This document shows, piece after piece, positions 1 through 64,000 of a stretch of 64,000 nucleotides of DNA; position 1 is the stretch's first letter; every line of letters starts with the position of its first letter. The DNA lies in the NCBI RefSeq assembly GCF_002002705.1, contig NZ_MUNS01000041.1:310001-374000 (forward strand), written 5' to 3'. Under the pieces are notes generated by a model that worked only from the letters and a program-made list of their open reading frames with translations, searched no databases and had not been told where the DNA came from. This DNA comes from Polaromonas sp. C04. GTDB lineage: Bacteria > Pseudomonadota > Gammaproteobacteria > Burkholderiales > Burkholderiaceae_C. The position numbers and the translations under genes were made by a program.

Positions 1-1473
1 GCCGACGAGGTCTACGCCCGCATGCTCAAGAAACCCGCGGGCGCGCGACTGAAGCTGCTGCGGGACAGCGAGGGCGCACAAGGGCGCTTTCTGTGGGCGA
101 TCCTGCGCAACAGTTTTCACTATGCGGCCGTGCATCTGGCCACCATCGCCGAGACGGCGCGCGATGTAGATCAGGCCATGCGCTGGGGCTTCGGTATGAA
201 TCAAGGCCCGTTCGAGCTCTGGCAGGAAGCGGGCTGGCTCGAGGTGGCGAAGATGGTGCAGGAGGACATCGATGCCGGCAAGGCGCTCTCCAGGGCGCCG
301 CTGCCCGATTGGGTGTTCAACGGTCCCGTGCCAGAGGCCGGTGGCGTGCACACGGCGGCCGGTTCGTGGAGTGCCTCTGCTCAGAAATTCATAGCGCGAC
401 GTGCGCTTCCTGTTTACGCCAGGCAGCATTTTCCTGAAAAATTGCGGGGTGAATCGCTGCCCGATTTCAGGACCGCCGGAACGACGCTGCATGAGGGCGC
501 CGCGATCCGCCTGTGGACGCTGGATGAGGACCAGGATGGGCCCTCCGGTGGCCAGGTGCTGATTGCCAGCATCAAGACCAAGATGCACGCCATCAGCCCC
601 GACGTGGCCGAAGGCCTGGCGCTGGCGGTGGACCTGGCCGAGAAGGACTATCAGGGCGTGGTGATCTGGTCGGGCGACGAGCCCTTCAGCGCGGGCGCCG
701 ACCTGCAGGCCATGCTGCCGGGCTTCATGGTCGGCGGCGTCGCGGCCATCGACGAGACCGAGCATGAACTGCAGCGCATCATGCTCAAGCTGCGCTACGC
801 CAGCGTGCCGGTGGTGTCCGCCGTGCGTGGTCTGGCGCTGGGCGGCGGCTGCGAGATGGCCGTGTACTCGGCGCGCCGCGTGGTCCACATGGAAAGCTAC
901 ATCGGCCTGGTCGAAGTGGGCGTGGGCCTGGTGCCCGGCGCCGGCGGCCTGACCTATATCGCCCGCCGCGCCGCCGAGAACGCTGCCACCAGCACGGGCA
1001 AGGATCTGTTGCCGTTTTTGACTGAAGGCTTCACCGCGGCCGCCATGGCCAAGGTCGGCACCAGCGCGCTCGAATCGCGCAAGCTCGGCTATCTGCTGGA
1101 CAGCGACCTGATCGTGCCGAACAAGGACGAGCTGCTGTTCGTGGCGCTCAACGAAGCGAAGGCGATGGCGCTGGGCGGCTACCGCGCGCCGCACAAACGC
1201 CTGTTCCCGGTGGCCGGCCGCAGCGGCAAGGCCACGATCCAGGGGCAGCTCGTGAACATGCGCGACGGCGGCTTCATCAGCCAGCACGACTTTCACATCG
1301 CCAGCCTGATCGCCGGCGTGGTCACCGGCGGCGACGTGGATGCCGGCACGCTGGTGACGGAAGAGTATCTGATGACGCTGGAGCGCCGCGCCTTCGGCGC
1401 GCTGCTGGCGCACCCCAAGACCCAGGAACGCATCATGGGCATGCTCAGCACAGGAAAGCCCATACGCAACTGA
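1..1473 (+). CDS. 3-hydroxyacyl-CoA dehydrogenase / enoyl-CoA hydratase, 3' part (5' end outside window)
   Basis: The reading frame is open from the first base, and 490 residues are visible before the TGA. The first half resembles the C-terminal helical domain of 3-hydroxyacyl-CoA dehydrogenases. The second half is a crotonase domain with the oxyanion-hole elements FSAGADL and GLALGGGCEMA and a catalytic-type glutamate region (EVGVGLVPGAGG). A dehydrogenase followed by a C-terminal hydratase is the order of the roughly 800-residue FadN/FadB-like enzymes, which carry out hydration and oxidation in beta-oxidation. About 300 N-terminal residues, including the NAD-binding fold, should lie upstream of the window. 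The thiolase that completes the cycle follows at 1945, separated only by the DUF559 insertion. The family assignment is secure; the substrate range cannot be read. Confidence 0.9.
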   Translation, partial: ADEVYARMLKKPAGARLKLLRDSEGAQGRFLWAILRNSFHYAAVHLATIAETARDVDQAMRWGFGMNQGPFELWQEAGWLEVAKMVQEDIDAGKALSRAPLPDWVFNGPVPEAGGVHTAAGSWSASAQKFIARRALPVYARQHFPEKLRGESLPDFRTAGTTLHEGAAIRLWTLDEDQDGPSGGQVLIASIKTKMHAISPDVAEGLALAVDLAEKDYQGVVIWSGDEPFSAGADLQAMLPGFMVGGVAAIDETEHELQRIMLKLRYASVPVVSAVRGLALGGGCEMAVYSARRVVHMESYIGLVEVGVGLVPGAGGLTYIARRAAENAATSTGKDLLPFLTEGFTAAAMAKVGTSALESRKLGYLLDSDLIVPNKDELLFVALNEAKAMALGGYRAPHKRLFPVAGRSGKATIQGQLVNMRDGGFISQHDFHIASLIAGVVTGGDVDAGTLVTEEYLMTLERRAFGALLAHPKTQERIMGMLSTGKPIRN

Positions 1474-1484
1474 CCCTTTGCCTT

Positions 1485-1520
1485 CCTCCTTCCCCCTCTG
1501 GGGGAAGGCAGGATGGGGGC
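1485..1520 (+). repeat. Hairpin repeat (family R2), left copy flanking DUF559 gene
   Basis: The core is CTTCCCCC-TCT-GGGGGAAG, an 8-bp perfect palindrome around a 3-nt loop, followed by GGCAGGATGGGGGC. The same element occurs inverted at 1886-1922 and direct at 7021-7054. The form is REP-like: a short, intergenic, imperfectly palindromic unit with a G-rich tail. Confidence 0.85.
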
Positions 1521-1528
1521 GATACCCA

Positions 1529-1948
1529 ATGCAAAACCAGTCCACTTCAACCGCACGGACCAATGCCCGCACCTTGCGTCGCGAGATGACCGATTCCGAG
1601 CGCAAACTTTGGATCGCTTTGCGCAGCGAGCAGCTCGGCGTCAAGTTTCGGCGACAGCATCCCTTGGGGAATTACATCGCAGACTTTGCCTGCCTCGGTC
1701 CGAAGCTCATCGTTGAGCTCGACGGATCGCAGCATCAGGATCAACAAGCCTACGACGCGATGCGCGATGCGTTTTTTCGCGCACAAGGGTTCGAAGTGCT
1801 GCGCTTTCCGACGAATACACCGTTTCTCAATCTCGATGGGGTGCTTCAGGTGATTGCTGATCGCCTGGCTGCGCTGGCGGTGCCGGCCCCCATCCCAGCC
1901 TTCCCCCAGAGGGGGAAGGAGCAAAACTACCCAGGAGCTTCATCATGA
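1529..1948 (+). CDS. DUF559 domain protein (Vsr/restriction-endonuclease-like fold)
   Basis: This is a protein of about 139 residues starting at the internal ATG. The longer reading from 1478 would translate the flanking repeat (PLWGKAGWGR), so it is not preferred. The sequence fits DUF559: an N-terminal RREMTDSERKLW helix, then KFRRQHPLGNYIADF, the conserved IVELDGSQH segment and a terminal FEVLRFP strand. The family belongs to the PD-(D/E)xK nuclease-like proteins related to very-short-patch repair enzymes. The Asp in YIADF and the Glu in VELDG are the expected catalytic acids, but activity is not demonstrated. The gene splits an acyl-CoA degradation operon and is bracketed by inverted hairpin repeats. 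Its last codons come from the right repeat and its stop overlaps the thiolase start (ATGA). It looks like a small inserted unit. Confidence 0.8.
   Translation: MQNQSTSTARTNARTLRREMTDSERKLWIALRSEQLGVKFRRQHPLGNYIADFACLGPKLIVELDGSQHQDQQAYDAMRDAFFRAQGFEVLRFPTNTPFLNLDGVLQVIADRLAALAVPAPIPAFPQRGKEQNYPGASS
1886..1922 (-). repeat. Hairpin repeat (family R2), right copy, inverted
   Basis: The reverse complement matches the left copy at 1485-1520 over about 35 bases with one indel and one mismatch (GGCTGGGATGGGGGC against GGCAGGATGGGGGC). It lies inside the 3' end of the DUF559 frame, where it is translated as PIPAFPQRGKE. With the left copy it forms terminal inverted repeats around a roughly 365-bp interior. 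Confidence 0.85.
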
Positions 1949-3153
1949 GCAAACAAATTCAAGACGCCTACATCGTTGCCGCTACGCGCACCCCGATCGG
2001 CCGATCGCACCGCGGGTTCTTTCGCAACACCCGCCCGGACGACCTGCTGGCGACGGCGCTGCGTGCGGCGCTGGCGCAGGTGCCGGGGCTGGACCCGAAG
2101 GCCATTGAAGACGTGATCTGCGGCTGTGCGATCCCCGAGGCCCAGCAGGGCCTGAACGTGGCGCGCATCGGCGCCATCCTCGCGGGCCTGCCCAAGAGCG
2201 TGGGTGGCATCACCGTGAACCGCTTTTGCGCGTCGGGCCTGTCGGCCGTGCAGATGGCGGCCGACCGCATCTGCGTGGGCGAGGCCGACGTGATGATCGC
2301 CGCCGGCACCGAGAGCATGAGCATGGTGCCGATGATGGGCAACTCGCCTTCGCTCTCGCCCACGATCTTCAGCAACACCGACGATGTCGAGAGCTATGGC
2401 ATCGCCTACGGCATGGGCCTGACGGCCGAGAAGGTCGCGCAGCAGTGGAAGGTGAGTCGTAAGGCGCAGGACGAGTTCGCGTATCGGTCGCACATGAAGG
2501 CCGTCGCTGCGATGAAGGCGGGCGAGTTTACCGACGAGATCACGCCGGTGGACGTGGCCGAGCGCTCGGTGGACCTGGATTCGGCCGAAGTCAGCGTCAT
2601 CAAGCGCACCGTTAGCCTCGACGAAGGCGCGCGCCCCGACACCACCTTGGAGGACCTGGCCAGACTCAAAACCGTGTTTGCCGCGCGCGGCTCGGTCACG
2701 GCCGGCAACAGTTCGCAAACCTCGGACGGTGCGGGCGCGCTGATCCTGGCCAGCGACGCCGCCGTCAAGCGTTTCGGCCTCACGCCGCTGGCGCGCTTTG
2801 TCAGTTACGCCAGCCGCGGCGTGCCGCCGCACCTCATGGGCATCGGCCCGATCGAGGCGATTCCGGCGGCGCTGCGCTACGCCGGCCTCAAGCTCGATGA
2901 CCTGGACTGGATCGAGCTCAACGAAGCCTTTGCCGCGCAGTCGCTGGCCGTCATCAACACGCTGGGCCTCGACCCGGCCCGGGTCAATCCCATGGGCGGC
3001 GCCATCGCGCTCGGCCATCCCCTGGGGGCCACCGGGGCTATCCGTTCCGCGACAGTGGTGCATGCGCTCAAACGGCACAATAAGAAATACGGGATGGTCA
3101 CCATGTGCGTGGGTATGGGGCAGGGCGCGGCCGGCATTTTCGAGCGCGTCTGA
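1945..3153 (+). CDS. Acetyl-CoA acyltransferase (thiolase, beta-oxidation type)
   Basis: The 402-residue protein has the full set of thiolase landmarks. The nucleophile is Cys95 in NRFCASGLSA, the catalytic His is at about 358 in GHPLGATGA, and the second Cys is at about 388 in MCVGMGQGAAG. It cleaves 3-ketoacyl-CoA with CoA to release acetyl-CoA, the last step after the bifunctional enzyme encoded just upstream. The start follows GGAGC at a normal distance and overlaps the DUF559 stop. Length and motifs are normal. It could equally be called FadA/FadI type; chain-length specificity is not visible. Confidence 0.95.
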   Translation: MSKQIQDAYIVAATRTPIGRSHRGFFRNTRPDDLLATALRAALAQVPGLDPKAIEDVICGCAIPEAQQGLNVARIGAILAGLPKSVGGITVNRFCASGLSAVQMAADRICVGEADVMIAAGTESMSMVPMMGNSPSLSPTIFSNTDDVESYGIAYGMGLTAEKVAQQWKVSRKAQDEFAYRSHMKAVAAMKAGEFTDEITPVDVAERSVDLDSAEVSVIKRTVSLDEGARPDTTLEDLARLKTVFAARGSVTAGNSSQTSDGAGALILASDAAVKRFGLTPLARFVSYASRGVPPHLMGIGPIEAIPAALRYAGLKLDDLDWIELNEAFAAQSLAVINTLGLDPARVNPMGGAIALGHPLGATGAIRSATVVHALKRHNKKYGMVTMCVGMGQGAAGIFERV

Positions 3154-3205
3154 ACGCCCGGTGCCACCGCCAAGTGGCCTCTTTTTGATTCAGCAGGAGA
3201 CGAGC

Positions 3206-4015
3206 ATGAGCCGCCACGCTTTCGATGACGCCATTGCCCTGACAGCGCAGAGCGACGGCACCTGGCTCGGCCACACCAGCCCTGCCTATGCCAACATGGT
3301 CGGGCCGTTTGGCGGCATCATGGCGGCGCAGATGCTGCAGGCGGTGCTGCAGCATCCGCAGCGCCTGGGCGATCCGGTTGCGCTCACCGTGAATTTCGCG
3401 GCAGCGCTGGCGGATGGCTCCTTCACCGTGCAGGCGCGGCCCGCACGCACGAATCGCTCGACCCAGCACTGGATGATCGAGGTCCTGCAGCAGGGTCAGA
3501 CCGTGCTCACGGCCACGGCCTTCACCGCACTGCGCCGCGACACCTGGGGCGCCGACGAGCACACCATGCCCGCCGTGCCGCGGCCGCTGGATGCGCCGCT
3601 CCCGGAGCGTGCTGGCCGCGTGGAGTGGATCAACCGCTATGAGATGCGCTTTGTGGAAGGCGACTTTCCCGCCGCCTGGGACGGCCGCGACCACGGCATC
3701 AGCCGCACCCGGCTCTGGGTTCGCGACAACCCGCCACGGCCACTGGACTTTGCGTCGCTCACCGCACTGTCGGATGTATTTTTTCCGCGCATCTGGCGCC
3801 GGCGTGCCAGCCCGGTGCCGATCGGCACCGTGTCGATGACGGTGTATTTCCATGCCGATGTGGCCAGGCTGCGGGACGTGGGCGCCGGTTACCTGCTCGG
3901 CCAGGCGCAAGCCCAGGCGTTCCACCGCGGTTACTTCGACCAGACCGCGCAACTGTGGAGCGAAGCTGGCGCATTGTTGGTCACCACGCATCAAATCGTC
4001 TACTACAAGGAGTGA
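3206..4015 (+). CDS. Thioesterase family protein (double hot-dog, TesB-like)
   Basis: The 269-residue start at 3206 is preceded by AGGAGA. An N-terminal hot-dog half (GPFGGIMAAQMLQAV...ALTVNFAAAL) is followed by a second half ending GTVSMTVYFHAD...GYFDQTAQLWSEAGALL, the arrangement of TesB-like acyl-CoA thioesterases. Hydrolysis of an acyl-CoA would release CoA or trim stalled intermediates of the surrounding pathway. The gene sits 50 bp after the thiolase and 2 bp before the next SDR, so it is in the same operon. The fold is confident; the specific substrate is unknown. Confidence 0.8.
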   Translation: MSRHAFDDAIALTAQSDGTWLGHTSPAYANMVGPFGGIMAAQMLQAVLQHPQRLGDPVALTVNFAAALADGSFTVQARPARTNRSTQHWMIEVLQQGQTVLTATAFTALRRDTWGADEHTMPAVPRPLDAPLPERAGRVEWINRYEMRFVEGDFPAAWDGRDHGISRTRLWVRDNPPRPLDFASLTALSDVFFPRIWRRRASPVPIGTVSMTVYFHADVARLRDVGAGYLLGQAQAQAFHRGYFDQTAQLWSEAGALLVTTHQIVYYKE

Positions 4016-4017
4016 AT

Positions 4018-4755
4018 ATGGATAACAAAGTCGCCTTGATCATCGGCGCCGGCGACGCCACCGGCGGCGCCATTGCGCGGCGCTTTGCGCGCGAGGGCTA
4101 CACCGCCTGCGTGACGCGGCGCAGCCTGGACAAGCTGCAACCGCTGCTCGAACAGATCCGCGCCGGGGGCGGCACGGCGCACGGCTTTGCCTCGGACGCA
4201 CGCCGCGAAGAAGAGGTCGTGGCGCTGGTCGAGCAGATCGAGTCGACCATCGGGCCGATTGAGGTGCTGGTGTTCAATATCGGCGCCAATGTGCCCTGCA
4301 GCATCCTCGATGAGACTGCGCGCAAGTATTTCAAGATCTGGGAGCTGGCCTGCCTGGGCGGCTTTCTCAGTGGGCGCGAGGTGGCCAAGCGCATGGTGGC
4401 GCGCGAGGGGCGTGCGCACAAGGGCACCATCATCTTCACCGGCGCCACCGCCGGGCTGCGCGGGGGCGCCAACTTCGCGGCGTTCGCGGGTGCCAAGCAT
4501 GCCCTGCGCGCGCTGGCCCAGAGCATGGCGCGCGAACTCGGGCCGCGTGGCATCCATGTGGCGCATGTGGTGGTGGACGGTGCCATCGACACCGCCTTCA
4601 TCCGCGATACTTTCCCGCAGCGCTACGCGCTGAAGGATCAGGACGGTATCCTGAACCCGGACCACATTGCAGACAACTACTGGATGCTGCACAGCCAGCC
4701 GCGCGATGCCTGGACGCACGAGCTCGATCTGCGGCCGTGGATGGAAACCTTCTGA
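4018..4755 (+). CDS. Short-chain dehydrogenase/reductase family protein lacking the usual catalytic Tyr
   Basis: This is a 245-residue Rossmann protein. The glycine-rich nucleotide loop reads GAGDATGGAIARRF at residues ~10-23, instead of the usual TGxxxGIG. Where SDRs carry YxxxK this protein has FAGAK, so the catalytic Tyr is a Phe while the Lys remains, and the Ser region reads TGATAGLRGG. It may bind NAD(P) without classical SDR chemistry, or use another acid. It starts 2 bp after the thioesterase stop and its stop overlaps the next start (TGATG), so translation is probably coupled. The role within acyl-CoA metabolism is inferred only from its neighbours. Confidence 0.8.
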   Translation: MDNKVALIIGAGDATGGAIARRFAREGYTACVTRRSLDKLQPLLEQIRAGGGTAHGFASDARREEEVVALVEQIESTIGPIEVLVFNIGANVPCSILDETARKYFKIWELACLGGFLSGREVAKRMVAREGRAHKGTIIFTGATAGLRGGANFAAFAGAKHALRALAQSMARELGPRGIHVAHVVVDGAIDTAFIRDTFPQRYALKDQDGILNPDHIADNYWMLHSQPRDAWTHELDLRPWMETF

Positions 4756-5342
4756 TGAAAAACCTCGAGTTCTATTTCGATTTCGGCAGCCCGGCGTCCT
4801 ACCTGGCGTACACGCAATTGCCGGCCTTGTGTCGCGAGACGGGCGCCGCATTGGTGTGGAAGCCGATGCTGCTGGGCGGCGTGTTCCAGGCCACGGGCAA
4901 TCATTCGCCGGCGACGATTCCAGCCAAGGGCGCCTACACCTTTACCGACCTCGACCGCTTCGCGAGGCGCTATGGTGTGCCGCTGAAGCAAAACCCTTAT
5001 TTCCCGATCAACACCTTGACTCTCATGCGCGGTGCGGCCGGCCTGCAGTTGCGCGAACCCGCCCGCTTCGAGCCCTATATGGCGGCAGTGTTCCGCGCCA
5101 TCTGGGTCGATGCGCAGAACCTGAACGACCCGGCCACCGTCGCCGCCGTGCTGCAGGCTGCGGGCTTCGACGCCGCCGCGCTGCTGGCGTTGACGCAGGA
5201 GCCCGAGGTCAAGGACCGGCTCAAGGCCCTGACGCAGGAAGCGATCGACCGCGGCGTATTCGGCGCCCCCACTTTTTTTGCCGGCGGCCAGATGTTCTGG
5301 GGCCAGGACCGGCTCGATTTTGTAAAGGAAGCACTCCTATGA
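4755..5342 (+). CDS. 2-hydroxychromene-2-carboxylate isomerase-like protein (DsbA/GST-kappa fold)
   Basis: The 195-residue protein opens with FYFDFGSPASYLAY, the signature of the HCCA isomerase / kappa-class GST branch of the thioredoxin superfamily, and ends with GVFGAPTFFAGGQMFWGQDRL. The Ser in GSP is the family's glutathione-activating position. Characterised members isomerise 2-hydroxychromene-2-carboxylate in naphthalene breakdown, but many homologues in fatty-acid or aromatic operons have no proven substrate. No other naphthalene genes are present, so the pathway name should not be transferred. Start and stop overlap both neighbouring genes. Confidence 0.85.
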   Translation: MKNLEFYFDFGSPASYLAYTQLPALCRETGAALVWKPMLLGGVFQATGNHSPATIPAKGAYTFTDLDRFARRYGVPLKQNPYFPINTLTLMRGAAGLQLREPARFEPYMAAVFRAIWVDAQNLNDPATVAAVLQAAGFDAAALLALTQEPEVKDRLKALTQEAIDRGVFGAPTFFAGGQMFWGQDRLDFVKEALL

Positions 5343-6103
5343 GCGACATACTCACCCACATCGACGCCGGTGTGATGACCCTCACCCTGAACCGGGTGGA
5401 GAAAAAGAACTCCATCACCGCCGCCATGTACGGCGCGATGGCCGATGCGCTGGCGCAGGCCGAAGGCGATGCGGCCATCCGCGTCGTGGTGTTGCAGGGC
5501 CATGAGACCATCTTCAGCGCGGGCAACGACATTGGCGACTTCCTCAACGCGCCGCCGTCCACGCCCGAGTCGCCGGTGTTCCGCTTTCTGCGCGGCATCG
5601 CCACCTTCCCCAAGCCCCTGCTTGCTGCGGTGTGCGGTCCGGCCGTGGGCATCGGCACCACCATGCTGTTCCACTGCGACCTGGTCTGCGCGGGCGACAA
5701 CGCCGCGTTCTCGATGCCGTTCGTGAACCTGGGCCTGTGTCCCGAGGCCGCGTCGAGCCTGCTGGCGCCCCAGATGCTGGGCTACCACCGCGCGGCAGAA
5801 GCCCTGCTGCTGGGCGAGCCCTTTTATGCCGAAGCCGCACTCGACGTCGGCCTGGTGAATCGCGTGGTGCCGCCGACCGAAGCCAACACCGTGGCGCAGG
5901 CGCAGGCGCGCAAGCTCGCGGCCAAGCCGATCACGGCGCTGATCGAAACCAAGCGGCTCATGAAGAAGGGCCAGCCCGCCATTTTGATGGAGCGCATGGT
6001 GGAAGAGGGTGCGAGTTTTGGCCGCATGCTGCGCGAGCCCGCAGCGCGCGAGGCCTTCACCGCCTTCATGGAAAAGCGCAAGCCGGACTTTTCCAAAGTT
6101 TGA
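5339..6103 (+). CDS. Enoyl-CoA hydratase/isomerase family protein
   Basis: A 254-residue crotonase-fold protein. It shows FSAGNDIGDF (first oxyanion-hole peptide), AVCGPAVGIGTTML (second) and FVNLGLCPEAASS, where the ordinary hydratase Glu lies. The ATGA overlap with the previous gene places it last in the tightly coupled block 4018-6103. It probably hydrates or isomerises an enoyl-CoA. The Asn in GNDIGDF, in place of the more usual Ala-Asp, also occurs in isomerase-type members, so hydratase and isomerase are equally possible. Confidence 0.88.
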   Translation: MSDILTHIDAGVMTLTLNRVEKKNSITAAMYGAMADALAQAEGDAAIRVVVLQGHETIFSAGNDIGDFLNAPPSTPESPVFRFLRGIATFPKPLLAAVCGPAVGIGTTMLFHCDLVCAGDNAAFSMPFVNLGLCPEAASSLLAPQMLGYHRAAEALLLGEPFYAEAALDVGLVNRVVPPTEANTVAQAQARKLAAKPITALIETKRLMKKGQPAILMERMVEEGASFGRMLREPAAREAFTAFMEKRKPDFSKV

Positions 6104-6110
6104 GGAAAAT

Positions 6111-6162
6111 CAGCTCGTAGCCCTTGCCAGTCCTTCGCAGTCAGCTATTGATTTAGTAGTAA
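6111..6162 (+). repeat. Short dispersed repeat (family R3)
   Basis: The sequence begins CAGCTCGTAGCCCTTGCC and continues through TTCGCAGTCAGCTATTGAT. It shares TAGCCCTTG and a downstream AGCTAT/GCTATAAAA core with 32197-32248 and with 51981-52031 inside dapF. Here it fills the space between two operon genes. Confidence 0.7.
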
Positions 6163-6174
6163 CCAGGAGTCATC

Positions 6175-7014
6175 ATGAGCCAGCCCGGCAGCCTCAAAGG
6201 CAAAACCCTGTTCATCACCGGCGCCTCGCGCGGCATTGGCCTGGCGATCGCGAAACGCGCGGCGCATGACGGCGCCAACATCGTCGTCATCGCCAAGACC
6301 ACCGACGCGAACCCCAAGCTGCCGGGCACGATCTACAGCGCGGCCGAGGAGATCAAGGCCGCCGGCGGCCAGGCGCTGCCGCTGGCCGTGGACATCCGCG
6401 AGGAGGATGCGGTGCTGGCTGCCGTGGCGAAGGCGGTAGAGGCCTTTGGCGGCATCGACATCCTGGTCAACAACGCCAGCGCCATCAGCCTGACCGACAC
6501 CGAACACACGCCCATGAAGCGCTACGACCTGATGAACGGCATCAACGCGCGCGGCACCTACCTGTGCACCCAGGCCTGTCTGCCCGAGCTCAAGAAATCC
6601 GCCGCTGCCGGCCGCAACCCGCAGGTGCTCACGATGTCGCCGCCGTTGAGCATGAAGCCGCACTGGTTCGAGCACCACACGGCCTACACCATGGCCAAGT
6701 ACGGCATGAGCATGTGCACGCTGGGCCATGCGGGCGAGTTCAAGAAGTACGGCATCGCCGTCAACAGCCTGTGGCCGCGCACCGCCATCGCCACCGCCGC
6801 GCTGCAGATGATTCCGGGGGTCGACACCAAACTGTGCCGCAAGCCCGAGATCCTGTCGGATGCGGCCTACCTGATCCTCACGAGTCCGAGCTCGGGCACC
6901 GGCAACTTCTTCATCGACGACGTGCTGCTGGCCGCGCATGGCGTGACCGACCTGGAGAAATATTCGGTAACGCCCGGCACGAAGAATTTCATCCCCGACT
7001 TTTTTGTGGATTGA
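6175..7014 (+). CDS. SDR oxidoreductase, HSDL2-like
   Basis: The 279-residue protein carries the full classical SDR set: TGASRGIG at residues ~15-22, NNAS at ~100, and YTMAK as the catalytic Tyr-Lys pair. The long loop after the second strand (AKTTDANPKLPGTIYSAAEEI) is characteristic of hydroxysteroid-dehydrogenase-like protein 2 and its bacterial homologues, which are tied to fatty-acid metabolism. The HSDL2 name is by sequence likeness only. It follows AGGAG and a dispersed repeat and closes the acyl-CoA block. Unlike the SDR at 4018, its active site is intact. Confidence 0.88.
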   Translation: MSQPGSLKGKTLFITGASRGIGLAIAKRAAHDGANIVVIAKTTDANPKLPGTIYSAAEEIKAAGGQALPLAVDIREEDAVLAAVAKAVEAFGGIDILVNNASAISLTDTEHTPMKRYDLMNGINARGTYLCTQACLPELKKSAAAGRNPQVLTMSPPLSMKPHWFEHHTAYTMAKYGMSMCTLGHAGEFKKYGIAVNSLWPRTAIATAALQMIPGVDTKLCRKPEILSDAAYLILTSPSSGTGNFFIDDVLLAAHGVTDLEKYSVTPGTKNFIPDFFVD

Positions 7015-7020
7015 TTTGCA

Positions 7021-7054
7021 CCTTCCCCCTCTGGGGGAAGGCGGGGATGGGGGC
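7021..7054 (+). repeat. Hairpin repeat (family R2), solo copy
   Basis: The sequence starts CCTTCCCCCTCTGGGGGAAG and continues GCGGGGATGGGGGC. It is the same element as the two copies flanking the DUF559 gene, here alone and immediately after a stop codon. The hairpin could end transcription or stabilise the 3' end of the acyl-CoA operon message. Confidence 0.85.
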
Positions 7055-7101
7055 CGCATGCCACGGGCGCCGGCTCTGCGCGCTGGTGTAGCCTGGCAAC
7101 C

Positions 7102-8199
7102 ATGAGCGAAACCCTGGAGCAGGCGCGGCAATTCTTTCAGGACGGCCTCGCGCATTCCGAGGCGGGCCGGCTGGAGCAGGCCGAACGCTGTTTTGCGGCG
7201 GCGCTGTCGCTGGCGCCCGGGCGGCCTTCGGTGCTGACGAACCTGGGCGCCACACGTGTGCGGCGCGGCCATTGGGCCGACGCGCTGCCGCTGCTGGAGG
7301 AAGCATTGGTGGCCGAGCCCGACAACCTGGAGGCCTGGTCTCATCTGGGCATGGCGCACGCCGAGTTGGGCCAGATGACACCGGCCCTGCAGGCGTTCGA
7401 GCGTGCGCTGGCCATCGACCCCCGGCAGACCGGCCTGTGGAGCCGGCGTGGCAGCCTGCTGCGCGAACTGGGGCGCCTGAGCGAGGCGGCCGAATGTTTT
7501 GAGCAGGCGCTGGCGCTGGGCGCCGACCCGCAGTTGCACGGCTACTACCTGGCATCGGTGCGCGACGGGGCCGCTCCCGGCGTTGCGCCGCGCGCCTATG
7601 TGGAGTCGCTGTTCGACCGCTACGCGGATGAATTCCAGACCCATCTGGTGGGGGCGCTGCGCTATCGGGCGCACGAGGTGCTGGTGCGTGGGCTGGCGCC
7701 GCTGGGGCCGCAGCGATTTCGCTCCGTGCTCGATCTGGGTTGCGGCACGGGCCTGATCGGGCCGCTGATCAAGCCCATGGCGGACCGCGTGGACGGCGTC
7801 GACCTGTCGTCGGGCATGCTGGAACAAGCGCGTGCGTGCGGCAGCTACACCGGGCTGGTCCATGCCGATGCGGTGGATTACCTGCAGTCTGCCGGCCGCC
7901 AATACGACCTGGTGCTGGCGGCCGACGTCTTCATCTACGTGGGCGCGCTGGACGCCGTGTTTGCCGGCGCGGCGCGTGTGCTGGCGCCCGGCGGGCTGTT
8001 CGGCTTCAGCGTCGAGCTGACGGCCGACGCGCACGACCTGCGGCTGCTGCCCAGCCTGCGCTATGCGCACTCGCAGGCCTATGTGCGCCGTCTCGCGCAA
8101 GAGCATGGCTTCGAGGTGCGCGCGGCGTTCCGCGCGCCGTTGCGCGAGGAGCAGCAGCGGCCCGTCGAGGGCCTTTACGTTTACTTGCAAGGTCGTTGA
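7102..8199 (+). CDS. TPR-repeat protein with C-terminal class I methyltransferase domain
   Basis: A 365-residue protein. Residues ~1-150 are tetratricopeptide-like helical pairs (NLGATRVRRGHWADALPLLEEAL, then WSHLGMAHAELGQMTPALQAFERAL and a third unit). Residues ~205-365 form an S-adenosylmethionine-dependent methyltransferase fold with motif I VLDLGCGTG at about 209-217 and the acidic end of strand 2 in VDGVDLSSGML. The substrate is not identifiable; the TPR part probably binds a protein partner. It has its own promoter space and is not translationally coupled to its neighbours. Confidence 0.85.
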   Translation: MSETLEQARQFFQDGLAHSEAGRLEQAERCFAAALSLAPGRPSVLTNLGATRVRRGHWADALPLLEEALVAEPDNLEAWSHLGMAHAELGQMTPALQAFERALAIDPRQTGLWSRRGSLLRELGRLSEAAECFEQALALGADPQLHGYYLASVRDGAAPGVAPRAYVESLFDRYADEFQTHLVGALRYRAHEVLVRGLAPLGPQRFRSVLDLGCGTGLIGPLIKPMADRVDGVDLSSGMLEQARACGSYTGLVHADAVDYLQSAGRQYDLVLAADVFIYVGALDAVFAGAARVLAPGGLFGFSVELTADAHDLRLLPSLRYAHSQAYVRRLAQEHGFEVRAAFRAPLREEQQRPVEGLYVYLQGR

Positions 8200-8257
8200 A
8201 CGGCGCGCGCCGGCTCGCTATGATGGCTACGCGACCGGGCCGCGCCCGGGCAAAAAC

Positions 8258-8668
8258 ATGAACCGGACCGCCATGACCCACATGCTCCTGATTCTTGAGC
8301 CCACCGGCCAGCGGCAAACCCGCACCGAAGCCGAGGGCCGTGCCGCGTATGACAGCATGGTCCGCTTTGCGGGAAGTCTCAAGGCGCGTGGCGTGCTGCG
8401 GGCCACCGAGTCGCTGGCCTCGCATGCCGCGGCCGCCCGGGTGCAGGCGAGTGGCGGCAAGCTGCAGGTGCTGGACGGCCCGTTTGCCGAGGCCAAGGAA
8501 ATGATCGGCGGCTTTTTTCTGATCGACTGCAGCAGTTTCGACGAGGCGGTCGCCATCGCGCGCGAATGCCCGGCGGCGCAGTGGGCCACGGTGGAGGTCC
8601 GTGCCCTGGCCCCTTGTTACGACGACAGTGCGGCCCGCCCGGCGCAGGTGGCGCGCGCGGCCACTTAG
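8258..8668 (+). CDS. YCII/DGPF-domain protein
   Basis: This is a protein of about 136 residues with the family hallmark LDGPFAEAKEMIGGFFLIDC in its centre. The first in-frame ATG is at 8258; a second at 8273 (MTHMLLILEP) better matches family N-termini. DGPF proteins have a ferredoxin-like alpha/beta fold and unknown biochemistry. They are known genomic partners of ECF42 sigma factors, and such a sigma gene follows at 8861. A sequence resembling a -10 box (TATGAT) lies about 35 bp upstream. Confidence 0.85.
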   Translation: MNRTAMTHMLLILEPTGQRQTRTEAEGRAAYDSMVRFAGSLKARGVLRATESLASHAAAARVQASGGKLQVLDGPFAEAKEMIGGFFLIDCSSFDEAVAIARECPAAQWATVEVRALAPCYDDSAARPAQVARAAT

Positions 8669-8800
8669 CGCCATTATTTAACCGCGGGTTGTCGAGATCG
8701 CGGGGCGCCGTTCGTCGTGCATAAAGAGAGAGGCCGAAGGCGGCCTCGGCGCCAGGCCGGCATGGTGCGCGGGCCGGCGCGACCACAGGAGAAATGAGCG

Positions 8801-8842
8801 ATGCAAAAAATCACCCCTCGCCTCTGGTTCGGCGGCCGGTAG
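8801..8842 (+). pseudogene. Remnant of a VOC/PhnB-like gene (N-terminal 13 codons)
   Basis: After an AGGAGA ribosome site an ATG opens MQKITPRLWFGGR and then meets TAG. MQKITP.LWF is how VOC-fold PhnB-like proteins begin, and such genes often accompany DGPF and ECF42 genes. The rest of the gene is missing and the sigma gene starts 18 bp later. The simplest reading is a deletion that removed the body of a VOC gene and left its ribosome site and first codons. Confidence 0.6.
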
Positions 8843-8860
8843 CGGCAAGGGAGAAACCGG

Positions 8861-10168
8861 ATGCATTCGGCCACGCATCAGGCCATAGACGCGGTCTGGC
8901 GCATCGAGTCGGCGAAGATCGTGGCCGGCACCCTGCGTCTGGTGCGCGACGTCGGGCTGGCCGAAGAACTGGCGCAGGACGCGCTGGTGGCGGCGCTCGA
9001 GCATTGGCCTGCTGCAGGCGTGCCCGACAACCCCGGTGCCTGGCTCATGGCCACCGCGAAAAACAAGGCGCTCGACCGCCTGCGCCGCAACAAGGCGCTG
9101 GATGCCAGGCTCGAACAGATCGGCCGGGATCTCGAAGCGCAGCAGGCGCTGGTCGTGCCGGACTTTGTCGATGCCCTGGATGCCGCGCGCGCCGACGGGA
9201 TCGGCGATGACCTGCTGCGGCTGATCTTCACGGCCTGCCACCCCGTCCTTTCGACCGAGGCGCGTGTGGCGCTGACCCTCAGGCTGCTCGGCGGCCTGAC
9301 CACGCACGAGATTGCGCGTGCCTTTCTGGTGCCCGAGCCGACTATCGCGCAGCGCATCGTGCGCGCCAAGCGCACCTTGAGCGTGGCGCGCGTGCCGTTT
9401 GAGCTGCCGCGCGGCGCTGCCGTGGGCGAGCGGCTGGCCTCGGTGCTCGAAGTGGTCTACCTGATCTTCAACGAAGGCTACACCGCCACCGCGGGCGAGG
9501 ACTGGATACGCCCCGAGCTCACCGATGAGGCGCTGCGTCTGGGCCGCATGCTGGCCGAGCTCGCGTCCGGCGAGTCCGAGGTGCACGGTCTGATCGCGCT
9601 GATGGAGCTGCAGGCCTCGCGCAGCGCCGCGCGCGTGGATGCGAGCGGTCGCCCGGTGCTGCTGCCTGAGCAGAACCGGGCCCGCTGGGACCGGGTTCTG
9701 ATCCGGCGCGGCCTGGTGGCGCTCGAGCGCGCCGAATCACTGGGAGCATCGCTCGGCCATCCACTCGGCCCGTATGCGCTGCAGGCGGCGATCGCGGCCT
9801 GCCATGCGCGAGCCCACACCGCCGCGCAGACTGATTGGGCGCGCATCGTCGCGCTGTACGACGCACTCGCGCAGGTCGCGCCCTCGCCCGTGGTGGAACT
9901 CAATCGCGCCGTGGCGGTGAGCATGGCCTTCGGGCCGGCCGCCGGGCTTGAGATCATCGACACGTTGCGCCGCGAAAAGTCCCTGCAAGGCTACCAATGG
10001 CTGCCCAGCGTGCGCGGCGACCTGCTGGCCAGACTGGGTCGCGTCGACGAGGCGCGCGCCGAGTTCGAGTGCGCGGCAGCGCTGGCGCGCAATGTGCGCG
10101 AGCGCGAACTGCTGCTGGAGCGTGCCGGGGGGCTGGCCCCGCCAGGGCGCCGGCCGTTACCGTCATGA
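8861..10168 (+). CDS. ECF-type RNA polymerase sigma factor, ECF42 group
   Basis: The 435-residue protein has a sigma-2 part (LVRDVGLAEELAQDALVAAL), a sigma-4 helix-turn-helix (LGGLTTHEIARAFLVPEPTI) and a C-terminal extension of some 200 residues beginning YLIFNEGYTATAGEDW. That extension marks the ECF42 group, in which it replaces an anti-sigma factor in controlling activity. ECF42 genes characteristically sit beside DGPF genes, as here. The start follows AAGGGAG. Its stop overlaps the MoaD-like start (ATGA), so the two are co-translated. The target promoters cannot be deduced. Confidence 0.9.
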   Translation: MHSATHQAIDAVWRIESAKIVAGTLRLVRDVGLAEELAQDALVAALEHWPAAGVPDNPGAWLMATAKNKALDRLRRNKALDARLEQIGRDLEAQQALVVPDFVDALDAARADGIGDDLLRLIFTACHPVLSTEARVALTLRLLGGLTTHEIARAFLVPEPTIAQRIVRAKRTLSVARVPFELPRGAAVGERLASVLEVVYLIFNEGYTATAGEDWIRPELTDEALRLGRMLAELASGESEVHGLIALMELQASRSAARVDASGRPVLLPEQNRARWDRVLIRRGLVALERAESLGASLGHPLGPYALQAAIAACHARAHTAAQTDWARIVALYDALAQVAPSPVVELNRAVAVSMAFGPAAGLEIIDTLRREKSLQGYQWLPSVRGDLLARLGRVDEARAEFECAAALARNVRERELLLERAGGLAPPGRRPLPS

Positions 10169-10446
10169 CAGCTGCAACGGTCTCCGTGGAATTTGCCGCC
10201 AGCCTGCGCCGGCATGTGAACTGCGCGCCGCAGTCGGTCGCACCTGGCCGCCTGCGCGCGGTGCTGGAGGCCGCGCTGGCTGCAAAGCCCGAGCTCGCGC
10301 ACTACGTGTTCGACGACCAGCGCGCCGTGCGCAAACATGTGGCCGTATTCGTGAACCAGCAGATGGTGCTTGACCGCACCCACCTCGATCAACTCTTGAA
10401 CCCGGGCGACCGGGTGTTGGTGATTCAAGCCCTGACCGGCGGTTGA
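10165..10446 (+). CDS. MoaD/ThiS-family ubiquitin-fold protein
   Basis: A 93-residue protein with a beta-grasp pattern: TVSVEFAASLRRHV, then VAVFVNQQMV and a final GDRVLVIQALTGG. The Gly-Gly C-terminus is the feature that lets MoaD, ThiS and other sulfur-carrier or ubiquitin-like proteins be adenylated and thiocarboxylated. No ThiF/MoeB activating enzyme, MoaE or ThiG gene is near, so it must borrow one or act differently. It overlaps the sigma gene by 4 bp and precedes the BNR protein by 32 bp, so function is probably shared with one or both. The specific sulfur acceptor is unknown. Confidence 0.8.
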   Translation: MTAATVSVEFAASLRRHVNCAPQSVAPGRLRAVLEAALAAKPELAHYVFDDQRAVRKHVAVFVNQQMVLDRTHLDQLLNPGDRVLVIQALTGG

Positions 10447-10478
10447 TCTCCATTCCCTGCGCATCGAAAGGAAACGTC

Positions 10479-11576
10479 ATGAACACATTGCTGACAGGCA
10501 CCCGCAAGGGCCTGTTCGTGATCCACGGCAAAGGCGCCAGCTGGCGCATCGCCTCGCACCACTTCGCCGGCGACCCGGTGACGCAGCTGCTGGCCGACCC
10601 GCGCGACGGCGCCTGGTATGCCGCGCTGCGCCTGGGGCACTTCGGCGTCAAGCTGCGCAAGAGCACGGATCAGGGGACGAGCTGGCAGGAGATCGCGGCG
10701 CCGGCCTTTCCACCCAAGCCCGCGAACGGACCGTGGGCCGATGACGCTACGCCCTGGAACGTGGACCTGATCTGGGCGCTGGCGGCCGGCGGCGCGGACC
10801 AGCCCGGCACGCTGTGGGCCGGCTGCATGCCGGCGGGCCTGTTCAAGTCCGAAGACGGCGGTGCGAGCTGGGTGCTGAACACCGCGCTGTGGGAAGAGCC
10901 GAAACGCCGGGGCTGGTTTGGCGGCGGCTACGACCATCCGGGCATTCACTCGGTGCTGGTGGACCCGCGCGACGCCCGTCACCTGACCGTGGCCGTCTCC
11001 TCGGGCGGCGTCTGGCAAACGCGCGATGGCGGCGCCCGCTGGGCTTTGAGTGCGTCCGGCATGCGGGCCGACTACATGCCACAGGAAAGCGCGTTCGACG
11101 AAAACATCCAGGACGTGCACTGCATGGTGCAGTGCGCGGCCCAGCCCGACGCGCTATGGGTGCAGCACCACTGCGGCATCTACCGCTCCGCCGACGGCGC
11201 GCAGAGCTGGCAGGCCATTGCTGCGCCAGCGCCCTCCGGTTTTGGGTTCGCCGTGGCTTGCGACCCGCGCGACCCGCAGCGCGCCTGGTTCGTGCCGGCG
11301 CAAGCCGACGTCTGCCGTATTCCGGTGGACGGCCGGATGGTCGTGACGCGCACGGATGACGGCGGCGCCACGTTCAGGGTGCTGGCGCAGGGCCTGCCGC
11401 AAAGCCATGCCTATCACCTGGTCTACCGCCACGCGCTGGACGTTGCGGGCGACGGCCAGACGCTCGCGATGGCCTCCACCACGGGCGGGCTGTGGGTCAG
11501 TGCCGATGCGGGCGAGACCTGGCAAGCCCTGTCACGCGACCTGCCGCCGGTGGCGGTGCTGCGGTTTGCGGGATAG
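10479..11576 (+). CDS. BNR/Asp-box beta-propeller protein (sialidase/sortilin-like repeats)
   Basis: The 365-residue protein starts after GAAAGGAAAC. It holds about six Asp-box repeats of the type S-x-D-x-G-x-x-W: STDQGTSW, SEDGGASW, TRDGGARW, SADGAQSW, TDDGGATF and SADAGETW. Such repeats sit on the blades of sialidase, sortilin/Vps10 and photosystem-assembly propellers. There is no signal peptide or membrane segment, so it is probably cytoplasmic, which argues against a secreted sialidase. It follows the MoaD-like gene closely. Databases often label such proteins exo-alpha-sialidase; the catalytic residues of true sialidases are not apparent. Confidence 0.8.
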   Translation: MNTLLTGTRKGLFVIHGKGASWRIASHHFAGDPVTQLLADPRDGAWYAALRLGHFGVKLRKSTDQGTSWQEIAAPAFPPKPANGPWADDATPWNVDLIWALAAGGADQPGTLWAGCMPAGLFKSEDGGASWVLNTALWEEPKRRGWFGGGYDHPGIHSVLVDPRDARHLTVAVSSGGVWQTRDGGARWALSASGMRADYMPQESAFDENIQDVHCMVQCAAQPDALWVQHHCGIYRSADGAQSWQAIAAPAPSGFGFAVACDPRDPQRAWFVPAQADVCRIPVDGRMVVTRTDDGGATFRVLAQGLPQSHAYHLVYRHALDVAGDGQTLAMASTTGGLWVSADAGETWQALSRDLPPVAVLRFAG

Positions 11577-11594
11577 CGCAGCGCCGGCCCTGTC

Positions 11595-12008
11595 TCAAGC
11601 CGCCACGATCACCATCCAGCCCACGCCAAAGCGGTCGGCCACCATGCCGAAGCGTGGCGAGAAAAAGGTCTTGGCCAGCGGCATCTGCACCTGCCCGCCG
11701 TCGCCCAGGGCCGCGAACAGCCGGTCGGCCTCGGCCTCGTCGCGCGCGTCCAGCGACAGCGAAAAGCCCTGGAACACCGGCTTGCCCAGGCAGCGGCCGT
11801 CAGACGCCATCAGCGTGGCCTCGCCAATGCGAAAGCTCGCGTGCATCACCTTGTTCCCGGAGCCGGGCGGGTACATGTCGGGTGGCAGCGGATCCGGGCA
11901 CTCCTTGACGCGCATGAGCATCGTGATCTCGGCGCCGAGCGCCTTGCGGTAGAACTCGAGCGCTTCTTCGCAGCGGCCATCGAAAAACAGGTAGGGTTGG
12001 ACTTGCAT
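11595..12008 (-). CDS. VOC family protein (PhnB/glyoxalase-like)
   Basis: A 137-residue protein starting MQVQPYLFFDGRCEEALEFY, with the GNKVMHASFRIGEATLMASD strand and the AKTFFSPRFGMVADRFGVGW C-terminus typical of PhnB-like vicinal-oxygen-chelate proteins. The start at 12008 has AAGGAGAA just upstream; the longer frame from 12062 would precede that site. It is convergent with the BNR gene, 18 bp apart. Upstream on the same strand is a DGPF remnant, so this strand once had a DGPF-VOC pair. No reaction can be assigned from sequence. Confidence 0.85.
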   Translation of the reverse strand: MQVQPYLFFDGRCEEALEFYRKALGAEITMLMRVKECPDPLPPDMYPPGSGNKVMHASFRIGEATLMASDGRCLGKPVFQGFSLSLDARDEAEADRLFAALGDGGQVQMPLAKTFFSPRFGMVADRFGVGWMVIVAA

Positions 12009-12045
12009 GACGTTCTCCTTTTCAAGGGGTGGGGAATTTCGCAAA

Positions 12046-12171
12046 CTACGGCCTGGCGGCATTCTGCGTACGCAATCGCGCCTCCTGTTCGCGCAGCTCG
12101 GGCGTGAATTCGGCGCCGAAGTCCTCGGCCTCGGAATCCCTGGTGGCCCTGACGATGATCATGAATCGCAT
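12046..12171 (-). pseudogene. Internally deleted YCII/DGPF gene (41 codons remain)
   Basis: On the - strand, ATG at 12171 opens MRFMIIVRATRDSEA, the standard DGPF N-terminus. It continues in-frame into EDFGAEFTPELREQEARLR and a stop, which resembles the tail of the same family. The middle of the protein, including the DGPF motif itself, is missing. The frame is intact across the junction, so an in-frame deletion of roughly 90 codons is the simplest explanation. A shortened peptide may still be made. Confidence 0.6.
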
Positions 12172-12443
12172 GGTTGTAACTCCTTGTGTTTTCCAATGAG
12201 GAGCGGGGTCTGTGGAAAGAGGGGATTGCCCCCTGCTCCGACTTGACGACGAACGGCGTTTGCGGGAATCGACACGCCAGGTGTTTTTTTAGTCGTGAAT
12301 CGACCGGAAAACCAGGACTTCGGCGCTCCGGCAGACCATCGGTTGCTTTCGGTTGCTATAAAAAGAAGAGCTATCTTCGAAGAACCCGTATGGGCCAGGA
12401 GCCGATTTTGTTCGAAATCACCTCGACGTGCTGCCAGGCCAGC
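12172..12443. other. Intergenic region upstream of the DGPF remnant and downstream of otsA
   Basis: No convincing gene. The region is less GC-rich than its surroundings. It contains CGGTTGCTATAAAAAGAAGAGCTAT (12351-12375), which resembles the GCTATAAAA core of the R3 dispersed repeats, and TC/AG-rich stretches. A promoter for the VOC/DGPF transcript on the - strand should lie here but cannot be fixed. Confidence 0.4.
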
Positions 12444-13826
<1,383 letters not shown>

Positions 13827-13836
13827 GACGCGGTCC

Positions 13837-15684
13837 TCATATCTGGGAGTCCCAGGGCGCCGACAGGCGCACCGCTGCGTTGATGATGCCGACCATCGAG
13901 TAGGTCTGCGGAAAGTTGCCCCACATTTCACCCGTGACCGGGTGCGTGTCTTCAGACAGCAGTCCCAGGTGGTTGCGTGCGGCCAGCATGGTTGAAAAAA
14001 TTTCGCGCGCCTGCTCTTTGCGGCCAATGCGCGCCAGTGCATCGACGCGCCAGAAGGTGCAGATGTTGAAGGCCGTCTCCGGCTTGCCGAAATCGTCAGG
14101 GGCTTCGTAGCGGCGCATGTAGGGGCCGTCGCACAAATGGGTTTCCAGCGCATCGACCGTGGCGATGAAGCGCGGGTCTTTCGGATCGATGAAGCCGACC
14201 TCGGTCATCAACAGCACACTGGCGTCCAGGCTGCGCCCGCCAAAACTCTCCGCAAAGGCCTGGCGCTCTTCGCTCCACGCCTCGCGCAAGATGCGCTCTC
14301 GCATGCGCCGTGCGTGACCCCGCCAGTGGGTTGCCCGCCTCTTTTGCGCCAGCACCTCGGCAATTTTTGCGAGCCGGTCGCAGGCGGCCCAGCACATCAG
14401 CGCGGAGGAGGTGTGGACGCGGGCGCGCGAGCGCAGCTCCCACATGCCGGCGTCGGGTTTGTCGTAGGTGCGTATCGCCTGCTCGCCGACTTCTTCGAGC
14501 CGCTTGAACTGGGCCAGTCCCGCGCGGTGCAGCAGCCGATGGTCATGAAAGGCCTGCGCTGCGCCCAGCACCACGTTGCCGTAAACGTCATGCTGAAAGT
14601 GCTGCTGCGCCTGGTTGCCCACGCGTACCGGCCCCATGCCGCGGTAGCCGGCCAGATGCTCCATCACGACTTCAGGCAGCTCGCGCTCCAGGCCAATGCC
14701 GTACAGCGGCTGGATGTGGCCGCCCCGGGCCTGCACCACCACGTTGCCGAGCCAGCCCAGGTAGTCTTCCATGGTGCCGACTTCCGACAGGCTGTTCAGG
14801 GCGCGCACCACGAAGAAGGCATCGCGCAGCCAGCAGTAGCGGTAGTCCCAGTTGCGCTGGCTGTCGGGCGCCTCGGGAATACTGGTGGTCATGGCGGCCA
14901 CGATGGCGCCCGTGTCCTCGAACAACGACAGCTTGAGCGTGATCGCCGCGCGGATCACCGCCTCCTGCCACTCCAGTGGAATGCTCAGGCGCTGGCTCCA
15001 CTGGCGCCAGTAAGCCAGCGTCTCCAGCTCGAACAGCCGTGCGGTGTCGGCGATGCCGTCGCTCAAAGATTCGTCGGCGCCGAGCAGAAAATTGTATTCG
15101 CGTGCCAGCACAAAGGGCTGCCGGGACAGAACGTGGGACAGCGGCGCGTCGGTGTTCAGGCGCAGCGTCAACTCATGGCCCACATAGCGCAGATGGTTGC
15201 TGCCCTGGGTGATCAGGGGTTCGCGCCGGCCCCAGTCGAAACGCACGTCCAGCACAACGCGAATGCGCGGCGCACCCTGAATCGGTCGCACCCGGCGCAC
15301 CAGCGTCATGGGCCGGAAAACGCGCGCCCGGCTGTGAAAGCGTGGCGCAAAGTCGGTGACCTCGATGCCATGCCCGCTCTTGTCGAACAACTGGGTGCGC
15401 AGCACTGCGGTGTTGGGGTCGTAGAACTGCCTGGATTCGGCAAAATCCTCGATCTCGATCGCAAAGGCGCCGGGTGAAGCGCCGGCCGGCGAGGTGTCCT
15501 TGGCGATGCCTGGTTGCAGCAGCGCGTTGAACACCGGGTCGCCATCGAAACGCGGCAGACAGCACCAGACGATGCGGGCCCTGGCATCAATCAGGGCGCT
15601 GAAGGCGCAGTTGCCGATCACCCCCATGGAGAGCGAGGGTTCGGCGGGCGGCGCAAAGCGCGCGGCGTCGGGCGGGGCCGTCAT
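13837..15684 (-). CDS. Glycoside hydrolase family 15 protein (trehalase/glucoamylase-like)
   Basis: A 615-residue protein. An N-terminal beta-sandwich domain (MGVIGNCAFSALIDARARIVWCCLPRFDGDPVFNALL) is followed by an (alpha/alpha)6 barrel with NWDYRYCWLRDAFF and the late GEMWGNFPQTYSMVGII motif. Bacterial members of this form include acid trehalases and glucan hydrolases. Lying between otsB and otsA, it most likely hydrolyses trehalose or a related glucoside, allowing the operon to both make and remove trehalose. Its start overlaps the otsB stop by 4 bp. Specificity is inferred from context. Confidence 0.88.
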   Translation of the reverse strand: MTAPPDAARFAPPAEPSLSMGVIGNCAFSALIDARARIVWCCLPRFDGDPVFNALLQPGIAKDTSPAGASPGAFAIEIEDFAESRQFYDPNTAVLRTQLFDKSGHGIEVTDFAPRFHSRARVFRPMTLVRRVRPIQGAPRIRVVLDVRFDWGRREPLITQGSNHLRYVGHELTLRLNTDAPLSHVLSRQPFVLAREYNFLLGADESLSDGIADTARLFELETLAYWRQWSQRLSIPLEWQEAVIRAAITLKLSLFEDTGAIVAAMTTSIPEAPDSQRNWDYRYCWLRDAFFVVRALNSLSEVGTMEDYLGWLGNVVVQARGGHIQPLYGIGLERELPEVVMEHLAGYRGMGPVRVGNQAQQHFQHDVYGNVVLGAAQAFHDHRLLHRAGLAQFKRLEEVGEQAIRTYDKPDAGMWELRSRARVHTSSALMCWAACDRLAKIAEVLAQKRRATHWRGHARRMRERILREAWSEERQAFAESFGGRSLDASVLLMTEVGFIDPKDPRFIATVDALETHLCDGPYMRRYEAPDDFGKPETAFNICTFWRVDALARIGRKEQAREIFSTMLAARNHLGLLSEDTHPVTGEMWGNFPQTYSMVGIINAAVRLSAPWDSQI

Positions 15685-16460
15685 GGGCTGATCCTCTCAA
15701 GGGGTTCTTGCGCTGCGCGCTGCAGCCATTGCCGCAGTGCGGCCGGCGACGGGCAGCGGTAGCGGGCTCGCGTTGCGCCTTCGCCTACCTTGATGCCGCA
15801 GCCCCCCATCCGTTGCACCGCCGAAAACCCGTCTTCGTCGGTGATATCGTCGCCGGCAAAAAGCGGCAGGCGGCCCGCGAACGGCGCTTGCGCCATGAAG
15901 TCTTCGATGGCGGTGCCCTTGCTGATACCCGCCAGCTTGATTTCAAGGACATATTTACCGCGCAGCAATTCCAGGCCGGGGGCGTTGCGGGCGGCCTCAC
16001 CCATGGCTTGCAGGCAGCTCGCTTCCAGTTCGGGCGCGTGACGATAGTGCAGCGCGACGGCGGCGTCCTTGACCTCGACACGCAGGCCGCTGTGACGCTG
16101 TGCCAGCGCGGTGACCCGGCGGATCACGGCCTGCAGGTCGGGGGGCGCCACGCGGATGATCTCGCCGGAGACAAGGCGGCGCTGCGCGCCGTGCTCGGCA
16201 GCCGTGGGTAGCTGCAGGGGCGCGAGAAAGCCATCCAGGTCGATGAGCCTGCGCCCCGACACCATAGCCAGCGCCCCATTCAGCCGGGCCGCAAGCTGCA
16301 CCAGGAGGGACACCAGGTCCGGGGCGATCTGCACCGCCTCGGGCTGCGGCGCGAGCTCGGCCAGCGTGCCGTCGAAGTCGAGAAAAAGCGCGTTCCGTGC
16401 GCCGATGGGCGGCAACGGACCAGAGCATTCCAGCGGGGAAGAACTCGAAGGCTGCATCAC
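15681..16460 (-). CDS. otsB: Trehalose-6-phosphate phosphatase
   Basis: The 259-residue HAD phosphatase has the nucleophile motif FLDFDGTLAEL at ~28-38, a VSGRRLIDL motif II region and the motif IV acids in AGDDITDEDGF. It converts trehalose-6-phosphate to trehalose. First gene of the operon; two adjacent ATG codons (16460, 16457) are possible starts. The divergent space toward the efflux system's kinase end is short (69 bp). Residue pattern and operon partner make the call secure. Confidence 0.93.
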   Translation of the reverse strand: MMQPSSSSPLECSGPLPPIGARNALFLDFDGTLAELAPQPEAVQIAPDLVSLLVQLAARLNGALAMVSGRRLIDLDGFLAPLQLPTAAEHGAQRRLVSGEIIRVAPPDLQAVIRRVTALAQRHSGLRVEVKDAAVALHYRHAPELEASCLQAMGEAARNAPGLELLRGKYVLEIKLAGISKGTAIEDFMAQAPFAGRLPLFAGDDITDEDGFSAVQRMGGCGIKVGEGATRARYRCPSPAALRQWLQRAAQEPLERISP

Positions 16461-16529
16461 GTCACCATAGCAGACCCCTGCGCAAACCTGTGTAGGCCGG
16501 TTGCCCGTTTTGCCGGCGGGAGGCGCCGT

Positions 16530-17921
16530 TCAGGCAGCTCGGGGGGGCGTCACCGGGACACTGAAGCCGATGGTGGTGATGCCTTCCGCGCACGAGGCCG
16601 TCACGCTGCCGCCATGCATGCTCGCGACCGCCTTGACGATGGCCAGGCCCAGGCCGTGTCCATGGTGTTCTCCCTGGGGCTGGCGCGCCGCGTCGACCCG
16701 GTAGAAACGGTCGAACAGGCGCAGCAAATGGGCCGGCGCAATGGGCTCGCCAGGATTCGAGACCGTGACCCAGATCGACGACAGTTGTTGCCGGATGGTC
16801 ACGAGCAGGCGCGCGCCGGCGCTGGAGTGTTCGATCGCGTTTTGCAGCAGATTCGACATGGCGCGTCGGAACAGCGCGGTTTCGATCATGGCCTCGGCCG
16901 CCACATCGCCCTCGATGCTGACGGTCGCGCCCATGTCGTCGAGCACGAACTCGAAGAACTCGGTGGTCTTGCGCACTTCCTGCGCGATCGGGGTGCGCAC
17001 CAGGCCGGTGGCCGCCTCGCCCTGGTCGGCGCGCGCCAGGAACAGCATGTCGTTGATGATCGAGCGCACCCGCTCGAGCTCCTCGAGGTTCGATTGCAGC
17101 ACTTCCTGGAACTGCCCCGCCGTGCGCTGGCGCGACAGGGCGACCTGGGTGCCGCCGATCAGGTTGGTCAGCGGCGTGCGCAGTTCGTGGGCCACGTCGG
17201 CATTGAAGGACTCGAGCTGCCGATACGCATCCTGCTGGCGGCTCAGCGCGCCGTTGAAGGCCGCGGCCAGCTGCGACAACTCGGCCGGCAACTGCGACAC
17301 ATTCAGCCGTTGCGAGAGCGGCTTCGGGCGCAGCGCCTGGGCCTCCCTGGACAGCTGCACCAGCGGCTGCAGCCCGACCCGTGCGATCCAGTAGCCGATC
17401 AGCATGACCCCCAGCACCGCGCTCAGCGAGAGCACGGCCAGCGCGGCCAGAAAAGTGTCCAGCGTACGTGCGTAGGAGGCCGAGTCGACGCCCACGATCA
17501 GCCGCACGGCCGGGCGGTCCTGCAGGGCGGCGATGCTGGCCGACAAGGTGTGTATCGGGTGCACCTGGTGCGGCATCAGGATGCTGCCGCGGCCATCGGG
17601 CTCGCGGTTCATGTGCTCGATCTCGGCCAGGCCGCGGCCGTACTGGTAGCGCGGGTCGTCGCTCAGCACCCAGAAGCGCACGCTGCCGTCGGCCGGCGTC
17701 AGGGTGTCCATCTTGGCGCGCACGCGCGCCCAGCGATCCATGTCCCCGGTGCGCTCGATGGAGTACTGCAGGTTTTGCAGGTTGGTCTTGAGTTCGTCCT
17801 GCTCGTGGCGCGCCAGTTCGCTCTCGAGCACGCCATACAGGGCCGCACCGATCAGCGCAAAGGTGACCAGCGCCGCGAACGCGAACATGGCGATCAGCCG
17901 CACGGTGATGGAGCGCCGCAT
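16530..17921 (-). CDS. Sensor histidine kinase of the efflux operon
   Basis: A 463-residue membrane kinase. A first transmembrane segment (LIAMFAFAALVTFALIGAALY) is followed by a periplasmic region to about 150, a second segment (LAALAVLSLSAVLGVMLIGYW) and a HAMP linker. The H-box reads FNADVAHELRTPLTNLIG, and the ATPase domain has NLLQNAIEHS and GHGLGLAIVKAVASMHGG. It resembles CusS/IrlS-type heavy-metal sensors. It overlaps the response-regulator stop (ATGA) and is last in the RND efflux operon, so it should sense substrate or stress and tune pump expression. The ligand is unknown. Confidence 0.92.
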   Translation of the reverse strand: MRRSITVRLIAMFAFAALVTFALIGAALYGVLESELARHEQDELKTNLQNLQYSIERTGDMDRWARVRAKMDTLTPADGSVRFWVLSDDPRYQYGRGLAEIEHMNREPDGRGSILMPHQVHPIHTLSASIAALQDRPAVRLIVGVDSASYARTLDTFLAALAVLSLSAVLGVMLIGYWIARVGLQPLVQLSREAQALRPKPLSQRLNVSQLPAELSQLAAAFNGALSRQQDAYRQLESFNADVAHELRTPLTNLIGGTQVALSRQRTAGQFQEVLQSNLEELERVRSIINDMLFLARADQGEAATGLVRTPIAQEVRKTTEFFEFVLDDMGATVSIEGDVAAEAMIETALFRRAMSNLLQNAIEHSSAGARLLVTIRQQLSSIWVTVSNPGEPIAPAHLLRLFDRFYRVDAARQPQGEHHGHGLGLAIVKAVASMHGGSVTASCAEGITTIGFSVPVTPPRAA

Positions 17922-18604
17922 CACACCACGTCCTCCTCCCGCGGTTCGAGCACATAGCCCATGCCGCGGATGGTGTGCAGCAGCTTGGGCGAGAACGGCG
18001 CGTCGATCTTGGCGCGCAGGCGCTTGATGGCGACCTCGACCACATTCGTGTTGCTGTCGAAATTCATGTCCCACACCAGTTCGGCAATCGCGGTCTTGGA
18101 CAGGATCTCGCCCTGGCGCCGCGCCAGTACGGCGAGCAGCGCAAATTCCTTGGCGGTCAGGTTGATGCGCACATGGCCGCGCCAGGCCTTGCGTGCCATC
18201 AGGTCGATCTGCAGGTCGGCGATCTTCAGCAGCGCCGGCTCCTGCGCGCGGCCGCGCCGCGTGAGGGCCTGCAGCCGGGCCAGCAACTCCAGGAACGAGA
18301 ACGGTTTGACGAGATAGTCGTCGGCCCCGTCGTGCAGCCCCTTGATGCGGTCTTCCACCTGGTCGCGTGCGGTCAGCATGATGACCGGTGTCTGCTTGAG
18401 CGCGCGCACGGTGCGCAGCACCGAGAAGCCGTCGAGGCCGGGCAGCATCACATCGAGCACGATGACGTCGTAGTCGTGTGCCAGCGCCAGGTGCTGGCCG
18501 TCGATGCCGTTGTAGGCCAGATCGACGGTGCAGCCCTGTTCGGCCAGACCCTTTTGCAGGTAGTCGGCAGTCTTGGGCTCGTCTTCGACGATCAGGATCT
18601 TCAT
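17921..18604 (-). CDS. OmpR-family response regulator (CusR/IrlR-like)
   Basis: The 227-residue protein starts [16 protein letters not shown]. The receiver domain has Asp51 in [11 protein letters not shown], Thr in LTARD and Lys in YLVKPFS. The C-terminal winged helix ends [17 protein letters not shown]. It lies 2 bp after the pump gene and overlaps the kinase start. Position within the operon suggests it activates the pump genes upstream at 24486. IrlR/CusR likeness does not prove a metal signal. Confidence 0.93.
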
Positions 18605-18606
18605 GG

Positions 18607-21600
18607 TCAATGCGTGCCTACGACCACCGGCGGCTTGGGCTCGCCCCCAAGGGCCGCCTTGCGCGCCTTGCGCGCTTCCTTGCGGCGTGTATACCAGTAG
18701 TGGGCGCGGTCCAGGTACAGGTAGATCACGGGCGTCGTGAACAGGGTCATGGCCTGCGACAGGATCAGCCCGCCGACCATCGCATAGCCCAGCGGGCGGC
18801 GCAGCTCGGAGCCGGCGCCGGTACCCAGCATCAGGGGCAGGCCGGCGAACAGCGTGCACATGGTGGTCATCATGATCGGCCGAAAGCGCAGCAGGCAGGC
18901 CTGGTAGATCGCCTCTTGCGGCTCCAGCCCCTGCTCACGCTCGGCGTTCAAAGCAAAGTCGACCATCATGATGCCGTTCTTCTTGACGATCCCGATCAAC
19001 AGGATGATGCCGATCAGCGCGATCACGCTCAGGTCATAGCCGCCCGCCATCAGGATCAAGAGCGCCCCGACGCCGGCCGACGGCAGGGTCGACAGGATCG
19101 TCAGCGGATGGATGTAGCTCTCGTACAGCAGGCCCAGCACGATGTACACGGCGATCAGCGCCGCCGCAATCAGGTACGGCTGCGTCGACAGCGAATCGCG
19201 AAAGGCCTGGGCCGTGCCCTGGAACCCGCCGCTCACGGTCTGCGGTACCCCCATGGTGGCCTGCGCCTTCTGGATCGCCGTCACCGCCTGGCCCAGCGCC
19301 ACCCCCGGCGCCAGGTTGAACGAGATCGTCACGGCCGGGAACTGGCTCTGGTGGCTGATCGACAGGTAGCCCGTCTTGTTGGTGTCGACGCTGACGAAGC
19401 TGGACAGCGGCACCTGCTCCTTGGTCAGCGGCGAGGTCAGGTACAGCTTGCTGAACAGATCGGGGTCCTCCTGCAGCTTGGGCGTGACTTCGAGAATCAC
19501 GTGGTAGCTGTTGATCTGCGTGAAGTACTGCGCCACCTGGCGCTGGCCGATCGCGTCGTAGATGGTGTTGTCGATCTGGGCCGGCGTAATGCCGAAGCTC
19601 GAAGCCCGGGCGCGATCGATCGTGATCGTGGCCGTGGCCGCCGCATTTTGCTGGTCGGAGGCCAGGTCGGTGAGTTCGGGCAGCTTGCGAAAGCGCTCCA
19701 GCAGCTTCGGCGCCCACTCGTTGAGCTCGTCCAGGTTGGCATCGGTCAGCGTGTACTGGTACTGCGTGCGCGACAGCCGCCCGCCCACGTTGATGTCCTG
19801 CCCCGCCTGCATGAACAGCTTGACGCCCTCGACTTTCTCCACTTGCGGGCGCAGCCGCGCAATCACCTCATCCGCGTTTGCCGTGCGGCCCTCGTCCTTG
19901 GGCCGCAGGCTGATGAAGTAGACGCCGGTATTGAAGGTGGACTGCCCGCTCATGCCGAATCCGGAAACGTCGGGGTCCTGGCGAATCACGTCGGCGAGCT
20001 GGAGCATGCGCTGGTTCATCGACACGAACGAAGTGTCCTGCGCCGATTCGGCAAAGCCAAAGATAAAGCCGGTGTCCTGCTGCGGGAAAAATCCCTTGGG
20101 AATCACGATGAACAGCGCCACCGTTGCGACCAGCGTTGCCAGAAAGACGCACAGCGTGGCGAACTGGTGCCGCAGCACCAGGTGCAAACCGCGCCGGTAG
20201 CCGTTCAGCATGGCGTCGAAGCCGCGCTCGAACAACTGGTACAGCCGGCCATGCGACTCTGGTTGGTGGGGTTTGAGGAAACGCGAACACAGCATGGGCG
20301 TGAGCGTGAGCGAGATCAGCACCGAAATGCCAATGGTCAGCGTCACCGTCACGGCGAACTCACGAAACAGCCGCCCGACGATGCCGCCCATCAGCAGCAG
20401 CGGAATGAACACCGCAACGAGCGAGACCGAAATCGAGATGATGGTGAAGCCGATTTCACCGGCCCCCTTGTAGGCGGCCTCCATCGGCGTCATGCCGGCC
20501 TCGACGTGGCGGTAGATGTTCTCCAGCATGACGATGGCGTCGTCCACCACGAAACCGACCGCGATGGTCAGCGCCATCAGCGACAGGTTGTCCAGGCTGA
20601 AGCCCACCAGGTACATGATGGCGGCCGTTCCCAGCAGCGCCAGCGGCACCGTCACGCTCGGGATCAGGGTGGCCGGCACATTGCGCAGGAACAGGAAGAT
20701 CACCATCACCACCAGCGAGATGGTCAGCAGCAGCGTCATCTCGACATCGAGCACCGAGGCGCGGATGTTCTGGGTCCGGTCGATCAGCGTGCTGACGTGG
20801 ATGGTGGGCGGAATGGCCGCCTCCAGCCGCGGCAGCGCGGCCTTGATGCGCGCCACCGTGTCGATCACATTGGCGCCGGGCTCCTTGGTGATCCCCACCA
20901 CGAGCGAGCGCCCGTTGCTGGGCGAGTTTTCGGACGCTGCCGCGCCCTTGCCGGAAAATGCCCACGCGGCCTGCTTCATGTCCTCCGGCCCCGCCACCGC
21001 CACGCCGACATCGCGCACGCGAATCGGTGCGCCGTTCTTGTAGGCCAGCACCATGTCATTCCAGGGGTCGGCGCTCAGGATCTGGTCGTTCGTGTAGACC
21101 GTGAAGCTCTGCCTGGGCCCATCGACCGTGCCCGTGGGCTGGCTCACCGTGGTGCTGGCAATGACGCCCCGAATATCCTCCAGGCTCAGGCCGAGCGCCG
21201 TCAGCTTGGTCGGGTCGACCTGGATGCGCACGGCGGGCTTGTTCTGGCCAAAAATGTTCACCAGCCCCACGCCCTGAATCTGGGAAATCTGCTGCGCCAG
21301 GATGTTGTCGGCGTAATCGTTGACCGTGGTCAGCGGCAGGGTGTCGGACTGCACGGACAGGATCAGGATCGAGAAATCCGCCGGGTTGATCTTGCGAAAG
21401 GTCGGCGGGCTGGGTAAATTTGCCGGCAGCTGGCCCGAGGCCGCATTGATGGCGGTCTGCACGTCCAGTGCGGCGCCGTCGATGTTGCGGTTCAGGTCGA
21501 ACTGCAAGGTGATCTGCGTCGAGCCCAGCGCGCTGAGCGAGGTCATCTGCGACAGGCCGGGAATCAGCGAGAACTGGCGCTCCAGCGGCTGCGCCACGCT

Positions 21601-21783
21601 CGACGCCATGGTCTCGGGGTTGCCGCCGGGCAGCTTGGCGGTCACCTGGATGGTCGGGAAGTCGACCTGCGGCAGGGGTGCCACCGGCAGCAGCGGCCAG
21701 ACCGCGGCGCCCACCAGAAAAAGCGCGATCGCCAGCAGCGAGGTGCCGATGGGCCGTTTGATGAAGGTGGCGGAGACGCTCAC
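18607..21783 (-). CDS. RND efflux pump inner-membrane transporter (MdtB/MdtC-like HAE1)
   Basis: The 1058-residue protein begins [21 protein letters not shown] and shows the RND plan: one N-terminal membrane helix, a large periplasmic loop, helices 2-6 with [17 protein letters not shown] on helix 4, a second loop and helices 8-12. The Asp pair in VVDDAIVM is the proton-relay site. Sequence is closest to MdtB/MdtC multidrug pumps, though only one copy is present. The start overlaps the adaptor stop. With adaptor and outer-membrane channel it forms a tripartite exporter from inner membrane or periplasm to outside. Substrates are not predictable. Confidence 0.94.
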
Positions 21784-22955
21784 TGGCTTGCTCCGCCGGC
21801 AGCTTTTGCGTTGCCGGGGTTGGTCTCGACAATCTTGACGCCGGACTTGAGCTTGTACTGCCCGTCCACCACCACGCGCTGCCCGGCGGACAGCCCCTTG
21901 TCAATGATGGCAATGCCATCCTGGATCTGCGCCACGTCGATCGGCTGGTTTTGCACCGTGTTGTCGGCGCCCACGGTGTAGGCATAGGTGCCATTCTGGC
22001 TGCGCTGGACCGCCGCCGCCGGTATGGTGAGCGCCTGCGCGCGCGTGCCCAGCACCAGCCGCACGTTCACGTATTGGCCCGGCCACAGGGCGTGCGCCGC
22101 ATTCTCGAAGCTGCCCTTGAGCTGCACCGTGCCGGTGCTGGTGTCGATCTGGTTGTTCAGCAGGATCAGTTTGCCCCGGCCCAGCACCTGGGTGCTGCCG
22201 CGCGGGTAGACCAGCACGGCCAGTGGCTGGCGACTGGCATGCAGCGCGCGATTGATGGCCTGAAAGCCCTCTTCGGGCAAGCTGAACACGACCGCGATCG
22301 GGTCGATCTGGTTGATCACGACCAGTCCGTTGGCGTCTGCGGCGTGCACGATGTTGCCCGGGTCCACCAGCCGCGCCCCGACCCGCCCGCTGATCGGCGC
22401 CGTGATGTTGGTAAAGCTGAGCTGCACCTGGGCGTAGTTGATCTGCGCGTCGTCGGTTTTCACCGCCGCATCGAGCTGTGCCACCAGCGCCTTTTGCGTA
22501 TCGAGCTGCTGCTGCGTCGCGGCGTCCTGGGTGATGAGGGTGCTGTAGCGCTGCAGATCCAGCCGGGCGTTGCCGAGTTGCGCCTGGTCCCTGGCCTTTT
22601 GCGCCTGCGCCTGCTGTAACTGCGCCTGCAGGGTTCGCGGGTCCAGCCGCGCCAGCATCTGGCCGGCCTTGACGTCCTGCCCCTCGATAAAACCGACCTG
22701 ATCGAGCTGGCCATCGATGCGCGCCTTGACCGTCACGCTGGCCAGGGCCGTGACGGTGCCGACGCCCGCCTGGTAGATCGGCATGTCCTGCTGCTTGACC
22801 AGCGCCGTGGTGGCTTGCACCGATGGCGCGGCCGGCGCTGGCGGCTTGGCGGAGAAGGCCTTGTGATCCAGGCTCAGCGCGGCGGCGCCGGCCAGCACCA
22901 GCAGGGCGGCGGCAGCCAGCAGCGTCCTGGGACGTTGAAAAAACGCAGAGTTCAT
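21780..22955 (-). CDS. RND efflux periplasmic adaptor (MdtA-like)
   Basis: The 391-residue protein starts at the ATG at 22955; the longer frame overlaps the upstream gene. An N-terminal anchor (TLLAAAALLVLAGAAALSL) is followed by a lipoyl half (VTVKARIDGQLDQVGFIEGQ), a coiled-coil hairpin (LQAQLQQAQAQKARDQAQLGNARLDLQRY), the second lipoyl half and beta-barrel domains. It bridges the inner-membrane pump to the outer-membrane channel. The C-terminus overlaps the pump gene by 4 bp. The family is certain. Confidence 0.93.
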   Translation of the reverse strand: MNSAFFQRPRTLLAAAALLVLAGAAALSLDHKAFSAKPPAPAAPSVQATTALVKQQDMPIYQAGVGTVTALASVTVKARIDGQLDQVGFIEGQDVKAGQMLARLDPRTLQAQLQQAQAQKARDQAQLGNARLDLQRYSTLITQDAATQQQLDTQKALVAQLDAAVKTDDAQINYAQVQLSFTNITAPISGRVGARLVDPGNIVHAADANGLVVINQIDPIAVVFSLPEEGFQAINRALHASRQPLAVLVYPRGSTQVLGRGKLILLNNQIDTSTGTVQLKGSFENAAHALWPGQYVNVRLVLGTRAQALTIPAAAVQRSQNGTYAYTVGADNTVQNQPIDVAQIQDGIAIIDKGLSAGQRVVVDGQYKLKSGVKIVETNPGNAKAAGGASQ

Positions 22956-22959
22956 GGCA

Positions 22960-24486
22960 TCAGCTTCCGGGGCTGGGAGGTAAGGGGGTGGGCGCTTGCG
23001 ACGGCGCGGAAACCAGGGAGGAGGCCAGGGGCGCACCGTTCGCGGGCGTGCTATCCCAGCCGCCCCCTGTGGCGGTAATCAGGGCCACGCTGGAGGCCAG
23101 CTGGCGGCCCAGCAACTGCACCGCGGTGCGCTGGTTCGCCAGCGACAGCGTCTGCGCCGTGACCACGGCCAGATAAGTGGCGGTGCCGGCGCGGTACTGG
23201 GCCAGCGCCAGCCGTTCGGCCAACTGGGAGGCCTTGACGGCCTGGTCCTGCAAACCGATTTCGTGGTCCAGCACGCGCAACAGGGCCAGGTTGTCTTCGA
23301 CCTGCTGCAAGCCATTCAGCACCGTCTGCTTGTACTGGGCCACCGAGACGTCGTAGGCCGCCACGGCCTGATCGCTGTGGGCGCGCCGCAGGCCGCCGTC
23401 GAACAGGGTCTGCGCCAGCACCGCGCCGAGCGACCAGACCCGGCTCGGCGTGTCGAACAGCGTGGCGAAGCTGGCGCCGTTGTAGCCACCGCTGGCGCTC
23501 AGCATCAGCGACGGAAAGTAGGCGGCCTTGGCCACACCGATGTTGGCATTCGCCAGCGCGACCCGGCGTTCGGCCCCGGCGATGTCGGGGCGGCGCTCCA
23601 GCAGCTCGGAGGGCAGGCCCGTCGGGATCGCCGGCAAGCGCGCGCCCAGCTGGTCCATGGTGGCCGCCGTTGCCGGCAGCGCAAAGGCGGCCGGCGGCTT
23701 GCCGGTCAGGATCGCGATGGCGTGCTCGAGCTGGCTGCGCTGCGCCTGCAGATCGACGCCCTGGGCCTGCGCCGTCTTGAGCTGGCTCTGGGCCAGCGCC
23801 ACATCGGAGCGCAGCGCCACGCCCACCGCGTACTGGCTTTGCGTCAGCTGCAGTGCGCGCGTGTAGGCCTCGGTCGTGACGGCATACAAATCGATCAGCA
23901 GGTCGGTGACGCGCAGCTGCAGGTAGTCCTGCGCCAGCGCGGCCTGGATGCTCAGGCGCGCCGCCGCGAGGTCGTCGGCGCTGGCCTGGACGCCGGCATT
24001 GCCCGCTTCCACGGCGCGCCGCACGCTGCCCCATACATCGGGTTCCCAGCTCGCGCCCACGCCGATGCTGGGAAAGGTGCCTTCCTTGATGCCGTTGGTA
24101 TTGCTCAGGGCCCGGGTGACCCCCGCATTCACGCCTACGGTAGGCCAGAAGCCGGCGCGCGCGGCATCGGCCAGCGCACGCGCCTGCCGGTACTGGGCCT
24201 CGGCCTGGGCGATGTTCTGGTTCGCCTGGTTGGCCTGCTGCATCAGACGGTTCAGGGTGTCGTCGCGATACGCCTGCCACCACGGGTGCCGGCTGTCGAT
24301 GGCTTGCGGCTCGGCCGTCTTCCAGGGGCCGCTCTCTTTGTAAGCGGCCGGGATGTCGATGGCGGGGCGCACGTAGTCGGGGCCGACGGCGGAGCAGCTG
24401 GCCAGCAGTGCCGCCAGCGCGGCAACCGCCAGCCGGCTGGGGAGCCGTGCCGCGGGTCGGGGGGATCGTCTGTCAGAAGGGGTCAT
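22960..24486 (-). CDS. Outer-membrane efflux lipoprotein (NodT/OprM-like)
   Basis: A 508-residue protein from ATG 24486; an earlier ATG at 24552 would extend past the natural signal sequence. It has a lipoprotein signal ending LAALLASCS, with the Cys lipidation site, then the two TolC-like helical-hairpin repeats with ERRPDIAGAERRVALANANIGVAKAAYFP typical of NodT proteins. First gene of the efflux operon, so its promoter between 24487 and 24667 drives pump and regulators. It forms the trimeric exit duct. Confidence 0.93.
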   Translation of the reverse strand: MTPSDRRSPRPAARLPSRLAVAALAALLASCSAVGPDYVRPAIDIPAAYKESGPWKTAEPQAIDSRHPWWQAYRDDTLNRLMQQANQANQNIAQAEAQYRQARALADAARAGFWPTVGVNAGVTRALSNTNGIKEGTFPSIGVGASWEPDVWGSVRRAVEAGNAGVQASADDLAAARLSIQAALAQDYLQLRVTDLLIDLYAVTTEAYTRALQLTQSQYAVGVALRSDVALAQSQLKTAQAQGVDLQAQRSQLEHAIAILTGKPPAAFALPATAATMDQLGARLPAIPTGLPSELLERRPDIAGAERRVALANANIGVAKAAYFPSLMLSASGGYNGASFATLFDTPSRVWSLGAVLAQTLFDGGLRRAHSDQAVAAYDVSVAQYKQTVLNGLQQVEDNLALLRVLDHEIGLQDQAVKASQLAERLALAQYRAGTATYLAVVTAQTLSLANQRTAVQLLGRQLASSVALITATGGGWDSTPANGAPLASSLVSAPSQAPTPLPPSPGS

Positions 24487-24667
24487 GGCCTCTGGGGATT
24501 CGTGCGGTGGGTCGGGTGTGCGTGCGGGCAACGCCAAAAGCCGGGCGCGCATGACAACTTTCCTACTCTAAGCGCTGGCACCGTCTGCAGGCTGTCGTGA
24601 ATATGACTGTTTTGTCAGTTTCGGCGGTGGGGCGCCACCCGCCACCGCATGCGGGACAATCGGACTC

Positions 24668-25150
24668 ATGATCAAAAGCATAGTTCCCGCCGGCGAGTTT
24701 GAACCCGAATTCATCACCGGCCTGAAAGCCATCTTTGAAGAGAAGATTCCCTTCAACCAGGTCCTCGGGCTGAAGATCACCTCGCTGCGGCCCGAACAGG
24801 TCACCGCCCGCATCGACATGAAGCCCGAGCTCGTGGGCCACTACGCCCACAGCCGCCTGCACGGCGGGGTGATCAGCGCCGGGCTCGACGCCATGGGCGG
24901 TCTGGCCGTGATGGCGGCCATCGGCGCGCGCCACATGGACGAGTCGCCCGCGCAGCGGCTGCAGCGCTTTGGCAAGCTCGGCACCATCGACTTGCGCGTC
25001 GACTACCTGCGCCCCGGCATCGGCGATCACTTCGAGTTGCGCGCGCAGGTGATGCGCCTGGGCTCGCGCGTGGCGTCCACGCGCATGGAATTCCTGACGG
25101 CCGACGGCAAGCTGCTGTCCAGCGGCGCAGGCGCCTATATTGTGTCGTGA
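24668..25150 (+). CDS. PaaI-like hot-dog thioesterase (YigI type)
   Basis: A 160-residue single hot-dog protein with HSRLHGGVISAGLDAMGGLAVMAA as the nucleophile-helix region and IDLRVDYLRPGIGDHFELRAQV as the long beta strand pair. The larger N-terminal part (EPEFITGLKAIFEEKIPFNQVLGLKI) matches YigI-type proteins, which hydrolyse medium/long acyl-CoAs. It is transcribed divergently from the efflux operon. A GACAAT element ends 7 bp before the ATG, so its transcript may be nearly leaderless. A shared hairpin terminator follows. Confidence 0.85.
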   Translation: MIKSIVPAGEFEPEFITGLKAIFEEKIPFNQVLGLKITSLRPEQVTARIDMKPELVGHYAHSRLHGGVISAGLDAMGGLAVMAAIGARHMDESPAQRLQRFGKLGTIDLRVDYLRPGIGDHFELRAQVMRLGSRVASTRMEFLTADGKLLSSGAGAYIVS

Positions 25151-25155
25151 CATAA

Positions 25156-25177
25156 AAAACCGCCCGAAGGCGGTTTT
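25156..25177. terminator. Bidirectional intrinsic terminator
   Basis: AAAACCGCC-CGAA-GGCGGTTTT forms a perfect 9-bp stem on a tetraloop with A/T runs on both sides. It lies between the convergent thioesterase (ends 25150) and substrate-binding-protein gene (ends 25196) and serves both. Confidence 0.92.
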
Positions 25178-25195
25178 CACGGGGCGTGAGCGGAT

Positions 25196-26359
25196 TCAGG
25201 GCTTCACGTAGTCCGAGACCACTTTCCACTTGCCGTCCTGGATCTGCGACAGGCGCGACAGATCGCTGCCCAGGCGCTTGGTCGGGCTGAACGTGGCCTC
25301 GTCGCTGCCGAACATGTCGGGCGGAATCTTCATGGTGTCCATGGCCTTGATGAAGCTGTCGGTCGTCAGGTTCGGGCCGGCCTTGTCCGCGGCGCGCGCG
25401 AGCGCGTCGATGATGTCGTAGCCATAGACCGAGAACACGGTTGGGTCTTCATTGAACTTGGTCTTGTACTTGGTGGCCCAGAAGCGGATCGGCTGCGAGG
25501 CTTCGTCGAGGTACGGATGCTGCACCGTCATGGTCGCGTACAGGCCGTCCATGGCCTTGCCGCCGAGCTTGTGGATCAGGTCGGTGTAGACCGCGCTGGA
25601 GCCCAGGAAGGTCGGGTTGAAACCGGTCTTGCGCGACTCGCCGATGGTGCCGATGGTCTCGCGGATGATGGTGCCCAGCACCACCAGGTCGCAGCCCGCG
25701 GCCTTCATCTTGGCCACCTGCGAGGAGAAGTCGGTCGCGCCGCGCTTGTAGGTGGTCTTCTCGGTCAGGGGCATGTTCAGGGTCTTGAGGGCCGCCTCGG
25801 CGCCGCGTTCGACCTCGATGCCGAAGTCGTCATCCTGGTAGATCGTGCAGACTTTTTTCGCATTCTTTTCCTTCACCAGCTTGGGCAGCGCCAGGCGAAT
25901 CTGGTCATAGTAGGTAGCGGCGAACGAGTACTTGAGGCGGTTGAAGGGCTCGTACATTTCGCGCGCCGCTGTGATCGGGAAGAAGTTGATCACGTTCTTC
26001 TCGAACTGTACCGGCATGGCGGCCAGGTTCTGGGCCGTGCCCAGGTGGCCCGCCATGATGAAAATCTTGTCCTGGTTCACCAGTTTTTGCGCGGCCAGCA
26101 CGGCCTTCTTGGGATCGTAGCCGTCGTCTTCGGAGACCAGCTTGAGTTTGCGGCCGTGGATGCCGCCCTGCTCGTTGACCTCGTCGATGCGCAGCAGCAT
26201 GCCGTTGCGCGCCTGCTTGCCGTAGCCCGCCAGCGGGCCCGACATGTCCTGGATGGTGCCGATCAGGATCTCGTTCTTGCTGACACCTTGCTGCTGCGCC
26301 AGCGCCAGCGTGGTGCCCAGTGCCAGAATGGCCAGGACCAGGGTGGACTTCAATTTCAT
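25196..26359 (-). CDS. Liv-type ABC transporter substrate-binding protein
   Basis: A 387-residue periplasmic protein with a Sec signal (LKSTLVLAILALGTTLALA, cleaved before QQQG). The mature domain begins ILIGTIQDMSGPLAGYGKQ, as in LivK-type type-I binding proteins. A strong AAGGAGAT site precedes the start. It is the last gene of the importer operon on this strand, 100 bp after the ligase, and ends at the shared terminator. The ligase partner suggests an aromatic or short-chain carboxylate rather than leucine, but the ligand is unproven. Confidence 0.92.
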   Translation of the reverse strand: MKLKSTLVLAILALGTTLALAQQQGVSKNEILIGTIQDMSGPLAGYGKQARNGMLLRIDEVNEQGGIHGRKLKLVSEDDGYDPKKAVLAAQKLVNQDKIFIMAGHLGTAQNLAAMPVQFEKNVINFFPITAAREMYEPFNRLKYSFAATYYDQIRLALPKLVKEKNAKKVCTIYQDDDFGIEVERGAEAALKTLNMPLTEKTTYKRGATDFSSQVAKMKAAGCDLVVLGTIIRETIGTIGESRKTGFNPTFLGSSAVYTDLIHKLGGKAMDGLYATMTVQHPYLDEASQPIRFWATKYKTKFNEDPTVFSVYGYDIIDALARAADKAGPNLTTDSFIKAMDTMKIPPDMFGSDEATFSPTKRLGSDLSRLSQIQDGKWKVVSDYVKP

Positions 26360-26459
26360 GCTATCTCCTTGATTGACGTGAGTGGGAATTTTTGACCGGG
26401 CCGCCTGAAACTCAAATTGGCGTTAACGCGCAAGGGAAACTACTTAACCAGCGGGCGCG

Positions 26460-28316
26460 TCAGCCGTACATGGCTTCGATCTGGGGCGCGTATTTTTTCT
26501 CGACCAGCTTGCGCTTGAGCTTCATGGTGGGGGTCAGCTCCTCGTCCTCGGCCGTGAGCTGGGTCTCCAGCAGGAAGAACTTCTTGATCTGCTCGACCCG
26601 CGCAAACTTCTGGTTGATCTTGTCGATCTCCGACTGGATCAGGTCCTGTATCTGCGCGGCGCGCGTCAGGCTCGCGTAGTTGCTGAATGGCACATCGGCG
26701 TCCTGCGCGTATTTCTCGACGTTCTCCTGGTCGATCATGATGATCACGCTCAGGTACGCACGCTTGTCGCCGATCACCACCGCGTCGGTGATGTAAGGCG
26801 AGAACTTGAGTTCGTTCTCGAGTTCGCTGGGCGTGATGTTCTTGCCGCCGGCCGTGATGATGATGTCCTTCATGCGGTCGGTGATGCGGAAGTAGCCGTC
26901 GGCGTCCACCGTGCCGACGTCGCCGGTGTGCAGCCAGCCGTCCGCGTCGATCGTCTCGGCGGTCTTCTCGGGCAGGTTCAGGTAACCCATGAACACATTC
27001 GTGCCGCGCACCAGGATTTCGCCGGTGGCCGGGTCGAGCCTGACCTCGTTGTAGTCGGCCGCCGGTCCGATGGAGCCGGGCTTGATGCGGCTGGCGGGCA
27101 CGCCGGTGGAGGCGCCGCAGGTCTCGGTCATGCCCCACACCTCCAGCATGGGCACGCCCAGCGCCAGATACCACTTGACCAGTTCGGGCGAGATCGGCGC
27201 CGCGCCGGTGACGCAAAAGCGCGCGCGGTGGATGCCGATGAGCTTGCGCGCGTTATTCAGGGCAATCCAGCGCGCCACGGTGAACTTCACCTTGAGCCAG
27301 CCATTCACGGGCTCGCCGGCCAGCACCCTGTCGGCAATCGCGGTGCCCACGCCGATACCCCAGGCATAGGCGGCCTGCTGCAGTGCGCTGGCTTCCTTGA
27401 GCGCTATCATCACGCCGGAGTAGAACTTCTCCCACACGCGCGGCACCGCCGTGAACACGGTCGGTGCAATCTCGCGCACGTTCTCGGGAATCGTCTCGGG
27501 GTTCTCGACAAAATTGAGTTTGGAGCCGGTGTACAGCGAGAAATACTCGCCGCCCATGCGCTCGGCAATGTGGCACAGCGGCAGAAAGCACATGCGCTCA
27601 TCGGTCTCGTCCTGCGCCACCAGCGTGTTGTAGCCGCGTGCGCTGAACACCAGGCCCCGGTGGCTGTGCATCGCGCCTTTGGGTTTGCCCGTGGTGCCCG
27701 AGGTGTAGACCAGGATCGCCAGGTCTTGCGGCTGGCAGGCCTGCACGCGTTCCTCTACGGCTTTCGGCTGGCGCGCCAGATGCTCGCGGCCCAGCGCACG
27801 CAGGGCGTCCAGGCTCAGCACGTCGGGGTCCGCCAGATCGCGCAGGCCTTCCATGTCGAACACCACCACCTTGCGCAGGCCGGGCAGCTGCGGGCGCACC
27901 TGCAGCGCCTTGTCGAGCTGTTCGTCGTCTTCCACGAACAGGATGGTGGTGCGCGAGTCCTCGCACAGGTAATGCACCTGGCTGGCCGCGTCGGTGGGGT
28001 AGATGCCGTTGGCCACGCCGGCGCAGCTGAGCACCGCCAGGTCGGTCAGCACCCATTCGATCACGGTGTTGGACAGGATGGACGCGCACTCGCCGCGCGC
28101 GAAGCCCAGGCTGATCAGCCCCGCAGCAATCTCGCGCACCGCCTGCCCGGTCTCGGTCCAGCTCCAGGCGCGCCAGAGACCGAGTTTTTTCTGCCGCATC
28201 CAGACCTGGCCGGCGCGCTGATCCACCGCGTTCCAGAACATCTCGGGAATGGTGTCGCCGGGCATCACGATGGCGTGATTCGGCTGCAGGCGGCTGAGAT
28301 CCCAAAGATTGCTCAT
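26460..28316 (-). CDS. AMP-dependent acyl-CoA synthetase/ligase
   Basis: A 618-residue ANL-superfamily enzyme starting MSNLWDLSRLQPNHAIV. It shows the P-loop-like YTSGTTGKPKGAMHSHRG (A3), EVWGMTETCG (A5), the acyl-adenylate acids in WLHTGDVG and DRMKDIITAGGKNITPSELE (A8, with the C-terminal catalytic Lys region later). It activates a carboxylic acid to acyl-CoA with ATP. Long-chain ligase (FadD15/bubblegum-like) is the closest group. Encoded within the liv operon, it probably activates the imported acid. The longer frame from 28400 runs through a dispersed repeat and is not used. Confidence 0.9.
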   Translation of the reverse strand: MSNLWDLSRLQPNHAIVMPGDTIPEMFWNAVDQRAGQVWMRQKKLGLWRAWSWTETGQAVREIAAGLISLGFARGECASILSNTVIEWVLTDLAVLSCAGVANGIYPTDAASQVHYLCEDSRTTILFVEDDEQLDKALQVRPQLPGLRKVVVFDMEGLRDLADPDVLSLDALRALGREHLARQPKAVEERVQACQPQDLAILVYTSGTTGKPKGAMHSHRGLVFSARGYNTLVAQDETDERMCFLPLCHIAERMGGEYFSLYTGSKLNFVENPETIPENVREIAPTVFTAVPRVWEKFYSGVMIALKEASALQQAAYAWGIGVGTAIADRVLAGEPVNGWLKVKFTVARWIALNNARKLIGIHRARFCVTGAAPISPELVKWYLALGVPMLEVWGMTETCGASTGVPASRIKPGSIGPAADYNEVRLDPATGEILVRGTNVFMGYLNLPEKTAETIDADGWLHTGDVGTVDADGYFRITDRMKDIIITAGGKNITPSELENELKFSPYITDAVVIGDKRAYLSVIIMIDQENVEKYAQDADVPFSNYASLTRAAQIQDLIQSEIDKINQKFARVEQIKKFFLLETQLTAEDEELTPTMKLKRKLVEKKYAPQIEAMYG

Positions 28317-28320
28317 GTGG

Positions 28321-28493
28321 CCCCCACGCTTGTCACTGCGTGTACTGCGCTGGGCTCGCGTAGCGTCCGTGCGCGCAGTTGTACAGTGGAGCGAGCCCAC
28401 GCCGGGCCTACGCTATGCACGTGCCGAGGCATGACGCTGCGGCCCGGCCCCGAGGGGGCGCGATCTTGCTTGAAGCGGTTCTGCGCGGCGCTC
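28321..28493 (+). repeat. Dispersed repeat (family R1), copy split by ~95 bp of unrelated DNA
   Basis: Bases 28321-28351 (CCCCCACGCTTGTCACTGCG and on) match the left half of the R1 repeat. Bases 28446-28493 (GGCCCCGAGGGGGCGCGATC and on) match its right half, more diverged. The intervening stretch starts GGGCTCGCG and contains a matching CGAGCCC, so it can fold. It fills the space between the ligase and livF genes. Confidence 0.6.
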
Positions 28494-28497
28494 ATCC

Positions 28498-29295
28498 CTA
28501 TCTCCAGGTTTTCTTTTTCTTCCAGCGCCGCTCGCCGCGCACGCCGTCTTCCTTCATGCCGAGATAGAACTCCTTGATGTCGTCCTTCTCGCGCAGCCGG
28601 GCGCAGCTGTCTTCCATCACGATGCGGCCGTTCTCCAGCACGTAGCCATAGTCGGACGCGTTCAGCGCCATGTTGGCGTTCTGCTCGACCAGCAGGATGG
28701 TGGTGCCGCGCTCGCGGTTGATGCGCACCACGATCTCGAAGATTTCCTTGGTCAGTTTCGGGCTCAGGCCCAGGCTCGGCTCGTCGAGCAGGATCAGGTC
28801 GGGCGCGGCCATCAAGGCGCGCGAGATCGCCAGCATCTGCTGCTGCCCGCCCGAGAGCAGCCCGGCGTCCTGCGTGGCGCGCTCGCGCAGGATGGGGAAG
28901 TAGCCGAACACGATTTCGATGTCCCGCGCCACGCCATCGCGGTCACGGCGGGTGTACGCGCCCATCAGCAGGTTGTCGCGCACGCTGAGCAGCGGGAACA
29001 CCTCGCGCCCCTCCGGCACATGCGACAGGCCATGCTGCACGATGAAGGCCGGGTCCTGCGCCGTGATGTTCTCGCCCTTGAATTCGATCGAACCCTTGCG
29101 CGGGTCGATGATGCCCGAGATGGTCTTGAGAATCGTGGTTTTGCCCGCGCCGTTCGAGCCCAGCACGGTGGCGATCTCGCCGCGGCGCACCTGCAGGCTG
29201 ACGCCGCGAATCGCCTTGATCGGGCCGTAGGCGCTCTCGACGTTGAGCAGCGTGAGCACAGGCTGGTCGCTCACAGGCGGCGGTACAGCATTCAT
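28498..29295 (-). CDS. livF: Liv-type ABC transporter ATP-binding protein
   Basis: A 265-residue ABC ATPase with Walker A GSNGAGKTT, signature LSGGQQQMLAISRAL and Walker B LILLDEPSLGL. It is the second nucleotide-binding subunit of the importer. The tail is unusually basic (ERRWKKKKTWR). The start overlaps the livG stop (ATGA). The long frame reading back to 29751 is the shadow of livG. Confidence 0.93.
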   Translation of the reverse strand: MNAVPPPVSDQPVLTLLNVESAYGPIKAIRGVSLQVRRGEIATVLGSNGAGKTTILKTISGIIDPRKGSIEFKGENITAQDPAFIVQHGLSHVPEGREVFPLLSVRDNLLMGAYTRRDRDGVARDIEIVFGYFPILRERATQDAGLLSGGQQQMLAISRALMAAPDLILLDEPSLGLSPKLTKEIFEIVVRINRERGTTILLVEQNANMALNASDYGYVLENGRIVMEDSCARLREKDDIKEFYLGMKEDGVRGERRWKKKKTWR

Positions 29296-30089
29296 GCTCG
29301 CCTCCGCAACGACGACACGTCGTCCACCGAGCCCAGGTACGCCTCGATCACGCCGGGGTCGGTCTGCACCTCGCGCGGCGTACCCATGGCCAGCACCTCG
29401 CCCTGGTTCATCGCCAGCACGCGGTCGGAGACCTTGGAGACCAGCGTCATGTCGTGCTCCACCATCAGCACCGTGATGCCGAGCTCGTTCTTGATGTCGG
29501 CAATCCAGAAAGCCATGTCGTCGGTTTCTTCCACGTTCAGCCCCGAGGAGGGTTCGTCCAGCAGCAGCAGCCTGGGTTCGGTGCACAGCGCGCGGGCCAG
29601 CTCGACCACCTTGCGCACACCGTAGGGCAGGCCGGCGACGATCGAGTCGCGGTGGTGCTGCAGGTCGAGGAAGTCGATGACCTGCTCGACCTTTGCGCGC
29701 GCCTCGATTTCGGCCTCGCGCGTGCGGCCGGTGAAAAACAGCTCGCTCCACAAGCCGGTCTTGCGGTGCGTGTGGCGTCCGATCAAGAGGTTGTTGAGCA
29801 CGGTCGCGTGCTCGAACAGCTCGATGTTCTGAAAGGTGCGAGCGATCCCGAGCGCGGCGATCTTGTAGGGCGGCTGGTCCGTCAGTCTGCGGCCGAGGTA
29901 CTCGATCTCGCCCGTGGTCGGGGTGTAGATGCGGCTGATCAGGTTGAACACGGTGGTCTTGCCGGCGCCGTTCGGCCCGATCAGCGTGAAGACCTCGCCG
30001 GGCTTCACATCGAAGCTCACGTTGTTGACGGCCAGCACGCCGCCGAAGCGCACGCTCAGATTCTTGGCTGAAAGAAGGGGCGCGTTCAT
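29292..30089 (-). CDS. livG: Liv-type ABC transporter ATP-binding protein
   Basis: A 265-residue ABC ATPase with Walker [10 protein letters not shown] and Walker [13 protein letters not shown]. The signature reads [15 protein letters not shown], a degenerate form common in LivG proteins. It is the first nucleotide-binding subunit. It overlaps livM upstream and livF downstream by 4 bp each. The correct start is [17 protein letters not shown]; the frame continuing to 31187 is a shadow of livM. Confidence 0.93.
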
Positions 30090-31162
30090 CTGAGTCGGTC
30101 CGATTTCTGGAAGCTCTTTTGCCGCTTGAACGTGCCCTTGCGGTAGAACGGGAAGGTCTGCAGGTAGGTGCGGATCTTCAGCCAGCGGCCGTACAGGCCG
30201 AGCGGCTCGAACAGCACGAAGCCGATCAGGACCGCACCGTACACCACTGCCTGCAAGCCGGGGGCCTGGCCGATCACGTCGGGCAGGTAGCCCTTGGACA
30301 GCGAGATCAGCTGCGGCATGGAAATCAGGAAGATCGCGCCCAGGAATGCACCATGCACCGAGCCCAGGCCGCCGATGACCACCAGAAGGAGCAGGTCGAT
30401 GGACTGCAGAATGTCGAACTGGTCGGGCGAGATGAAGCGCAGCTTGTGCGCATACAGCGCACCGGCCACGCCGGCGAGCGCGGCCGACAGCGCGAACGAC
30501 AGCGTCTTGTAGCGCGCCAGCTGGATGCCCATGCTCTGTGCGGAAATCTCCGAATCGCGAATCGCCACAAAGGCGCGGCCGGTCGGCGAGCGCAGCAGGT
30601 TCAGGATGGCCAGCGTGGCCACGACGGCGACGACCAGGCACAGGAAATAAAACGAGGTGCCGGAGCCCAGGGTCCAGCCGAACATCTCGGGGGGCTTGAC
30701 CTGGATGCCCGAGTTGCCGCCCGTGACCGAATCCCAGCGCGCCAGAATCTCTTCGACGATGAAGCCGAACGCCAGCGTGGCAATGCCAAGGTAAATGCCC
30801 TTCACGCGCAGGGCCGGCAGGCCCACGATGACCCCGACCACGGCCGACAGCAGCCCGGCCGCCACCAGTGCGATCGGGAACGGCCAGCCCATGTTGGTCA
30901 GCACGGCCTGGGTGTATGCACCCGCGCCCAGAAACGCCGCATGGCCAATGGAGAACTGGCCCGTGAAGCCCGCCAGCAGCATCAGGCCGAGGCCGGCGAT
31001 GCCGTAGATCAGCACAAAGGTCAGCTGCGCCAGCCAGTACTCGGCAAACAGCCAGGGTGCGGCGAGCAGCAGCAGCATCAGCGCGCTGTACCAGAACACG
31101 TGTCCGCCGTGCTTGGCAAGGCGGATGTCCTGCGCGTAATCGGTCTTGAATATGAACCTCAT
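30086..31162 (-). CDS. livM: Liv-type ABC transporter permease
   Basis: A 358-residue multi-spanning protein with about eight hydrophobic segments ([17 protein letters not shown] and on), the [21 protein letters not shown] permease motif and [19 protein letters not shown] near the C-terminus. These are LivM features. It pairs with LivH in the inner membrane. The C-terminal [11 protein letters not shown] tail is basic and cytoplasmic. Confidence 0.93.
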
Positions 31163-32034
31163 ACCTTTTTCCGCAGTTTTTCGCCAAACAGTCCGTTGGG
31201 CTTGATGACCAGCATCACCAGCACCACGATGTAGGCGGCCGTGTCCTTGAAGCCGTCGGGCAGGTAAAAGCCCGACAGCGATTCCACGATGCCCACGATC
31301 AGGCCGCCCACGATCGCGCCCGGCAGGCTGCCAAAGCCGCCCACCACCGCGGCCGGGAACGCCTTCAGGCCGATAAAACCCATGTTGGCGTGCACGAAGG
31401 TGATGGGCGCCAGCAGCAGCCCCGCGATGGCCGCCACCGCGGCGGCCAGCCCCCAGACCAGGCCGTTGATGCGCTTCACCGGAATGCCCATGTAATAGGC
31501 GGCGAGCTGGTTTTGCGAGGACGCCTGCATGGCGATGCCGAGCTTGCTATACCTGAACATGGCAAACAGCAGCACGCACAGCACGCCGGTGGCGCCGATC
31601 ACCACCATCTGCTCGACGTTGAGCACCAGCGTGCCGACGTTCCAGATCTGATCCTTGTAGGGCACGGGCAGCACGCGGGTTTCGGTGCCGATGTTCGGAA
31701 TCATGGTGATCAGTCCGCGCGCCACGTAGCCGATGCCGATGGTCAGCATGACGATGGAAAACTGCGGCTGACCCAGAATGGGGCGAATCACCACGCGCTC
31801 GAGCACCACGCCGAAAGCGGCCATCGCCACGATGGCACTGATCACCGCCAGCCAGTACGGAAAGCCCAGCAGCGTCATGCCCGCCAGGCCGGCAAACGCG
31901 CCCAGCATCATGAGCTCGCCCTGCGCGAAGCTCACGGTCTCGGTGGCCTTGTAGATGAGCACGAAGCCCAGAGCGATCAGCCCGTAGATGCATCCTTGCG
32001 AGATGCCGCTGATCACCAGTTGAAGAACCTGCAC
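31159..32034 (-). CDS. livH: Liv-type ABC transporter permease (GTG start)
   Basis: A 291-residue inner-membrane permease. The start is the GTG at 32034: GGGAGG lies just upstream and family members begin VLQLVISGISQGCIYGLIAL; the ATG at 32103 would add residues not seen in relatives. Segments such as GFVLIYKATETVSFAQGELMM and the late AVVGGFGSLPGAIVGGLIVG are LivH hallmarks. First gene of the importer operon: livH-livM-livG-livF-ligase-binding protein. Confidence 0.9.
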   Translation of the reverse strand: MQVLQLVISGISQGCIYGLIALGFVLIYKATETVSFAQGELMMLGAFAGLAGMTLLGFPYWLAVISAIVAMAAFGVVLERVVIRPILGQPQFSIVMLTIGIGYVARGLITMIPNIGTETRVLPVPYKDQIWNVGTLVLNVEQMVVIGATGVLCVLLFAMFRYSKLGIAMQASSQNQLAAYYMGIPVKRINGLVWGLAAAVAAIAGLLLAPITFVHANMGFIGLKAFPAAVVGGFGSLPGAIVGGLIVGIVESLSGFYLPDGFKDTAAYIVVLVMLVIKPNGLFGEKLRKKV

Positions 32035-32196
32035 TGAGCCTCCCAAATCGTTGCGTGGTTTATAGCTGCATGCGCCACAACTGTCCTCAGGGTTGATACG
32101 CATAGCCTGTCGCGCAGATATCAGGCGTTATCACGAACGTGGGGCCGGCGCGCTTCGCCGCGGGCCCGGGTTGGCCCGGGAAATTTAAGAGAAAAA

Positions 32197-32248
32197 GCCT
32201 TGTAGCCCTTGCCGGTCAATGGCAATCAGCTATAAAAAACGAAGCAAT
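32197..32248 (+). repeat. Short dispersed repeat (family R3)
   Basis: The sequence runs GCCTTGTAGCCCTTGCCGGT ... CAGCTATAAAAAACGAAGCA. It matches 51981-52031 in dapF and 6111-6162. It abuts the 3' end of the YciA gene and lies between it and livH. Confidence 0.75.
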
Positions 32249-32697
32249 CAGGCGACTGGCTGGGGCAGTGGCCGCGGCCGCCCCTGGTCGTCGATCGCCA
32301 CATACGTCACCGACGCTTCCGTGACCTTGAGGTAACGGCCCTGGGTGCGAATGCGCTCGGCATAGACCTCGACGTTCACGGTGATCGAGGTGCGGCCCAC
32401 GTGCGTGACCTCGGAGTAGAACGACAACAGGTCGCCCACGCGCACCGGCTGCTTGAAGACGAACTGGTTCACCGCCACCGTGGCCATGCGGCCTTGCGCG
32501 CGGCGTGCCGGCAGCACCGAGCCGGCCAGGTCCACGTGGGCCATGACCCAGCCGCCAAAGATGTCGCCGTTGGCGTTGCAGTCGGCCGGCAGGGGAATGA
32601 CCTTGAGCACCAGTTCCTTGTCGGCCGGCAGCTCGACATGGAGCGCGCCGGTTGCGCTGGTGGCTGTACTGGCGGTCGAACTTGAATTGTCAGACAT
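32248..32697 (-). CDS. yciA: Acyl-CoA thioesterase, YciA/BACH type
   Basis: A 149-residue hot-dog protein with LPADCNANGDIFGGWVMAHVDLAGSV, the catalytic Asp in NGDIFGGW and the CoA-facing VNVEVYAER strand, as in YciA. These hexamers hydrolyse a wide range of acyl-CoAs. ATG 32697 is taken as the start; a GTG two codons earlier is possible. It is transcribed divergently from the Atm1-type exporter. The N-terminal 20 residues are Ser/Thr/Ala-rich and probably disordered. Confidence 0.88.
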   Translation of the reverse strand: MSDNSSSTASTATSATGALHVELPADKELVLKVIPLPADCNANGDIFGGWVMAHVDLAGSVLPARRAQGRMATVAVNQFVFKQPVRVGDLLSFYSEVTHVGRTSITVNVEVYAERIRTQGRYLKVTEASVTYVAIDDQGRPRPLPQPVA

Positions 32698-32738
32698 GGG
32701 CACAATCTCTTGTCATCAACAGCCCCCGATTGTCTCCC

Positions 32739-34562
32739 ATGCGCCGATCCGGCGAACTCGCCCGCCCCTCTTTTGCGCCTGCCTCGCCCGCCGGCACCGC
32801 CGCGCCGCGCTCCGACTGGAGCACGCTGGCCCGGCTGTTCCCCTACCTGTGGCAGTACAAATGGCGCGCCATCGCGGCCTTGCTGTTCATGGTCGGCGCC
32901 AAGATGGCCAACGTCGGCGTGCCGCTGCTGCTCAAGCGCCTGGTCGACGCGATGAGCTTCAAGCCCGGCGAAGTGCAGGCCGTGCTGGTGGTGCCGCTGG
33001 CGCTGCTGATCGCGTACGGGCTCTTGCGCCTGTCCACCTCGCTGTTCACCGAACTGCGCGAACTGGTCTTTGCCAAGGCCACCGAGGGCGCGGCGCGCAC
33101 CATCTCGCTCGAAGTGTTCCGCCATCTGCATGCCCTGAGCCTGCGCTTTCACCTGGAGCGCCAGACCGGCGGCATGTCGCGCGACATCGAGCGCGGCTCG
33201 CGCGGCGTGCACTCGCTGATCTCGTATTCGCTGTACAGCATCATCCCGACCCTGATCGAGGTGACCATGGTGCTGACCTTGCTGGCCGTCAAGTTCGACA
33301 TCTGGTTTGCCTGGATCACCGCCATTGCGCTGGTGTTTTATATCGGCTTCACCGTCACGGTGACCGAGTGGCGAACCCAGTTCCGCAAGGAGATGAACGA
33401 GCTCGACTCGCGCGCGAACAGCCGCGCCATCGACTCGCTCCTGAATTACGAAACCGTCAAGTACTTCAACAACGAAGAGTTCGAGGCCCGGCGCTATGAC
33501 GAAAACCTGCGCCGCTACCGCCTGGCCGCGCTCAAGAGCCAGCGCACCCTGAGCCTGCTCAATGCCGGCCAGCAGACGATCATCGCCATCGGCCTGGTGG
33601 TCATGCTGTGGCGCGCCACCGAGGGCGTGGTCGCCGGGCACCTCACGCTGGGCGACCTGGTCATGATCAACGCCTTCATGATCCAGCTCTACATTCCGCT
33701 GGGTTTCCTGGGCGTGCTGTACCGCGAGATCAAGCAGAGCCTGACCGACCTGGAGCGCATGTTCCATCTGATGGAGAAGGAGCGCGAGATCGCCGACGTG
33801 CCCGGTGCGCAGCCCCTCCGCATCGAGGGCACGCCCGAGGTGCGCTTCGAGGACGTGAGCTTTGCCTACGAGGCCGCGCGCCCCATCCTGCACCACATCA
33901 GCTTCGTGATTCCGGCCGGCAAGACGGTGGCCGTAGTTGGCCCCTCGGGCGCCGGCAAGTCCACCCTGTCGCGTCTGCTGTACCGCTTTTACGATGTGCA
34001 GCAGGGCCGCATCACCATCGCCGGGCAGGACATCAAGCAGGTCACGCAGGCCAGCGTGCGCCAGGCCATCGGCATCGTGCCGCAGGACACCGTGCTGTTC
34101 AACGACACCATCGAATACAACATCGCCTACGGCAACCCGGGCGCCAGCCGCGCGGTGGTCGAGGCCGCGGCCCGCGCCGCCCACATCCACAACTTCATCA
34201 GCATCACGCCCGCCGGCTACGACACCATGGTGGGCGAGCGCGGCCTCAAGCTGTCGGGTGGCGAGAAACAGCGCGTGGCGATCGCCCGCACCCTGCTGAA
34301 GAACCCGCCGGTGCTGATCTTCGACGAGGCCACCTCGGCGCTCGACTCCGCCAACGAGCGCGCCATCCAGGCCGAGCTGCAAAGTGTCGCGCAAAACAAG
34401 ACCACGCTGGTGATTGCGCACCGCCTCTCCACCGTGGTGGACGCGCATGAAATTCTGGTGATGGAGGCGGGGCGCATCATCGAGCGCGGCTCTCATGCCG
34501 AGCTGTTGGCGGCGAATGGGCGCTATGCGCAGATGTGGGCGTTGCAGCAGAGTTCGGAGTAG
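32739..34562 (+). CDS. ABC exporter, Atm1/HMT1 type (fused permease and ATPase)
   Basis: A 607-residue half-transporter. Six membrane helices lie between ~45 and 325, with the diagnostic LLNYETVKYFNNEEFE motif of the Atm1/ABCB7 group. The ATPase domain has Walker A GPSGAGKST, signature LSGGEKQRVAIARTLL and Walker B VLIFDEATSALDS. Relatives export glutathione-based compounds and protect against heavy metals or supply a sulfur species for Fe-S assembly. It works as a homodimer in the inner membrane. Start at 32739 is chosen because the longer frame reads antisense to YciA. Confidence 0.92.
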   Translation: MRRSGELARPSFAPASPAGTAAPRSDWSTLARLFPYLWQYKWRAIAALLFMVGAKMANVGVPLLLKRLVDAMSFKPGEVQAVLVVPLALLIAYGLLRLSTSLFTELRELVFAKATEGAARTISLEVFRHLHALSLRFHLERQTGGMSRDIERGSRGVHSLISYSLYSIIPTLIEVTMVLTLLAVKFDIWFAWITAIALVFYIGFTVTVTEWRTQFRKEMNELDSRANSRAIDSLLNYETVKYFNNEEFEARRYDENLRRYRLAALKSQRTLSLLNAGQQTIIAIGLVVMLWRATEGVVAGHLTLGDLVMINAFMIQLYIPLGFLGVLYREIKQSLTDLERMFHLMEKEREIADVPGAQPLRIEGTPEVRFEDVSFAYEAARPILHHISFVIPAGKTVAVVGPSGAGKSTLSRLLYRFYDVQQGRITIAGQDIKQVTQASVRQAIGIVPQDTVLFNDTIEYNIAYGNPGASRAVVEAAARAAHIHNFISITPAGYDTMVGERGLKLSGGEKQRVAIARTLLKNPPVLIFDEATSALDSANERAIQAELQSVAQNKTTLVIAHRLSTVVDAHEILVMEAGRIIERGSHAELLAANGRYAQMWALQQSSE

Positions 34563-34576
34563 TTTGACATCGCTTT

Positions 34577-34745
34577 TGGTGTGAAATTGATAGCGCAACG
34601 TGTAGGTAAAGTATGGGCTGCAGGCCGAAAATGCTTGAGGTTCGCAGATTCAGCAAGACCGGGGACCTGCGCAACGATTGAGCCATGTGTCGTGGATGCT
34701 TCGCCAGTTAAACTGGATTTGCATTCCGTAGAACGTGAGAAGTCT
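34577..34745 (+). repeat. Diverged direct repeat, left copy (partner 35642-35815)
   Basis: Shared blocks in the same order as the right copy are GAAA-TGATAGCGCA, TATGGGCTGCAGGCCGAAAA, GCTTGAG, GTGGATGC and GTTAAACTGG. About 300 bases from 34563 to 34865 hold no supportable gene. The right copy is the upstream region of the SDR gene at 35805, so this may be a second, orphaned promoter region. Confidence 0.6.
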
Positions 34746-34865
34746 TTTGAACTCAAGGCTCTGTGCCAAGAAGGTGCGGCGATAAGAGGTGTTCTGTTGG
34801 CCGGTTAAGTTCCGGAATTGATCACTAGATCACGTTCGACCACAAATTTCCTCTGGAGCGAGCAT

Positions 34866-35087
34866 ATGAACATCCTTTTTCTAGGGCCGGCAATAGCGGG
34901 TTGCAACGGACTCTATCTAGTTATCGCCGCACTTCTGCCTCTGGATTACGTGGTCTACTTTGGGCGATATGGAACAAAGATTGATTGGCTAGATACGCGT
35001 GCGGCTCGCCGAAGTGCTCTTCTTTCCGGGCTAGGTTGGCTGTTTGCCTCTCTCGTTGTTGGAGTACTTGTATGGGCACACAAGTAA
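34866..35087 (+). CDS. Small hypothetical membrane protein
   Basis: A 73-residue protein with a GGAG site 7 bp before the ATG. There are two hydrophobic stretches, residues ~8-30 (AIAGCNGLYLVIAALLPLDYVV) and ~50-70 (GLGWLFASLVVGVLVW), separated by a charged loop (GTKIDWLDTRAARR). No family is recognised. Base composition is more A+T-rich than neighbouring genes, and the gene lies between the two diverged direct repeats, so it may be acquired. It could be spurious, but the ribosome site and clean hydrophobic pattern argue for a gene. Confidence 0.45.
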   Translation: MNILFLGPAIAGCNGLYLVIAALLPLDYVVYFGRYGTKIDWLDTRAARRSALLSGLGWLFASLVVGVLVWAHK

Positions 35088-35314
35088 GCGGCTTGAGTAG
35101 CTTCACTCAATGACTCCTTCCGCCCGCTCACAGCGTCCGAGTCCACTCACGCTCTCCGTGTCATGGCGGCGTCTAACCCGTCGTATATGGACACCCCCGA
35201 ACGGCAAGAAACTGATCGATAGTTGAGCTTTGGGAGAAGCGCAGCATGTATGGTGGACGCCGCGCGCCAGAAGCTGATGACCATCGACCTGAACCTGCGA
35301 GACGAAACCTGAGC

Positions 35315-35593
35315 ATGCCAGTAAAAACGCTGACGCTAAAGATCAAGGTCAAGCCAGGTGCGAAGGCTGAAAGTCTCGTCGCCACGGAAGATGGCACCTG
35401 GATAGCATCGGTGAAGGCGCAGCCGGTGGATGGCAAGGCCAACGCAGCGCTGGTGGCCCTCGTCGCGAGGCACTTTGCGGTCGCCCGCAGCGCAGTTCAG
35501 CTCAAGTCGGGCGCCGGCTCCCGGCTCAAGCTGGTCCAGGTGCAGGGGGTGCAAGACGGCGGTACGGAGGCGGCAAGCTCCGGCCGCCACTGA
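35315..35593 (+). CDS. DUF167 (YggU-like) family protein
   Basis: A 92-residue protein with the family core KIKVKPGAKAESLV, then VDGKANAALVALVARHF and VQLKSGAGSRLKLVQV. DUF167 proteins are small alpha/beta proteins of unknown function found in all domains. The ATG at 35315 matches family N-termini; one at 35246 would add an atypical Arg-rich leader. A stop-terminated frame just upstream (ARQKLMTIDLNLRDET) may be the tail of a lost gene. Confidence 0.78.
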   Translation: MPVKTLTLKIKVKPGAKAESLVATEDGTWIASVKAQPVDGKANAALVALVARHFAVARSAVQLKSGAGSRLKLVQVQGVQDGGTEAASSGRH

Positions 35594-35641
35594 CCCATGG
35601 CCCGGGGGGCACGCGCCCGACAGGCCTCTGCGGTTCGTGCG

Positions 35642-35815
35642 CGAGTATGAAACTGATAGCGCACTGCGAACGTCCTGTATGGGCTACAGGCCGAAAAGGC
35701 TTGAGATTTGCTGGCCCGGTCAGGCCTGACCCTTCTGCGGCGATCGGGTTGCCCCGTGGATGCCTGGCCGCGTAAACTGGTTTTTCTCGGAAAGGTGGGA
35801 CGTTATGGATTTGAA
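35642..35815 (+). repeat. Diverged direct repeat, right copy (partner 34577-34745)
   Basis: Blocks matching the left copy are TGAAACTGATAGCGCA, TATGGGCTACAGGCCGAAAA, GCTTGAG, GTGGATGCC and CGTAAACTGG. It includes the ribosome site and first codons of the SDR gene. Confidence 0.6.
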
Positions 35816-36596
35816 ACTCACGAACAAACTCGCGCTGGTGTCCGGCAGCACGGCCGGCATCGGCTACGCCATCGCCGCCGCCCTGGCGGGCGAAGGCGCC
35901 CAGGTGATTGTCAATGGGCGCTCGCAGGCGTCAGTGGATGGCGCCGTGTCGAAAATCAAGTCGGCCACGGGCGGCACGGTGCACGGATTTGCCGGCGATC
36001 TCGGCACGGCCGCCGCTGCCGAGGAGCTCGTGCGGCAGTACCCGAACATCGAAATCCTGGTCAACAACCTTGGCATTTTCGAGGCCACGCCTTTCGAAAA
36101 AATTCCCGATGCCGATTGGGTCCGGTTCTTCGAGGTCAATGTATTGAGTGGCGTGCGCCTGGCTCGTCTGTGCCTGCCCGCCATGCGGCGCGCGAACTGG
36201 GGGCGGATCATTTTTATTTCGAGCGAGAGCGCGGTGCAGATTCCCGTCGAGATGATTCACTACGGCATGACCAAGACCGCGCAACTGGCCGTCTCGCGCG
36301 GCCTGGCCGAATCGCTCGCCGGCACGGGCATCACGGTCAACAGCGTTCTGCCCGGCCCGACCCGGTCGCGCGGGGTTGGGGATTTTGTGGAAGCGCTGGC
36401 CAAGTCGGAGGGCAAGTCTTTCAGCGAGTTCGAGAAGGAGTTCTTCGACAAGGTGCGCCCGACCTCGCTCATCAAGCGTTTCGCGTCTCCGGACGAGGTC
36501 GCTTCTCTGGTGACCTACGTCGCGAGCCCGCTGGCATCGGCCACCACGGGCGCCGCCTTGCGCGTGGATGGCGGCGTGCTGAAGAGCGCGTTCTGA
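35805..36596 (+). CDS. SDR family oxidoreductase
   Basis: A 263-residue classical SDR with SGSTAGIGYAIAAAL (cofactor loop), NNLG at ~85, FISSES and YGMTK (catalytic Ser, Tyr, Lys) and the usual C-terminal LRVDGG. The internal spacing suits NADP- or NAD-dependent dehydrogenases of the 3-ketoacyl reductase type. AAAGGTGGGA precedes the start. The substrate is not assignable. It is separated from hypT-like by 61 bp. Confidence 0.88.
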   Translation: MDLKLTNKLALVSGSTAGIGYAIAAALAGEGAQVIVNGRSQASVDGAVSKIKSATGGTVHGFAGDLGTAAAAEELVRQYPNIEILVNNLGIFEATPFEKIPDADWVRFFEVNVLSGVRLARLCLPAMRRANWGRIIFISSESAVQIPVEMIHYGMTKTAQLAVSRGLAESLAGTGITVNSVLPGPTRSRGVGDFVEALAKSEGKSFSEFEKEFFDKVRPTSLIKRFASPDEVASLVTYVASPLASATTGAALRVDGGVLKSAF

Positions 36597-36657
36597 GCGG
36601 TGGACGGTTGCTGCCGATGTCCGGCTTCGATCGACCCCGCGCCGCATAATCCGCGCC

Positions 36658-37590
36658 ATGGAAACCAAATGGCTTGAAGACTTTGTCAGCCTGGCCGAGA
36701 CGCACAGTTTCAGCCGCTCCGCGCAATTGCGCCATGTCACGCAGCCGGCGTTTTCGCGCCGCATCCAGGCGCTCGAGGCCTGGGCCGGCACCGATCTGGT
36801 GGACCGCAGCTCGTACCCCACGCGCCTGACGCCGGCGGGCGAGACGCTGTACGACCAGGCGATGGAGATGCTGCAGGCGCTGCAAAGCACGCGCGCCATG
36901 CTGCGCGGGCACACCTCGGCGGGGCAGGACGTGATCGAGTTCGCCGTCCCGCACACGCTGGCCTTCACCTTTTTTCCGGCCTGGGTCACCAGCCTGCGCG
37001 AGAAGTTCGGTCCCATCAAGAGCCGGCTGATCGCGCTCAACGTGCACGATGCGGTGATGCGCCTGGTCGAGGGCAGCTGCGATGTGCTGATTGCCTACTA
37101 CCACAGCTCGCAGCCGTTTCAGTTAGATGCCGCGCGCTACGAAATGGTGAGCCTGGGGCAGGAGGTGCTGTCGCCCTATGCCAAGCCCGATGCCGACGGC
37201 AGTGCGATGTTCAAGCTGCCGGGCCGCCCCAACCAGCCGCTGCCGTACCTGGGCTATGCGCCCGGCGCTTACCTTGGGCGGGTGGTGGACCTGATCCTCA
37301 AGCAGTCGGCCACCGCGGTGCACCTGGACCGGGTCTACGAAACCGACATGGCCGAGGGTCTCAAGGCGATGGCGGTGGAAGGGCACGGCATCGCCTTTTT
37401 GCCGCACAGCGCGGTCAAGAAAGAGGTGCGCGCGCGCAAGCTGGTGCCGGCCGTGATGCCGGGCGCGCAGGCGCTGGAGATGACCATGGACGTTCGGGCC
37501 TACCGGGAAAAGCCCGTGGGCAAGGAGGCGCCCAAGGGGACGGCGCAGGCCTTGTGGGCTTATCTGGCGTCGCAGGCAGCCGCCAAGTAG
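36658..37590 (+). CDS. LysR-family regulator, HypT (YjiE)-like
   Basis: A 310-residue LTTR. The N-terminus METKWLEDFVSLAETHSFSRSAQLRHVTQPAFSRRIQALE is the winged helix-turn-helix and matches HypT in the ETKWL and SQ/TQPAFSRRI signature. The effector domain follows. HypT in E. coli is activated by methionine oxidation under hypochlorite; this protein has several Met residues but their roles are unknown. The gene lies upstream of, and in line with, the glutamate/aspartate importer, which it may regulate. A CATAAT element ends 7 bp before the ATG. Confidence 0.85.
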   Translation: METKWLEDFVSLAETHSFSRSAQLRHVTQPAFSRRIQALEAWAGTDLVDRSSYPTRLTPAGETLYDQAMEMLQALQSTRAMLRGHTSAGQDVIEFAVPHTLAFTFFPAWVTSLREKFGPIKSRLIALNVHDAVMRLVEGSCDVLIAYYHSSQPFQLDAARYEMVSLGQEVLSPYAKPDADGSAMFKLPGRPNQPLPYLGYAPGAYLGRVVDLILKQSATAVHLDRVYETDMAEGLKAMAVEGHGIAFLPHSAVKKEVRARKLVPAVMPGAQALEMTMDVRAYREKPVGKEAPKGTAQALWAYLASQAAAK

Positions 37591-37624
37591 CATCTGGCTT
37601 ATGTATAAAATTTTTGCATAACAC

Positions 37625-37650
37625 CGCCCGCATTTAACATGGGCGTTTTT
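37625..37650 (+). terminator. Intrinsic terminator after the LysR gene
   Basis: CGCCC and GGGCG pair across a 10-11-nt loop, followed immediately by TTTTT. It separates the regulator from the glt operon, so gltI needs its own promoter in 37651-37750. Confidence 0.7.
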
Positions 37651-37763
37651 CCTGGATTTCCGCGTTTCAGGAGGGATTTACGGGTTATCCCGCAAGCCCG
37701 ACTCTCTAGAATCTCGTCATATTCAGTTACCCGTTAACGCTTTTACCTCCAGGAGAGTTTTGT

Positions 37764-38669
37764 ATGAAGAAGCATTTATTGGCCTTTGCCGTTGCGGCTG
37801 CTGCGGCCGTGGCCACCGGTGGCGCCTTCGCGCAGGCGACCGACACGCTGGCCAAGATCAAGGATCGAGGCGCCGTCAACCTGGGCGTGCGCGATTCCTC
37901 GGGCCTGGCCTACACGCTGGGCGGTGGCAAGTACGTGGGCTTTCACACTGAGATGGCCGAGCGCATCGTCGGCGACCTGAGCAAGGACCTGGGCAAGCCG
38001 CTGACGATCAACTATCAGGTCATCACGTCGCAGAACCGCATTCCGCTGATCCAGAACGGCACCATCGACTTCGAATGCGGCTCGACCACCAACAGCGCTG
38101 CACGCCAGAAGGATGTGGACTTTGCCTACACCACCTACGTCGAGGAAGTGCGCATGGCGGTCAACAAGAAGTCTGGCATCAAGTCGATCAAGGATCTGAA
38201 CGGCAAGACCATCGCCACCACCACCGGCACCACCTCGGTCCAGACCTTGCGCAAGAACGAGCGCGCCCACGACATCGACTTCAAGACCGTGCAGGGCAAG
38301 GATCACGCCGACAGCTTCCTGCTGCTGGAGGCGGGCCGCGCCGACGCCTTCGTCATGGACGGCTCGATCCTGGCCGCCAACATCGCCAAGTCCAAGAACC
38401 CGAAGGACTTCGAGATCGTGGGCGAGGTGTTGTCGACCGAGCCGATTGCCTGCATGCTGCCCAAGGGCGATGCCAAGCTGAAGAAGGCCGTCGACGACAG
38501 CATCGTGCGCCAGATCAAGGACGGCTCGCTGGCCAAGCTGTACGACAAGTGGTTCATGCAGCCGATCCCGCCCAACAACGTGTCGCTGAACATGCCGGCT
38601 TCGGAGAGCACCAAGAACGCCTGGGCGCACCCCAACGACAAACCGATGGAAGACTACGGCAACAAGTAA
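37764..38669 (+). CDS. gltI: Glutamate/aspartate ABC transporter substrate-binding protein
   Basis: A 301-residue periplasmic protein with a Sec signal (LLAFAVAAAAAVATGGAFA, cut before QATD). The family-3 binding domain has FHTEMAERIVGDLSK, IDFECGSTTN and TIATTTGTTSVQTLR. CCAGGAGAG precedes the start. It delivers acidic amino acids to GltJK. The gap to gltJ contains a strong hairpin, which would leave more binding-protein mRNA than permease mRNA. Confidence 0.93.
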   Translation: MKKHLLAFAVAAAAAVATGGAFAQATDTLAKIKDRGAVNLGVRDSSGLAYTLGGGKYVGFHTEMAERIVGDLSKDLGKPLTINYQVITSQNRIPLIQNGTIDFECGSTTNSAARQKDVDFAYTTYVEEVRMAVNKKSGIKSIKDLNGKTIATTTGTTSVQTLRKNERAHDIDFKTVQGKDHADSFLLLEAGRADAFVMDGSILAANIAKSKNPKDFEIVGEVLSTEPIACMLPKGDAKLKKAVDDSIVRQIKDGSLAKLYDKWFMQPIPPNNVSLNMPASESTKNAWAHPNDKPMEDYGNK

Positions 38670-38694
38670 TCCCGTGTGTTGCTGAGTCCCGCAG

Positions 38695-38719
38695 CGCCCA
38701 CTTGGCCTCCAGGTGGGCG
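38695..38719 (+). promoter_or_regulatory. Intercistronic hairpin between gltI and gltJ
   Basis: CGCCCACTTGG-CCT-CCAGGTGGGCG has an 11-bp stem with one G-U pair. No U-run follows directly (TTATTG), so partial termination or 3'-end protection of gltI mRNA is more likely than complete termination. Confidence 0.75.
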
Positions 38720-38774
38720 TTATTGTTCGGTATAAAGCGAAAGCGTCAAGGCGCTTTTCCGCAGGAGGAGTCGA

Positions 38775-39533
38775 ATGGCTATGGACTGGGTGGTGTTCTG
38801 CAAGGACACCCTGAGTGGCGATGTGGTGTCGGGCTGCCTCGGCCATGGCCGGGACATCACCTACCTCAACTGGCTGTTTACGGCTTGGGGCTGGACCGTG
38901 GCGGTGTCGCTCGCGGCGCTGACGGTGGCGCTGGTGGTGGGTTCCGCCATCGGCATGATCCGCACCTTGCCCGACAAACCCTGGCTGGTGCGGCTGGGCA
39001 ACGCCTGGGTCGAGCTGTTTCGCAACATCCCGCTGCTGGTGCAGATCTTCCTGTGGTATTTCGTGGTCCCGGCGCTGATACCGCCCATGAAGGCGTTCCC
39101 GCCCTTCATCCTGGTGGTGCTGGCGCTGGGGCTCTTCACTTCGGCGCGCATTGCCGAGCAGGTTCGCGCCGGCATCCAGGCGCTGCCCAAGGGCCAGCGC
39201 TACGCGGGCATGGCGCTGGGCTTTACCACGCCGCAGACCTACCGCTACGTGCTGCTGCCCATGGCCTACCGCATCATCATTCCGCCGCTCACCAGCGAAT
39301 CGATGAACATTTTCAAGAATTCGGCAGTGGCATTCGCGGTCTCCATCCCTGAACTGACGCAGTATGCCTTGCAGGTGGGCGAGGAGACGGCGCGCCCGAT
39401 CGAGGTCTACATCGCGGTGACGGTGCTCTATGCGATTTCGGCGCTGGTCATCAACCGTGTCTTCGCCCATATCGAGAGGCGGGCGCGGGTGCCGGGCTTC
39501 GTGAGCTCCGGCACCGGAGCGGGGGGCCACTGA
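38775..39533 (+). CDS. gltJ: Glutamate/aspartate ABC transporter permease
   Basis: A 252-residue His/Glu/Gln-type permease. The EAA loop reads EQVRAGIQALPKGQRYAGMALGFT and the N-terminal contact region NAWVELFRNIPLLVQIFLWYF. It pairs with GltK in the membrane. GCAGGAGGAG lies ahead of the start. The C-terminus is a Gly/Ser-rich tail. Confidence 0.93.
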   Translation: MAMDWVVFCKDTLSGDVVSGCLGHGRDITYLNWLFTAWGWTVAVSLAALTVALVVGSAIGMIRTLPDKPWLVRLGNAWVELFRNIPLLVQIFLWYFVVPALIPPMKAFPPFILVVLALGLFTSARIAEQVRAGIQALPKGQRYAGMALGFTTPQTYRYVLLPMAYRIIIPPLTSESMNIFKNSAVAFAVSIPELTQYALQVGEETARPIEVYIAVTVLYAISALVINRVFAHIERRARVPGFVSSGTGAGGH

Positions 39534-39534
39534 G

Positions 39535-40200
39535 ATGAATCTGGACTTCTCGATCTTCAACTGGAACCTGATCCAGAACTTCATCCTCAAGGGTCTCTGG
39601 TTCAGTGTCATGCTGACGGTGCTTGCCACCGCTGGCGGCGTATTCTTCGGCACCGTGCTGGCGCTGATGCGCCTGTCGGGCCAGAAGTGGCTGGACGCGC
39701 CCGCCGCGCTGTACGTCAACGTCATGCGCTCGGTGCCGCTGGTGATGGTGATCCTGTGGTTCTTCCTGCTGGTGCCGCTGGTCATCGGGCGGCCCATCGG
39801 CGCGGAATACTCGGCCGTCGTGACCTTTACCGCCTTCGAGGCGGCCTACTTCAGCGAGATCATGCGCGCGGGCATCCAGTCAATCCCGCGCGGGCAGGTG
39901 TTTGCCGGCCAGGCGGTGGGCATGACCTACGGCCAGAACATGAAGCTGGTGATCCTGCCGCAAGCCATCCGCAACATGCTGCCGGTACTGCTCACGCAGA
40001 CCATCATCCTGTTCCAGGACACCTCGCTGGTCTACGCCATCGGCGCCTACGATCTGCTCAAGGGCTTCGAGACCGCGGGCAAGACCTTCGGCCGCCCGAT
40101 GGAAACCTACCTGATGGCCGCGGTGGTGTATTTCGTCATCTGCTTCTCGCTGTCGGCCATCGTCAAGCGCCTGCACAAGAAGATCGCCATCATTCGCTAA
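39535..40200 (+). CDS. gltK: Glutamate/aspartate ABC transporter permease
   Basis: The 221-residue second permease starts one base after the gltJ stop. It carries the same NVMRSVPLVMVILWF and EIMRAGIQSIPRGQVFAGQAVGMT motifs. About five membrane segments. The order gltI-J-K-L is complete. Confidence 0.93.
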   Translation: MNLDFSIFNWNLIQNFILKGLWFSVMLTVLATAGGVFFGTVLALMRLSGQKWLDAPAALYVNVMRSVPLVMVILWFFLLVPLVIGRPIGAEYSAVVTFTAFEAAYFSEIMRAGIQSIPRGQVFAGQAVGMTYGQNMKLVILPQAIRNMLPVLLTQTIILFQDTSLVYAIGAYDLLKGFETAGKTFGRPMETYLMAAVVYFVICFSLSAIVKRLHKKIAIIR

Positions 40201-40227
40201 TTTTTTGCCAGGACGCCGGAGAAGAAG

Positions 40228-40965
<738 letters not shown>

Positions 40966-41242
40966 ACGGCATTGCCGCCTGGGCTAAGATGGCAAGATGC
41001 ACGCCGCAATGACCTCCTGCCCCTGCGCTCCCGTTCGCCGGCGCCCTGCCTTGATGGCAGCGGCGGCGCAGGCGCGCGCCTTTGCGGCAACCCCGGTCGG
41101 CGAAATGCCCCAACCGGTTGCACACTCCCAAGCCCGGCGATCCCCCAGTATTTCATAGCGCTTCTCTGATCGTCCGGGCCCCGCCTCCAGCGCGGCTTGC
41201 CCGGATGCCTTGTTCCGGGTCTTAACGATTCAGGAGTGCAAC
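40966..41242. other. Non-coding space between gltL and rnk
   Basis: No supportable gene in 277 bases; a 53-codon frame from 40997 has no ribosome site and random composition. A 7-bp inverted repeat TCCGGGC ... GCCCGGA (41173-41205) lies about 40 bp before the rnk start and may act in the rnk leader. Confidence 0.5.
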
Positions 41243-41653
41243 ATGTCTTCTCTCAAAACCGAATTCCGTACCGTGACCGAGCTCGATCACGTGCGTATCC
41301 ACAGCCTGGTGCGCCGCCAGGGCGGTGTGCTGACCGGCGACATCGCCGAAGTCATTGACAACGCGGACCTGGTCCGCTCCCAGGAGATCCCCGCCAACGT
41401 GGTGACGATGTACTCGCAGGTGCTGGTGGCCGATGTGCACAGCGGCGAGCAGCGCACGTTGACGCTGTGCTACCCGGCCGACACCGACCCGACCGCGGGC
41501 TTCATCTCGGTGCTGTCGCCCGTGGGCAGCAGCCTGTTGGGCCTGCCAATCGGTGCGATTGCGAGCTGGACGGCGCCCGATGGCACGCGCGTGGCCGCCC
41601 AGGTGCTGGACATCCTGTTCCAGCCCGAGGCCAGCGGCGACTACGTGCTGTAA
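41243..41653 (+). CDS. rnk: Regulator of nucleoside diphosphate kinase (Rnk), GreA/B C-terminal-like
   Basis: A 136-residue protein with the FKBP-like GreA/B C-terminal domain: VVTMYSQVLVADVHSGEQRTLTLCYP, ISVLSPVGSSLLGLPIG and a final VAAQVLDILFQPEASGDY. Rnk binds RNA polymerase like the Gre factors but lacks a long coiled coil. CAGGAGTGCAAC precedes the ATG. The in-frame ATG at 41210 is before that site and is rejected. Confidence 0.88.
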   Translation: MSSLKTEFRTVTELDHVRIHSLVRRQGGVLTGDIAEVIDNADLVRSQEIPANVVTMYSQVLVADVHSGEQRTLTLCYPADTDPTAGFISVLSPVGSSLLGLPIGAIASWTAPDGTRVAAQVLDILFQPEASGDYVL

Positions 41654-41701
41654 GGCGCGGCAGGCCGCGCGGGCGCGCGCAGGGATGCGAAAATCAGGCC
41701 C

Positions 41702-42736
41702 ATGACCGACAACTTCATCAGCCTGACCCGCCCCGACGACTGGCACCTGCACGTGCGCGATGGCGATGCGCTGCGCACCGTGGTGCCGCACACGGCAAGG
41801 CAGTTTGGCCGGGCCATCATCATGCCCAACCTCAAGCCGCCGGTGACCACGGCGGCGCAGGCGCTGGCGTATCGCGAACGCATCCGCGCGGCCGTGCCGC
41901 AGGGTGTGCGCTTCGAGCCCCTGATGACGCTGTACCTGACCGACAAGCTGCCGCCCGACGAGATCGCGCGCGCGAAGGACGCCGGCGTGGTGGCCGTCAA
42001 GCTGTACCCGGCCGGCGCCACCACCAATAGCGACGCCGGTGTGACCGATGTGCGCAAGACCTACAAGACGCTGGAAGCCATGCAGCGCGCCGGCCTGCTG
42101 CTGCTGGTGCACGGCGAAGTCACGGCGCCCGAGATCGACCTGTTCGACCGCGAGGCCGTGTTCATCGAGCAGCAGCTGATTCCGCTGCGCCGCGATTTCC
42201 CCGAGCTCAAGATCGTGTTCGAGCACATCACCACGAAGGAAGCCGCGCAGTATGTGAACGAGGCGGACCGCTTCACCGGCGCCACCATCACGGCGCACCA
42301 CCTGCTGTACAACCGCAACGCCCTCTTCACCGGCGGCATCCGCCCGCACTACTACTGCCTGCCGGTGCTCAAGCGCGAAACGCACCGCCAGGCGCTGCTG
42401 GCCGCGGCCACCTCGGGCAGTCCGAAGTTTTTTCTCGGCACCGACAGCGCGCCGCACCCGGCGCACCTGAAGGAACATGCCAGCGGCTGCGCCGGCTGCT
42501 ACACCGCGCACGCGGCGATCGAGATGTATGCCGAAGCGTTTGATGGCGCGGGCGCGCTCGACAGGCTCGAAGGCTTCGCCAGCTTCCACGGCGCGGATTT
42601 CTATGGCCTGCCGCGCAACACGGACACGATCACACTGCGCCGCGAGTCGTGGACCCCGCCCGAGAGCTTTCCCTTTGGCGAGGCGCAGCTCAAGCCGCTG
42701 CGCTCGGGCGAAGCATTGCCGTGGCGCATGGTCTAG
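41702..42736 (+). CDS. pyrC: Dihydroorotase
   Basis: A 344-residue class II dihydroorotase with WHLHVRDGD (zinc histidines) near residue 15, [16 protein letters not shown] carrying the carboxylated lysine, [19 protein letters not shown] and [10 protein letters not shown]. It cyclises carbamoyl aspartate in pyrimidine synthesis. A GAAAAT box lies 7 bp before the start. The gene runs directly into the R1 repeat after its stop. Confidence 0.96.
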
Positions 42737-42737
42737 A

Positions 42738-42820
42738 GCCCCCACGCTTGCCACTGCGTGTGCTGCGCTGCCCCCCGAGGGGGCCGAACTTGCTCGGGGC
42801 GGCCCTTCGCGGCGTTCACG
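42738..42820 (+). repeat. Dispersed repeat (family R1), at the 5' end of the DUF3025 gene
   Basis: The sequence runs GCCCCCACGCTTGCCACTGC ... CCCCCCGAGGGGGCCGAAC ... TTGCTCGGGGCGGCCCTTCG. It is nearly identical to 51432-51512 and, inverted, to 46578-46660. The core CCCCC-GA-GGGGG is palindromic. Confidence 0.9.
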
Positions 42821-43575
42821 AGCCGCTCGATTGGCAGGCGCCCTGGCTCGACGTCTGGCGCGTGCCAGGGGAACGCGTGGCGCAGCGGGTTGCCGGTGGC
42901 ATGGCGCTGCACGAAGCGCTCAATCGCGAGCCGGATAACGCCATTGCGTTTGTGCCGCAAGCCGATCTGCCGCCCGGTGAATCCTACGAACGCTATATTT
43001 TCAATAGCAAACAGTGTCCGACCCGCGAGGGCCTGCACGACTTTTTCAATGGGCTTTGCTGGATTCGCTTGCCGCAGACCAAGACGAAGCTGAACCAGTT
43101 GCAGGCGCTGGAGATTGAAAGGGCGGGCGTGCAGGCCGTGCGCGGGCCGGTGCGCGATGCGCTCACCCTGTTTGACGAGAACGCCGCATTTTTGCAGGCG
43201 CCGCCCGCGCTGTGGCAGGCCCTGATCGACAGGGACTGGCATCGCCTGTTCGTGCAGTTGCGGCCGCTGTGGGCGCAGGCCCGGCTGGTGCTGTTCGGCC
43301 ACGCCTTGCTGGAAAAACTGGTTCAACCACGAAAAGCGGTGACAGCCCATGTCTACCTTGCACAGACAGCTATTCATTCAATAGCAGAGCTCGATGCCTG
43401 GGTGGCGGCCGACTTGAATGCGCCGAAGCTCGCGGCCAAACCCTTTGCGCCGCTGCCCGTGCTGGGCGTGCCCGGCTGGTGGCCGCCCAACGAAACGCCG
43501 GCCTTTTACGATGATCCCGAGGCCTTCCGTCCGCCCAGGTCTGCGGCACATTCGCCCGAATATCCGCAACTTTAG
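42760..43575 (+). CDS. DUF3025 domain protein
   Basis: About 271 residues from the GTG at 42760 (ATG at 42649 would overlap pyrC by 88 bp; TTG at 42790 is also possible). The recognisable domain starts EPLDWQAPWLDVWRVPGE and includes YERYIFNSKQCPTREGLHDFFNGLCW and the C-terminal PVLGVPGWWPPNETPAFYDD. DUF3025 is a proteobacterial family of unknown function. Every in-frame start lies in pyrC or in the R1 repeat, so the repeat appears to supply the start region. Two segments (42992-43015, 43369-43390) resemble the AGCTAT...ATAGCA ends of other dispersed repeats. Confidence 0.75.
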   Translation: MLRCPPRGPNLLGAALRGVHEPLDWQAPWLDVWRVPGERVAQRVAGGMALHEALNREPDNAIAFVPQADLPPGESYERYIFNSKQCPTREGLHDFFNGLCWIRLPQTKTKLNQLQALEIERAGVQAVRGPVRDALTLFDENAAFLQAPPALWQALIDRDWHRLFVQLRPLWAQARLVLFGHALLEKLVQPRKAVTAHVYLAQTAIHSIAELDAWVAADLNAPKLAAKPFAPLPVLGVPGWWPPNETPAFYDDPEAFRPPRSAAHSPEYPQL

Positions 43576-43668
43576 CGGGCATTGCGCGAGTGGGGCTTGA
43601 TTTCTGCCCGCTCGCCCCTACCATTTGCGCCACCAGTCCCTTGTGACGGGCTGCATTTGAAGGACTTC

Positions 43669-44544
43669 ATGAAGCGTATCTTTTTATTTGTATTGACCAA
43701 TGTGGCCGTGGTCGCGGTGCTGGGCATCGTGGCCAGCCTGCTTGGCGTGAACCGCTACCTCACGGCCAACGGGCTGAATCTGGGCGCGCTGCTGGGCTTC
43801 GCGCTGGTCATGGGTTTTGGCGGCGCCATCATCTCGCTCTTGATCAGCAAGCCGGTGGCCAAGTGGAGCGCCGGCGTGCGCGTGATCGGGCAGCCGCAGT
43901 CGGCCGACGAGGCCTGGATCGTGGAGACCGTGCGCAAGCTCGCCACCCAGGCCGGCGTCGGCATGCCCGAAGTCGGCATCTTCGAGGGCGAGCCGAATGC
44001 GTTCGCCACCGGCGCCTTCAAGAACTCGGCGCTGGTCGCCGTCTCCACCGGCTTGCTTGCCGGCATGACGCGTGAAGAAATCGAGGCCGTGATCGGGCAC
44101 GAGATATCGCACGTGGCCAACGGCGACATGGTGACGATGACGCTGATCCAGGGCGTGATGAACACCTTCGTGGTGTTCCTGAGCCGCGTCATCGGCTACG
44201 CGGTGGACAGCTTTTTGCGCAAGGGCGACGACCGCAATTCCGGTCCCGGCATCGGCTACTACATCTCCACCGTGGTGCTCGACATCGTGCTGGGTTTCGC
44301 GGCCGCCATCATCGTGGCCTGGTTCAGTCGCCAGCGCGAGTTTCGCGCCGATGCGGGCTCGGCCCGGCTGCTGGGCCGCCAGCCGATGATCAATGCGCTG
44401 GCACGGCTCGGCGGCATGCAGCCGGGTGCACTGCCCAAGAGCGTGGCGGCCATGGGCATTGCGGGCGGCGTGGGCCAGCTGTTCGCGACACATCCGCCGA
44501 TCGAGGAACGCATTGCGGCGCTGCAAACCGCCGCTCAGGGCTGA
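43669..44544 (+). CDS. htpX: Membrane protease HtpX
   Basis: A 291-residue inner-membrane zinc protease. Two N-terminal membrane segments ([22 protein letters not shown] and [21 protein letters not shown]) are followed by HEISH at 144-148 with the third ligand in [11 protein letters not shown], and two further hydrophobic segments lie near the active site. It degrades damaged membrane proteins with FtsH. The ATG at 43669 matches family N-termini, MKRIFLF; the 43582 reading is longer than usual. Confidence 0.95.
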
Positions 44545-44641
44545 ACCACGGCACGCCGCGTGTCGCCGCGCGCCGCGCCGGCTTTACCGTCGGGACACAG
44601 TTTTTCGGTCAACGCTGCCTCGCTGCAGCCGTTGTTAGAGC

Positions 44642-45040
44642 ATGAAGCAACCGGAGAACACCATGCCCTTGAATCAAATTTTCCGCGGCCAGCCGCGTGC
44701 CATGCCCGCACTGCTGGCGGCCGTCGCCGCCAGCTTGTGCCTGTCGGCCTGCGTCGTCGCGCCGCTGCCGGGACCGCCGCCGGCTCAGTACCAGGGTTAC
44801 CAGGGCGAGCCCGAGGTGGTGGCGCCCGTGGCGCCGCCCGCACCGTATGCCGAGGCGATTACCGTAGCGCCGGCGCCCGGCTATATCTGGATTGGCGGCT
44901 TCTGGAGCTGGGGTGGCGGGCGCTACGCCTGGAATGCGGGACATTGGGAAAGGCCGCGCCCCGGCTATCGCTGGGCTCCGCGCAGCTGGGCCCAGGGGCC
45001 ACACGGCTGGCACCAGCGCGGCGGCCGCTGGGAGCGTTGA
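44642..45040 (+). CDS. Small lipoprotein with YXWGXW-type repeats
   Basis: A protein of about 132 residues (or 125 from ATG 44663). A lipoprotein-like signal ends LCLSAC. The mature part has a Pro-rich spacer and then aromatic repeats: GYIWIGGFWSWGGGRYAWNAGHWERPRPGYRWAPRSW. This is the pattern of the YXWGXW/WXXGXW proteins, probably outer-membrane or periplasmic, function unknown. It stands alone between htpX and the convergent FAD gene. Confidence 0.78.
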   Translation: MKQPENTMPLNQIFRGQPRAMPALLAAVAASLCLSACVVAPLPGPPPAQYQGYQGEPEVVAPVAPPAPYAEAITVAPAPGYIWIGGFWSWGGGRYAWNAGHWERPRPGYRWAPRSWAQGPHGWHQRGGRWER

Positions 45041-45061
45041 TGCGCCGCGCGGACGGGCCGT

Positions 45062-46846
45062 TCAGGTTTGTTCCGTGATGGCTCTGGCCACGGCCTCCGC
45101 CACCTTGATGCCATCTACGCCCGCCGACAGGATGCCGCCGGCATAGCTCGCGCCTTCGCCGGCCGGGTACAGGCCGCGCACGTTGAGGCTTTGCAGGTCC
45201 TCGCCCCGGCCCATCTTGAGCGGTGACGAGGTGCGGGTTTCGACGCCTGTGAGCACGGCGTCCGGCCGGTCGAAGCCCTTGAGCTTGCGGCCGAAGGCGG
45301 GCAGCGCTTCGCGGATCGCCTCGATGGCGTAAGCGGGCAGCGCGCCCGCCAAATCGCCCAGCTTCACCCCCGGTTTGTAGGACGGCACCACGTCGCCCAG
45401 TTGCGTGGATGGCCGGCCCGCGATGAAGTCGCCGACCAGCTGGCCCGGCGCTTCATAGCTGCTGCCGCCCAGCACATAGGCCTGCGATTCGAGCTGGCGC
45501 TGCAGCACGATGCCGGCCAGCGGATGAGGCGCATCGCCGTGCAGGCTTTGCGTGTCGAACGCGGATCCCAATGTGGCCGCAAAGGCGGCCGGGTCGCTCG
45601 GGTAGTCGCGCGGATCGATGCCCACCACGATGCCCGCGTTGGCGTTGCGCTCGTTGCGCGAATACTGGCTCATGCCGTTGGTCACCACGCGTCCGGGCTC
45701 GGAGGTGGCGGCTACCACCGTGCCGCCGGGGCACATGCAAAAACTGTAGACCGAGCGGCCGTTGCTGGCGTGGTGCACCAGCTTATAGTCGGCCGCGCCC
45801 AGCAGCGGGTGGCCGGCGTGGCGGCCCCAGCGCGCGCGGTCGATCAGGCCCTGCGGGTGCTCGATGCGAAAGCCGATGGAGAACGGCTTGGCCTGCATGT
45901 GCACGCCGCGCGCCTGCAGCATGGTGAAGGTGTCGCGCGAGCTGTGGCCCAGCGCCAACACCACCTGGTCGGCCGCGAGCTCGAAGCTTTGTCCGCTGGC
46001 CTGGTTCAGCACCGTGAGGCCGCGCAGATGACCGTCCTCGATCAGCACATCGGTCACGCGCTGCTCGAAGCGGATCTCGCCGCCCAGCGCGGTGATCTGC
46101 TCGCGCATGTTCTCCACCACCTTGACCAGCTTGAAGGTGCCGATGTGCGGGTGCGCCTCATACAGGATCTCGGGCGGCGCGCCGGCCTTGACAAACTCGT
46201 GCATGACCTTGCGGCCGAGGTGGCGTGGGTCCTTGATCTGGCTGTAGAGCTTGCCATCGGAAAAGGTGCCGGCGCCGCCCTCGCCGAACTGCACGTTGGA
46301 CTCGGGGTTGAGCACCTTCTTGCGCCACAGGCCCCAGGTGTCCCGGGTGCGCTCGCGCACGGTCTTGCCGCGTTCCAGCACGATGGGCTTGAAGCCCATT
46401 TGCGCCAGCGCCAGCGCCGCAAAAATCCCGCAGGGGCCGAAGCCGACCACCACGGGGCGCCGCGGTAGCTGGGCTGGGGCCTGCACCGGCGCGCGCCAGC
46501 TCATGTCGGGCGTGGGCTGGATGTGCGGGTTGCCGGCAAATTTCGCGAGCAACGTGGCCTCGAGCGTGGGAATTGGCGAACGCAGCGAAGGGCCGCCCCG
46601 AGCAAGTTCAGCCCCCTCGGGGGGCAGCGCAGCACACGCAGTGGCAAGCGTGGGGGCCACTTCCACGTCGATGATGTAGACGGCCATCAGGTCAGCCTTG
46701 CGCGCGTCGAAGCTGCGTTTGAAGACATCGACGCGCAAGACGTCGGCCGGTGTGAGATGCAGGATGCCGGCGGCGGCGGCCTGCAGCGGCGTGGCGGGGT
46801 TTTCCGCCTCGGACAGCGAAAGTTTGATTTCGGACAGGCGAATCAT
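45062..46846 (-). CDS. FAD-dependent oxidoreductase (uncharacterised dehydrogenase family) with in-frame repeat insertion
   Basis: A 594-residue flavoprotein. Residues ~1-62 form an N-terminal domain (RLSEIKLSLSEA...FKRSFDARKADLMAVYIIDVEV). The FAD Rossmann motif VVVGFGPCGIFAALALAQMG follows near 130, then FGEGGAGTFSDGKLYSQIKD, which is diagnostic for this group, and FCMCPGG. Residues ~63-91 ([20 protein letters not shown] and on) are encoded by the R1 repeat, and family members normally pass directly from the first domain into ..LLAKFAGNPH. The frame is maintained, so the enzyme is probably made with an extra linker. Reaction unknown. Confidence 0.88.
   Translation of the reverse strand: MIRLSEIKLSLSEAENPATPLQAAAAGILHLTPADVLRVDVFKRSFDARKADLMAVYIIDVEVAPTLATACAALPPEGAELARGGPSLRSPIPTLEATLLAKFAGNPHIQPTPDMSWRAPVQAPAQLPRRPVVVGFGPCGIFAALALAQMGFKPIVLERGKTVRERTRDTWGLWRKKVLNPESNVQFGEGGAGTFSDGKLYSQIKDPRHLGRKVMHEFVKAGAPPEILYEAHPHIGTFKLVKVVENMREQITALGGEIRFEQRVTDVLIEDGHLRGLTVLNQASGQSFELAADQVVLALGHSSRDTFTMLQARGVHMQAKPFSIGFRIEHPQGLIDRARWGRHAGHPLLGAADYKLVHHASNGRSVYSFCMCPGGTVVAATSEPGRVVTNGMSQYSRNERNANAGIVVGIDPRDYPSDPAAFAATLGSAFDTQSLHGDAPHPLAGIVLQRQLESQAYVLGGSSYEAPGQLVGDFIAGRPSTQLGDVVPSYKPGVKLGDLAGALPAYAIEAIREALPAFGRKLKGFDRPDAVLTGVETRTSSPLKMGRGEDLQSLNVRGLYPAGEGASYAGGILSAGVDGIKVAEAVARAITEQT
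46578..46660 (-). repeat. Dispersed repeat (family R1) inside the FAD-oxidoreductase gene
   Basis: The reverse complement (GTGGCCCCCACGCTTGCCAC and on through GAACTTGCTCGGGGCGGCCC) matches 42738-42820 at nearly every position. It lies wholly within the coding sequence and preserves frame, encoding about 28 residues. Confidence 0.92.
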
Positions 46847-46890
46847 GGAGGCTCGTGTTGATCAAGCAGAGGGCGGATAATACGCCCCGT

Positions 46891-47220
46891 GAAGCCCGCC
46901 AGACCGCCGCTGGTGCATGTCTCGAAAGAGCGCACTGGAGGAACGTCCGGACTGCACAGGGCAGCGTAGCAGGTAACTCCTGTCCACCGTGAGGTGAGGA
47001 TCAGAGCAACAGAGACGAGCCGGTTAAGTCCGGGTGAAACGGGCAATCTCTACGCGCAGCAATACCAAGTAGGCCAGCGTTGATGTGGCTCTGCAGAGCT
47101 GGCGGGTAGGTAGCATCGAGCCGGGTGGGCGACCCCCGGCCCAGAGTAATGGCGGTCACGCCGGGGTTTTCGCAAGAAAGCGCCGGCGCACAGAATCCGG
47201 CTTATCGGCGGGCTTCACAT
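46891..47220 (+). ncRNA. rnpB: RNase P RNA (type A)
   Basis: The first ten bases GAAGCCCGCC pair with the last GGCGGGCTTC to form helix P1. GAGGAACGTCCGGAC at 46965-46979 and ACAGAATCCGGCTTAT near 47200 form the conserved P4 pseudoknot core, and the CAACAGAGA, AAACGGGCAATCTCTACG and GGTAGGTAGCATCGAGCC blocks follow the expected order. It is the catalytic RNA that matures tRNA 5' ends. A GATAAT -10-like box at 46876-46881 sits about 9 bp before the RNA start. A T-rich run right after P1 (ATTTTTTTCG) would end transcription. Divergent from the FAD gene and convergent with the Rrf2 gene. Confidence 0.95.
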
Positions 47221-47249
47221 TTTTTTCGCAGGCGGCCGGTTGGGTCGCC

Positions 47250-47777
47250 TTAGCGGCTGGGCAATAGAGTGCTGCCCAGCGCAAACACCGAGTTCGGCGC
47301 CGTCGTGCGCAATGGCTTGGGCTTGGTGTACACGCCGCGGCGCGCCGGTCGGGACTCGACCTGCACACCCTTGGCGCGTTGTTCGCTGACCAGCGAACGC
47401 AGGCTGATGGACTGCATGTGCGCCGTCATCTGCGCGCTCAACGTGGCCCAGAGCTCGGCCGTCATGGCCGCGGCAGCGGCAGGGTGTGGTGTGCCCGCCT
47501 GGGCGCCATTGCCACCGCGCCAGCCTTCCACGGCGCCAATGATGTCGGCCACGCTGATGGCGTCGGCGCCGCGCGCCAGCGAATAGCCACCGCCGGGCCC
47601 GCGCGTGCTCTCCACCAGCTTGCACTGGCGCAGCCGGCTGAATACCTGCTCCAGGTAAGACAGCGAGATCTGGTGGCGCATCGCGATGTCGGCCAGCGAA
47701 ACCGGGCCGGCATTCTCGCGCAGGCCCAGATCGATCAGGGCGGTGACGGCAAATCGGCCTTTGGTGCTTAAACGCAT
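47250..47777 (-). CDS. Rrf2/IscR-family regulator lacking the [2Fe-2S] cysteines
   Basis: A 175-residue protein. Residues 1-~85 match the IscR winged-helix domain (MRLSTKGRFAVTALIDLGL, SLSYLEQVFSRLRQCKLV, STRGPGGGYSLAR). In IscR the next segment holds three cluster Cys and a His; here it reads GWRGGNGAQAGTPHPAAAA with no Cys, and the only Cys is in the RQCKLV helix. The tail also differs. No iscSUA or suf genes are nearby. It probably binds IscR-like sites without an Fe-S switch, or senses something else. Start is preceded by AAGGAGTACC. Confidence 0.85.
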   Translation of the reverse strand: MRLSTKGRFAVTALIDLGLRENAGPVSLADIAMRHQISLSYLEQVFSRLRQCKLVESTRGPGGGYSLARGADAISVADIIGAVEGWRGGNGAQAGTPHPAAAAAMTAELWATLSAQMTAHMQSISLRSLVSEQRAKGVQVESRPARRGVYTKPKPLRTTAPNSVFALGSTLLPSR

Positions 47778-47925
47778 GGCGGTACTCCTTGGAACGTCAT
47801 GAAGAGAATGACAAGACTCACTGTAGGTGAAAAATTACTTCGTGTAAATTCGTATTTATTGTGATAAAACTTCGAAAAAAACGAATAATACGGATGCTTT
47901 CAATCTGTTTCTGGAGGAGGGCCGC

Positions 47926-48822
47926 GTGAACTTCAAGCATCTGCACTATTTCTGGGTCACCGCCCGGGCCGGCGGCATCATGCGCGCGGGCGAACAACTG
48001 CACACCACGCCGCAAACCCTGTCCGGCCAGATCAAGCTGCTCGAGGAGTGGCTGGGGCGCAAACTGTTCCGCAAGAGCGGTCGCCAGCTCGCGCTGACCG
48101 ACGAGGGGCGGCTCGCGCTCGGCTACGCCGACCAGATCTTCGCGCTGGGCGCCGAGCTGGAGGACGCCCTGCGCCAGGCCCGCAGCGGCCAGCGGGTGCT
48201 CGAGTTTCGCGTCGGCGTGGCCGACTCGGTGGCCAAGTCGGTGGCGTACCGGCTACTGGAGCCGGCGCTGTCCGTGGCCGAGCCGGTGCGGCTGATCGGC
48301 AGCGAGGGCAAGTTTCCCGATCTGCTGGCGCAACTGGCGCTGCACCGCCTCGACCTGGTGATTGCCGACGAGCCGCTGTCCCGGCGCATGAGCGTGAAGG
48401 CGTTCAACCATGCGCTGGGCACCACGACCATGAGTTTTTTCTGCGCGCCCGCGCTCAAGGCCCAACTCAAGGGGCCGTTTCCGCAGTGCCTGAACGATGC
48501 GCCCATGCTGATCCAGGGCGTGGCCTCGTCGGTGCGCCAGCAGCTCGAAGGCTGGCTCACGCAGCACCAGATCCGCCCGCGCGTGGTGGGTGAGTTTGAC
48601 GACGGCGCGCTGATGACCGCGTTCGGTCGCGAAGGGCGCGGCGTCTTCATGTCGCCCGCCGTGCTGGAGCAGGAGACGGTGGCGCAGTACGGCGTCGAGG
48701 TGATCGGTCGCTCGAGCGAACTGGTGGAGGAGTTTTTTGCGGTGTCGGTGGAGCGGCGCATCACGCACCCCTGCGTGGCCGCCATCACGCAGGCGGCGCG
48801 CGGCCGGTTGTTTGGTGCCTGA
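47926..48822 (+). CDS. LysR-family regulator, NhaR-like (GTG start)
   Basis: A 298-residue LTTR whose opening MNFKHLHYFWVTARAGGIMRAGEQLHTTPQTLSGQIKLLE matches NhaR, the sodium-responsive activator of the nhaA antiporter gene. The effector domain includes DSVAKSVAYRLLEPAL and the LDLVIADEPLS region. GGAGGAGGGCC precedes the GTG. No antiporter gene is adjacent, so the regulon is elsewhere or has changed. The intergenic region upstream is AT-rich and shared with the divergent Rrf2 gene. Confidence 0.85.
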   Translation: MNFKHLHYFWVTARAGGIMRAGEQLHTTPQTLSGQIKLLEEWLGRKLFRKSGRQLALTDEGRLALGYADQIFALGAELEDALRQARSGQRVLEFRVGVADSVAKSVAYRLLEPALSVAEPVRLIGSEGKFPDLLAQLALHRLDLVIADEPLSRRMSVKAFNHALGTTTMSFFCAPALKAQLKGPFPQCLNDAPMLIQGVASSVRQQLEGWLTQHQIRPRVVGEFDDGALMTAFGREGRGVFMSPAVLEQETVAQYGVEVIGRSSELVEEFFAVSVERRITHPCVAAITQAARGRLFGA

Positions 48823-48846
48823 TACGTTTTGCAGTTCAAAAATATC

Positions 48847-48910
48847 AACCGTTCGCCCTGAGCTTGTCGAAGGGCCATTCCCGGCTTCGACAAGCTCAGC
48901 CCGAACGGTT
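48847..48910. repeat. Palindromic dispersed repeat (family R4) between convergent genes
   Basis: The left arm AACCGTTCGCCCTGAGCTTG...TCGAAGGGCC pairs with the right arm GGCTTCGACAAGCTCAGCCC...GAACGGTT across ATTCCC, with near-perfect complementarity over about 28 bp. GAGCTTGTCGAAG is a well-known core of intergenic repeats in many proteobacteria. Here it lies between the NhaR-like gene and the convergent pseudouridine synthase gene and could act as a two-way terminator. Confidence 0.9.
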
Positions 48911-48948
48911 CTTGTCGAACGAATGCAAGCTGATATGAAGGCCAGCGC

Positions 48949-49743
48949 TCAAAACCGCTCGTGCGGCAGCAGGTAGCGCCACTGCCCCGGCGCCAGCGCG
49001 GCCAGCGGCACGCGGCCGATGCGGATGCGCTTCATCGCGGTGATTCTCAGTCCGACGCGCTCGCACAAAAGCGCAATCAGCCCCGGATGCGCGCCCTTGA
49101 CCGCAAAGCGCAGCCGCGTGGCACCCTCGCCGGTGCTGCCCACGCTGACCTTGACCGGCGGCAGCGGGCGTCCGTCCGTGTGCAGGCCGTGATTCAGGCG
49201 CTCGAGCAGGCCCGGTGCGACCTCGCCCGAGACTTCCACCATGAACTCCTGCTCGATGAAGTCGGCGTCCTCGGTCAGCTTGCGCAGGACGCGCCAGTCC
49301 TGCGTGAACACCACCAGGCCGCTGGCGGCGCTCTCCAGCGGCACGCCCAGGGTCTGCTGCGCGAAATGCTTCTTGAGCGGGCGAATGCTGCTCCGGTCAT
49401 CCGCCGCGTGCGAGGCCGGCGTGATCAGCGCGAGCGCGGGCCGCACGCCCTTGCCGATGCCCTTGATGTCCACCGGCACGCCGGTGCCCGCGTCATAGCC
49501 GGGCGGCTTGTGCAGCAGCAGCGTGACCGGCGTGAGCGCCAGCAGGCTCGCGTGCGCGTCAATCCCGACGCGATGGACCGCCTGGACGCGGAACTGCGGC
49601 TCTTCCACCACCTGGCCATCGACCGTGACCCAGCCGCCCTCGATGTACTGCTCGGCCTCGCGCCGCGAGCAGGCCTTGAGTTCGGCCACGCGCTTGGCCA
49701 GGCGTATGCCCTGCTCGGGCTCGGGACGGTCGGGTTCGGCCAT
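48949..49743 (-). CDS. rRNA pseudouridine synthase homologue (RluF/RsuA-type) with altered active site
   Basis: A 264-residue protein. The S4 RNA-binding domain lies at ~13-65 (RLAKRVAELKACSRREAEQYIEGGWVTVDG), followed by an RsuA-type catalytic fold (LLLHKPPGYDAGTG...). The family's catalytic GRLDxxSxGLLLFT motif here reads GVPLESAASGLVVFTQD, so Arg-Leu-Asp has become Pro-Leu-Glu and the invariant catalytic Asp is missing. The C-terminal RITAMKRIRIGRVPLAALAPG is normal. It may be an RNA-binding protein without synthase activity, or use Glu. It is 3 bp from the Nudix-MBL gene, same strand. Confidence 0.82.
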   Translation of the reverse strand: MAEPDRPEPEQGIRLAKRVAELKACSRREAEQYIEGGWVTVDGQVVEEPQFRVQAVHRVGIDAHASLLALTPVTLLLHKPPGYDAGTGVPVDIKGIGKGVRPALALITPASHAADDRSSIRPLKKHFAQQTLGVPLESAASGLVVFTQDWRVLRKLTEDADFIEQEFMVEVSGEVAPGLLERLNHGLHTDGRPLPPVKVSVGSTGEGATRLRFAVKGAHPGLIALLCERVGLRITAMKRIRIGRVPLAALAPGQWRYLLPHERF

Positions 49744-49746
49744 GGC

Positions 49747-51399
49747 TCAATTGTTTCCGGGCGGCAGCGAGCGCAGGCGTTCCACATGCGCCAGCAGCGA
49801 ACGCGCCGCCACCGGCCACATGCGCGTGGGCACGTCGTCATAGGCCAGCGCGACCCAGTCGTCCAGCGTGCCGTCCGGGCGCGCCTGCATCGCGGCCATG
49901 ATCCGGGCTTCGCGCTTCAGGCGGTGCGCCTTCAGGTGGGCGATGGCGTCCCGCGCCGCGCCCAGCACGTAGCCGTGCGCCGGCAGGATGAATTCGACGC
50001 CGTGCGCATCGCAGGCGGCGCTCAGGATGTCGAGCGAATCGAGGTAGGCCGTCATGTCGCCGTCGGGCGGATCGACCACCGTGGTGCTGCCGTTGAGCAC
50101 ATGGTCGCCGGAGAACAGCAGGCCGTCTTCCAGCAGCACCAGGCACAGGTGGTTGGCGGCGTGGCCGGGCGTGAAGATCACCTGCAGGGTATGGGTGATT
50201 TCGCCCTCCAGCCCTTTCCCCGTCAGCACGAGAAGCTCCTGATCTTGTAGCGCCCGATCGGGCGTGAAGGCACTGGCCGCGCGCGCCGTCGGTGCCGACG
50301 GCAGGCCCAGAATCGGCGGAGTGTTCTGGCACAGCGCCTGCAGCGGCTTTGCGCCGGGCGAATGGTCCGGGTGCGAATGGGTGCAGACGATCAGGCGGAT
50401 GCGGCCGTCCGCCGCGCGCCACAGCCGCTCGAGATGTTCGGCATCGGCTGGCCCGGGGTCGATCGCGATGTAGCCGGTGGCCGGGTCGCCGACCAGGTAG
50501 CTGTTGGTGCCGGGGCCGGTCATGGCGCCGGGATTCGGCGCCGTCAGGCGCATCACGTTCTTGAGCAGGGCCACCGGATGGTCACTCTGCCAGTCCAGCG
50601 CGTGCACGATCTGCCCGTCGGGGCAGACCATGGCGAGCTCGCCGTAGGGATGCTCATGCTCCATGTAGCGCGCCTCCTTGCCCGCCAGCAGGCCCGCGCG
50701 CGGGCACGAGGTCCACAGCGGCTGCTCGGTCGCCGCGCAGGCCGTGAGCACCGCGTCCACGGTGGCAAAGGCCTGCAGCCGCTGCAGCGTGCGGATGGTC
50801 GGGAAGATGATGAAGAAGCTGCCCGCCTGGTGCCGCGCCAGCGCGTCGGCCGGACGCACCCAGACCGGCTCGAACTGCTCGGTCTCGTCGGCCACCGGGG
50901 TCTGGCCGGTGGGCATGCGCGTCACCAGAAACGGCACGTCGAAGCGGCGCGGCAGGTCGCGGTCGGTGATCCAGTGCGCCAGCACGAACACCTCGTCGGC
51001 CGCCAATCTCAGGCCGCGTGCCGCGCACTGGGCCGCGAACGGCGCCTTGCGGTCGAGCGCGGCAATGTCGCCGGCATTCGCCAGGGCGCCGTCGCCGCGG
51101 CGCGCCAGCAGGATGCCGAGCTCTTCAAAACTCTCGCGGATGGCGGCAATCGCCTGCGTCAGGTGCAGCTCGCTCTGGCCGGCGCGGCGCGCGGCCTGCG
51201 CGTGCGCCGCAGCGTCCAGCGCGTCCACGCCGCCGCCCGGGAACACATAGGCGCCGGGCGCGAAGCTGGCCGTCATGGCGCGGCGCGTCATCAGCACCTC
51301 GATGCCCTGGGGGCTGTCGCGCAGCAGCAGCACGGTGGCAGCGGGGCGCAGCAGCGCGGGTTCGCGCTGCGGATACAGGAGTTGGGTGGGTCGGACCAT
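49747..51399 (-). CDS. Nudix-like / metallo-beta-lactamase-fold fusion hydrolase
   Basis: A 550-residue two-part protein. Residues ~1-240 are Nudix-like, with PGGGVDALD and RESFEELGILL; the Nudix box is interrupted by an insertion of some 30 residues, as in NUDT19-type proteins. Residues ~265-550 are a LACTB2-like metallo-beta-lactamase fold with zinc motif THSHPDHSPG, later TPGHAANHLC, FSGDHVLNG and PAHG, and a C-terminal winged-helix. LACTB2 relatives include RNases and hydrolases. ATG 51399 is preferred; 51423 would put the start inside the GATAAT box. Substrates unknown. Confidence 0.85.
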   Translation of the reverse strand: MVRPTQLLYPQREPALLRPAATVLLLRDSPQGIEVLMTRRAMTASFAPGAYVFPGGGVDALDAAAHAQAARRAGQSELHLTQAIAAIRESFEELGILLARRGDGALANAGDIAALDRKAPFAAQCAARGLRLAADEVFVLAHWITDRDLPRRFDVPFLVTRMPTGQTPVADETEQFEPVWVRPADALARHQAGSFFIIFPTIRTLQRLQAFATVDAVLTACAATEQPLWTSCPRAGLLAGKEARYMEHEHPYGELAMVCPDGQIVHALDWQSDHPVALLKNVMRLTAPNPGAMTGPGTNSYLVGDPATGYIAIDPGPADAEHLERLWRAADGRIRLIVCTHSHPDHSPGAKPLQALCQNTPPILGLPSAPTARAASAFTPDRALQDQELLVLTGKGLEGEITHTLQVIFTPGHAANHLCLVLLEDGLLFSGDHVLNGSTTVVDPPDGDMTAYLDSLDILSAACDAHGVEFILPAHGYVLGAARDAIAHLKAHRLKREARIMAAMQARPDGTLDDWVALAYDDVPTRMWPVAARSLLAHVERLRSLPPGNN

Positions 51400-51431
51400 G
51401 GCAGCATTATCCGCACATGACATGGCCTCTG

Positions 51432-51512
51432 GCCCCCACGCTTGTCGCTGCGCGTACTGCGCTGCCCCCCGAGGGGGCTGAACTTGCTCGGGGCGGCCCG
51501 TCGCCGCGTCCG
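51432..51512 (+). repeat. Dispersed repeat (family R1) between the Nudix-MBL gene and dapF
   Basis: The sequence runs GCCCCCACGCTTGTCGCTGC ... GAACTTGCTCGGGGCGGCCC. It matches 42738-42820 with a handful of substitutions and occupies most of the 138-bp divergent promoter region. Confidence 0.9.
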
Positions 51513-51537
51513 CACCGCTGCGTCGATAATGCAGCCC

Positions 51538-52413
51538 ATGCGAATTCGCTTCACCAAGATGCAGGGGGCGGGCAATGACTTTGTCGTGCTCGACGAGACG
51601 CGCGCCCGGCTGGGACTGACGCGCGAGCACTACCGCTTTCTGGCGGATCGCCACTTTGGCGTGGGGGCCGACCAGATCCTGTCGGTACGCGCTAGCCCGG
51701 CGCCCGGCATCGACTTCGAGTACGTGATCCACAACGCCGACGGCGGCGAGGTCGAGCAGTGCGGCAACGGCGCGCGCTGCTTCGTGCGCTATGTGCGCGA
51801 CCACGGCCTGGCCACCCGGGACGCGCTGCGGGTGCAGACCCTGGGCGGGGTGATCGAGCCGCGCCTGGGCTTGGATGGCCGCGTGACGGTGAACATGGGC
51901 GCGCCCGTGTTCGACCTGCCGCGCGTTCCGTTCGACGCCGCCGGCCTGCAGCCACAAGCCGTGGGTGCATGGCAAAAATGGCCTCTAGCCCTTGATGGTT
52001 CTTCGCAGGATGCTATAAAATATGTAGCAATCCTGTCCATGGGTAATCCGCATGCGGTGCAGCTGGTGGATGACGTGGAGACGGCGCCCGTGCTCTACGA
52101 GGGCCCGCTGATTGAACACCACCCGCGCTTTCCGAACCGGGTCAACGCGGGTTTCATGCAGGTGCTGAGCCGCTCGCAGATCCGGCTGCGCGTGTACGAG
52201 CGCGGTGCCGGCGAAACGCTGGCCTGCGGCACCGGCGCCTGCGCGGCCGTGGTTGCGGGCATCCGGCTCGGCCTGCTCGATGGCCGGGTCGAGGTGGCCA
52301 CGCGCGGCGGAGCCTTGACCATCGAATGGGCCGGCGGCGATGCCCCGGTGCTGATGACCGGCCCGGCGACCACCGTCTTTGAAGGCGACATTGAAATTCC
52401 GGACACGCTATGA
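51538..52413 (+). CDS. dapF: Diaminopimelate epimerase
   Basis: A 291-residue enzyme with [20 protein letters not shown] at the start, the first catalytic Cys in [10 protein letters not shown] and the second in [12 protein letters not shown]. It interconverts LL- and meso-diaminopimelate for peptidoglycan and lysine synthesis. Start at 51538 matches the family; ATG 51529 is three codons upstream. A GATAAT box ends 7 bp before the ATG. An R3 repeat (51981-52031) is read in-frame as [17 protein letters not shown] just before SMGNPHAV, in a surface loop region. Confidence 0.95.
51981..52031 (+). repeat. Short dispersed repeat (family R3) inside dapF
   Basis: The sequence GCCTCTAGCCCTTGATGG ... 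GATGCTATAAAATATGTAGCA aligns with 32197-32248 (GCCTTGTAGCCCTTGCCGG ... CAGCTATAAAAAACGAAGCA) at most positions, with small indels. The stretch is visibly more A+T-rich than the rest of dapF. Confidence 0.7.
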
Positions 52414-53099
52414 ACATCAACACCATGAACCCGATCACCGAAGACGACATCGCCAACTACCTGGCCAACACGCCCGACTTTTTCGAGCGCCACGCCCAGC
52501 TGCTGGCAGCGGTGCAGCTCACCAGCCCGCACGGCAGCCGCGCCGTGAGCCTGCAGGAGCGCCAGGCCGAAATGCTGCGCGACAAAATCCGGGCACTCGA
52601 GCAGCGCATCATGGAGATGATCCGCAACGGCAGCGAGAACGTGGTGATCGCCGACAAGCTGCAGCGCTGGACCCGCGAGCTGTTTCTCGCGCCCAGCGCG
52701 CGCGATCTGCCGCAGCGCATCGTGGATGAGCTGCAGGCGCAGTTCGTGGTGCCGCAGGCGGCGATCCGGGTCTGGGATGTGGCGCCCGCCTTTGCTGCCG
52801 AGGCGTTCGCCAAGGGGGTGAGCGAGGATGCAAAAATCTTTGCTTCCTCGCTGACCACGTCCTACTGCGGTGTGAATGCCGGCTTCGAGGCCGTGAGCTG
52901 GCTGCCGGATCCGGTCACGGCGCAGTCGCTGGTGCTGATCCCGCTGCGCGCGGGGCTGGCCCCGCAGGCCTTCGGGCTGATCGTGCTGGCCTCGCCCGAT
53001 TCGCAGCGTTTCAACAGCGGCATGGGCACCGATTTCCTCGAGCGCATCGCCGAGCTGGCCAGCGCCGCCCTGTCCCGGCTGCGCCACCCGGACGCCTGA
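52410..53099 (+). CDS. DUF484 family protein (GAF-like)
   Basis: A 229-residue protein that overlaps the dapF stop by 4 bp. The N-terminal [20 protein letters not shown] motif is the DUF484 signature, followed by a coiled coil ([21 protein letters not shown]) and a GAF-like domain ending [20 protein letters not shown]. The order dapF-DUF484-xerC is conserved in many proteobacteria. Function unknown; a sensor or adaptor role is plausible from the fold. Confidence 0.9.
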
Positions 53100-53110
53100 C
53101 GCGCCAAGTC

Positions 53111-54046
53111 ATGAGCCAGGAACTGGTCGAGCGCTACCTGGAGCACGTCCGGGTCGAAAAGCGCCTCGCCCAGCGCACGGTGGAGCTGTATGCGCTCGAC
53201 CTGCAAAAGCTGGCCGCCTATGCCTTTGAGGCCAAGGTCGAACTGACGCAGGTGCAAAACGCCCACATTCGCCGCTGGGTGGCGCAGATGCACGGTGGCG
53301 GGCGCAGCGGGCGCGGCATTGCGCTGATCCTGTCGGGCTGGCGCGGGTTCTACGCCTGGCTGGGGCGCGAAGGCCGTGTCGCCAGCAACCCGGTGCAGGA
53401 TGTGCGCTCACCCAAGGCGCCCAAGCCGCTGCCCAAGGCGCTGAGCGTGGACGATGCCATGCAACTGGCCGGCTACCACAGCGAAGCCGGCGATCCCTGG
53501 CTGGAGGCGCGCGACGCCGCCATGGTGGAGCTGCTCTACGGCTGCGGCCTGCGCGTGGGCGAGCTGGTCGGGCTCGATGCGGCGGCCAGCGCCTCGGCAC
53601 GCGGCTGGATCGACCTGGAAGGCGCCGAGGCCCATGTGCTGGGCAAGGGCAGCAAGCGCCGCAGCACGCCGGTCGGCGCCAAGGCCCTGGAGGCGCTGCA
53701 GCGCTGGCTGGCGCTGCGCAGCCAGGCGGTGGGCGTGCCCGGGGATGCGCCGGCCCTGTTCGTGGGCCGCAACGGCACGCGCCTGAGCGCGCAGTCGATC
53801 TGGCAGCGTCTGCGCCGGCGCAGCCTGCAGGCGGGCCTCGCCACGCCGGTACATCCGCACATGCTGCGCCACTCGTTCGCCAGCCACCTGCTGCAGTCCA
53901 GCAGCGACCTGCGCGCGGTGCAGGAAATGCTGGGCCACGCCAACATCACCACCACGCAGGTCTATACCCGGCTCGATTTCCAGCACCTGGCCCGCGCCTA
54001 CGACGCGGCGCATCCCCGAGCCAAGCTGAGCCGCAGCAAGCCCTGA
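53111..54046 (+). CDS. xerC: Tyrosine recombinase XerC
   Basis: A 311-residue recombinase. The N-terminal SAM-like domain (VERYLEHVRVEKRLAQRTVELYALDL) binds dif. The catalytic residues are Arg in YGCGLRVGELVGL, Lys in VLGKGSKRRSTPVG, HMLRHSFASHLL (His-x-x-Arg), then LGHANITTTQVYTRLD with His and the nucleophile Tyr. It resolves chromosome dimers with XerD. Follows DUF484 by 11 bp. Normal length. Confidence 0.95.
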   Translation: MSQELVERYLEHVRVEKRLAQRTVELYALDLQKLAAYAFEAKVELTQVQNAHIRRWVAQMHGGGRSGRGIALILSGWRGFYAWLGREGRVASNPVQDVRSPKAPKPLPKALSVDDAMQLAGYHSEAGDPWLEARDAAMVELLYGCGLRVGELVGLDAAASASARGWIDLEGAEAHVLGKGSKRRSTPVGAKALEALQRWLALRSQAVGVPGDAPALFVGRNGTRLSAQSIWQRLRRRSLQAGLATPVHPHMLRHSFASHLLQSSSDLRAVQEMLGHANITTTQVYTRLDFQHLARAYDAAHPRAKLSRSKP

Positions 54047-54265
54047 TGGCGCGGCGCCGGCGGGTTGATCGGCCGACGCACCGGACAGCCCTCCGGTTTC
54101 GGGTTTCCCCGGGAGAAATACCCGAAAAGATGGGTGGTTATCCGGGAATGGCCCTTATTGAAAGGGCCGCTAAACTTCCCACCTGCAAAAGATGGACCCA
54201 ACCCCGCGGCAGCGACCGCGGAGCGCACCGCAGACTGGTCCCTGCCCTCACCCGATTGGAGCGCC

Positions 54266-55339
54266 ATGAGCCTTATTCCTGCAACCATCATTACCGGCTT
54301 TCTGGGCTCCGGCAAAACCACGCTGCTCAAGCGCGTTCTGAGCGAGGCCCACGGCCAGAAAATCGCCGTGATCGAGAATGAATTCGGCGAAGAAAACATC
54401 GACAGCGATATTTTGGTGTCGGACACCACCGAGCAGATCATCCAGATGAGCAATGGCTGCATCTGCTGCACCATCCGCGAAGACCTGCGCGCCACGCTGC
54501 GGGATCTGGCCGAGAAAAAGCGCAAGGGAGAGCTGGACTTCGACCGGGTGGTGATCGAGACCACCGGCATGGCCGACCCCGGCCCGGTGGCGCAAACCTT
54601 CTTCATGGACGACGAAATTGCCGAGAGCTACCTGCTCGACTCCATCCTGACGCTAGTCGATGCAAAGCACGCGGCAGGCCAGCTCAACGAGCGCCAGGAG
54701 GCGCGGCGCCAGATCGGGTTTGCCGACCAGATCTTCATCAGCAAGACCGATCTGGTTGCGAAAGACGAGGTGGATGCGTTGATCCACCGCATCAAGCACA
54801 TGAACCCGCGCGCGCCGCAGCGCGCCGTGAACTTCGGCGACGTGCCGATCTCGGAAGTGTTCGACCTGCGCGGCTTCAATCTCAATGCCAAGCTGGACAT
54901 CGACCCGGACTTCCTCAAGGAAGAGGAGCACGACCACGATCATCACGACCATGATCACGCGCACGGTGAGCACTGCGACCATCCATCGCACCAGCACGAA
55001 CACGGCGAGGAGGGCGGCCACCTGCATCACCATCACGACGACGATGATGTGAAAAGCTTTGCCTTCAAGTCCGATCGCATGCTCGATCCGGCCAAGCTCG
55101 AAGATTTTCTGGGCGCCATCGTCAACATCTACGGGCCGCGCATGCTGCGCTACAAGGGCGTGCTCAACATGAAGGGCACCGATCGCAAGGTGATCTTCCA
55201 GGGTGTGCACCAGTTGATGGGCAGCGATCTCGGTCCGGCATGGGCGCAGGGCGAGCAACGCACCAGCAAAATGGTCTTCATCGGTATCGAATTGCCCAAA
55301 GACATCCTGCTGCAGGGACTTGAGCAGTGTCTGGTGTGA
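54266..55339 (+). CDS. CobW/COG0523-family GTPase with His-rich metal-binding insert
   Basis: A 357-residue G3E GTPase with Walker A GFLGSGKTT, the metal-binding CxCC motif in NGCICCTIRED, ETTGMADP and SKTDL. Residues ~212-255 are a His/Asp-rich string (EEHDHDHHDHDHAHGEHCDH and on to HLHHHHDDDD) that must bind divalent metal. COG0523 proteins are metal chaperones for zinc, cobalt or nitrile hydratase. The start at 54266 is chosen because the longer frame is out of family. Between xerC and this gene (54047-54265) is a GGCCCTT...AAGGGCC hairpin at 54149-54167 and no gene. Confidence 0.92.
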   Translation: MSLIPATIITGFLGSGKTTLLKRVLSEAHGQKIAVIENEFGEENIDSDILVSDTTEQIIQMSNGCICCTIREDLRATLRDLAEKKRKGELDFDRVVIETTGMADPGPVAQTFFMDDEIAESYLLDSILTLVDAKHAAGQLNERQEARRQIGFADQIFISKTDLVAKDEVDALIHRIKHMNPRAPQRAVNFGDVPISEVFDLRGFNLNAKLDIDPDFLKEEEHDHDHHDHDHAHGEHCDHPSHQHEHGEEGGHLHHHHDDDDVKSFAFKSDRMLDPAKLEDFLGAIVNIYGPRMLRYKGVLNMKGTDRKVIFQGVHQLMGSDLGPAWAQGEQRTSKMVFIGIELPKDILLQGLEQCLV

Positions 55340-55577
55340 ATTTGTTGCCTAAAGCCTGATTTGGAGTGAAATGTTTGTCTCGATTCTGCAACGCATGGCA
55401 ATGGGCTGGCTTGAGCCGATACAATCGCGCGCCGGTGAAAACCCGCAAAACAAGCCCTCGAAGGTCAACAATAAGGGTATAACTCACGTGATTAAAGACC
55501 ACAAATCACCTGGGGAGGCTGGTTCAGGCGACGTGCAGCAGGCGCACGCGCCGGCCAGTACGGTGAGGAGACAAGAA

Positions 55578-56567
55578 GTGAAAGTGCAACCTAAAACCCC
55601 CAAGACTGCAGTCAAATTGCAGAAACCGGCTCCCAAGGCCGGGCCAGTGTCCAAGGCGGCCGCGAAGCCGGCCGCCAAGGTCGCCAAGCCTGCGGCCAAA
55701 AAGGCAGCGAGACCAAAGGTCGCGGCCCGCAAACCTGTCGCAGCAGGGGCTGCAAAAACGGCCGCGCCAGTTGAAAAGGCCTCGCCCCCTAGTCCGAAGA
55801 AGGCGGCTGCTGTTGCGAAACCCGTCAGGGCTTCGTCGGCAGTCCCCGTCACATCCATTACCAAGCCAAGCTCCAAAGTGGCCAAGCCGGTTGAAAAACC
55901 GGTGGCCAAAGCGGTGGCGGCTCCCAAACCGGTCAAATCCTCCATGTCTACTCTCACTGCAACCCCCGCGCCGGCGCCCAAGCGCTCGTCCAGGCTGGCC
56001 CAACTGACCGTGCCCTCGATGGCGCCTGCGGTTGCTTCAACGGCGGCCAAATCGAGCTATTCACAAACAACGTCGGTGCCCGTGTTTGCGCCGGCACCTC
56101 ACGTGGCCGCCCGCAAGGACCCCAAGCTGGCCGGCAACTGGAAAACCAAGACGGCAGAGCAACTCAGTGACGCCGAAATCATTGCCATGCCCGACTCGGA
56201 ATACATGAACGAGAAGCAGATGGCTTTTTTCCGTCTCAAGCTGCTGCAACTCAAGATGGATATCCTCAATAGTGCGGGCGAGACGACCGAGCATTTGCGT
56301 GCGGACACCGTGGTGGTGCCGGACCCTGCCGACCGCGCCACCATCGAGGAAGAGCATGCGCTGGAGCTGCGCACGCGCGATCGCGAACGCAAACTGCTCA
56401 AGAAGATCGAGCAGTCGATCCAGCGCATCGATGCGGGCGACTATGGTTATTGCGATGAAACCGGCGAGCCCATCGGTGTCCCGCGCCTGCTGGCCCGGCC
56501 GACGGCGACCTTGTCGCTGGAGGCGCAGCAGCGCCGCGAACTCAAGCAGAAAATGTTTGGCGACTGA
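55578..56567 (+). CDS. dksA: DksA with long basic N-terminal extension
   Basis: The C-terminal ~130 residues are DksA: MNEKQMAFFRLKLLQLKMDI, coiled-coil tip DPADRAT with the DxxDxA motif, then YGYCDETGEPIGVPRLLARP. Only one of the four zinc Cys remains (Cys-Thr-Ser-Ala pattern), as in other betaproteobacterial DksAs. Ahead of it is a tail of about 200 residues of Lys, Ala and Pro repeats, histone H1-like. Start GTG 55578 follows GAGGAG. Alternatives are GTG 55488 and ATG 55371; the latter lies upstream of a TACAAT box at 55420-55425. It binds RNA polymerase and mediates the ppGpp response. Confidence 0.85.
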   Translation: MKVQPKTPKTAVKLQKPAPKAGPVSKAAAKPAAKVAKPAAKKAARPKVAARKPVAAGAAKTAAPVEKASPPSPKKAAAVAKPVRASSAVPVTSITKPSSKVAKPVEKPVAKAVAAPKPVKSSMSTLTATPAPAPKRSSRLAQLTVPSMAPAVASTAAKSSYSQTTSVPVFAPAPHVAARKDPKLAGNWKTKTAEQLSDAEIIAMPDSEYMNEKQMAFFRLKLLQLKMDILNSAGETTEHLRADTVVVPDPADRATIEEEHALELRTRDRERKLLKKIEQSIQRIDAGDYGYCDETGEPIGVPRLLARPTATLSLEAQQRRELKQKMFGD

Positions 56568-56608
56568 CGTTTTCCGCAGCCAACTGTATTCATCACCCCA
56601 GTAGCCAT

Positions 56609-58333
56609 ATGCTCAAAGACGACAACGGCGGTTTGCTGTCCAAGGTGGTGAAGTTCGTGCGCAATCCGACGACGAACTGGGCTGATCTCGACCACCAGGA
56701 AACGGACCGCGAGAGCACCTACAGCAAGCAGGTGCTCAAGGAGATGATCGAGCGCAAGCGGCGCAACGATTTTGTGCGCAAGCGCGAGTTCGACATGCTG
56801 CGCAAAATTCGCCGCCGGGAATCCCTGGTGGGTCATGATTTTGCCGCACCCCCCTCTTTTTTCCAGAGCAGCATTCCCTCCAAGCCGGATGATCGCGCCT
56901 CGACGCTGAAAAAGATCGACGAGATCGAGGCGCAGATGTCGATGCAGTGGTGGAAGACCAAGAGCGGCAACTCGTCCTCGCACGGCAGCAGTGCCTCGGG
57001 CGCCGACAGCACTGGCGGCATCAACGCGGCGCCCGTCTTGTCGCCGGCCGCCCGGGCCGCCCACTATGCCGTGACGGATCCGGCGCCGCTGGCGACGCCG
57101 CACTACGCGGAACCGACCTTGCCATCCCCCCTTGCCGCTGACTTTGTCATGGCGCCGGGCGGCGCAGGCGGCCACCCGGTGAGCGGATTTGACAATGCAG
57201 GCCCGCTGGCGGTCGAGGTGCAGGCGTTTGCCCACGATCCCGAGCTGGAGGAAGCCTCCATCCGTTTTGCCAATGGGGACGATGCGGGTGCCGAGGCGGG
57301 TTTGCTGGAAGCTTTGGGCCCCCAGGGCACGCGCGGCAAGCATGAAGAAACCTGGATGACCCTGTTCGACTTGTACCGGGCCATCGGGGAGCAGGGCCGC
57401 TTCGAGTCGGCGGCGATCGACTTCGCGCGGCAGTTCGAGCGCTCCGCGCCAGTGTGGTTCTCGATGCCCGACAGCGTGGGGCATATGGCCGCACCCGTCC
57501 TGCCCGCCAAGCCGGCAGCGCGGGCCGTGAACTGGACCAGCCCTGCCAGCGTAGGGGTGCAGACCGTGGCGGCGCTCAATGCGGCCCTTGCCGGCGCGCC
57601 TCCCCCCTGGCGGCTGGATTGGACCCGGCTCTCAAACGTGGAAGATGCGGCCGTGGCGCCGCTGCGCCAGCTGTTTGCGTTCTGGAGTGCGCAGCCGGTG
57701 CAATTGCAATTCGTCGGGGCGCATCAGCTTGACGAAGTGCTCAGGAAAGCCACCCCCCAAGGCGACAAGTCCGTCACCCAGGAGTTGTGGCGCCTGCGCA
57801 TGGAGGTGCTGCGCCTGACGAACCAGCCCGATGAGTTCGAGATGGTTGCGCTGACCTACTGCGTGACCTACGAGGTCTCCCCGCCTTCCTGGGAGCAGGC
57901 GCGCTGCAGTTACGAGCCGCTCGACGCGGACGGCGCCGATATGGCCGGCCACGCGATCATTGGCGAGGTGACGCAGGACGACGCGCCTGTATCCACATTG
58001 CCGGGCGAGTTGGGGGATTCGGGCCTGACGGCGAGCCAGCCTGCGCCATTGCGCACACGCACACTGGCACTGGCCGGGGAGATCACGGGCGACGCCACGA
58101 GCGTGCTCGATGAGCTGGACGCCAAACTGTCGGGCGCCGATATCATGGTGATCTCCTGCGACAAGTTGATCCGCGTCGATTTTTCGGCCGCAGGCACACT
58201 GCTGAATTGGGCTTCCGCCCAGCACACGCAGGGTCATCAGGCCCAGTTCAACGATGTGCACCGGCTGGTGGCGGCTTTTTTCAACGTCATCGGTATCAAC
58301 GAAGTTGCCCGGGTGATTCCCCGGGCGGACTGA
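56609..58333 (+). CDS. STAS-domain protein with long low-complexity N-terminal part
   Basis: A 574-residue protein. Residues ~1-90 are charged and helical (ERKRRNDFVRKREFDMLRKIRRRESL), ~110-190 are Ser/Ala/Pro-rich, and a middle part (residues ~200-470) has helical repeats. The last ~100 residues are a STAS fold: TLALAGEITGDATSVLDELD ... ADIMVISCDKLIRVDFSAAG with the Ser that is phosphorylated in anti-anti-sigma proteins. Conserved between dksA and hslV in related genomes as far as I recall. It starts 41 bp after dksA. No partner kinase is seen; the role is unknown. Confidence 0.75.
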   Translation: MLKDDNGGLLSKVVKFVRNPTTNWADLDHQETDRESTYSKQVLKEMIERKRRNDFVRKREFDMLRKIRRRESLVGHDFAAPPSFFQSSIPSKPDDRASTLKKIDEIEAQMSMQWWKTKSGNSSSHGSSASGADSTGGINAAPVLSPAARAAHYAVTDPAPLATPHYAEPTLPSPLAADFVMAPGGAGGHPVSGFDNAGPLAVEVQAFAHDPELEEASIRFANGDDAGAEAGLLEALGPQGTRGKHEETWMTLFDLYRAIGEQGRFESAAIDFARQFERSAPVWFSMPDSVGHMAAPVLPAKPAARAVNWTSPASVGVQTVAALNAALAGAPPPWRLDWTRLSNVEDAAVAPLRQLFAFWSAQPVQLQFVGAHQLDEVLRKATPQGDKSVTQELWRLRMEVLRLTNQPDEFEMVALTYCVTYEVSPPSWEQARCSYEPLDADGADMAGHAIIGEVTQDDAPVSTLPGELGDSGLTASQPAPLRTRTLALAGEITGDATSVLDELDAKLSGADIMVISCDKLIRVDFSAAGTLLNWASAQHTQGHQAQFNDVHRLVAAFFNVIGINEVARVIPRAD

Positions 58334-58405
58334 GCCGGTCGCCGGCCCGCAGCGCGCATCCGCGCGCATTCTTGCATTCGCATCGATCAGCCTCAACTAA
58401 GCGCC

Positions 58406-58954
58406 ATGGAACAATTTCACGGAACCACCATCGTCAGCGTGCGCCGCGTCACGGCCAACGGTGTTGAGGTGGCTATCGGCGGTGACGGACAAGTCACGCT
58501 GGGCAACATCGTCGTCAAGGGCACGGCGCGCAAGGTGCGCAAGCTGTACCACGACCAGGTACTGGCCGGTTTCGCCGGGGCGACGGCCGACGCCTTTACC
58601 CTGTTCGAACGCTTCGAGGCCAAGCTTGAAAAACACCAGGGCCAGCTGGTGCGCGCCGCCATCGAGCTGACCAAGGACTGGCGCACCGATCGTGTGCTGC
58701 GCCGGCTGGAGGCGATGCTCGCCGTCGCCGACAAGGATGCGTCGCTCATCATCACCGGCAACGGCGATGTGCTGGAGCCCGAGCACGGCATCATCTCCAT
58801 CGGCTCGGGCGGCGCCTATGCCCAGGCGGCGGCCAGGGCGCTGCTCGACAACACCGATCTGCCGGCCCGCGACATCGTCAAAAAGTCGCTTGCCATTGCC
58901 GGTGAGCTGTGCATCTACACCAACATGCACCACACCATCGAAACCCTGAATTGA
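58406..58954 (+). CDS. hslV: ATP-dependent protease HslV, peptidase subunit
   Basis: A 182-residue Ntn-hydrolase. The mature N-terminal Thr is Thr7 in [14 protein letters not shown] after removal of a six-residue propeptide. [11 protein letters not shown] and the [17 protein letters not shown] segment are diagnostic. It forms two hexameric rings capped by HslU. The space before it (58334-58405) has no clear heat-shock promoter. Confidence 0.95.
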
Positions 58955-58958
58955 AAAA

Positions 58959-60308
58959 ATGTCCTCCATGACCCCGCAGGAGATCGTCTCCGAACTCGAC
59001 AACCACATCGTTGGGCAAAACCAGGCCAAGCGTGCCGTGGCGATTGCGCTGCGCAACCGCTGGCGGCGCCAGCAGGTGGATGAAAAGCTGCGCAGCGAGA
59101 TCACCCCGAAAAATATTCTGATGATTGGTCCCACGGGTGTGGGCAAGACCGAGATCGCGCGCCGCCTGGCGCGGCTGGCCGACGCGCCGTTCATCAAGGT
59201 CGAGGCCACCAAGTTCACCGAAGTGGGTTATGTCGGCAAGGACGTGGACTCCATCATTCGCGATCTGGCCGATGTGGCGGTCAAGCAGATGCGCGAGACC
59301 GAGATGCGCAAATTTCGCACACGCGCGCAGGACGCGGCGGAGGACCGCATTCTCGACATCCTGATTCCGCCGGCTCGGGCGCTGGCCAGCGTTGATGCGG
59401 GCGCCTGGCAGGGCGCCCTGGCGGCGCCCGACAGCACGGCACGTCAGGTGTTTCGCAAGAAGTTGCGCGAAGGCCAGCTCGACGACAAGGAGATCGAGAT
59501 CGAACTGGCCGATGCCCGGCCGCAGCTCGAGATCATGGGGCCGGCCGGCACCGAAGAGATGACCGAGCAGCTGCGCGGCCTGTTCAGCCAGTTTGGCAGC
59601 CCCAAGCGCAAGACCCGCAAGCTCAAGATCCTTGATGCGATGAAGCTGCTGGTCGATGAAGAAGCCGCCAAGCTGGTGAACGACGACGACATTAAGTCGC
59701 AGGCCCTGCACATGGCCGAGCAAAACGGCATCGTGTTCATCGACGAGATCGACAAGGTGACCTCGCGCAGCGACGCTGGCGGTGCCGAGGTGTCCCGCCA
59801 GGGGGTGCAGCGCGACCTGCTGCCGCTGGTCGAAGGCACGACGGTGTCCACCAAATACGGAGTGGTCAAGACCGACCACATCCTGTTCATTGCGTCCGGC
59901 GCATTCCACCTGAGCAAGCCGAGCGACCTGATTCCCGAACTGCAGGGGCGCTTTCCGATCCGCGTGGAGCTGCAGTCGCTCTCGGTGCAGGATTTTGAAG
60001 CCATCCTGACGCAGACCCATGCCTCGCTGGTCAAGCAATACCAGGCGCTGCTGGCGACGGAAAACGTCAGCATCGAGTTTTCACCCGAAGGCATCACGCG
60101 GCTGGCGAATATCGCATTCGAAGTCAACGAACGCACGGAAAACATCGGTGCGCGGCGGCTCTCGACGGTGATGGAGCGGTTGCTTGATGAGGTCAGTTTT
60201 GATGCGACCCGGCTCGGTGGGCAGACCATCACGATCGACGCCGCCTACGTCGATGCGCGGCTCAAGGAACTCAGCGCCAACGAGGATTTGTCCCGCTACA
60301 TTCTCTGA
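58959..60308 (+). CDS. hslU: ATP-dependent protease HslU, ATPase subunit
   Basis: A 449-residue AAA+ unfoldase with Walker [10 protein letters not shown], the pore loop in [12 protein letters not shown], an I-domain around residues 110-240, Walker [11 protein letters not shown] and the C-terminal LSRYIL that docks into HslV. Starts 4 bp after hslV. Length is normal. Confidence 0.96.
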
Positions 60309-60477
60309 GGACGCCCGGCAGCACCGGCCTGCCTTCAAGCATTACTTTCATAGCTGGCGCTAAGTGCTTAATTTAGAATGATTTTTTGGCATTTCTTGCT
60401 TGCAAAATCGTGTCTAAGTCTTTGATTTCATTACAAAATTTTGTTGTAACCCCTCTTGCGGCGGGCCTTTTTCCTGC

Positions 60478-60520
60478 TACAGTGCAAAAAAGTGCAATTA
60501 AGTGGTGAAAAGTGTCTTTA
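60478..60520 (+). promoter_or_regulatory. mraZ promoter and MraZ operator (four 10-bp direct repeats)
   Basis: A -10-like TACAGT (60478-60483) with TTGCGG 16 bp upstream overlaps four direct AGTG repeats at an exact 10-bp pitch: AGTGCAAAAA, AGTGCAATTA, AGTGGTGAAA, AGTGTCTTTA (60481-60520). MraZ binds helically spaced direct repeats containing such a core upstream of its own gene in other bacteria. The position over the promoter fits autorepression of the division cluster. An inverted CACTCACTT follows at 60524-60532. Confidence 0.8.
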
Positions 60521-60565
60521 CGGCACTCACTTAAGGGCTGATTAACCTAGCGAGGGTGTGCTGTC

Positions 60566-60994
60566 GTGTTTCAAGGGGCTTCGTCTCTCAGTCTGGATGC
60601 CAAAGGGCGCCTGTCGGTGCCGACGCGGCACCGCGACGTGCTGAGCGCCACCGCCTCGGGCCAGCTCACCATCACCAAGCATCCGCACGGTTGCCTGATG
60701 GTTTTCCCGCGACCCGAATGGGAGAAGTTTCGCGAGCGTATTGCCGCGCTGCCCATGTCGGCCCAGTGGTGGAAGCGTATTTTTCTGGGTAACGCGATGG
60801 ACGTCGACATGGACGCCACCGGCCGCGTGCTGGTGTCACCCGAGTTGCGCGAGGCGGCCGGCATTGCCCGGGACACCATGCTGCTGGGCATGGGCAATCA
60901 TTTTGAGCTCTGGGACAAGGCGACCTACGACGCCCAGGAAGCGAAGGCGATGCAGGGTGACATGCCCGACGTCTTCAAGGACTTCTCCTTCTGA
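60566..60994 (+). CDS. mraZ: Transcriptional regulator MraZ (GTG start)
   Basis: A 142-residue protein of two AbrB-like repeats, each with its signature: [11 protein letters not shown] at ~10 and [15 protein letters not shown] at ~79. It represses the division and cell-wall cluster that it heads. Start GTG matches MFQGASSL of relatives. Confidence 0.94.
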
Positions 60995-61003
60995 AGGCCG
61001 GCG

Positions 61004-61921
61004 GTGGACACCTCATGGAAACACACCACCGTCTTGTTGACCGAAGCAGTCGAAGCTCTTCTCAGCAACCCGGATGCCTGCTACATCGACGCCACTTTCG
61101 GGCGCGGTGGCCACTCGCGCCTGATCCTGTCCCGGCTCTCGCCGCAAGGACGGCTGGTGGCCTTCGACAAGGACCTCGATGCGGTGGCCGAGGCGGCGAC
61201 CATCGGCGATCCGCGCTTTTCGATTCGCCACGAGAGCTTTCGCCGGCTTGCGGACTTGCCGCCGGCCAGCGTGGCCGGCGTGCTGCTGGACCTGGGGGTC
61301 AGCTCGCCACAGATCGACAATCCGGTGCGCGGCTTCAGTTTCAGGTTCGATGCCCCGCTGGACATGCGCATGGACACCACGCGCGGCGAGAGCGTGGCCG
61401 AGTGGCTGGCCACGGCGCCCATTCAACAGATCACGGAGGTGATACGTGACTACGGTGAAGAACGGTTTGCTGGCGCCATTGCAAAGGCGATTGTTGCTCG
61501 CCGACAGGAACGGGGCCCAGTTTCAACCACCGCCGAGCTGGCCGAACTCGTGGCTGGCGCGGTCAAAACCCGCGAGCCGGGCCAGAACCCTGCAACGCGC
61601 ACATTTCAGGCTTTTCGGATTTTCATCAACGCCGAGCTTGAAGAGCTGCAACAGGCGCTAGAGGCCAGTCTTCATGTACTGCAACCCGGAGGTCGACTGG
61701 TGGTGATCAGTTTCCATTCGCTGGAAGACCGCATCGTCAAGCAATTCATCGCGAGGCATGCGCGTGAGACGTTCGATCGCCGGGTTCCCTTTGCGCCGCC
61801 CCAGGCCATGAAGCTCAAGGCGCTGGGCCGCATCAAACCGGGTGCTGCCGAAGTAGCGGAGAATCCTAGGGCGCGCAGCGCGGTGATGCGTGTGGCCGAA
61901 AGAACCGGGGTGATGGCATGA
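61004..61921 (+). CDS. rsmH: 16S rRNA (cytosine-1402-N4)-methyltransferase RsmH (GTG start)
   Basis: A 305-residue methyltransferase with [13 protein letters not shown] at the start, the SAM loop [38 protein letters not shown] and [16 protein letters not shown]. It modifies C1402 in the ribosomal P site. GTG 61004 lies 9 bp after mraZ. Confidence 0.95.
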
Positions 61922-62220
61922 CGCGCTTGAACCTGGTCCTGCTGCTCGCCGTGCTGGTCAGTGCGCTGTACCTCGTGAATACCCAGTACGAGTCGCGCCG
62001 GCTGTTCACGGCGCTCGACAAGGCCAACTCCGAGGCGCAGAAACTGGCGCAGGACAACGACCGGCTGCAGGTGGAAAAACGCACCCAGGCCACGCCGGGG
62101 CGGGTGGAGCAGCTGGCCAGGGCCAAGCTGCAAATGCGCCCGGCGTCGCCAGCCATCACGCAATACGTGACCTACAGCGCCGCGGCCGCCAGCGCGCCTT
62201 CAAATGGGGGCGCGCCGTGA
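61918..62220 (+). CDS. ftsL: Cell division protein FtsL
   Basis: A 100-residue bitopic protein: a short cytoplasmic start, a membrane helix ([21 protein letters not shown]), then a leucine-zipper-like coiled coil ([29 protein letters not shown]). It joins FtsB and FtsQ in the divisome. It overlaps rsmH and ftsI by 4 bp each. Confidence 0.9.
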
Positions 62221-63962
62221 GCAAAAGCGTTCTCTATACCTCCAGCCCGCTGCTCGCGAGCAAGACCCCCGTCTGGCGCAGCAAGTTCATTGTGGCGGCC
62301 ATTGCCATGGGGTTTGTCGTGCTCGCCGCGCGCGCGGCCTACGTGCAGGTGATCGACAACGATTTTTTCCAGAAGCAGGGTGAGGTGCGTTTCGCGCGCA
62401 CCCTGGCGCTGCCCGCCTACCGCGGCCGCATTCTGGACCGCAACGGCCAGATCCTGGCCTCCAGCGTGCCGGCGCCCAGCATCTGGGCCATTCCCGAAGA
62501 CATCGAGCGCGATGACCCGGCGGTGCAAGCCAAGCTCCGCCAGGTTGCCAGTTTGCTCGGCATGCCGCAGAAAGACTTCGACAAGAAGCTCAAGGACGAG
62601 GACAAGACCTTCGTCTGGATCAAGCGCCAGGTCGATGAGCCGATCGCCAAAGCCATCGCGGCCCTCGGCATCAAGGGCATTTACCAGCGCAAGGAATACA
62701 AGCGCCAGTACCCCGAAGGGGAGTCTGCGGCGCATGTGGTGGGTTTCACCAACGTCGAGGACACCGGGCAGGAGGGGATCGAGCTCGAGTTCAACAAGGA
62801 TCTGGCGGGCAAGGCCGGTTCGCGCCGCGTGATCAAGGACCGGCTCGGGCGGGTGGTCGAAGACGTCGGCGAGCAGGTGGCGCCGGTCGAAGGCAAGGAC
62901 ATTCAACTCAGCATCGACAGCAAGGTGCAGTTTTTCGCCTACCAGAAGCTGCGCGATGCGGTGGTCGCCAACAAGGCCAAGGCGGGCAGCGTCGTGGTGC
63001 TCGACGCCATCACGGGCGAGCTGCTGGCGATGGCCAATTACCCGAGCTTTGACCCCAACAACCGGCAGAACCTGACCGGCGAGCAGTTGCGCAATCGGGC
63101 CATGACCGACGTGTTCGAACCCGGCTCGACGATGAAGCCCATCACCGTGGCGACGGCGCTGGAGCTCGGGCGCATCACGCCGCAGACGGTGATCGATACC
63201 TCGCCCGGCCGCATCACGGTGGCGGGGGCAACCATCCACGACGACAGCAACTTCGGCGTGCTCACGGTGGAAGGGGTGATCCAGAAGTCCAGCAACGTGG
63301 GCGCGACCAAAATATCGCAGCGCATGTCGGCGCAGGAGATGTGGAACGCCTTCACCGCCGTCGGTTTTGGCCAGAAACCCCAGGTCACCTTTCCCGGCGC
63401 CGTCACGGGCCGTCTGCGGCCCTGGAAGACATGGCGGCCGATCGAGCAGGCCACGATGTCGTATGGCTACGGCCTGTCGGCCTCCCTGCTCCAGATTGCG
63501 CACGCGTACACGGCATTTGCGCACGATGGCGGCATCATCCCGGTGACCCTGCTGAAAAGCGACACGCCGGCGGTCGGTGTGCCGGTGTTCACGCCCAAGG
63601 TGGTGGGCGAGGTGCGCAAGATGCTCCATATGGCCGCCGGCCCCGGGGGCACCGCGCCGCTGGCGCAGACCATGGGGTATTCGGTGGGCGGCAAGACCGG
63701 CACGGCGCACAAGCAGGTCGGCAAAGGCTATGCCAGCAACAAATACCGCGCCTGGTATACCGGCATGTCGCCCATCGACAAACCCCGCATCATCGTGGCC
63801 GTGATGATCGATGAGCCCAGTGGCGGCCAGTACTTTGGCGGTCTGGTGGCCGCGCCGGTGTTCAGCCAGGTGGTGCAGCAGACGCTGCGGATCATGAACG
63901 TGCCTCCCGATCTGGCGGTCAAGCCCGAAATCGTGGCGAACAGCGTCAAAGAGAGCTTCTAA
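62217..63962 (+). CDS. ftsI: Peptidoglycan D,D-transpeptidase FtsI (PBP3), GTG start
   Basis: A 581-residue class B penicillin-binding protein. A membrane anchor (FIVAAIAMGFVVLAARAAYVQ) and a pedestal domain with RGRILDRNGQILA precede the transpeptidase domain with the active-site Ser in GSTMKPI, SSN in KSSNVGATK and KTG in GGKTGTAHK. It cross-links septal peptidoglycan. GTGA overlap with ftsL. Confidence 0.96.
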   Translation: MSKSVLYTSSPLLASKTPVWRSKFIVAAIAMGFVVLAARAAYVQVIDNDFFQKQGEVRFARTLALPAYRGRILDRNGQILASSVPAPSIWAIPEDIERDDPAVQAKLRQVASLLGMPQKDFDKKLKDEDKTFVWIKRQVDEPIAKAIAALGIKGIYQRKEYKRQYPEGESAAHVVGFTNVEDTGQEGIELEFNKDLAGKAGSRRVIKDRLGRVVEDVGEQVAPVEGKDIQLSIDSKVQFFAYQKLRDAVVANKAKAGSVVVLDAITGELLAMANYPSFDPNNRQNLTGEQLRNRAMTDVFEPGSTMKPITVATALELGRITPQTVIDTSPGRITVAGATIHDDSNFGVLTVEGVIQKSSNVGATKISQRMSAQEMWNAFTAVGFGQKPQVTFPGAVTGRLRPWKTWRPIEQATMSYGYGLSASLLQIAHAYTAFAHDGGIIPVTLLKSDTPAVGVPVFTPKVVGEVRKMLHMAAGPGGTAPLAQTMGYSVGGKTGTAHKQVGKGYASNKYRAWYTGMSPIDKPRIIVAVMIDEPSGGQYFGGLVAAPVFSQVVQQTLRIMNVPPDLAVKPEIVANSVKESF

Positions 63963-63965
63963 AGC

Positions 63966-64000
63966 ATGAAGACCCTGTGCACTCCCGTTGAAGCCTCGCG
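63966..64000 (+). CDS. murE: Start of murE (UDP-MurNAc-tripeptide synthetase), cut by window end
   Basis: ATG 4 bp after the ftsI stop opens MKTLCTPVEAS before the window ends. The sequence is too short to identify alone. The conserved dcw order ftsI-murE in this family supports the name. Confidence 0.7.
   Translation, partial: MKTLCTPVEAS

Follow-up and report, generated by a model that had tools for sequence, protein, structure and literature searches.

DUF559 genes are usually bracketed by two inverted copies of a short hairpin repeat, the intrastrand triplex motif (TM; in older usage PIT). TMs and DUF559 genes are each known separately, and the connection between them is apparently new: searches of open-licence PMC papers turned up none that ties DUF559, COG2852 or ycjD to these repeats (a subscription paper could exist). 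The unit considered here lies in a 64,000-nucleotide stretch of the Polaromonas sp. C04 genome (the window; contig NZ_MUNS01000041.1, positions 310,001 to 374,000). The interpretation that is favored, with moderate confidence, is that this unit exemplifies a widespread repeat-nuclease module resembling RAYT/REP, in which a DUF559 nuclease of the Vsr/homing type would be the cognate enzyme of the TM.

The Polaromonas unit

Table 1. The DUF559 unit, its repeats and its neighbors (coordinates of the window)
Feature	Coordinates	Strand	Remarks
Left TM repeat, type A	1487..1519	+	CCTTCCCCC-TCT-GGGGGAAGG-C-AGGATGGGGG; tail directed to gene
DUF559 (PF04480) gene, predicted PD-(D/E)XK / Vsr-like nuclease, 139 aa	1529..1948	+
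Right TM repeat, inverted copy	1887..1920	-	Tail directed to gene
Solo TM repeat, window type	7020..7053	+	Between SDR-like and TPR-methyltransferase-like genes (by eye)
Upstream neighbor, hydroxyacyl-CoA dehydrogenase / enoyl-CoA hydratase-like (by eye)	22..1473	+	Truncated by window start
Downstream neighbor, thiolase-like gene (by eye)	1945..3153	+

A preliminary description of the window took the left and right elements to be inverted copies of each other, as indeed they are (the arms at 1483-1519 and 1888-1924 are 37 nt long and 86% complementary), and correctly placed a solo copy near 7021. Perfect copies of the core CTTCCCCC-NNN-GGGGGAAG stand at 1489, 1900 and 7022. If as many as 3 mismatches are tolerated, the window contains 6 matches, where 100 shuffles give 0.47 on average and never more than 3. 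A finder for a hairpin with a mirror tail returns exactly three matches in the 64 kb, which are the three repeats of Table 1. Each repeat is 33-34 bp long, and is more than the palindrome around TCT that was originally described: a G/C-rich hairpin, CCTTCCCCC-loop-GGGGGAAGG, is followed by a tail, GGGATGGGGG, that mirrors the purine arm and belongs to the repeat. Reversed, the tail reads GGGGGTAGGG, which mirrors the purine arm, T standing opposite A; the spacing between arm and tail is one base shorter in the left copy than in the right. By sequence, the arrangement is that of an intrastrand triplex.

The interior had been described as almost exactly one DUF559 gene. The gene is full-length (DUF559 profile positions 3-108 of 109, E 2.4e-37, 127.6 bits against a cut-off of 20.6), but it is not confined to the interior: the ORF that starts at the ATG at 1529 runs through the right repeat, which encodes its final codons, and ends at 1948, its stop overlapping the thiolase ATG at 1945. 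Among 154 loci with a downstream repeat, the stop codon precedes that repeat at 44, falls within it at 19 and lies past it at 91.

The repeat as an intrastrand triplex motif

The TM is found in more than 260 genomes and in 23 copies in E. coli K-12 (Holder et al. 2015, PMC4666352). In the proposed fold, a pyrimidine arm, a loop and a purine arm would form a hairpin, against which a second purine run would be laid back as the third strand, with G contacting G:C and T or A contacting A:T. The window repeats have both the purine-arm hairpin and the third-strand purine run. Their type, A, follows the same third-strand rule as the published TM, and the sequence of a second type, B (CCCTCTCCC..GGGAGAGGG..GGGTGAGGG), matches E. 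coli copies listed in PMC4666352. Inverted doublets, known for the published TM, also occur here, and gene-free doublets are present in several genomes.

Covariation between arm and tail was scored in 186 perfect 9-bp purine hairpins near 111 DUF559 loci (24 different arms, 81 loci), with pairs such as GGGGGAAGG + GGGGGTAGG, AAGGAGGGG + TTGGTGGGG and AGGAGGGGG + TGGTGGGGG. Scored as third strands, tails agree with their own arms at 8.05 of 9 positions; tails swapped between different arms do so at 6.88 (200 swaps, sd 0.09, maximum 7.08). TM variants thus obey the third-strand rule, since tails fit their own arms better than swapped tails do. An A in the arm stands opposite A 198 times, T 142 times, C 40 times and G 23 times (with the spacer picked on G alone), so that T does not invariably face an A. 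The type B purine arm and tail are also compatible with four G3 runs, that is, with a G-quadruplex; the tail, however, mirrors the arm at 8.05 of 9 positions and copies it at 6.95 of 9, which favors a predicted triplex over a quadruplex. The E. coli motif is reported to form a triplex in vitro, and the text of PMC4666352 gives a stable triplex in vivo no support. At some loci (L059, L072, L097, L123, L128, L137) a second small hairpin or a longer spacer separates purine arm and tail.

The DUF559 protein

The DUF559 protein is, on its modeled structure, a small nuclease with the fold shared by Vsr, the EDxHD homing enzymes and the PD-(D/E)XK family. The AlphaFold model of the window protein (pLDDT 90.4, pTM 0.82) superimposes on 3hrl (NGO0050, a putative endonuclease) with Z 15.3, on the homing endonuclease I-Bth0305I (3r3p_A) with Z 11.5 and an rmsd of 2.4 over 89 residues, on Vsr (1cw0_A) with Z 9.9 and an rmsd of 2.1 over 94 and, less surely, on TnsA with Z 7.0. 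Fold alone does not give function, since some mitoribosomal chains of other function score Z 9.4-10.0. The residues that are invariant in 27 diverse domains include E16, D44, E55, D57, H61 and D68 (numbered from window position 1553), presumably those of a PD-(D/E)XK / EDxHD-type active site. Pfam places no family except DUF559 above its cut-off in the window protein, and a PADLOC search for defence systems returns no match for it. Comparison of the genes of G000 (the window's own genome) and G006, a second genome of the genus, gives dN 0.091 and dS 0.53 over 110 codons, which indicates purifying selection. A DUF559 protein of Caulobacter, VsrA, is needed by a methylase mutant to mount its SOS response and has been given a putative Vsr-type role (PMC12907096).

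Flanking repeats at other DUF559 loci

Among 191 full-length DUF559 loci (80 of which are the best 80 of at least 581 confirmed relatives), a TM lies on both sides of the gene in 141, on one side in 39 and on neither in 11; 180 have a TM no more than 250 bp from the gene, and in 117 the tails face it. The possibility that DUF559 genes elsewhere would be free of flanking repeats, and the association at the window locus coincidental, is answered by these counts. At the 111 loci from the genus, family and class (both sides 88, one 19, none 4), TM density is 5.00 per kb within 250 bp of the gene and falls to 0.195 per kb at distances above 400 bp; in Markov-shuffled sequence it is 0.003 per kb. 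The named set (the best 80 of at least 581, which lean to the window's subfamily and may have species in common with the unnamed sets) divides into 53, 20 and 7, with 4.38 against 0.093 per kb. The density beside the gene is therefore about 26 times (111 loci) and about 47 times (best 80 of at least 581) that farther out. The outer length between the nearest TMs has a median of 443 (IQR 420-472, n=138).

An inverted-repeat score reaches 30 or more at 21/21 genus and family loci (best other window of the locus, 3/21) and at 65/90 class loci (16/90). The class set covers 369 genomes; from it, 90 further matches of at least 107 bits were used, after removal of two rows that duplicated the family set. 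Direct-repeat scores did not serve as a control, since a hairpin is self-matching in either orientation. Of 11 loci with a weak or partial DUF559 match, none has inverted hairpin repeats and one gives a TM-finder match, an atypical one. DUF559 matches are present in 4 of the 7 genus genomes and, counting any match, in 50 of the 150 family genomes.

The named set draws on Alpha-, Beta-, Gamma- and Deltaproteobacteria, Chloroflexi, Spirochaetes, Nitrospirales, Omnitrophota, Gastranaerophilales, Dadabacteria and others; its 7 loci at which the finder sees no TM are 4 of the 6 from Chloroflexi, both of those from Legionella/Fluoribacter and one from a MAG filed under Rickettsia. Plasmid loci of Synechocystis and Deinococcus have the motif on both sides with tails outward, and that of Azospirillum has it on one side only. 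The pairs at L101, L214, L266 and L267 face outward.

This crowding bears on the most serious alternative, which dispenses with any enzymatic link: DUF559 would be a Vsr-like repair or restriction nuclease, and the TMs insulators, terminators or landing spots that protect neighboring operons. The Caulobacter protein does seem to act like a Vsr-type nuclease (PMC12907096), insulation could help the window unit, which sits within a gene cluster, and in the Enterobacter 638 genome paper 100 such hairpins are presumed to terminate transcription (PMC2869309). According to Holder et al., however, an earlier study had seen neither promoter nor terminator activity from the E. coli motif (PMC4666352), and an unlinked nuclease would not readily account for a TM within 250 bp at nearly all of the loci (with the selection of the named set as stated) and 26-47 times fewer a few hundred bases off. 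Together with the tracking of the protein tree by TM class and of gene presence by TMs elsewhere in the genome, this makes the absence of a link improbable, at perhaps the level of a serious minority opinion.

Repeat class, protein tree and repeats elsewhere in the genome

Mapped onto a tree of 185 DUF559 domains (6 of the 191 loci were excluded by a motif check), TM class changes 39 times, against a mean of 75 and a minimum of 67 in 200 shuffles, as counted over the 163 rows with a TM label (22 of the 185, lacking a clear class, were excluded). Of these 163 rows, 118 share their class with their nearest relative (mean 52, maximum 76 in 1000 shuffles), as do 63 of the 105 cases in which that relative is more than 0.6 away on the tree. 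The agreement points to a stable pairing of TM class and protein; it is not proof of recognition, and could arise from the shared ancestry of gene and flanks alone.

Repeats that do not flank the gene also go with its presence. Type B hairpins occur in 54 of the 73 class genomes with a full-length gene and in 57 of the 296 without, a difference that is partly built in because the flanking copies are counted. When two copies are subtracted for each DUF559 match, the counts become 35/73 and 57/296 (odds ratio 3.9, p 2e-6); for at least 3 further copies they are 33/73 and 35/296 (odds ratio 6.2, p 1e-9), and for the family, with flanks discounted and counts tallied by hand, 14/19 and 20/131 (odds ratio 15.5, p 4e-7), all of these Fisher p values being too small because the genomes are related. 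Type B copies total 1117 in the 73 genomes with the gene and 601 in the 296 without it. After the discount, 38 of the 73 have no further copy, and several TM-rich genomes lack a full-length gene (at least two of these, G263 and G463, have partial matches).

At the level of the genus, the gene-bearing genomes differ in their number of A/C-type hairpins: G000 (with a single DUF559 match) has 15, G006 has 10, G005 has 6 and G004 has 4. Two of these flank the gene in each genome except G005, where none does. Where the gene was not found, the numbers are 0 (G001), 1 (G003) and 9 (G002, a genome that is 90% complete).

The same distribution weighs on a second and rather more doubtful alternative, namely that the nuclease polices TMs by removing or resolving folded ones, or that TMs are tethers that make loss of the gene costly. 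A policing nuclease would sit well with the need for the Caulobacter DUF559 protein in the DNA-damage response in the absence of the methylase (PMC12907096), and with the instability of E. coli TM loci, at which TMs have been deleted or mutated (PMC4666352). It should not, however, leave more TMs in gene-bearing genomes, as is seen even with the flanks discounted, nor zero A/C-type hairpins in the gene-less G001.

Residence, turnover and movement

In the genus and family, the unit is mostly resident at one place: the same dehydrogenase-thiolase junction harbors 16 of the 21 DUF559 loci. The flanks at this shared junction vary, being of type A in some genomes and of type B or C in others, and both flanks are of one class in nearly all junction loci (L025 mixes A and C). 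Either old units change both ends together, or units are replaced at one site. The protein of the type B unit of G005 is 49% identical to the window protein.

Single TMs turn over within the genus. The solo repeat of the window is absent from the same site in G006. Another TM site is occupied in G000, G006 and G002 and empty in G001, G003 and G004; a TM doublet is common to G000, G005 and, in part, G002 (at a contig end), and is missing in G001, G006 and G003. An 80-kb stretch of G001, of which about 65 kb align at 88-98% identity, contains no TM match with a score of at least 16. Two further observations concern these sites: the TM at the second of them (L009 1499-1532, G000 C22) may sit within a coding sequence, and the TPR-methyltransferase-like gene beside the solo repeat (7102-8199) is missing from the aligned G001 region.

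The proposal that the window unit is small and mobile fares unevenly. On the one side, single repeats come and go and two relatives that have the junction, G001 and G003, lack the gene there. On the other, the junction is the same in most loci, target duplication is not general, and no base-precise empty site was found at the compared loci: the intergenic flanks have diverged in G001, and G003 has other sequence. (The latter, at L044, is about 150 bp long and is possibly another short element.) The best sign of whole-unit movement comes from the genome G186, in which two units at different places are 98% identical over 534 bp, with sharp ends.

A transposon with general target duplication was considered and rejected. 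In the 120 of the 191 units that have an inverted-repeat score of at least 40 and enough flank, direct repeats of 5 bp or more are found at 7, with 10.2 expected; one of 8 bp or more is found at 1 (0.15 expected). In three similar G186 units (L061, L081, L084) the inverted sequence continues outside the TM; L081, alone among the units, is bordered by a direct repeat of 10 bp. Long inverted repeats reaching tens of bases beyond the TM are also seen at L059, L066, L085, L150 and L156, and those of L150 come with no TM match at all.

That a separate transposase moves the TM doublets as MITE-like elements, with DUF559 as trapped cargo, is the least probable of the alternatives, and quite unlikely: it gains from the long inverted repeats outside some TMs and from the direct repeat of L081, and is opposed by the lack of a duplication signal across the 120 units, by the flanking of the same gene family in many phyla (best 80 of at least 581) and by an outer length that varies little.

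The ycjD locus of E. coli

E. coli has a DUF559 family member of its own, YcjD, a predicted PD-(D/E)XK nuclease (PMC1189080), and the ycjD region is matched in 3365 of 5426 complete E. coli genomes. In MG1655, ycjD occupies 1351407-1351760, and published TM no. 9, found letter for letter at 1351204-1351239, sits 167 bp downstream of it, with decayed TM-like stretches between the two (by eye). The finder sees no TM upstream; unlike the window unit, that of E. coli has one intact TM, the downstream one. Upstream of ycjD (in the ycjD-sapF intergenic region, L218 and L265), at the place expected for a TM, is an A/T-rich palindrome, CTCATTCTGACAA..TTGTCAGAATGAG. In two E. coli strains that lack ycjD, RND efflux genes stand beside sapF instead (see also PMC12817139). 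E. coli K-12 probably holds both parts of the module, ycjD and 23 TMs, in a decaying state.

A proposed mechanism

The favored reading, a repeat-nuclease module with a cognate DUF559 enzyme, can be put in molecular terms. The TM would be extruded as a hairpin or triplex in single-stranded or supercoiled DNA, and the cognate DUF559 nuclease may recognize the extruded form and nick or cut there. Host repair could then copy from another TM, TM pair or TM-gene-TM unit; such copying would spread single TMs and inverted doublets, would occasionally move the gene, and would keep the two flanking TMs alike. PD-(D/E)XK nucleases hydrolyze DNA and do not join it, which makes repair-driven spread, as in homing, likelier than a RAYT-like strand transfer. 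Two published observations on E. coli count against the reading: the want of support for a stable triplex in vivo, and the finding that from strain to strain most TMs stay at one locus (PMC4666352). A more far-reaching version, according to which DUF559 proteins recognize intramolecular triplexes and propagate the TMs as selfish elements, in a repeat-homing system that extends from Proteobacteria to Chloroflexi and Deinococcus and survives as a remnant in E. coli K-12, is offered tentatively, and would sooner be expected to fail than to hold.

Relation to known systems

The suggestion that the arrangement is REP/RAYT-like, with a Vsr-like endonuclease in the place of the Y1 transposase, is well supported by the flanked DUF559 loci elsewhere and by the modeled fold. 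Four features are held in common with RAYT/REP as described in PMC2817692: a small gene lies between two inverted short palindromic repeats, the repeat also occurs elsewhere in the genome on its own and in inverted doublets, its type tracks the protein tree, and there is no larger target duplication. The differences are of enzyme and of repeat. RAYT is a Y1 (HUH) transposase related to IS200/IS605, whereas DUF559 has a modeled PD-(D/E)XK / Vsr-like fold; and the GT(A/G)G head beside the REP palindrome (PMC2817692) has no counterpart directly beside the window repeats (by eye).

I-Bth0305I and Vsr have the same fold as that predicted for the window protein, and one paper files a DUF559 gene under EDxHD (PMC9403480). 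The EDxHD homing enzymes, however, carry a long DNA-binding region (PMC3943268), in contrast to the window protein, a nuclease domain with short ends; and DUF559 differs from EDxHD enzymes and Vsr alike in being bracketed by repeats. Classical DDE insertion sequences duplicate their target site, which is not general here (L081, with its 10 bp, is an outlier). As to the TM itself, the 2015 study reports no mobility activity near TMs, and the words 'endonuclease', 'DUF' and 'Vsr' are absent from its main text (PMC4666352); here, TM variants are linked to DUF559 genes.

What the link would mean

The TM, present in E. coli and hundreds of other genomes, has previously been without a partner gene or a function. 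DUF559 is a natural candidate for that partner, by its adjacency to TMs, by the agreement of TM class with the protein tree and by the larger number of repeats elsewhere in the genomes that carry it. If this is true, REP/RAYT-like repeat-nuclease modules arose at least twice, with enzymes that are not related to each other, and a role would be found for a large, uncharacterized protein family. The link also makes the question of what TMs are approachable by simple experiments in E. coli.
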